Shown one piece after another: positions 1 through 22,721 of a DNA stretch of 22,721 bases (positions are counted from its first letter, which is position 1; every line of letters starts with the position of its first letter). The stretch lies in the IMG/VR virus record IMGVR_UViG_3300022748_000048, positions 1-22,721 of that record; one strand, written 5' to 3'. The notes beneath the pieces were generated by a model. The model did no database searches and was not told where the DNA came from. It saw only the letters and a program-made list of their open reading frames with translations. This stretch comes from a virus. Both the position numbers and the translations under genes were made by a program.

Positions 1-298
1 TAGCGTTTCCTGATTCAATATCTTCAGTAATGTAAGGAAGATCTTGAGCTACAGGGATTTGCCACTTGTACTCACCGCGAGAGTTATCAACGTTGATAAC
101 GTTTTTACCTCCGAAAGAAGACATCTGATACAAAGGCATTTCTACCTTTTGTGCCATTGCCCACAAATCCACTGGACCTAAGTCCATTGGCTCTGAGCTC
201 TTAAGAAGGTTTGATAAGTGGTATGAATCAACGTGAGATGAAGCTGCGTAGCTCGTATCACGCAAAAATATACCATTATTCAAAACTGGAGTTGCCAT
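1..298 (-). CDS. N-terminal part of probable major capsid protein (cut by window edge)
   Basis: This open frame begins at an ATG on the minus strand (complement of 296-298) and runs off the left edge without a stop, giving 99 residues that start MATPVLNNGIFLRDTSYAAS. I recognise no motif in it. The capsid call rests on position: in crAss-like phages the order terminase, portal, small/scaffold protein, major capsid protein is conserved, and this gene follows exactly that series. The separate leader with an AACCCTTTAA box (complement of 314-323) 15 nt before the start suggests that it has its own promoter, as expected for an abundant virion protein. It could instead be another head protein. Confidence 0.6.
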   Translation of the reverse strand, partial: MATPVLNNGIFLRDTSYAASSHVDSYHLSNLLKSSEPMDLGPVDLWAMAQKVEMPLYQMSSFGGKNVINVDNSRGEYKWQIPVAQDLPYITEDIESGNA

Positions 299-313
299 AA
301 TGTTTTATTTTTG

Positions 314-323
314 TTAAAGGGTT
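314..323 (-). promoter_or_regulatory. AACCCTTTAA box before the capsid-like gene
   Basis: The minus strand reads AACCCTTTAA here, 15 nt before the start codon at 298. The same ten bases occur 11 nt before three plus-strand genes. It is inferred to be a phage promoter element or leader signal; its polarity follows the gene on both strands. Confidence 0.45.
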
Positions 324-341
324 ATAATATAATCGTTTTGT

Positions 342-1595
342 TTAACGCTGGAATATGTTTGTTGGACGAGGAGCTTTTCTTACAGAAGGACGTTTGTCTT
401 CTTCTTCAGCGTAGCTTGATCCAACTTTTCTTGACTGTTCAGTTTTTAACTGACGCACAGTCTGTTCAACGGCTTGGTTCTTTGCATTCTTTGCAATGTT
501 TTGACGGTACGCTTCAGGATCTGAAAGTAACCACAATGCTTCTGCAACTAACGGATAGTTTGGCTCAACAAACTGAAACTTCTCTAAAAGGTGTCCTAAC
601 TGATTTGTTGGACGTCCTGATATTGACGGATAGTTTGGTTGTACTAAACCTGCATACAAAGATGCTTGTGTTTTCTTGTCTAACTTAAGACCATTGATCT
701 CAGCTGGACGTAAAGCTTCAAACACATTCTCCATGTAAGCTTCTGCCGCTTGTTTTTGTTGACGATTACGAGCTTCTTGTTCAGCTAATTGTGACTGAAC
801 GATTTCAGCTTGCATGCTGTCCAACTTAGGTTTAAACTGTTTTGCTTTCTTTTCAAGCACACCTAAGTCTTTCCATGTCGTCAACTCCTCTTCTATTTCT
901 TCTGGATCACCAAAGTTTGTTGCTTGTAAGTATGAACGAACAATAGACTCTTGATCATTCTCATCTGTAGGATTAAGTTCACGAACTTGTTCTACTTGAG
1001 CTAAGGCTTGGAATAAACCTTTAAGATCTTGTCCTCCGTCAGCAACATACTTTGCGGCAACTTGTAACTCTTCTGGTAAAGACTCAAAAAACTCTTGAGG
1101 AGTATTTGAAGCAACTTCGTTCTTTAAGTTATCGATGTTTGCTTGCCATAACTCTTCATAGTCTTTTTCACCTAACGTACCTAAGTAATCATCAAGAGTT
1201 TGTTTTGACTCATCAAAGTCATCAAACGCAAACATCTCTTTTGACTCAATACGCTTCTTGAAGAAATCAACTAAGCCAGACTTTTCTGTCTTAGGTCGAC
1301 CACCTTTGTTTGGTTTCTGATCTTCATCATCTGCTGGTTCTTCACCAAGCTCGTTGAATAAATCATCAACTTTTATAGGCTCGTCTTTTTTACCATCACC
1401 GTCAATCGGTTCATCTGATGGCTCATCATCTTTCTTATCAATAAAAGAAAGATCTGTTTTGTCTTGACTAAACATTGATGGCTTTGCAGGCTCATTAGAA
1501 GCAGGTGTAATAATACTCTCTGCTCCTGGGGCTGATAACCAGCTATCAATATCCAAGTCTACTATACCAGTAGTTGGTTCGTTATTTGTTGACAT
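342..1595 (-). CDS. Acidic, coiled-coil, scaffold-like protein between portal and capsid genes
   Basis: The protein has 417 residues. The first ~110 residues are low-complexity and acidic (runs of D, E, K, P), followed by a basic patch near KGGRPKTEK, a central helical part and a Gln/Glu/Ala-rich segment around residues 260-290 that should form a coiled coil. The C-terminus is basic (KAPRPTNIFQR). It lies between the portal gene and the capsid-like gene, where many tailed phages encode a scaffolding protein; length, acidity and helix content fit that role. No catalytic motif is visible. The start has the leader AAACCAACCA-N4-ATG, shared in form with three other minus-strand genes. The 113-nt A/T-rich gap to the portal gene could hold a promoter. 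The scaffold role is inferred, not shown. Confidence 0.6.
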   Translation of the reverse strand: MSTNNEPTTGIVDLDIDSWLSAPGAESIITPASNEPAKPSMFSQDKTDLSFIDKKDDEPSDEPIDGDGKKDEPIKVDDLFNELGEEPADDEDQKPNKGGRPKTEKSGLVDFFKKRIESKEMFAFDDFDESKQTLDDYLGTLGEKDYEELWQANIDNLKNEVASNTPQEFFESLPEELQVAAKYVADGGQDLKGLFQALAQVEQVRELNPTDENDQESIVRSYLQATNFGDPEEIEEELTTWKDLGVLEKKAKQFKPKLDSMQAEIVQSQLAEQEARNRQQKQAAEAYMENVFEALRPAEINGLKLDKKTQASLYAGLVQPNYPSISGRPTNQLGHLLEKFQFVEPNYPLVAEALWLLSDPEAYRQNIAKNAKNQAVEQTVRQLKTEQSRKVGSSYAEEEDKRPSVRKAPRPTNIFQR

Positions 1596-1599
1596 ATGT

Positions 1600-1609
1600 T
1601 GGTTGGTTT
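1600..1609 (-). promoter_or_regulatory. AAACCAACCA leader box, 4 nt before start codon
   Basis: The minus strand reads AAACCAACCA, then ACAT, then the ATG at 1595. It is one of four leaders with the same box and identical 4-nt spacing (with those at 8919, 10573 and 11909). The spacing to the ATG points to translation rather than transcription. Confidence 0.4.
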
Positions 1610-1708
1610 ATTTTCTGTATCTCTACAATAATAATATACATAATATTCTCAGATAAACTTCTGATGTGTACTATGTATTTATCTTACCCTAGGATTATAT
1701 CGCTATGG

Positions 1709-4447
1709 TTAATCTTTCTTTTTAGGCTTATCATATTTATTTTTGTTTTCACGTGCAATCTGAAGAGCAACATCCATCTTTTCGCGTTCTACGCCCATCT
1801 TTTCTCTTTCTAAAGATAGTTTAGCTTGATTGGACTCATTCTTGTTTATCTCTTGTTCACGCTTAAAGCTCATTTGATCAGTATACTGTTGTTGTGATCT
1901 AATATCTTTTAATGCATCTTGATAATCAGATTGCTGATTCTGATTAATATCAAATCCAGATCCTCTACCAGCTGCATTAATTTCAGCTACTGTAATATCT
2001 TTTTGAATCATCTTATCATCACGATCAGCTTGAGCTTGAATCTCCATCTGCTTAGCTTTTTCTTGTGCAGCTAATTGCTCTTGTTGCATTTGTTGCTGAG
2101 CTTGTTGCTCTTGCTGCTTCAATTGATTAACCTTGTTCTCAGCCTCTTTTAATACACCAGTTAACTCTGCAATCGATTCAGACTTAATAATGTTTCCTAG
2201 GTCATATATCGAAGCCCCAGTGGTATTATTATTTAAAGCTAACTGCTTTAACTGATCCATTATTTGACGTTGATTAGTCTTTGTTGTGCAGAAGATATTT
2301 AACTCACGTAATAATAAGTCTGTTCCAGCCATTTGGAAGTTAACACGTTCATCAGTTGATGTAATGTATTGTAATCTAACAGATGGTTTCTTTGAATGAT
2401 AATACTGAGCTAAGTCAGTTCTCATCTCATGAACACGTGGCATTAAGTAATCACTGTGCTGTGTAAAGTAAACCTCTGTCTGAGCATAAGAAGCATTAAC
2501 TGCTTGCTCAATACCAGTTGCCGTTTGCTGTGCAATCTGCTGACCCATACGTTGAGGATTGATACCAATCGTTTCAAACGCTTGTGTTTTAAAGTGATTA
2601 GCCAACTGAATACGAGACATCAAACGATTTGTCTGCTCAAGGTTAAGAACTTGATAGTGCTGGAATGATAATGGATTCTCAGTGTTTGTAATCGTTGTAT
2701 CCAACGGTAACATCTGGAAGTTCTTCATTGCAACATATGCTTTCTCAAGATTGTTTTTACCCCAATCTTCACCCATTGAGTGACGAGGTAAAGCATTCTG
2801 ATCAAACATAATTACTGTTCCTAGTTCATCAACTAAGATATCTGCTATCTGATTGTTAACAATATTGTATCCAATCTGATAAGGTTTCATCATATCAACA
2901 AGAGATGTTGATCTTGTGTTTCTATCACCAAATACTGAACCTTCAACTGGTAACTTACATCCATAAAGTGATGAATCGCCTTTAAACTGGAATGGAAGAC
3001 GTGATGGTTTACCGCCATTTAAACCCATATAGATAGGATTAAGACCTCCTGGGTTATTCATGCCCCAAAATGCAGGACGATTAGGTCCAATCTTAATACC
3101 ACCCCATGTTTCGTTAATCCAGATCCAGTCAATATGCTCACCAAAGATTAATGTTTCTTTTGTTTTATTCTTTAGTGTAGTTGTATTATATAATGGTTTT
3201 TCAGTAATCTTGTATGACTCATCAACGATGTCTTGAATTACTTCACCCTCTTCTGTAATCTTTGTTAAGTGACCTAGTTTACGTTGTGATTTCCAATAGA
3301 TTGTTGATACACGCAATAAATGTGTCTTACCAAAGTCAACTGTATCTTCTGAATCTGCTAAGATCCATTCAACAATATCTCCTGTACCAAAGTGTGAATC
3401 ATATACTGATGTAAACTGACGGTATGCTAATGACGGCATTTTTGTATTCCACTCGTGTGAGCGAGTACCATCGTAATAAGATCCATCGTTTTGTTGTCCT
3501 TGTATAGCATAACCAGCTGCACGAACAGGATATAAAGTCTCAAGAGACTCCATTTGTTCTGCTGTCATCATCCAACCAAACTTGTCAATAACGTCTGACA
3601 CAGACATTAAATCGATCTTACCTACCCAGTTACCTTGTGATACATAACGAACATCTGGAGATTTATGATAGAAAGTAAGTAATGGGTTCCATAACTCTAG
3701 TTCATAATCATCTTCTCTCATCTGGAAGTGCCAGAACTCACGATCAGTAATTAAACTATCTCTAAATGCACGTTCTTCAAGTTCTTGCATCTTAAAACGT
3801 TCAACGTCAACGACCATCTGGTGAGATGCCCATTGCTCAATCATTGAACGATAATCTTTTTTAAAGAAGTCTTCGATGCCAGGAAGAGTCATTAAGTTTT
3901 CTTTACTTAATTGCTGTTGTGCCTCCTCTGACTCCATGTCCATTCCTGACTGCAACATTTGCTGCATCATCTTTTGCTGTGCTTCTCCAAGTAATACTTG
4001 TTCAACCATCGCACGTTTCTCTTCTAACATTTCGTTATAAGAAAGATCGTCGACTGCACGGAAAGTTATTTTGTTAACACGCTTTGCAAACTCTGAACAG
4101 AGTACGTTTATAACATTTGGAATGATAGGATAAAACTTTAACTCTAAAGCTGTTTGATCCTCTTGAGTTAACATATCAACGATATCAGACATGTCATTAC
4201 CGTCTTCAACGATGTAATCACTTTTGTCAATGATACCTTTTGCAAGCTTATAGTTCTTCATCAACCTACGCGAGTTTCTGCGTAGTTGTTTCATTCCCTG
4301 GAACTCAAGCCAGTCTAAGTTATGAGCTCTCCACTCATCGTCTTTGTCTTTTGCAGGTATAAACTGAATAGGCTGGGTTAACGTACCCATCTTGTTATTT
4401 TCAGTCTTTTTACCCGCCTTGGCGTCAAGGGCATTTATAATCTGCAT
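1709..4447 (-). CDS. Portal protein (crAss-like type)
   Basis: This 912-residue protein would form the dodecameric ring at the head vertex through which DNA is packaged. The N-terminal part contains the start of a portal-like fold (WLEFQGMKQLRRNSRRL), and the middle is rich in aromatic residues and Asn/Gly (around WGGIKIGPNRPAFWGMN). The last ~200 residues are a long Gln/Glu/Lys-rich helical region ending in lysines (KYDKPKKKD). This is long for a portal but usual for crAss-like phages. It is encoded after terminase and PhoH and before the scaffold-like gene, the expected place. An internal methionine (MGTLTQP) 20 residues in could be the true start, since no clear ribosome binding site separates the two. 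The identification rests on size, composition and gene order. Confidence 0.75.
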   Translation of the reverse strand: MQIINALDAKAGKKTENNKMGTLTQPIQFIPAKDKDDEWRAHNLDWLEFQGMKQLRRNSRRLMKNYKLAKGIIDKSDYIVEDGNDMSDIVDMLTQEDQTALELKFYPIIPNVINVLCSEFAKRVNKITFRAVDDLSYNEMLEEKRAMVEQVLLGEAQQKMMQQMLQSGMDMESEEAQQQLSKENLMTLPGIEDFFKKDYRSMIEQWASHQMVVDVERFKMQELEERAFRDSLITDREFWHFQMREDDYELELWNPLLTFYHKSPDVRYVSQGNWVGKIDLMSVSDVIDKFGWMMTAEQMESLETLYPVRAAGYAIQGQQNDGSYYDGTRSHEWNTKMPSLAYRQFTSVYDSHFGTGDIVEWILADSEDTVDFGKTHLLRVSTIYWKSQRKLGHLTKITEEGEVIQDIVDESYKITEKPLYNTTTLKNKTKETLIFGEHIDWIWINETWGGIKIGPNRPAFWGMNNPGGLNPIYMGLNGGKPSRLPFQFKGDSSLYGCKLPVEGSVFGDRNTRSTSLVDMMKPYQIGYNIVNNQIADILVDELGTVIMFDQNALPRHSMGEDWGKNNLEKAYVAMKNFQMLPLDTTITNTENPLSFQHYQVLNLEQTNRLMSRIQLANHFKTQAFETIGINPQRMGQQIAQQTATGIEQAVNASYAQTEVYFTQHSDYLMPRVHEMRTDLAQYYHSKKPSVRLQYITSTDERVNFQMAGTDLLLRELNIFCTTKTNQRQIMDQLKQLALNNNTTGASIYDLGNIIKSESIAELTGVLKEAENKVNQLKQQEQQAQQQMQQEQLAAQEKAKQMEIQAQADRDDKMIQKDITVAEINAAGRGSGFDINQNQQSDYQDALKDIRSQQQYTDQMSFKREQEINKNESNQAKLSLEREKMGVEREKMDVALQIARENKNKYDKPKKKD

Positions 4448-4458
4448 CTTTGAACTGT

Positions 4459-4857
4459 TTATTCTTGTGAATCTACTTTCTGTAGATAATCTTGTAATAT
4501 CTCGTCTGTTGTCATTTTACCACTTTGATCTCCACCATTAATACGTTGAGATAAAGTAGAAACTGTTCCCATACTATCAGTATATGTTACTGATCCAATA
4601 CCATGACCATTACTAGAAACATATGGACTAGTATATGGAGCAGTAGTATAAAAAAAAGGACTTGTACTTGGTGGAGTAATAGGACTTCTAACACCTGGTG
4701 GGTATTGTATAGAAGGTTTACTTTGTTCCACTATTTCCTCAGTATTTGATAATAAAAGCAACGCTTCTGTTAGATTGATTGCTTTTTCGTCAATAAGCCT
4801 TGATAACAACTCAATCTTATCTTTATGCTTTTGTTGCTGATTTGTTAGGTTTTCCAT
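4459..4857 (-). CDS. Small Pro/Ser/Tyr-rich protein, unknown
   Basis: I do not recognise this 132-residue protein. Residues 1-45 are helical and charged (MENLTNQQQKHKDKIELLSR). The middle is a disordered stretch rich in P, S, T and Y (PPSTSPFFYTTAPYTSPYVS), and the C-terminus is again helical and acidic (TTDEILQDYLQKVDSQE). Its start lies inside the 3' end of the PhoH-like gene (35-nt overlap) and it ends 11 nt before the portal gene, so it is co-expressed with the packaging genes. Two short helices joined by a flexible linker would suit an adaptor or minor virion protein, but this is a guess. Confidence 0.6.
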   Translation of the reverse strand: MENLTNQQQKHKDKIELLSRLIDEKAINLTEALLLLSNTEEIVEQSKPSIQYPPGVRSPITPPSTSPFFYTTAPYTSPYVSSNGHGIGSVTYTDSMGTVSTLSQRINGGDQSGKMTTDEILQDYLQKVDSQE

Positions 4858-5566
4858 TGTTTATAGTTTCCTCTAGTTCTTCGTACTTTAATAACATAGC
4901 TTCAACCACAGGATGTCTATGGTTTGTCTTTAGGCAAAACGAATCAACATCTTTTACCTTGTTTGCAATAGATAATAAAAACTTAAAGCCACTTTCATTT
5001 CTATACTTTAAGTCAACCTGTGCTGTATCACCACATATAACCATTTTTGATCTAAGACCAAGTCTGGATATGATCATGCTCATGTTTTCGTTTGTACAGT
5101 TTTGAGCTTCGTCAACAATAACAAACGTGTCTAAGAATGTACGACCTCTCATAAAAGCAAGTGGTACAATCTCTAACTGATCTTTAAGGACAGAATCTAT
5201 CTTGTCTTTGTTGTATAACTGATACAAGTTAGCATAGATAGGTTGCATCCAAGGCTCCATCTTTTCCTTTAAGTCACCAGGTAAAAAGCCTATCTCTTCT
5301 TTTGAGACAGTTGGTCGTGTTATCACGATCTTCTTTACCTGCTTCTTAAACAACATATCAAGAGCTGCCTGACATGCTAATAAAGTCTTACCACTTCCTG
5401 CTGCTCCTGATAATACAGTAACTGCATTTGCTAGTATTACTTCTTTTGCTTGCTTCTGCTCCTCATTCAACTGTAGCTGAAAGTTAACTGGACGTTTCTT
5501 TTCAGCCTTTTGCTCTTGGATTGTCTTCGTTATTTCAGCGTGACGCTCCGATCGGTTTTGAGCCAT
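4823..5566 (-). CDS. phoH: PhoH-like P-loop ATPase
   Basis: This 247-residue protein has a clear Walker A motif, GAAGSGKT at residues 54-61, and a Walker B motif, VIVDEAQN near residues 149-156, with the TRPTVSKEEIGFLPG stretch typical of PhoH proteins between them. PhoH-like proteins are ATPases widespread in phages; their role is unclear, with links to RNA metabolism and phosphate stress. It starts 6 nt after the stop of the terminase gene and its 3' end overlaps the next gene by 35 nt, so it belongs to the packaging operon. The short N-terminal basic segment (ETTK/EKKRPVN type) is common in phage versions. Family is secure; function in this phage is not known. Confidence 0.88.
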   Translation of the reverse strand: MAQNRSERHAEITKTIQEQKAEKKRPVNFQLQLNEEQKQAKEVILANAVTVLSGAAGSGKTLLACQAALDMLFKKQVKKIVITRPTVSKEEIGFLPGDLKEKMEPWMQPIYANLYQLYNKDKIDSVLKDQLEIVPLAFMRGRTFLDTFVIVDEAQNCTNENMSMIISRLGLRSKMVICGDTAQVDLKYRNESGFKFLLSIANKVKDVDSFCLKTNHRHPVVEAMLLKYEELEETINNGKPNKSATKA

Positions 5567-5571
5567 AAAAC

Positions 5572-7782
5572 TTATTTCATGTTTCTGAATGGGTTTCTCG
5601 GCTTACGCATTGTTGTTGAACTAGCGTTGCCACCTCCAATATGTCTAAAAGGAGATCTCATAGTTAATTTACTCATTTTTTGCGAGTTCTGCAACTTATC
5701 GTCTTCGACTTCAACACGTTTTGACATACCTCTGTTTGACTCTTGTACCTTAACAAAAGATACTAAAGCACAGAAAGTTACTAGTCTATCGACGTTAAGC
5801 CCTGGTTGGTAAGCTAACATCTCTTTTAGAATCATTGGATCTGGTATTCTTTCAATACCAAATGTTACACTAGTAATATCTCCGTTATCATTTACATCTG
5901 AATCAATCTCTTCTTTTACAAACTCAACGCCGTAAGATAGCATATGACTCTTAAAGATAGTACCAGTGTTCTTCCACCCATATTCTTGGAATACAGATTT
6001 GTTTGCACCAATATCTTTCAAGAATAATATCATGTCTTTTGGTACAAGATACTTTTGTTTTCTCTTACTAATCATGTGCTGAATAAAGTGTGAGATGTTA
6101 TTCTCAACAATAGTCCAGGCATTATAATACTCAATAAGTAGTTCTAATCTCTCGTGTGTTTTGTTTATATCATCAAAACGTCCACACCAACTAGCAACAA
6201 TAGTTCCTGGCTCTACATAGTTTGTCATTGAACCAGATTGATCGATCTTTGATATCTCAACTGAGTTCTTGTAGATTATAATAGAGCACAATGAATCAGA
6301 CGTTGTTGTCTTTCCCTCACCAACGGGGTCAATAGAACCATAGTAAGTACCCCAAGCAGCATTCTTCATTGGTCTTTCCCACATAGAAATAACTGCTTCT
6401 TTATCTTCAGTCTTCTTTGATATTGGAAACTCCATGATTGGAAGCTTTCTTGATTCTTTTGCTTCTACCTTACCCTCAGCATTTCTGAATAAATCAATAT
6501 ACTCAACAGGATATTCTTTATCAGCAATACGCTGTAACTGCTTGGTAACCAAGTGAGTAGGGAACTTTGCTTCTTTTCTTGTTGCAAAAGCCTCCTCAAT
6601 ATTTCTTGGAGACTGTGATACTTCAAGCTGATAAGCCTCTGGTTCTAGTTCTCTCTTTGCTTTTTCAAATCGTTTCTCAAGAGCATCAAGAGCTTCTTTA
6701 ACTAATGAGTTACCATAGGCATCAATATACGGTGGCATTGACCATTGCTCTGGAATAAACAAACCTGTCTTACCAATAGTCCCCTCTTTGTCTATAAGAT
6801 TAGAGTCTACTGCATAGAACTCATTTGCTTCTGGATTCAGTACATAGTTCTTTAGTGGTTCGCATTGATCCAAGTCACCGACTGATCCTGCTGCAATAAA
6901 CTGACCTGTTGTTATATCACCAGATCGTAAAGCAGGTCGCATAAAACCATATGTATCATCCATCTTTGGAGCAATACCAGCCTCTTCATGAAAGAAGTAA
7001 ACTACAGGACCACCGACACCATTTGTTGGGTCTTTTTCAAAAGAGTATGACGTGATCGTTGATTTCAAACCTTTATAAGTATCACGACCGTTTTGACGTA
7101 CTTTAATACGTTGTTGCCATGCTCCTACCTTGTCAGGTTCATTTGGTCTGTACCAGGCGGTATGCTCGTTAAGAAAGTTTTTGTATTCGTCTAAGAACTT
7201 CCATGAACCTTTCTCGTTTATGTAGTCTTTTAAAGATGCACCAAGCTTTAATACAGCACCAGATTCAAACCAGTACGTATTTATAAACTTAGCCATGTGA
7301 TAGTAAGATGACGCTATCTGACGTTTCTTTAGAATGATAGCATGTCTGTAATGTAACTCAGCAAGATGTTCATACAAAGCCATATGATACTGTGCATCTC
7401 TGACCTTTGCAAAGCCAAACTTCTTTTCTTCTTTATCGTAGATAGGAAGAAAGTTTAACCACATGTAGTATTCTCTACATAGATACCATGTAAGGTCTCC
7501 TGACTTGTAGATAACACCGTTTCTGCACTTATCTTTTTCTGAATCCCAATAATAAACAAAGTCTGCTGACTTAAATGGAGCATCACAGTAATATCCGTTC
7601 TTGTTAAAGTTAGTTGCCTGTTCATTAAAGATCTCGCTAGTCTCATTGAACTGATACTCACCAGGCTCCTTAAAGACAGAAAGGACAAACTCTACATACT
7701 CTTCTTTCGTTGAGAATACAGTAGTTGTCCATTCACCGTCTATCCAAGTAGGGACTTCTTTATATAATGCTTGATTACTCAT
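5572..7782 (-). CDS. terL: Terminase large subunit (packaging ATPase-nuclease)
   Basis: This 736-residue protein would drive DNA into the prohead and cut concatemers. The N-terminal ATPase part shows a non-classical Walker A region near residues 151-159 (LKKRQIASSY, without a GKT), a Walker B region near 260-269 (VVYFFHEEAG) and a coupling-motif candidate IAAGSVGD near 297-304. The C-terminal RNase H-like nuclease part starts at YYGSIDPVGEGKT, with the first acidic residue near 485, TIVENN near 559, and later Asp residues (DSDVNDNGD). The length and the divergent Walker A match crAss-like terminases as I recall them. It is followed at once by phoH and preceded by a small gene 3 nt away, within one minus-strand operon. 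Confidence 0.85.
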   Translation of the reverse strand: MSNQALYKEVPTWIDGEWTTTVFSTKEEYVEFVLSVFKEPGEYQFNETSEIFNEQATNFNKNGYYCDAPFKSADFVYYWDSEKDKCRNGVIYKSGDLTWYLCREYYMWLNFLPIYDKEEKKFGFAKVRDAQYHMALYEHLAELHYRHAIILKKRQIASSYYHMAKFINTYWFESGAVLKLGASLKDYINEKGSWKFLDEYKNFLNEHTAWYRPNEPDKVGAWQQRIKVRQNGRDTYKGLKSTITSYSFEKDPTNGVGGPVVYFFHEEAGIAPKMDDTYGFMRPALRSGDITTGQFIAAGSVGDLDQCEPLKNYVLNPEANEFYAVDSNLIDKEGTIGKTGLFIPEQWSMPPYIDAYGNSLVKEALDALEKRFEKAKRELEPEAYQLEVSQSPRNIEEAFATRKEAKFPTHLVTKQLQRIADKEYPVEYIDLFRNAEGKVEAKESRKLPIMEFPISKKTEDKEAVISMWERPMKNAAWGTYYGSIDPVGEGKTTTSDSLCSIIIYKNSVEISKIDQSGSMTNYVEPGTIVASWCGRFDDINKTHERLELLIEYYNAWTIVENNISHFIQHMISKRKQKYLVPKDMILFLKDIGANKSVFQEYGWKNTGTIFKSHMLSYGVEFVKEEIDSDVNDNGDITSVTFGIERIPDPMILKEMLAYQPGLNVDRLVTFCALVSFVKVQESNRGMSKRVEVEDDKLQNSQKMSKLTMRSPFRHIGGGNASSTTMRKPRNPFRNMK

Positions 7783-7784
7783 AA

Positions 7785-7982
7785 TTATTGTTCATCAATA
7801 CCTAATGCATCAAGTAAGTCACAAAGTCTTCCCATCGTAATAATACGTTCATCTTCTTTTGGATCTTTGTTCCAATACTCTTGATACAGCTCTCTTGGTA
7901 TTGCATGCCAGAGTTTTGTGTACTGATTAAAGTGAATCACATAGTTGTGACTATTGATCTTTTTTAGCATATCCAAATGCAT
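7785..7982 (-). CDS. Small hypothetical protein between thyX and terL
   Basis: This 65-residue protein is unrecognised. It has aromatic and basic residues in the first half (VIHFNQYTKLWHAIPRELYQ) and an acidic C-terminus (LLDALGIDEQ); there is no membrane segment. The ATG at 7982 lies inside the end of thyX (32-nt overlap) and its stop is 3 nt before terL, so it is translationally coupled in the operon. The tight packing on both sides supports it as a real gene; no function can be proposed. Confidence 0.6.
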   Translation of the reverse strand: MHLDMLKKINSHNYVIHFNQYTKLWHAIPRELYQEYWNKDPKEDERIITMGRLCDLLDALGIDEQ

Positions 7983-8670
7983 TTAGTGAGTGTTTGAATG
8001 GTTCCCATGGCAACTCCTGCACAATGGTTAACATTTGATTAGCTATATCTCTTATCTCAACTTGTGCATGCTCATCGTTTCTAAGCTTCTGGAATAACAT
8101 AAAGCTTCTAAAGTTAAACATAACATCAGCAGTAATCTGAGAGTTATATCCTTTGAAAAATCTTGCAGATTCTTTTGCCCGTTTTCTTCCAAGTACAGGT
8201 GTTAAATCTTCTAAACAGTTGTGATACAAGTAGTTACCAATCTCTGAGTAGTCTTGTAATACACTAGCCCATTTAGTTCCTTCCTTCCAAGACAGCTCTC
8301 CACCCTCATCGTTTCCATTTGAATCTTCATCATGGATAAACAATGGCTTTGAAAGTTTGATATCAGCCCAGTCTTCTGGTATAAATATCTTATCTTCTTT
8401 CAGTTCTTTGTATCGAGCAGATTCTCCATTAACAGCAACACCAATACGGTGTTTAAGAATGTGTATATGTGAGGCAATATCTGATGTAACCAGAAAGTGA
8501 AGCGATGATTTTTCAAACGGTGTATGATGCCCTTCTTTTGCAAGCATATTAAGTAATGCAGGCATTCGATCTTTCTTTTCTTCAAAGTCTCTTGAAGTTG
8601 AGGTCCAAGCTGATAACGCATGTGTTTGATCGCCTCCATAAAATCCTATAAGTTCTACTGTATTATCCAT
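7951..8670 (-). CDS. thyX: FAD-dependent thymidylate synthase ThyX
   Basis: ThyX makes dTMP from dUMP with methylene-tetrahydrofolate, FAD and NADPH, supplying thymidine during phage replication. The 239-residue length is normal. The signature motif is present in altered form: residues 73-86 read KHRIGVAVNGESAR where the classical motif is RHRxxSxNxxSxR. The first Arg is Lys and there is one extra residue before the Asn, so the nucleophilic Ser corresponds to S84. Supporting features are HHTPFEKSSLHFLV near residues 48-61 and the C-terminal HAQVEIRDIANQM segment typical of ThyX. Its start overlaps the DUF2829 gene by 8 nt and its end overlaps the next gene. Family is secure; full catalytic activity is likely but depends on the motif changes. 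Confidence 0.9.
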   Translation of the reverse strand: MDNTVELIGFYGGDQTHALSAWTSTSRDFEEKKDRMPALLNMLAKEGHHTPFEKSSLHFLVTSDIASHIHILKHRIGVAVNGESARYKELKEDKIFIPEDWADIKLSKPLFIHDEDSNGNDEGGELSWKEGTKWASVLQDYSEIGNYLYHNCLEDLTPVLGRKRAKESARFFKGYNSQITADVMFNFRSFMLFQKLRNDEHAQVEIRDIANQMLTIVQELPWEPFKHSLNAFGYAKKDQ

Positions 8671-8914
8671 TTGTTACTGGGGTCCAATCGTCTGCTAACA
8701 TATCCGTTTGTGATGCCAACCAAGGTACTCTTGATTTTGGTGCATCTGGGTTTGTTGTATCCAATCCTGTTGTATCAATGTAGATATACGGGGATGTCAT
8801 CTTTGACTCCGTAGTTGGTAGTTGTAACTTAATAAAGATACCTTTACCATTCCATCCAGCTCTGGCCATCTTATGACCATACTTCAATTGTTCTAACGCT
8901 TCTCCAAATGTCAT
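8663..8914 (-). CDS. DUF2829 family protein
   Basis: This 83-residue protein matches the pattern of the DUF2829 family: the N-terminus MTFGEALEQLKYGHKMARAG is followed by a Trp (WNGKGIFI), and it ends in a W-x-P segment (LADDWTPVTNG). The family is common in phages and prophages and has no established function. It is encoded just upstream of thyX with an 8-nt overlap, and its start carries the AAACCAACAA-N4-ATG leader. It is the first protein gene after the two RNA genes in this operon. Confidence 0.8.
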   Translation of the reverse strand: MTFGEALEQLKYGHKMARAGWNGKGIFIKLQLPTTESKMTSPYIYIDTTGLDTTNPDAPKSRVPWLASQTDMLADDWTPVTNG

Positions 8915-8918
8915 TGTC

Positions 8919-8928
8919 TTGTTGGTTT
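8919..8928 (-). promoter_or_regulatory. AAACCAACAA leader box, 4 nt before start codon
   Basis: The minus strand reads AAACCAACAA, then GACA, then the ATG at 8914 of the DUF2829 gene. The box and spacing match those before the starts at 1595, 10568 and 11904. Confidence 0.45.
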
Positions 8929-8939
8929 ATTCTATTATT

Positions 8940-8964
8940 AAAACTTGCAGTTTTTACAAGTTTT
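8940..8964 (-). terminator. Hairpin after the tRNA genes, possible terminator or processing site
   Basis: AAAACTTG (8940-8947) pairs perfectly with CAAGTTTT (8957-8964), an 8-bp stem with a 9-nt loop, directly after the 3' end of tRNA-Cys. On the minus strand the T run is part of the stem and is followed by AATAATAG, so it would be a weak terminator; it may instead separate the tRNA transcript from the mRNA for DUF2829 and thyX. Confidence 0.4.
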
Positions 8965-8971
8965 GATACTG

Positions 8972-9046
8972 AGTAGGAAGAGGGATTCGAACCCCCGGCT
9001 TTACTGTTTTGCAAACAGGTACGTTGGACCACTCCGCCATTCCTAC
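8972..9046 (-). tRNA. tRNA-Cys (GCA)
   Basis: Read on the minus strand, this 75-nt gene folds as a normal cloverleaf. The acceptor stem GTAGGAA pairs with TTCCTAC; there is a short D arm with GTGGTC in the loop. The anticodon loop is TTGCAAA (anticodon GCA) on a CCTGT/ACAGT stem with one mismatch at its base. The T arm is GGGGG-TTCGAAT-CCCTC. The discriminator base is T, as expected for cysteine. CCA is not encoded. It lies 5 nt after the unusual Asp-type RNA at 9052-9193. Confidence 0.88.
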
Positions 9047-9051
9047 TTGTG

Positions 9052-9193
9052 CTGTAGTGGAAGGATTCGAACCTCCAAGTGGACTTTAGCTATAGGGCAT
9101 TGCGCGCTTGTGGTCAACCCATTACCCTATGTTTATCAGTAGCTCCACACCCCCGAGACAGGAGGGCACGTCTGCCAATTTCATCACACTACA
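9052..9193 (-). tRNA. Asp-type tRNA (GTC) with a ~70-nt insertion in the variable region
   Basis: On the minus strand a 7-bp acceptor stem (TGTAGTG/CACTACA) closes a 142-nt RNA. After it come a D arm (ATG/CGT stem, loop with TTGG), an anticodon arm CCCTC-CTGTCTC-GGGGG and, at the 3' end, a T arm GGAGG-TTCGAAT-CCTTC. The anticodon reads GTC (Asp), the discriminator is G and position 38 is C, as for Asp; position 37 is T, which is unusual. Between anticodon and T arms lie about 70 nt instead of about 5. They fold into a long arm: GTGGA/TCCAC, then GCTA/TAGC, then ATAGGG/CCCTAT around a 27-nt loop. It could be a tRNA with an oversized variable arm, a tRNA with a small intron, or a tRNA-like noncoding RNA. 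Confidence 0.5.
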
Positions 9194-9216
9194 GTATGCT
9201 ATGCAAGATAAAACAA

Positions 9217-9729
9217 TTACCCGTCATACGCAAGGTTTTGTCCACCTCGCACAGAACTTTGTTGTTCTTCTTGTAAATCTCTATACGTTGCCTTAAAGCT
9301 TTGTCTGATCTGATCAAACTTTGCAGCAGCATTTATCACAGCAGTAATGTTTCCATCTCTACCATGTTCAATATCTGTTACCTCCATATACTTTGCCAAT
9401 CGATCAAGCATTGACTTCATACCCATATACGCTCTATACGTTGGAGTTTGATACATTTGCTCACATCTTTTCTTTGCATGCAAGATCATATCATCATCAA
9501 GAGAGAAGTCAGCTCCAACCTCTTTTAAGATCATTGCTTCTTTGTCCTTTTCAGGAACATCAAAGAACGGATTAAGATCTGGATTAGGACAAGTTGAGTA
9601 AAACAAATAGGTATAAATCTTTATTGCTTCATCTCCATACTCATCCATGATGTTCTTTAAGAACTCAAGCGTGTAACAATGCTCGGAAGGAATCACCTTA
9701 CCATTCTGTACATCAAATAATCGTACCAT
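9217..9729 (-). CDS. Conserved-looking phage protein of unknown function
   Basis: This 170-residue protein is unrecognised. It is soluble, acidic and mostly helical, with an Asp-Pro-rich stretch (CPNPDLNPFFDVPEKDKE) near residues 48-65 and a long helix region (MGMKSMLDRLAKYMEV) in the middle. The Gln/Ser/Gly-rich tail (QQSSVRGGQNLAYDG) looks flexible. Its ATG overlaps the stop of the nuclease gene by one base (TAATG), which implies translational coupling. Its place among head and packaging genes suggests a virion-assembly role, but no motif confirms that. Confidence 0.7.
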   Translation of the reverse strand: MVRLFDVQNGKVIPSEHCYTLEFLKNIMDEYGDEAIKIYTYLFYSTCPNPDLNPFFDVPEKDKEAMILKEVGADFSLDDDMILHAKKRCEQMYQTPTYRAYMGMKSMLDRLAKYMEVTDIEHGRDGNITAVINAAAKFDQIRQSFKATYRDLQEEQQSSVRGGQNLAYDG

Positions 9730-10568
9730 TACTTCTTTTTCTTTTTAAACTTGGGTCTGAACTCTTGTAAGTAATCTAACAAAGCAACCACCTCATCCTT
9801 TAAGTAAGGTACTTCATAAGCTGTAATCTCCTCAACAATAGGATTACCTTCGTTGTCAAGTGCTGCAACAGGATATCCAAATCTGTCCTCTCCCGCTTTT
9901 TCAAACTTGATATGGCGTAGTGTTAACTTACCAGGTTCAAGTTTTGGATTATGCCGTAGTATAATATAAAGATACAAAGATAATTGCAGTGCATAGTGGT
10001 TGAAGTTACAATCATCAAGATGTGCCACTGGATATTTCATCTTTTGAGATATCCCCTCCCAGTTTTTATAGGAAGCCATGTTTATTTCTTTGTTTGTCTT
10101 GTAATCATCAATGTTCACTTTATTCATGATCACCTCTGTAAAGTCAGACTGTCCACAAATACCAAAAGATTTCAAGTAAACAAAGTGCTCTGGATAAACA
10201 CCTTCTCCAAGTTTCTGAGATGGTGCATATTTCAACCCATCAATAAGAACTGGTGGATACACAGGAACTTCAACACCTTCTCTAACAATTGTATTCAACG
10301 AACATAGATCTTCCTCACGTTGATTGTGATACCATGTTCCTAAATCAGTTGCTCTTTTTGCTTCAGAAGACCATGCATTCAAGATCTCTTCTTCACTCAT
10401 CCCGTACCACTTTGATTTCTTGTTCTTTGCAGATTTCTGAGCTTGCTTTTGAGCATCAAAATCCTGTTTAAAGAATCCAATAAAACTAGTCGCACTGATC
10501 CAATCAATTTGTTCTTCTTCGCCAACAGACGAATACTCGTGATTGTCTGCTTTAAATATTAACGCCAT
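9729..10568 (-). CDS. PD-(D/E)XK superfamily nuclease (RecB/Cas4-like)
   Basis: This 279-residue protein shows the core of a PD-(D/E)XK nuclease: GQSDF with D142, then NIDDYKTNKE with D154/D155 and K157, which is the D...(D/E)xK pattern. It is followed by a helix with HYALQLSLYLYI near residues 191-202, like the Q-x-x-x-Y motif of RecB-type nucleases; a Glu upstream (GEGVYPEHF) could complete the site. Such phage enzymes act as exonucleases in recombination or DNA processing. It lacks the four-Cys iron-sulfur cluster of AddB/Cas4 proteins. The C-terminus is a lysine run (KFKKKKK). Its start overlaps the upstream gene by 17 nt and has the ACCAACAA-N4-ATG leader; its stop overlaps the next ATG. 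Confidence 0.78.
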   Translation of the reverse strand: MALIFKADNHEYSSVGEEEQIDWISATSFIGFFKQDFDAQKQAQKSAKNKKSKWYGMSEEEILNAWSSEAKRATDLGTWYHNQREEDLCSLNTIVREGVEVPVYPPVLIDGLKYAPSQKLGEGVYPEHFVYLKSFGICGQSDFTEVIMNKVNIDDYKTNKEINMASYKNWEGISQKMKYPVAHLDDCNFNHYALQLSLYLYIILRHNPKLEPGKLTLRHIKFEKAGEDRFGYPVAALDNEGNPIVEEITAYEVPYLKDEVVALLDYLQEFRPKFKKKKK

Positions 10569-10944
10569 TATTTTGTTGGTCTAAACGTTCTCTCAATACT
10601 TGCTCTTCAGCGGGTGATAATACGGCTACCCATAGTGGATGTTCACCAATGTCTTTTAAGTAGCAATCACATGCCATACAACGTGTTTTGAGTTGTATAT
10701 TACAACCACACCCTCCACACGCTGGAGATCCTTTAACGAAAGCCTTCTCTGAAGACCCATCTTTGTCATACAAACCACAGGCATTTGATTCACAAATACT
10801 TGCTCTCTCAATCGCTACTGCTTCAATATCATCCTGTTTGAATATATTGTTTACAATACCTTCCAAGATTTGACCCTTACTCTTCCATACCTTGAGTAGG
10901 TTCTCCCTGTTTATTCGCATATGCTGTTTTCTTATGGTTTTCAA
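10552..10944 (-). CDS. Cys-rich, probable zinc-binding protein
   Basis: This 130-residue protein has eight cysteines in one 44-residue stretch (C51, C56, C76, C79, C81, C89, C92, C94), spaced as C-x4-C, CxxCxC and CxxCxC. This strongly suggests a two-metal zinc-ribbon-like module. The N-terminus is basic (MKTIRKQHMRINRENLLKVW) and the C-terminus helical and charged. The start at 10944 lies inside the HU/IHF-like gene (68-nt overlap); a second methionine seven codons later (MRINRENL) is an alternative start. Zinc ribbons of this kind often bind nucleic acid or proteins; the function here is unknown. Confidence 0.65.
   Translation of the reverse strand: MKTIRKQHMRINRENLLKVWKSKGQILEGIVNNIFKQDDIEAVAIERASICESNACGLYDKDGSSEKAFVKGSPACGGCGCNIQLKTRCMACDCYLKDIGEHPLWVAVLSPAEEQVLRERLDQQNNGVNI
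10573..10582 (-). promoter_or_regulatory. AGACCAACAA leader box inside upstream gene
   Basis: The minus strand reads AGACCAACAA, then AATA, then the ATG at 10568 of the nuclease gene. The box lies within the last codons of the Cys-rich gene, so it must act in the mRNA or be there by chance; its spacing equals that of the three other copies. Confidence 0.4.
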
Positions 10945-11287
10945 TAAATTCTTTTCTTGCCATCTCCTCCTCGTATTGTTTCTTTAACTGTAAAAGATCA
11001 TAATACTTTTCTGCTGTCCTATAGATATTCTGAGCTTTCTGGTCACCCTTCTGCTCATTCATTTCCTGAGCAGCCTGTTTCTTTGCAAGCTCCTTATCAA
11101 TCAACCAGTGCTTTATGGTAAAGTCTCCAAAGTTTTCAATATGAATCCTAATGTGCTTTAACCTTGATAAAGACTCTCTGGTAACAGACCAGAAGTGATT
11201 GCCAATATCAGCAACCATATCCTGGTTCAACTTCAAGTCATCTGCAACTTGATCGTATACGGTCTTAGGCTTCTTGGGACGGAGCAA
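10877..11287 (-). CDS. HU/IHF-like DNA-binding protein
   Basis: This 136-residue protein carries, in residues 20-65, a pattern resembling HU/IHF-type proteins of Bacteroidota and their phages: helix, then SVTRESLSRLKHIRIHIENFG, then DFTIKHW (the 'LG-x-F' turn at the start of the beta arm). The second half is a charged helical extension (KKQYEEEMARKEFIENHKK). Genes called IHF subunits are part of the conserved head-gene block of crAss-like phages, which agrees with this position. It may bend DNA during packaging or replication. Its start overlaps the wHTH-like gene by 23 nt and its 3' end overlaps the Cys-rich gene. The family call is moderate because a full beta-arm is not evident. Confidence 0.55.
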   Translation of the reverse strand: MLRPKKPKTVYDQVADDLKLNQDMVADIGNHFWSVTRESLSRLKHIRIHIENFGDFTIKHWLIDKELAKKQAAQEMNEQKGDQKAQNIYRTAEKYYDLLQLKKQYEEEMARKEFIENHKKTAYANKQGEPTQGMEE

Positions 11288-11639
11288 CGGCTGCGAATTT
11301 ATAGTCTAATAACACATTACCAGAAGAGAACACTTTCAAAGCTGGATTAAGAGCAATCTTTTTCTTTGCCTTTCCATCCTTTACAATCAAGTTCTTCTTC
11401 TCAGCCTTTGTCAACGCATTCCTTACCGTCTGTGCAGAAGAGAATATTCCACGTTCCGCACATCTTGTACAGAATACAGTCAACTCCTCCTCACCAGATA
11501 AAGCCAAAAACGTTAAGCAGTCCAAGTCTGACTCAGACACTGCCACCTTCTCAAGATAGCAGTAAGTTAGAATCTGAAACTTTATAGCGTCCCAGTATTC
11601 TAACTTTGCTTTTCTTTCAACGAGATTAAACGCCGCCAT
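11265..11639 (-). CDS. Winged-helix-like small protein, probable phage regulator or structural factor
   Basis: This protein has 124 residues. An N-terminal helical part (LEYWDAIKFQILTYCYLEK) is followed by SESDLDCLTFLALSG. A segment near residues 68-95 (FSSAQTVRNALTKAEKKNLI) has the shape of a recognition helix plus wing of a winged helix-turn-helix, with basic residues after it (DGKAKKKIALNP). This would suit DNA binding. It sits between an acidic small gene (14-nt overlap) and the HU/IHF-like gene (23-nt overlap), so the three are likely translated together. The wHTH assignment is by eye only. Confidence 0.6.
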   Translation of the reverse strand: MAAFNLVERKAKLEYWDAIKFQILTYCYLEKVAVSESDLDCLTFLALSGEEELTVFCTRCAERGIFSSAQTVRNALTKAEKKNLIVKDGKAKKKIALNPALKVFSSGNVLLDYKFAAVAPSQEA

Positions 11640-11904
11640 CAGTTCTTTTTAACTTCTTTTCAAAGTTCTGTTGAATCGGAGCATTATCTTCCTCATCAGA
11701 TTCTTCCTCCTCTTGAGGTGACATCATCTGTCCAATAAAAGCAGTTGCTTGAATCTCTTCAGCCTTTGCCTTTATAAACGCAGTGTTTAACTCTTGCAAC
11801 TTAACCTGCAATTCTTTTAACTCGATCTGATCTGTATAAAACTTGATCATCTCTTCTCTTGATGGAGCCTTTGACTCCTCTTGTACTTCTTGTTCTACTG
11901 ACAT
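11626..11904 (-). CDS. Small acidic helical protein
   Basis: This 92-residue protein is unrecognised. The first two thirds form charged helices with a heptad-like pattern (IELKELQVKLQELNTAF), followed by a very acidic stretch (SPQEEEESDEEDN) and a basic end (FEKKLKRTDGG). This looks like a coiled-coil protein, perhaps a partner of the neighbouring DNA-binding proteins. Its start has the AAACCAACAA-N4-ATG leader, and it lies 13 nt after the upstream gene. Confidence 0.65.
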   Translation of the reverse strand: MSVEQEVQEESKAPSREEMIKFYTDQIELKELQVKLQELNTAFIKAKAEEIQATAFIGQMMSPQEEEESDEEDNAPIQQNFEKKLKRTDGGV

Positions 11905-11908
11905 ACTA

Positions 11909-11918
11909 TTGTTGGTTT
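11909..11918 (-). promoter_or_regulatory. AAACCAACAA leader box, 4 nt before start codon
   Basis: The minus strand reads AAACCAACAA, then TAGT, then the ATG at 11904. The box runs up to the stop codon of the upstream gene. Confidence 0.45.
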
Positions 11919-12199
11919 TAAAGTTTTGCTTTTGTTTCTCTCTTTACAGGACTCTTTCCTCTCCATACAGAGAGCATAATATGAAACGGAGTATCAATAA
12001 CAAACACATCCGTATTATCCATATAGACAGTCGTTGCAAAATACTCATCATTTGTCTTCTCAGGAGACTTACGCTTTATTGCAATAATCCCATCCGTCTC
12101 TATTGCAGCATCAACCCACACCCCTGGATCAGAAATCCCCAAGTCCTCAAGCTGCTCTTCTTGCATTGTATTGCACAGTATTTTGCACTCGTGTATCAT
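11918..12199 (-). CDS. First gene of the minus-strand operon, hypothetical
   Basis: This 93-residue protein is unrecognised. It starts MIHECKILCNTMQEEQLEDL and has a beta-rich centre (WVDAAIETDGIIAIKRK; YFATTVYMDNTDVFVIDTPF) and a basic C-terminus. A second methionine 11 residues in is an alternative start. It is the first gene leftwards from the divergent regulatory region, so it should be the promoter-proximal gene of the leftward operon. No function can be inferred. Confidence 0.6.
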   Translation of the reverse strand: MIHECKILCNTMQEEQLEDLGISDPGVWVDAAIETDGIIAIKRKSPEKTNDEYFATTVYMDNTDVFVIDTPFHIMLSVWRGKSPVKRETKAKL

Positions 12200-12324
12200 A
12201 TCGCCCTAATAATAAGATAGTTAATCGTTTTAAACTTACCAAATTTAACTAGACCGCCACTAATATGCAAGTATTTCAGCAAGTTTTTTAAAAACGCTGT
12301 TTTGAGCAAACTGAGGGGGTACAG

Positions 12325-12336
12325 TCATAGCTGTGA
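12325..12336. promoter_or_regulatory. Near-palindromic operator-like box, copy 1
   Basis: TCATAGCTGTGA is palindromic at 10 of 12 positions. An identical copy lies 56 bp downstream on the other side of the A/T-rich core. The pair is inferred to be a repressor or activator site. Confidence 0.5.
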
Positions 12337-12380
12337 GACCCTATTATAATAAGTACTATATATACTATTATATTAACCTC

Positions 12381-12392
12381 TCATAGCTGTGA
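12381..12392. promoter_or_regulatory. Near-palindromic operator-like box, copy 2
   Basis: This is a second exact copy of TCATAGCTGTGA, 56 bp (between five and six helical turns) from the first, flanking the A/T-rich presumed promoter core. Confidence 0.5.
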
Positions 12393-12543
12393 CACAACCC
12401 CCCCTATTATACATGTCAAACTACCCCCCGCCCATTGGGGACAAGCATGTTATAGAAGCTGATTGGGGCCTTGTAAAACCTTCCCTCCCATCGCTTGGTT
12501 GTTGTATTACCCCCTAACCTAAAACCAGCAACCACTACATATC

Positions 12544-12849
12544 ATGGCTTCATTCAAAAGCTTCAAGCGTGTTAACAAAAACGAGTTAACAGTAGTCGAC
12601 GTACAAGAATCTCGCGAAGAGAAAATCGGCATCGTAACATTCGATAACGGACAAGATGTCTTGTTCTCATGGGCCAAGCACACTTCGTTCAACGAGGAGA
12701 CAGAAGAGCTAGACTTAATGTTCGTGAACGACCACGACAAGCTAGCACAAGGCTTCACCATCATCCAAGACCGTGACGGACGCGACTGGATTGCAAGCGA
12801 GAACAACGAGCGTCCAGCACGACCAAGCATCGCTTCGCTACGTCGCTAG
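12544..12849 (+). CDS. Small hypothetical protein with codon use unlike its neighbours
   Basis: This 101-residue protein is the first gene rightwards from the divergent region. It is unrecognised. A charged N-terminal part (MASFKSFKRVNKNELTVVDV) and a beta-rich centre are followed by a basic Arg/Pro-rich tail (RPARPSIASLRR), which could touch nucleic acid. Its codons end in C far more often than in other genes of the window (TTC, AAC, ATC, GAC), giving visibly higher GC. This could reflect very high expression or recent acquisition. A strong GC-rich hairpin with a UUCG loop follows directly, so it forms a single-gene transcript. Confidence 0.7.
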   Translation: MASFKSFKRVNKNELTVVDVQESREEKIGIVTFDNGQDVLFSWAKHTSFNEETEELDLMFVNDHDKLAQGFTIIQDRDGRDWIASENNERPARPSIASLRR

Positions 12850-12856
12850 TGGCACA

Positions 12857-12877
12857 GGGCTCCCTTCGGGGCCCTTT
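12857..12877 (+). terminator. Intrinsic terminator with UUCG loop
   Basis: GGGCTCC (12857-12863) pairs with GGGGCCC (12868-12874) around a CTTC loop, with the stable C(UUCG)G closing, followed by TTT. It lies 8 nt after the stop codon at 12849. The T run is short, so termination may be partial. Confidence 0.65.
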
Positions 12878-13250
12878 AGCCATCCATTAGTGTAGCCATG
12901 CATCCGTTCGGTCTAGTTCGTGAAAAAGCCAGTGTAGCTTATGCTACAAAAACTCTGTACAGTTGTAATCTTAGACACGTAGGGTATGTACCTGCGGTGG
13001 AGAAATCAGGCGGGCCTTTGAGACATACTATAAGAGGTAGTCTTCTCCTGTAGATTACAACTGCTAACAGAGGCATTCTTAGAATAGTACAACGGTTTTT
13101 AGTATAATCCCTGGAGATTCTCTGACAACTTCTAGGAATAGTACAACGATGTGTGTTAGTGAATGAGTGGGAGACACCGCTATCGCTACATATTATCGTC
13201 TTGAACAGTATCCTCAAACAAGCCTAATGAGTCGGATCAAATGGCTATAC
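12878..13250 (+). ncRNA. Structured noncoding block A
   Basis: There is no credible gene in these ~370 nt, but strong secondary structure. A hairpin TGTAGC-TTAT-GCTACA lies near 12934. A composite helix joins CTCTGT (12953-12958) plus CAGTTGTAATCT (12960-12971) to AGATTACAACTG (13052-13063) plus ACAGAG (13067-13072). Inside it GTATGT (12984-12989)/ACATAC (13023-13028) and GGAGAA (12999-13004)/TTCTCC (13043-13048) interleave as a pseudoknot. The 12-bp helix is nearly the same in sequence as one in block B. It is likely a plus-strand transcript, either a leader RNA or an independent noncoding RNA. A small frame starting upstream at 13167 or 13227 would overlap its end but is not the favoured start of the next gene. 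Confidence 0.5.
13082..13148 (+). repeat. Direct repeat GAATAGTACAACG, two copies
   Basis: GAATAGTACAACG occurs at 13082-13094 and 13136-13148, with similar bases before each copy (TTCTTA and TTCTAG). It lies just downstream of the main helix of block A. It may be part of the RNA fold or a protein-binding site. Confidence 0.55.
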
Positions 13251-13260
13251 AACCCTTTAA
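13251..13260 (+). promoter_or_regulatory. AACCCTTTAA box, 11 nt before start at 13272
   Basis: AACCCTTTAA is followed by 11 nt and an ATG. The same box and the same 11-nt gap precede the genes at 13496 and 14950, so it decides the start of this gene. It is a candidate phage promoter. Confidence 0.5.
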
Positions 13261-13271
13261 ACATCACTGAC

Positions 13272-13484
13272 ATGTATTTAGTACAGCAAGCAACCAGGTT
13301 AATACATACTTGGACAAAGGATGAACAAGTAGTATCTGATATACTTAGTTCTTTTATTGATAGTAATAGTGATCTGGTAGATTCTTGTACAGAGAACCCG
13401 AATCCTGCTCTGGAAGTGGTCTTGCTTTATAAGCTTGATTCTTTCACTGCTGATTACCTTGAAAAGAAATCTTTAACCCTTTAA
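13272..13484 (+). CDS. Small hypothetical protein
   Basis: This 70-residue protein starts MYLVQQATRLIHTWTKDEQV. I chose this ATG because an AACCCTTTAA box lies exactly 11 nt before it, as for the next gene; in-frame starts further upstream (ATG at 13227, GTG at 13167) would extend the protein to 85 or 105 residues but run into the structured block A. The protein is helical and acidic (SDILSSFIDSNSDLVDSC) with a hydrophobic patch near the end (VVLLYKLDSF). No function is recognised. Its last codons form the AACCCTTTAA box of the next gene. Confidence 0.55.
   Translation: MYLVQQATRLIHTWTKDEQVVSDILSSFIDSNSDLVDSCTENPNPALEVVLLYKLDSFTADYLEKKSLTL
13475..13484 (+). promoter_or_regulatory. AACCCTTTAA box, 11 nt before start at 13496
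   Basis: This exact copy overlaps the last codons and the TAA stop of the upstream gene, with an 11-nt gap to the next ATG. Confidence 0.5.
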
Positions 13485-13495
13485 TCATATCTAAT

Positions 13496-13912
13496 ATGAA
13501 TACTTCCTTTGCAAAGTTTGAACCGTTTACGTATGATCTTACTCCTGATCATCCAAGCTTCTATCACATAGAGACTTTTGATAATGGTGTTAGTTACCGT
13601 CTTGATTTAGTTCATACTCGTAGTAATGATACTGTTAGTATGCTGTCATTAGAGGGTAAGTGCAATCTTGATAACATCGATCCGATCTGGCATAACCACA
13701 AGGTTATTGTTGCTAACTTTGATCGTGACTGTTATACTCAAGATGCTCCTCAAGAAGTTATCGATGAGATCAAGCAACAGTTTGAAGCTAGAAATCAGAT
13801 GACTGTTGTTGAGTTCTTGAAGGATCACAATGATCGTGAAGATCGTATTGATGAAGCTGTAAGAAAGCATGCAATAAGAACGGTTGAACTTGTTACATTT
13901 CAGGGAGTCTAG
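13496..13912 (+). CDS. Hypothetical soluble protein
   Basis: This 138-residue protein is unrecognised. The first half is beta-rich with aromatic residues (KFEPFTYDLTPDHPSFYHIE), and the second half is helical and charged (AVRKHAIRTVELVTF at the end). An acidic and basic mix around QQFEARNQMTVVEFLKDHNDRED suggests a folded cytosolic protein. It is preceded by an AACCCTTTAA box 11 nt before the ATG and its TAG stop lies within the loop of a terminator hairpin, so it may be a stand-alone transcript. The next ~800 nt have no gene. Confidence 0.7.
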   Translation: MNTSFAKFEPFTYDLTPDHPSFYHIETFDNGVSYRLDLVHTRSNDTVSMLSLEGKCNLDNIDPIWHNHKVIVANFDRDCYTQDAPQEVIDEIKQQFEARNQMTVVEFLKDHNDREDRIDEAVRKHAIRTVELVTFQGV

Positions 13913-13923
13913 TGCTCCCTTTT
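13902..13923 (+). terminator. Terminator hairpin overlapping the stop codon
   Basis: AGGGAG (13902-13907) pairs with CTCCCT (13915-13920), followed by a run of T. The TAG stop at 13910-13912 lies within the loop. The stem is short (6 bp). Confidence 0.55.
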
Positions 13924-14426
13924 ATCTAATGCATCATTCTATCGTGGATATGAAGACTTCTTATGCTAAAGGCTACTCTGTTAGTACTCATAAGATGTGA
14001 AACCACATTGATTACGTAACAAAGTTCGATACAGTTTTAATGGGCCACTTGTAGTAATCAATCTCCCAAGGGATAGCAGTTGTAATACTTTATGATCCGA
14101 CTACAGCAGATGAAGCTTGCTAAGTTTATGCTTCTATACACTGGACTGTACGAAAGGAGAGTATTACAACTGAGTTGCAGAGGGGATAAATAAACTAGAT
14201 GGCTTAAATAACCATTGAAGACTATGTCATGCTCACGAACGTCGATTGACTATGTTAAACATAGAACAGATCAACCAAGAGTGACGTAGAGGTTTAATCT
14301 CGAGCCTGATGAGTGATGAATCTTTCATCATAGTTGCTCATTGGTAACAACCAGCCACTGGTAGTGGAGATGAAAGCTTCAACCTGCTAAACGGTACACA
14401 GAGGGTAATCAGTCCTCTTATTTAAT
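13921..14426 (+). ncRNA. Structured noncoding block B
   Basis: No gene is seen here. Perfect helices include ATTGATTAC (14007-14015) with GTAATCAAT (14054-14062) and a 13-bp helix CAGTTGTAATACT (14077-14089) with AGTATTACAACTG (14160-14172). There is also a hairpin CTATGT-TAA-ACATAG near 14251. A long hairpin near 14308-14341 has ATGAG/CTCAT and TGATGAA/TTCATCA separated by a 6-nt bulge, and AGAGG/CCTCT occurs near 14400. The 13-bp helix repeats the one in block A, and both are followed 4-5 nt later by CAGAGG. The block runs into the tRNA-like element at 14427. It is probably one long plus-strand RNA. CTGATGAG near 14307 resembles a hammerhead core, but the required GAAA is missing. Confidence 0.5.
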
Positions 14427-14565
14427 GAACAACAGGCGAGGAAGGCACACGCACTGAATGTATGCATCACATGAGTAATTTGTGCTAGTATTTAGTTTTT
14501 ATGACAGCGTAAGTAAATGCATACTAAAAACTTACAAATCATAGGTTCGAATCCTATGTTGTTCA
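14427..14565 (+). ncRNA. tRNA-like element with a pseudoknot in place of the anticodon arm
   Basis: A perfect 7-bp acceptor stem (GAACAAC/GTTGTTC), a short D-like arm (GCG-AGGAAGGCACA-CGC) and a perfect T arm (ATAGG-TTCGAAT-CCTAT) frame about 85 nt with no normal anticodon arm. That part can form an H-type pseudoknot: GTATGCAT (14460-14467) with ATGCATAC (14517-14524), and AGTTTTTA (14494-14501) with TAAAAACT (14525-14532). An alternative helix GTAAGT (14509-14514)/ACTTAC (14530-14535) would give an anticodon-like stem 5 nt before the T arm, but with an oversized loop. It may be a tRNA-like domain ending block B, or an interrupted tRNA. CCA is not fully encoded (ends A-CA). Confidence 0.45.
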
Positions 14566-14706
14566 CAATCCAGGCCACGCGACCTGGCATCACAGGCAGG
14601 TGTGGTGTTAATTATTCATTGAGATCCTGCTTATCTCTTTGTTTCACCTGGCAGAGTGACGGTAGCCCAGAAAGTGGCTACCAAATCTGCTTTAATCTTT
14701 TATCAA
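14566..14706 (+). other. Gene-free leader with hairpins before the next gene
   Basis: This 141-nt stretch holds CCAGG (14570-14574)/CCTGG (14583-14587), a CAGGTG/CACCTG pairing across about 14603-14650, and a perfect 7-bp hairpin GGTAGCC (14661-14667)/GGCTACC (14676-14682). The last has no T run, so it is not a typical terminator. This is probably the 3' end of block B or the 5' leader of the next gene. Confidence 0.45.
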
Positions 14707-14943
14707 ATGATTGTATTTAATACGCTCAAAAAAGCAAAGCACTATGTAAAGCACAAAGAAGCTATGCAAAAGAAATACCGTGCCAGTGAACGTTATTATA
14801 ATGATGAAGAGTTCTCTTGGTATGAAATAGCAGACAACAAAGTCCTTAATGTTTGGGGCTGGCGTTGTGGTTGCGGTTGTGACCGTGGTAGTACAAGTGC
14901 TACTGTTATTGGTAGAATTAAATCGTGTAACCCTTTAAAATAA
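14707..14943 (+). CDS. Small basic protein, hypothetical
   Basis: This 78-residue protein starts MIVFNTLKKAKHYVKHKEAM. I prefer this ATG to an upstream GTG at 14656, which would reach into the GGTAGCC hairpin. The first half is basic and helical and the second half has Trp and Cys (WGWRCGCGCDRGSTSATVIG), so a metal site with CxCxC is possible. It is the first of a run of small plus-strand genes, and its 3' end carries the AACCCTTTAA box of the next gene. Unrecognised. Confidence 0.55.
   Translation: MIVFNTLKKAKHYVKHKEAMQKKYRASERYYNDEEFSWYEIADNKVLNVWGWRCGCGCDRGSTSATVIGRIKSCNPLK
14929..14938 (+). promoter_or_regulatory. AACCCTTTAA box, 11 nt before start at 14950
   Basis: This is an exact copy, again 11 nt from the ATG, at the 3' end of the upstream gene. 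Confidence 0.5.
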
Positions 14944-14949
14944 ATAATA

Positions 14950-15315
14950 ATGAAAAAAGCTAAAATCTTTGCCATGACATGTGGCACAATGTTTGTACTA
15001 CTTAGTAGTATTTATCTATCATTAGACAGAGTGTCTGTATCTGATAGTGACTTGAGAATCATGATAAGTAAACAGTATCATGAAGCGGTTGAGTATGATG
15101 ATAAAGGTTGGTTTGATTTAATCTTACTTGGTCATCCTCAAATGGAAATAGGTGACTTTGGTTTCTTTTATTACATAAGACATCTTGGTGTTGTACCGTT
15201 TACTCATCGAAACTCTATTGTCTTACTCAAGATGATAAAAGAGAAACAGTTAAGTGAAATCAAAAAGAAAGACCAAGCTTACAAAGAATGGTTGATAAAA
15301 GAGTATAAACTATAA
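14950..15315 (+). CDS. Membrane-anchored hypothetical protein
   Basis: This 121-residue protein has a basic start (MKKAKIFA) and a hydrophobic segment at residues 8-25 (MTCGTMFVLLSSIYLSL), which forms an N-terminal anchor or signal peptide. The rest is charged and would face the periplasm, ending in a lysine-rich helix (KEKQLSEIKKKDQAYKEWL). The AACCCTTTAA box lies 11 nt before it. It is the first of several small membrane proteins; these may act in lysis or in exclusion of other phages, but nothing specific shows that. Confidence 0.7.
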   Translation: MKKAKIFAMTCGTMFVLLSSIYLSLDRVSVSDSDLRIMISKQYHEAVEYDDKGWFDLILLGHPQMEIGDFGFFYYIRHLGVVPFTHRNSIVLLKMIKEKQLSEIKKKDQAYKEWLIKEYKL

Positions 15316-15333
15316 TCCGTAAATCTTATTAAC

Positions 15334-15549
15334 ATGATTAATCCAGAATTAATTAAGAAAGCTCAAGAAGAGCGTAAGCAAACACTAAAAAGAGGTGCTA
15401 TCATTATCATGGTATTAGGTGCAGCTGTGTCAATGTTTGGATTCGTTAGAATCTTTACTGTTGGTAATCTTGCTGACCATGTAGTGTTCTTGTTTGGTGG
15501 TGTTGTTACCTGTATTGGTATATACTTTGAAACTTTAAACAATCGCTAA
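15334..15549 (+). CDS. Small two-helix membrane protein
   Basis: This 71-residue protein has a charged N-terminus (MINPELIKKAQEERKQTLKRG) followed by two hydrophobic segments, at about residues 25-42 (AIIIMVLGAAVSMFGFV) and 48-66 (HVVFLFGGVVTCIGIYF). It fits a small inner-membrane protein with a helical hairpin. It lies 18 nt after the previous gene and 1 nt before the next. Small phage membrane proteins of this type include holins and exclusion proteins; no call is made. Confidence 0.7.
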   Translation: MINPELIKKAQEERKQTLKRGAIIIMVLGAAVSMFGFVRIFTVGNLADHVVFLFGGVVTCIGIYFETLNNR

Positions 15550-15550
15550 C

Positions 15551-15832
15551 ATGTTGACGTTCAAAGACTTAGAGTTCAGAGGTATTAGCTACGACCTATC
15601 AGGTAGTGGTGTTAGAGCATATGTGCAGTTTGACAATGGGTATTATATATCTGTTGTCAAAAGTGCATTTACTTACGGTGGTCCAGAAGGATTGTATGAA
15701 GCAGCTGTCTTAGACAGAAATGGTTCTATAACCTATGATACACCAGTAACTGATGATGTTATCGGTCATTTAACTGAAGAAGGAGTAACTGATGTTATGC
15801 GTCAGATCCAAGAGTTAAGTCCAGCCGAGTAA
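15551..15832 (+). CDS. Small soluble hypothetical protein
   Basis: This 93-residue, acidic, beta-rich protein (GVRAYVQFDNGYYISVVKSA) ends in a helix (VTDVMRQIQELSPAE). The glycine- and tyrosine-rich first half (SAFTYGGPEGLYEAAVLD) suggests a compact small domain. It is encoded 1 nt after the two-helix membrane gene, so the two may be coupled. Not recognised. Confidence 0.65.
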   Translation: MLTFKDLEFRGISYDLSGSGVRAYVQFDNGYYISVVKSAFTYGGPEGLYEAAVLDRNGSITYDTPVTDDVIGHLTEEGVTDVMRQIQELSPAE

Positions 15833-15876
15833 GAACCTATCCTAAGCATGATATAAAAAGGCTTTTTAGAATGTTT

Positions 15877-15886
15877 AATCCCTTAA
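15877..15886 (+). promoter_or_regulatory. Relaxed copy of the AACCCTTTAA box
   Basis: AATCCCTTAA lies 9 nt before the ATG at 15896. It differs from the consensus and in spacing, so it is a weaker member of the set. Confidence 0.3.
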
Positions 15887-15895
15887 TCTACAACA

Positions 15896-16111
15896 ATGTC
15901 AAGACGTAAAAAAATCTTATTGATGCTAACGGTATTGTTTGCATCATACTCTGTTATCGCAATGGTATACGTAAACGTATGCTACAACTCAACACCTGGT
16001 ATTCAAGAAGGTGAGCCTACTCAGAATCAGTTTCAGATTATATTAGGTTCTGCAATAATCTCTGCTTTAATTGGCAAGGTTATGTTCTGTAAATACGATG
16101 ATGCTTACTAG
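15896..16111 (+). CDS. Small two-helix membrane protein
   Basis: This 71-residue protein has a basic start (MSRRKKILL), a first hydrophobic segment at residues 8-27 (LLMLTVLFASYSVIAMVYV) and a second at about 47-63 (IILGSAIISALIGKVMF). The loop between them is polar. It is a likely inner-membrane hairpin protein, similar in layout but not in sequence to the gene at 15334. Function unknown. Confidence 0.7.
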   Translation: MSRRKKILLMLTVLFASYSVIAMVYVNVCYNSTPGIQEGEPTQNQFQIILGSAIISALIGKVMFCKYDDAY

Positions 16112-16112
16112 T

Positions 16113-16295
16113 ATGAAGGTATTAACAGGTGCTCCGAAACGAGGTGCTTTTTATCATGTTGCATGGACAGCAAATAAAAAGACAATAGCTCGCGTAACAA
16201 ACGTCTATCCTGATGGGTTAGTTGCTGTTGCAAATCCAAAGACGGGTGTCTTATGGAATACATTAGTTAAATGGTCAGACTTAAGATTAGTGTAA
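16113..16295 (+). CDS. Small SH3-like/KOW-like hypothetical protein
   Basis: This 60-residue, basic, beta-rich protein (MKVLTGAPKRGAFYHVAWTA; ...VYPDGLVAVANPKTGVLWN) could be a small beta barrel that binds nucleic acid; this is a guess from composition. I start it at the ATG 1 nt after the previous stop rather than at upstream ATGs inside that gene. Its TAA overlaps the next ATG by one base (TAATG), implying coupled translation with the PcfJ-like gene. Confidence 0.55.
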   Translation: MKVLTGAPKRGAFYHVAWTANKKTIARVTNVYPDGLVAVANPKTGVLWNTLVKWSDLRLV

Positions 16296-17731
16296 TGGAA
16301 AATCAAGTAATAGTAATCGATTCGATACCAGATTGGGCAATAGAGTTTACTCAAAAGCCCAACGGTATCAAGAAAGCTTTAGAGTATAATCGTACTGATA
16401 GGCTAAAGACTCAAATCTTGCATAACACAAATGTAAAGATTGAAGATGGTGTTATATACTTCTCTGACTTACCTTATAGAATAGCAAAGCGTCCTAATAA
16501 TGTGTATCATCTTGCTAAAAGTAAGAAAGGTATGCGTGGCTTTACTGTTAACAAACGTGGTACTCTTCAAGTATGGTGGAATCAAGACTTTAATACAGCA
16601 TTTGGTACTAAAATCTTAATCACTATTGCAGGTGTACTTAATGTTACCTGGTTTACTGAAGCTACGTATCTGCATGCATTCTTATCAAAAGGTAACTTTG
16701 GTAAGATACTACAAGGTAAGATAAAGAATCCAAGTGAACTTGCTGAACAGATTGTTAAATCTCATAAGCTTGATGTAAACCCAACTTTGTTCTTGAAGTT
16801 AGTAAAGATTATGAACTGTGCTAGTTCAAACCTATACGATAGTCCTGATAAACACAAGATTATCAGACTGTTACGTCATAGTATAAACGCTGATGCATTT
16901 ATTGAAAAGCTTGTTGACTATCATGCAAAAGAAAAAGCAAGATATGAAACTGCAATGATCTCTAAGTTTGATAGAGATCCTGATACTGGTGTTAAATACA
17001 CTTTCAGTAATACATTCTATAATCCTGAATACGAACAGAGTAATAGTTATGTACACTTTGGTCCGTTCTTTTCAAAAGAAACAAAAGACAAACTAGAAAC
17101 AGACTGGAGACTTATCAATGATGTATTAGATCAGCTTGAATTACTTGGTCACAAAATGAACTTACTTTGGTCTTATAAAAGACTAAATGAGGAGCATAAC
17201 AAGTGGTCAGCTGAACTACTATCTTACGAGATGGATGATATGGAAGATGAGAATGCACATCCTTTCCGTTTCTGTGAGTTCTTTGATGACTTCGAAGATG
17301 AGTTTACTTCTATTGTTAATACAAAGAAGAAAGCTTTCACTGAAGGTAAAGTAATGAAGCACTGTTTCTATACTAGTTATTGGCCAAAGGTTGTGCTAGG
17401 TAGGTATTTAACCTATCATACTACTTATGGTGGTATTGATGGTACTCTTAGTATCATTGAAACGTTTGGTTTAACAAGTCCTAATAAGTTTAGTGCTAAA
17501 GAATTAGACCTTGATCTTAGAGGTACTAGTCATCCTTTTAAAGCGTTTAAGATCGATCAGTTCTATGGTAAATCAAACAAGAATATGCCTGAAGAAATAA
17601 TAGCTTATTACAAACAAAAGGTAGATAAGGCAAATGATGCTTTTATCAGTAAGCTAAGAGAAGAAGGCGAAGTTAATGTAATGTCTAATCCACTAGAAGT
17701 TGATGGTAGTGTAACAATGAACCTCTGGTAA
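16295..17731 (+). CDS. PcfJ-like protein
   Basis: This protein has 478 residues, starting MENQVIVIDSIPDWAIEF. The C-terminal third carries the hallmark of PcfJ-like proteins: AFTEGKVMKHCFYTSYW with M354, H356 and C357, followed by GRYLTYHTTYGG and a beta strand TLSIIETFG. PcfJ-like proteins occur in conjugative plasmids and many phages; their role is not established. The N-terminal part (residues 1-200) is basic and mixed, and the middle has long charged helices (ETDWRLINDVLDQLELLG, DEFTSIVNTKKKAF). The start overlaps the upstream stop. The family call is moderate because only the core signature is clear. Confidence 0.5.
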   Translation: MENQVIVIDSIPDWAIEFTQKPNGIKKALEYNRTDRLKTQILHNTNVKIEDGVIYFSDLPYRIAKRPNNVYHLAKSKKGMRGFTVNKRGTLQVWWNQDFNTAFGTKILITIAGVLNVTWFTEATYLHAFLSKGNFGKILQGKIKNPSELAEQIVKSHKLDVNPTLFLKLVKIMNCASSNLYDSPDKHKIIRLLRHSINADAFIEKLVDYHAKEKARYETAMISKFDRDPDTGVKYTFSNTFYNPEYEQSNSYVHFGPFFSKETKDKLETDWRLINDVLDQLELLGHKMNLLWSYKRLNEEHNKWSAELLSYEMDDMEDENAHPFRFCEFFDDFEDEFTSIVNTKKKAFTEGKVMKHCFYTSYWPKVVLGRYLTYHTTYGGIDGTLSIIETFGLTSPNKFSAKELDLDLRGTSHPFKAFKIDQFYGKSNKNMPEEIIAYYKQKVDKANDAFISKLREEGEVNVMSNPLEVDGSVTMNLW

Positions 17732-17743
17732 AATAAATCTCAC

Positions 17744-17923
17744 ATGAAAGAATCAAAACAAGAGGTTATGATTGACCTCATCTTCAATCTATTAGCACTA
17801 GTATTACTAGTTGCTGCAACGGTTCAGTATTTCTATACTGATCATGCTTATATGGCTTTATTTACAGCTGTTGCTGTATTGATAATGTTTGTTGTTGTAG
17901 TATATAAATACTTAAGATCATGA
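17744..17923 (+). CDS. Small two-helix membrane protein
   Basis: This 59-residue protein begins with a charged MKESKQEVMID and has hydrophobic segments at residues 10-27 (LIFNLLALVLLVAATVQ) and 36-54 (YMALFTAVAVLIMFVVVVY), ending KYLRS. It has clear gene-like spacing: 12 nt after the PcfJ-like stop and an ATGA overlap with the next gene. The overlap suggests coupled expression with the following membrane protein. Confidence 0.72.
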   Translation: MKESKQEVMIDLIFNLLALVLLVAATVQYFYTDHAYMALFTAVAVLIMFVVVVYKYLRS

Positions 17924-18123
17924 AAGATAATCTAATCAATGGAGTCTTCAAACTGTGTGTTCAGGCTCTTGAACTTCTCGCAAAAAAGGTCGGTATGACT
18001 TACGAAGAAGTAAACATCTGGATATTTTGCATCATTGAACCGATTGTGTTTTTTGTAATGCTGTTTATCATTATACAGATGTACTACAAGTTAAAGTATA
18101 AAGTTAACATAGTTGATAAGTAG
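17920..18123 (+). CDS. Small membrane protein
   Basis: This 67-residue protein has an amphipathic or weakly hydrophobic N-terminal stretch (LINGVFKLCVQALELLAKK) and a strong membrane segment at about residues 33-54 (WIFCIIEPIVFFVMLFIIIQ), followed by a basic tail (KLKYKVNIVDK). Its ATG overlaps the upstream stop (ATGA), so the two small membrane proteins may form a pair, as in holin or spanin-like pairs; this is only suggested by layout. A terminator follows it. Confidence 0.7.
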   Translation: MKDNLINGVFKLCVQALELLAKKVGMTYEEVNIWIFCIIEPIVFFVMLFIIIQMYYKLKYKVNIVDK

Positions 18124-18137
18124 AGGGTTAATGTAGT

Positions 18138-18170
18138 AAAGGGACTGGTCATGCTGGTCCCTTTCTTTTA
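18138..18170 (+). terminator. Intrinsic terminator after the membrane-protein genes
   Basis: AAAGGGAC (18138-18145) pairs with GTCCCTTT (18157-18164), a perfect 8-bp stem with an 11-nt loop, followed by CTTTTAT. It ends the transcript of the genes before 18123; the next gene begins 86 nt downstream of the stem start with its own A/T-rich leader. Confidence 0.75.
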
Positions 18171-18223
18171 TCTTCTACATCCAAAGTCGTAAAATAATTA
18201 ATAACCAATAAATCTCTCACAAG

Positions 18224-18565
18224 ATGAAAGTAACAGCAAAAAGAGTGAAGAAGAATCTTCCAACTGAAAGAATCGAAAGATGGTTCAGACGCGGCATGCC
18301 AACCAGCATGATTGCAAAAAACTTAAACGTTGACTACAACGCAGTATATTACGAGATTGCTCGTATTAAAAAGCGTGACAACGAAGCGTACAAAGACGCA
18401 CAAAAGATTACTGAGGAGTATATCGAACAAGTTGGTGTTGATACATCGATTGTTGACATCCCTGTAAAGGTTAACTTCTCAATGAAGATATACGGTATCT
18501 CTATCAAGGTTACACGTGTACCATCTGAGATTATCTTTGATGAGGACTACATCGAAATCAACTAA
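18224..18565 (+). CDS. Helix-turn-helix DNA-binding protein
   Basis: This 113-residue protein has an HTH motif at about residues 20-48: RRGMPTSMIAKNLNVDYNAV is followed by YYEIARIKK. The N-terminus is strongly basic (MKVTAKRVKKNLPTERIERW). The rest is beta-rich (VKVNFSMKIYGISIKVTRVP) and acidic at the end. It is likely a transcription regulator or a DNA-binding factor used in replication. It is the first gene after a terminator and lies 3 nt before the next gene, so it may be the first gene of a new unit. Confidence 0.7.
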   Translation: MKVTAKRVKKNLPTERIERWFRRGMPTSMIAKNLNVDYNAVYYEIARIKKRDNEAYKDAQKITEEYIEQVGVDTSIVDIPVKVNFSMKIYGISIKVTRVPSEIIFDEDYIEIN

Positions 18566-18568
18566 ACG

Positions 18569-19021
18569 ATGGAGATATCACAACACAAAGTATTTAACTT
18601 CTTTACAGGAGAAGATGGCCCGTCACGTATTATTGTAAAGACGGGTAATTATAGTGATGGATCAGCAAAGATTGAGATTGTCAATCTGCAGAATCAAGTG
18701 CTTATTGAAGCAACTGCATGCTGTAACAACTTTGGATTAGACTCAAATGATGCTATTATAGCGTCAGATGGGTCTGTTCCAGGGTTAATGAGTTTCTTAG
18801 AATCTCATAACATAGTAAGACAACAAGATGAGTATATAAACATCCAAGATGCTATGCATCCTGTTGTTAAACTATTACCTGAATCAGAGTGGATAACTGA
18901 GATAGAGAACGGCAAACTGTTTATCATAAACGAGTTTACTATCTTTGCAAAAGACCCACATCAAGCTTTTCAACTGTATCTGTTTGCCCTTCAAGCAGAT
19001 GCCCAAACCATTGAATACTAA
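18569..19021 (+). CDS. Hypothetical protein
   Basis: This 150-residue acidic protein has mixed alpha/beta character: beta-rich in the first half (RIIVKTGNYSDGSAKIEIVN), with a Cys pair (ATACCNNFG) near residues 50-52, and helical at the end (DPHQAFQLYLFALQADAQTI). The last part (NEFTIFAKDPHQAFQLYLFA) looks like a short repeat-type motif seen in small phage proteins. No family is recognised. It starts 3 nt after the HTH gene and stops 1 nt before the next ATG. Confidence 0.65.
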   Translation: MEISQHKVFNFFTGEDGPSRIIVKTGNYSDGSAKIEIVNLQNQVLIEATACCNNFGLDSNDAIIASDGSVPGLMSFLESHNIVRQQDEYINIQDAMHPVVKLLPESEWITEIENGKLFIINEFTIFAKDPHQAFQLYLFALQADAQTIEY

Positions 19022-19022
19022 C

Positions 19023-19580
19023 ATGAGCTATTTATTTAATCATGAAGATAAAGAGATGCACGTTGCATTCTGTATCGACCAAGAGACGGCAGATAAAATC
19101 ATTGGCCGTATCATATTTGAGACCTTGAAGTCTAACTGTATTGAGAAAGACTTTGAAGAGATTGGTGAAGAACCACCAGCTACTCTAATGAAAAAGACTG
19201 CTGTACTAGAAACAGTACTTAAGTCTATTACATCAAAGCAAGAAGAGTTGTTCGCAGCTTTCTTCTTCTTAGTATGGCATGAAAAGACTAACTATGTTTG
19301 GAGAAAACAACTTGAAACTAATGAGAAGTTAAACAGCTCATTCATAATGGATAAGTTGAAAGAAAATGCATCTGAAGCTTTTGCGCACATCTCACAGTCA
19401 GTCTTACAAAATAAGATTGAAGAGTTTGCAAAAGAAAAGATGGCTGAGTTTAAGGGTTATAACCGTATTGTAAAGCAGGTTATTAACTCTAACTATGACT
19501 TTGATTTGTTCTCTGCTATTATTGATCATGACTTTGATTATGTATCTGATGTAGTTGATGAAGCAGTTCAAAAGGTATAA
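19023..19580 (+). CDS. Helical hypothetical protein
   Basis: This 185-residue protein starts MSYLFNHEDKEMHVAFCIDQ. I chose this ATG rather than an upstream one because the upstream frame lies wholly inside the previous gene. It is mostly helical and strongly acidic/basic mixed, with several potential amphipathic helices (KENASEAFAHISQSVLQ, EEFAKEKMAEFKGYN), and the C-terminus is acidic (DFDYVSDVVDEAVQKV). No catalytic motif is seen. A hairpin follows it. Confidence 0.65.
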   Translation: MSYLFNHEDKEMHVAFCIDQETADKIIGRIIFETLKSNCIEKDFEEIGEEPPATLMKKTAVLETVLKSITSKQEELFAAFFFLVWHEKTNYVWRKQLETNEKLNSSFIMDKLKENASEAFAHISQSVLQNKIEEFAKEKMAEFKGYNRIVKQVINSNYDFDLFSAIIDHDFDYVSDVVDEAVQKV

Positions 19581-19602
19581 GATATTTGTGTGAGAGACAG
19601 GT

Positions 19603-19638
19603 AAGGGTTAGGTTGTAGAGATATAATCTAACCCTTTT
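19603..19638 (+). terminator. Hairpin with T run between 19580 and 19651
   Basis: AAGGGTTAG (19603-19611) pairs perfectly with CTAACCCTT (19628-19636), a 9-bp stem with a 16-nt loop, ending in TTTT. The 3' arm contains the relaxed AACCC-TTTTAA box (19630-19640) before the gene at 19651, so terminator and box overlap. Confidence 0.5.
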
Positions 19639-19640
19639 AA
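19630..19640 (+). promoter_or_regulatory. Relaxed copy of the AACCCTTTAA box
   Basis: AACCCTTTTAA, with one extra T, ends 10 nt before the ATG at 19651 and sits in the 3' arm of the hairpin. Confidence 0.35.
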
Positions 19641-19650
19641 CCTAATTAGT

Positions 19651-19932
19651 ATGAGCAAGCAAAAAGGATTTGGTAAGTATCCACGATATGTAGCTGATGA
19701 CCCAACACTTACTCATATTGAGAAAGCAATGGTTGGTATACTCGCTTGTTATACAAACGAACAGCTAGGCTACACATGGATATCAGTAAAAGAGTTATCT
19801 TTACGTCTTAATTGTTCACATGCAACAACACAAAGATGTTTAAAGTCATTAAAAGAAAAAGGCATCATAAGTCGTGATGGCTATCATGTTACAAATAACG
19901 GTGCATCAAGAATCACCCGTTTAAAAATCTAA
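19651..19932 (+). CDS. Winged helix-turn-helix protein (HTH_36-like)
   Basis: This 93-residue protein matches the short HTH modules found at the N-terminus of replication and regulatory proteins: LTHIEKAMVGILACY is followed by WISVKELSLRLNCSHATTQR (recognition helix) and CLKSLKEKGIISRDG (second helix and wing). It lacks any catalytic part, so it may be a stand-alone DNA-binding protein that controls transcription or helps open a replication origin. It starts after a hairpin and ends 4 nt before the next gene. Confidence 0.75.
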   Translation: MSKQKGFGKYPRYVADDPTLTHIEKAMVGILACYTNEQLGYTWISVKELSLRLNCSHATTQRCLKSLKEKGIISRDGYHVTNNGASRITRLKI

Positions 19933-19936
19933 AATC

Positions 19937-20245
19937 ATGGCAAAAAAACTTAACAGAGCTGCTGAAGAAACACCAAAAAGAGCTTATAACAAGAAACCAA
20001 AAGCTCCAGTTGAACAACAACTAAAAGATGAATCAAAGTGCACAAACTGTGTACCTCTTGATGTATTGAATCAGATATCATTACAGCACAATGCTGAGTC
20101 AGCAAGACGTATTGCATATCATTTAGAAAGAGTAAAAGAGACTACTGGTGAAACATTACCAGAAGACACTGCTTATGTTATTGCATTATCGCAAAGAGAG
20201 TTATTGTATAAGTTAAAGACTCATACAGCAGACAATATCTTATAA
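19937..20245 (+). CDS. Basic-tailed hypothetical protein
   Basis: This 102-residue protein has a basic, disordered N-terminus (MAKKLNRAAEETPKRAYNKK) and a helical rest (LDVLNQISLQHNAESARRIA) with a Cys pair (CTNC) at residues 35-38. It is unrecognised. It follows the HTH gene by 4 nt and is the last gene before structured block C; its basic tail would suit nucleic-acid binding. Confidence 0.6.
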   Translation: MAKKLNRAAEETPKRAYNKKPKAPVEQQLKDESKCTNCVPLDVLNQISLQHNAESARRIAYHLERVKETTGETLPEDTAYVIALSQRELLYKLKTHTADNIL

Positions 20246-20279
20246 AGGGTCCTTGCAAAAGATCTATATTTAAGATAGA

Positions 20280-20366
20280 GAGAAGATAGTATAGGGCATT
20301 ACGAGTAACTACTAAACGAGAAATGATGTAGTATACTAGACATGGGTTCGATTCCCATACTTCTTG
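20280..20366 (+). ncRNA. tRNA-like element with an abnormal 15-nt loop
   Basis: A perfect T arm (ATGGG-TTCGATT-CCCAT), a 6-bp acceptor stem (GAGAAG with CTTCTT) and a short D-like arm (GTA-TAGGGCAT-TAC) enclose a stem ACTAC (20308-20312)/GTAGT (20328-20332) with a 15-nt loop instead of 7. The anticodon cannot be read. The stretch from the T arm to the stem is 9 nt. It starts the run of RNA in block C. It could be an interrupted or degenerate tRNA. Confidence 0.4.
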
Positions 20367-20835
20367 CAAAACCAGTGACGACTGAGGTGTAATCCCTCGG
20401 TATAGGTATCCAAATATGTGTTTTAAGTGCGCGCTATAAGAACACTGAGGAAAGCGTTACATATAAACAGGGAGTAATTAACCCATCGTGAAAATGTAAT
20501 CATTAGATAGTAATATCTAGTCCTGATGTACAAACGAGTACGATAAACTGGTTTTATTTAGCTAAGTAGAGTAAAAGTAACTCGTGGGTGAGTAATCCGC
20601 TTACGTCGGAACCAAAAGACCAAGCAACAGGGGCAGTACCTGTCTTAGCTGCATAAAGAGAGATGAGTGAAGCTGTGTTTGGACTCTAGAAGAAAGGCAA
20701 AGGTTAGCCTCTAGTATAGCAGTAACCTTGAAAGACCCGAAGTCTCTCTTTATAGTATTAGTATGCCTATAGGGTATGCAATTGATTACTCTTTTAAGAA
20801 AGAGTCTGTTTAATCAGACAGAGATAAAACTGATT
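20367..20835 (+). ncRNA. Structured noncoding block C (large RNA between tRNA-like elements)
   Basis: No gene is seen in these ~470 nt, but there are perfect long helices in order. AAAACCAGT (20368-20376) pairs with ACTGGTTTT (20547-20555), enclosing ACTGAGG/CCTCGGT (20381-20401) and TAGATA-GTAA-TATCTA (20504-20519, a GNRA tetraloop). Next come AGCTAAG (20560-20566)/CTTAGCT (20644-20650) and ATAAAGAGAGA (20653-20663)/TCTCTCTTTAT (20743-20753), then GTATGCC/GGTATGC (20761-20779), ACTCTTT/AAAGAGT (20788-20805) and GTCTG/CAGAC near 20804-20819. Size, density of helices and association with tRNA-like units are like those of large phage RNAs such as GOLLD and ROOL, but I cannot match a known family. 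Confidence 0.6.
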
Positions 20836-20951
20836 TGTATGGTTTGCCGAGTGGGACTCGGGTGAAACTCAGTATGACTATCTATGATTGAGTGCACTCA
20901 TGATTAGAAAAAGCAATACACAGTAATAGGGTTCGATGCCCTTCCATGCAT
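20836..20951 (+). ncRNA. tRNA-like element with a 5-bp stem around a 17-nt loop
   Basis: Acceptor stem TGTATGG/CCATGCA (one G-T pair), a D-like arm (GCC/GGT stem with GAGTGGG in the loop, like Ser/Tyr tRNAs) and a T arm with TTCGATG in the loop (4 good pairs, AGGG/CCCT) enclose about 75 nt in which ACTCA/TGAGT can pair around a 17-nt loop. It contains a 12-bp palindrome (TGAGTGCACTCA). No convincing anticodon can be read. It lies directly after block C. Confidence 0.4.
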
Positions 20952-20954
20952 CTT

Positions 20955-21031
20955 GGACTTGTATCGCCTCGCACTCATAATGCGTTGAAAGCGTAGTTGG
21001 TTACATATAGGTTCGATCCCTATCTGGTCCA
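20955..21031 (+). tRNA. Met-type tRNA-like element (CAT) lacking a D arm
   Basis: Acceptor stem GGACTTG/CTGGTCC (one mismatch) and T arm ATAGG-TTCGATC-CCTAT are good. The anticodon arm CGCA-CTCATAA-TGCG has anticodon CAT at 20976-20978, in the same loop as tRNA-Met. Only about 8 nt lie between the acceptor and anticodon stems, so there is no room for a D arm. Instead a D-arm-like sequence (GCGTAGTTGGTTAC) lies between anticodon and T arms. Outer pairing TA(T)CGC with GCGTA may extend the anticodon stem. The order of arms is therefore abnormal. It may be a degenerate or permuted tRNA. Confidence 0.5.
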
Positions 21032-21174
21032 CAATAGTAACTTCAAGATACAAGCTAGTCAGTGTAAAACGCTTGTAGAACGAGAGATAATAAACATAGT
21101 TTGCATATGGCCACGAGATGCGTCAACTGAGCCATAATCGCTAATTGCATACTTGAACTCTCAACTATTACTCA
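21032..21174 (+). ncRNA. Structured tail of block C before the terminator
   Basis: No gene is seen. TACAAGC (21049-21055) pairs with GCTTGTA (21071-21077), GAGAG with CTCTC across about 21083-21162, and TATGGC with GCCATA near 21106-21136. The segment leads into the intrinsic terminator, so the RNA region seems to be transcribed as one unit. Confidence 0.45.
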
Positions 21175-21202
21175 ACCTGTATAAATAATACAGGTTTTTT
21201 TT
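21175..21202 (+). terminator. Strong intrinsic terminator at the end of the RNA region
   Basis: ACCTGTAT (21175-21182) pairs with ATACAGGT (21188-21195), a perfect 8-bp stem with a 5-nt loop, followed by eight T. It closes the RNA region and separates it from the gene at 21234. Confidence 0.85.
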
Positions 21203-21233
21203 GTTTATTTCTCACACTTAAACAGTTTAAACT

Positions 21234-21431
21234 ATGGCTGAAGAAAAACCCAGAAACCCATTTGGGATCTCGTACAATCAATGGATAGCAAGATTGAACG
21301 AAGAGATCGTAAAAGATCAAACAAAGTTGGCAGCAAAAAAGGATCATATCCCACTGTCACAAATCAACTCTCACTCACAATTAAAACTACACAGAAAACA
21401 TGTCACAGAAAGTATTAGCAAGAAGTCATAA
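21234..21431 (+). CDS. Small basic hypothetical protein
   Basis: This 65-residue basic protein has a helical middle (SYNQWIARLNEEIVKDQTKL) and ends in basic residues (LKLHRKHVTESISKKS). It is first after the terminator and its last 32 nt overlap the next gene in another frame. No family is recognised. Confidence 0.6.
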   Translation: MAEEKPRNPFGISYNQWIARLNEEIVKDQTKLAAKKDHIPLSQINSHSQLKLHRKHVTESISKKS

Positions 21432-21795
21432 AAAGTATAACTTAATCGTTTACATGGGTCTATGCGGAATGATGACTAACTTTCTTGAGGAGAATGTCTT
21501 CCCTGACAAGTCAATGACAAAGCAAAGAATCAAGCTTTTAACTAAACAACTCCATGGCGAGTTGCTAAAAGTAGTTGATGACTTCTTTGATAAGATTAAA
21601 GGTGATGATGAGTTTGACTCAATGGAGTTAACAGAGCAGATGCACATAGCTACTATTGCTATGGAGCACTTCTTTAGATTAGCTCTACAGATTGAAGACC
21701 TTGATGATATGAAGAAGCAAGGTTTAGTTACGCAGTTAAATATTTTACTTGTATCGTATGGTTTAGAGACCATTGAAATCCCAGTTGGCATATGA
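21400..21795 (+). CDS. Helical hypothetical protein
   Basis: This 131-residue protein has a basic N-terminus (MSQKVLARSHKKYN) and is otherwise helical and acidic (LLKVVDDFFDKIKGDDEFDS; MHIATIAMEHFFRLALQIED). Met- and Leu-rich helices could form a small bundle; no motif is seen. The start overlaps the previous gene by 32 nt and the stop overlaps the start of the phosphoesterase gene by 4 nt, so all three are likely coupled. Confidence 0.65.
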   Translation: MSQKVLARSHKKYNLIVYMGLCGMMTNFLEENVFPDKSMTKQRIKLLTKQLHGELLKVVDDFFDKIKGDDEFDSMELTEQMHIATIAMEHFFRLALQIEDLDDMKKQGLVTQLNILLVSYGLETIEIPVGI

Positions 21796-22457
21796 AAAAG
21801 CTAAAGTTATTGAACACAACAGATAGTAAAGTATACTTTACTTCTGATACTCATTATGGCCATAAGAACATATGCAAAGGTGTAACCTCATGGGAAGATG
21901 CAAACGATTCCACAAGAGACTTTGATACTCTAGAAGAGATGAATGAATGGCTTATTCATGGTATTAACTTACTTGTAAAACGACAAGATATACTTATTCA
22001 TCTTGGAGACTGGTCTTTTGGCGGCTTTGAAAACATCAGAAAGTTTAGAGAAAGAATATGGTGTGAAAACATACATCTTGTTCTTGGTAATCATGACCAT
22101 CATATTGAAAACAATCGCGAAGGTATACAAGATATCTTTACATCTGTTAGTGATATGCTTGAGATTGAGATAAACTATGTTACTGGTGGTCAAGTAACTG
22201 CTACATATATGGTTCAAGCATGTCATTATCCAATGATGTCTTGGAAAGATATGAATAAAGGAGCTATGCATCTTCATGGACATGTTCATTTACCAGGACA
22301 TAATAAGCACGCAGGTGACGGGCGTATCATGGACGTTGGTGTTGATGCAAACGGGATGCTTCCTGTTGCCTTTAGAGCTATTGCTATGATGTTAAAAGAC
22401 AGAGAACCTGTATCATCATTACCTTTTCCAGATCATCACTCAAAAAACATACGATGA
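21792..22457 (+). CDS. Metallophosphoesterase
   Basis: This 221-residue protein has all the expected motifs of the calcineurin-like phosphoesterase fold: SDTHYGH at residues 18-24, HLGDWSFGG near 70-78, GNHDHH at 99-104, a CHYPMMSW segment near 143-151 and HLHGHVH near 160-166. Such enzymes use two metal ions to cleave phosphomonoesters or diesters; in phages the substrates are mostly unknown (nucleotides, cyclic nucleotides, RNA ends). It overlaps its neighbours by 4 nt on both sides (ATGA type). There is no signal peptide, so it acts in the cytoplasm. Confidence 0.92.
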   Translation: MKKLKLLNTTDSKVYFTSDTHYGHKNICKGVTSWEDANDSTRDFDTLEEMNEWLIHGINLLVKRQDILIHLGDWSFGGFENIRKFRERIWCENIHLVLGNHDHHIENNREGIQDIFTSVSDMLEIEINYVTGGQVTATYMVQACHYPMMSWKDMNKGAMHLHGHVHLPGHNKHAGDGRIMDVGVDANGMLPVAFRAIAMMLKDREPVSSLPFPDHHSKNIR

Positions 22458-22693
22458 AAGAGACACTAAAACTATTTGCTATTATTGCATTGGTATGCAC
22501 ACCTGTATTCTTTGTGGCTCAATGTGCTGCAAAAGAAGAAGTTCAGTACAAGTATGATATAGTTATACCAAATGGTCCAGTTTATCATACAAACTCCTTT
22601 AGATTATACGGTAGAAGTATTATCTTTGACACTGATACTAAGCGAGTTATAATAAGTGGTGACTATATCATCCTAACAAAGCTTGATGAGTAA
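22454..22693 (+). CDS. Small exported or membrane-anchored protein
   Basis: This 79-residue protein has a short basic start (MKETLK), a hydrophobic core at residues 7-24 (LFAIIALVCTPVFFVAQC) and Ala-Ala after it, as in a signal peptide. A Cys at position 24 is a possible lipid-attachment site, but the residue before it is Gln, which is unusual for a lipobox. The mature part is beta-rich (YKYDIVIPNGPVYHTNSFRL). It overlaps the phosphoesterase stop (ATGA) and is followed by a terminator, so it ends this transcript. Confidence 0.7.
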   Translation: MKETLKLFAIIALVCTPVFFVAQCAAKEEVQYKYDIVIPNGPVYHTNSFRLYGRSIIFDTDTKRVIISGDYIILTKLDE

Positions 22694-22698
22694 CAGAG

Positions 22699-22721
22699 CT
22701 AGTCACAAAGACTAGTTTTTT
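22699..22721 (+). terminator. Intrinsic terminator at the right edge
   Basis: CTAGTC (22699-22704) pairs with GACTAG (22710-22715), a 5-nt loop, followed by six T reaching the window edge. It ends the phosphoesterase operon. Confidence 0.8.

Follow-up and report, generated by a model that had tools for sequence, protein, structure and literature searches.

An RNA gene cluster in a crAss-like phage

Our analyses have identified, in a 22,721-nt phage sequence (positions 1–22,721 of IMG/VR record IMGVR_UViG_3300022748_000048, referred to below as the window), a polycistronic cluster of RNA genes, a modified tRNA array, which is located on the + strand and ends at a terminator near 21200. From 5' to 3' the cluster consists of a first tRNA-like unit (tRNA-like 1), element B, a cloverleaf-like block C, element A, block E, a second tRNA-like unit (tRNA-like 2), a tRNA-Met-like unit, and block D, and we hold this block-by-block reading with high confidence. 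Elements A and B are distinct families of structured RNA with covarying helices. The phage is crAss-like (its portal protein is assigned to PHROG 6547 and its large terminase to PHROG 6681), and its terminase is ~25% identical to the terminases of crAss-like phages. An orthodox tRNA-Cys(GCA) is found elsewhere in the window (8971–9046, − strand).

Upstream of the RNA stretch lies a gene at 19937–20245 and downstream of it a gene at 21234–21431. The initial annotation of this DNA had described the stretch as gene-free, with a strong terminator and three T arms on one strand, and all of these features are borne out: the + strand contains no open reading frame of ≥50 amino acids (aa) between 20245 and 21234, the T arms are located near 20345, 20928, and 21010 (all +), and the intrinsic terminator of the cluster (21174–21204, +) is a 9-bp stem with a U tail that is retained in two relatives, L083 and L005. 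Five terminator-like sites were observed where 0.9 were expected.

Searches of the window with Rfam yielded one tRNA match above the tRNA cut-off of 29 bits (20280–20366, 35.0 bits), a second below it (20955–21031, 26.2 bits), and otherwise only plainly weak matches (E ≤ 10); no match was obtained for A, B, C, D, or E at either strict thresholds or E ≤ 10. The window gives no match to GOLLD (RF02032, a model of the conserved 3' half of this RNA) at the gathering threshold or at E ≤ 10, although the same search recovers GOLLD in two other phage sequences (L126 and L157), and it gives no match to the Rfam model of ROOL even at E 10, in agreement with the initial annotation, which could assign the region to neither family. 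The Rfam models for group I introns (detected where such an intron is present, in L170) and RNase P RNA are likewise unmatched in the window, which also has no tmRNA call from ARAGORN or Rfam and no tag frame.

The initial annotation had further read the region as one structured RNA locus of ~950 nt with embedded tRNA-like units. Structured noncoding RNA with embedded tRNA-like units in a phage is indeed present, but the view that it forms one molecule did not hold. A single large ornate RNA resembling GOLLD or ROOL would fit the size of the stretch, its freedom from genes, its phage origin, and its proximity to tRNAs, and GOLLD itself is present in the tRNA arrays of other phages that carry element A (L126 and L157). 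Against this reading, apart from the missing GOLLD and ROOL matches at E 10, the global fold of 965 nt has a z-score of only −1.33, with 3 of 20 shuffled sequences folding at least as well, and the blocks are reshuffled in the nearest relatives, which were located by means of the adjacent phosphoesterase gene. In L083 the sequence from block C to the terminator is collinear with the window at 93% identity, but the interval from tRNA-like 1 to block C is occupied by a different unit, resembling tRNA-Leu, and by a protein gene. L005 shows the succession A, tRNA-Leu, B, tRNA-Tyr, tRNA-like 2, tRNA-Met, D, and terminator, and tRNA-like 1 is found ~2.4 kb upstream of the other blocks, beyond protein genes. 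Elsewhere, in unrelated phages, A occurs alone and B occurs alone. A single RNA would not persist when its blocks are reordered and split by genes, whereas a row of RNA genes would, and on the basis of the fold and the reshuffling we have rejected the single large RNA, which we regard as extremely improbable.

Element A, a family of small pseudoknotted RNAs

Element A (20655–20751, +) is a distinct structured RNA family of ~95–130 nt whose core is held by a pseudoknot. The copy in the window scores 59.9 bits (E 7e-13) with R1, a covariance model that was built from other phages with the window excluded. Members of the family are of two structural types that share one common core. The 5' part of this core comprises the stem P1, the segment AGUGAAG, and the stem P2, which starts with CUG, ends with CAG, and usually has a UA bulge; its 3' part comprises the hairpin P4 with ARGGUUW in its loop, the segment WAACCUU, and GAAAGACCCGAA, after which P1 closes. 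The window has P1, P2, P4, and the pseudoknot together with GUGAAGCUG, the loop ARGGUUW, and CAGWAACCUUGAAAGACC. In its copy the P1 5' strand AAAGAGAGA (20655–20663, +) pairs with the 3' strand TCTCTCTTT (20743–20751, +), and P1 covaries in A1; the pseudoknot is formed by AAGGTTA in the hairpin loop (20700–20706, +) and TAACCTT (20723–20729, +), the latter being followed by the conserved GAAAGACCCGAA. The conserved GAAAGACCC apparently shares 9 bases with 23S rRNA near the peptidyl transferase centre, an identity which we take to be plausibly due to chance and have set aside.

The structure of the type-I members (n = 29), including the pseudoknot, is paired in 95.2% of cells, compared with 83.0% in shuffled alignments and 34.9–51.4% in slid registers, and both sides have changed in 14 of its 24 pairs. 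Covariation over the whole structure, uncorrected for relatedness, exceeds nearly all of 500 shuffles per measure and all of the slid registers. The closing pair of the pseudoknot is U-A in 26 and A-U in 26 of 52 distinct sequences (both types and permuted copies, uncorrected for relatedness), with no mismatch. Rfam gave no convincing match over A in five representative loci at the gathering threshold or in three members at E ≤ 10.

The search pattern CAGNAACCTTGAAAGACC, derived from a match of 27 bp to Cellulophaga phage phi14:2, is found in 76 IMG/VR stretches but in only six places in 257 Gb of cellular genomes, and these six score just 14.8–25 bits with R1. More than 50 distinct copies of A are present in phage contigs; eight chance-looking matches to the pattern (viz. 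L109, L123, L147, L154, L168, L173, L176, and L179) were omitted from the statistics. BLAST against named phages found A in phi14:2 only. In host chromosomes, no copy of A was detected among 395 Bacteroidota genomes, a weak negative obtained with stricter filters and no positive control. An origin of A as a piece of the host tmRNA was considered and rejected, A being absent from 12 Bacteroidota tmRNA loci.

A tRNA is located within 500 nt of 27 of the 53 distinct A loci (background 18%), the tRNAs near A lie on the same strand in 143 cases and on the opposite strand in 3, and at many loci the gap from A to the next tRNA is 3–10 nt. At about half of the A loci ARAGORN finds no tRNA in the vicinity, and these copies have the appearance of stand-alone genes, which indicates that A does not need tRNA processing. 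In several of these stand-alone copies a T run follows P1 (or P2 in permuted copies), and hence the closing stem of A may double as a terminator. No neighbouring gene is common to most A loci, beyond sets of near relatives such as 9 loci with a QueC-like gene, and this favours a trans-acting RNA over an RNA bound by a cognate protein encoded next to it. In 8–9 related phages (L128, L156, and others) genes for QueC-like (queuosine pathway) and thioredoxin-like proteins are located ~1 kb upstream of A. GOLLD (257 bits) occurs in the same tRNA array as A at L157:1946–2357 (−) and L126:758–1169 (−), ~800 nt downstream with tRNAs between. L119 and L135 contain the conserved 3' half of A, but no upstream ARGGTTW was identified as its pseudoknot partner, possibly reflecting a further permutation or a degraded copy.

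Circular permutation of element A and its presence in phage tmRNA

Circularly permuted copies of A are present at no fewer than five loci (viz. L111, L140, which is phi14:2, L145/L149, L170, and L178). Their order is P4, the P2 3' strand, the pseudoknot strand, CCCGAA, a self-looped P1, GUGAAGCUG, and the P2 5' strand; L145 has GUGAAACUG in place of GUGAAGCUG. The permuted P2 stem is 11 bp long in phi14:2 (shuffle p ~0.005) and 10 bp long in L178 (p ~0.006). Most of the permuted P1 stems are individually non-significant, and those of L111, L140, and L145 are found exactly at the site that the core predicts.

In phi14:2 the entire permuted A lies within an ARAGORN-predicted tmRNA (4031–4500), between the tag frame and the 3' tRNA-like part. 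The L170 locus, for which ARAGORN makes no call, resembles by eye the phi14:2 tmRNA, including the tag region. ARAGORN gives the tag of the phi14:2 tmRNA as GSSVQKLAMVA, and both of these tmRNAs apparently have an overlong tag-like frame (MxVVHNIL...MxA) compared with a tag of ~10 residues. A group I intron (82.8 bits) is located at L170:785–1010, just downstream of the permuted A and apparently in the T loop of the phage tmRNA.

Permuted forms of natural RNAs have so far been reported mainly for the hammerhead and twister ribozymes, 5S rRNA, and group II introns, in addition to genes whose transcripts are re-processed (PMC10085705). We tentatively suggest that A may be a new naturally circularly permuted RNA class, possibly catalytic, that phages would employ both free, within tRNA arrays, and inside their tmRNAs, where it would be an internal domain in place of part of the pseudoknot region, although we place this somewhat short of probable. 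The existence of the permutations also suggests the main rival for A, namely a self-cleaving ribozyme that cuts the transcripts of tRNA arrays and, in its permuted form, the phage tmRNA. Its compact conserved core, pseudoknot, and invariant unpaired segments, its two circular permutations (a property mainly of the RNAs just named; PMC10085705), and its position 3–10 nt ahead of tRNAs would all suit a ribozyme. We nevertheless consider this reading unlikely: known ribozyme models in Rfam are all unmatched by A, cutting within the tmRNA copy would part the tag from the 3' end, and the stand-alone copies have their own U-tracts at the end and would gain little from self-cleavage.

Element B, a second structured RNA family

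Element B (20367–20557, +) is a distinct structured RNA family of ~190 nt with covarying helices, closed by AAAACCAGT/ACTGGTTTT. Its covariance model, R2, has nine helices and was built from 10 sequences including the window; all nine are found in the window, which scores 173 bits with this model that it helped to build, near the low end of the 165–213 bits of the 25 distinct aligned members. In the model-fitted alignment 97.2% of cells are paired, compared with 87.4% after shuffling, and both sides have changed in 20 of 45 pairs (uncorrected for relatedness); the MAFFT alignment of the ten sequences, from which the predicted structure was derived, gives 96.7% paired cells and also 20 such pairs. 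Members of B are more alike than members of A. The ordered helices that the initial annotation had listed do exist, and covariation backs the ones in blocks A and B; the search for covarying pairs in homologues that it had proposed succeeded for these two blocks.

The pattern GGGAGTAATTAACCCANNNNGAAAATG is found in 11 IMG/VR stretches, and a looser pattern in 31, of which five are unrelated sequence without tRNAs. Nearly all copies of B belong to tRNA arrays, where a tRNA-Thr frequently precedes them by ~17 nt. A and B have been found together only in the group to which the window belongs. B has no match in Rfam and was found in none of the named phages by BLAST. At L238:4228–4421 a copy of B directly adjoins a tmRNA gene.

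tRNA-like units and blocks C, D, and E

The first tRNA-like unit (20280–20366, +; 35.0 bits with the Rfam tRNA model, above the cut-off for a cloverleaf) has an acceptor stem, a D-like arm, and a T arm, while its anticodon arm is replaced by a hairpin (TAAACGAGAAATGAT) with a loop of ~15 nt instead of the 7 nt of an anticodon loop. ARAGORN calls this unit only with a 17-nt intron in the anticodon loop or with a relaxed score. Its T stem is ATGGG/CCCAT in the window, ACAGG/CCTGT in L083, and ACACG/CGTGT in L005, and the stem ACTAC/GTAGT of its hairpin corresponds to ACTGA/TCAGT in the alignment of relatives. The second tRNA-like unit (20836–20951, +) has the acceptor stem TGTATGG/CCATGCA, the T arm TAGGGTTCGATGCCCTT, and a long insert replacing the anticodon arm; in L005 its acceptor stem shows the compensatory form GTAGAGG/CCTCCAC. 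In both units compensatory changes have maintained the acceptor stem, the T stem, or the two together, and the anticodon regions are abnormal. Genes resembling tRNA-Leu, with normal-looking D and T arms and a long insert replacing the anticodon arm, are also found at L083:7146–7266 and L164:4485–4620.

The third unit (20955–21031, +) is a rearranged tRNA-Met(CAU)-like sequence which, at 26.2 bits, misses the Rfam cloverleaf cut-off of 29 bits. The anticodon loop CTCATAA is kept and the D arm is displaced, a D-arm-like sequence coming after the anticodon arm. Orthodox tRNA-Met(CAT) genes are present at the corresponding place in L083 and L005, and the rearrangement could be due to evolution or to an assembly fault.

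That only one tRNA reaches the Rfam cut-off and that the tRNA-Met is rearranged could be taken to indicate a decaying tRNA array with helices present by chance. We consider this very unlikely for the region: it is contradicted for A and B, which covary strongly and recur in distant phages, and the compensatory changes in the stems of the tRNA-like units speak against it as well. Decay is possible for the tRNA-Met-like unit.

Block C (20559–20649, +; RNAfold z −2.0) is cloverleaf-like, with the stem TAGCTAAG/CTTAGCT(G), D-like and anticodon-like arms, and a T-arm-like hairpin (ACAGG-GGCAGTA-CCTGT) without a TTCGA loop. Block E (20752–20835, +) contains the hairpins ACTCTTT..AAAGAGT and CTGTTTAATCAGACAG and is conserved in the alignment with L083 and L005. 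Block D (21034–21166, +) is a conserved non-tRNA sequence with a possible pseudoknot (TTCAAG/CTTGAA with GAGAG/CTCTC), and its pairs vary too little among L003, L083, and L005 for covariation to be assessed. Conservation of D and E is limited to near relatives. Block C and block D were rejected as widespread families, the pattern for C occurring only in the close relative L153/L083 and D being found only in L003, L083, and L005.

Possible roles of the RNA cluster

The location of A and B among tRNA genes and in or beside tmRNA is the evidence on which a role can be proposed, and it suggests, tentatively, that both elements may act on translation, a reading that we rank as possible and somewhat less than probable. 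A and B would share transcripts with the tRNAs and would be either excised by tRNA end-trimming enzymes or terminated by a U-tailed stem of their own; during infection these stably folded RNAs would then act in trans on the machinery of translation. As for the tRNA-like units that lack a normal anticodon arm, these would be signals for processing and might also be decoys of factors that bind tRNA. Taken as a whole, the reading of the cluster as an RNA gene array together with this processing and trans role is one to which we give not quite even chances.

An alternative is that the decoys are the main function, the tRNA-like units without proper anticodon arms titrating a factor that binds tRNA or tmRNA (for example SmpB or a defence nuclease), with an accessory part for A and B. 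The T and acceptor stems held by compensatory changes beside abnormal anticodon regions would be expected of such decoys, related long-insert tRNA-Leu-like units are present in L083 and L164, and there is a precedent in a phage tmRNA of which only the tRNA-like domain is left; such a molecule inhibits tmRNA, perhaps by titration of SmpB (PMC4131195). This alternative leaves unexplained why other phages have A and B next to normal tRNAs but no such units, and we consider it rather doubtful.

Relationship to known RNA systems

Structured RNAs of phage tRNA arrays are a kind already known from GOLLD and ROOL. Like A and B, GOLLD (RF02032) and ROOL are structured noncoding RNAs of phages without assigned function, often near tRNA islands (PMC12286853), but each of those two is one large, cage-forming RNA, whereas A (~95–130 nt) and B (~190 nt) are small RNAs that resemble them neither in sequence nor in structure and are unmatched by their models. 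Two likenesses link the cluster to tmRNA (RF00023), viz. the permuted A within the phi14:2 tmRNA and the absence of normal anticodon arms in the tRNA-like units of the window, as in the tRNA-like domain of tmRNA; the window differs in having no tag frame or tmRNA call, and the 12 tmRNA loci from the host phylum lack A. With the hammerhead and twister ribozymes A shares a compact conserved core that occurs in circular permutations (PMC10085705), but it matches no ribozyme model. As in other phage tRNA arrays, the tRNA genes form a same-strand row with short spacers, but the tRNA units of the window are mostly abnormal and structured RNAs are interleaved with them.

Families A and B were found neither in Rfam 15 nor in the literature searched, a search that lay outside most subscription journals and supplements, and they appear to be new, as does the permuted A embedded in tmRNA. 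Phage tRNA arrays are usually read as codon supply; those described here also carry recurrent, strongly conserved structured RNAs that are absent from Rfam. The two permutations and the tmRNA-internal form of A are shared by few natural RNA classes and make its structure and activity directly testable. Both families would also help to annotate many large phage genomes where such stretches appear empty or contain doubtful small open reading frames; in phi14:2, for instance, the tmRNA is covered by annotated hypothetical proteins.
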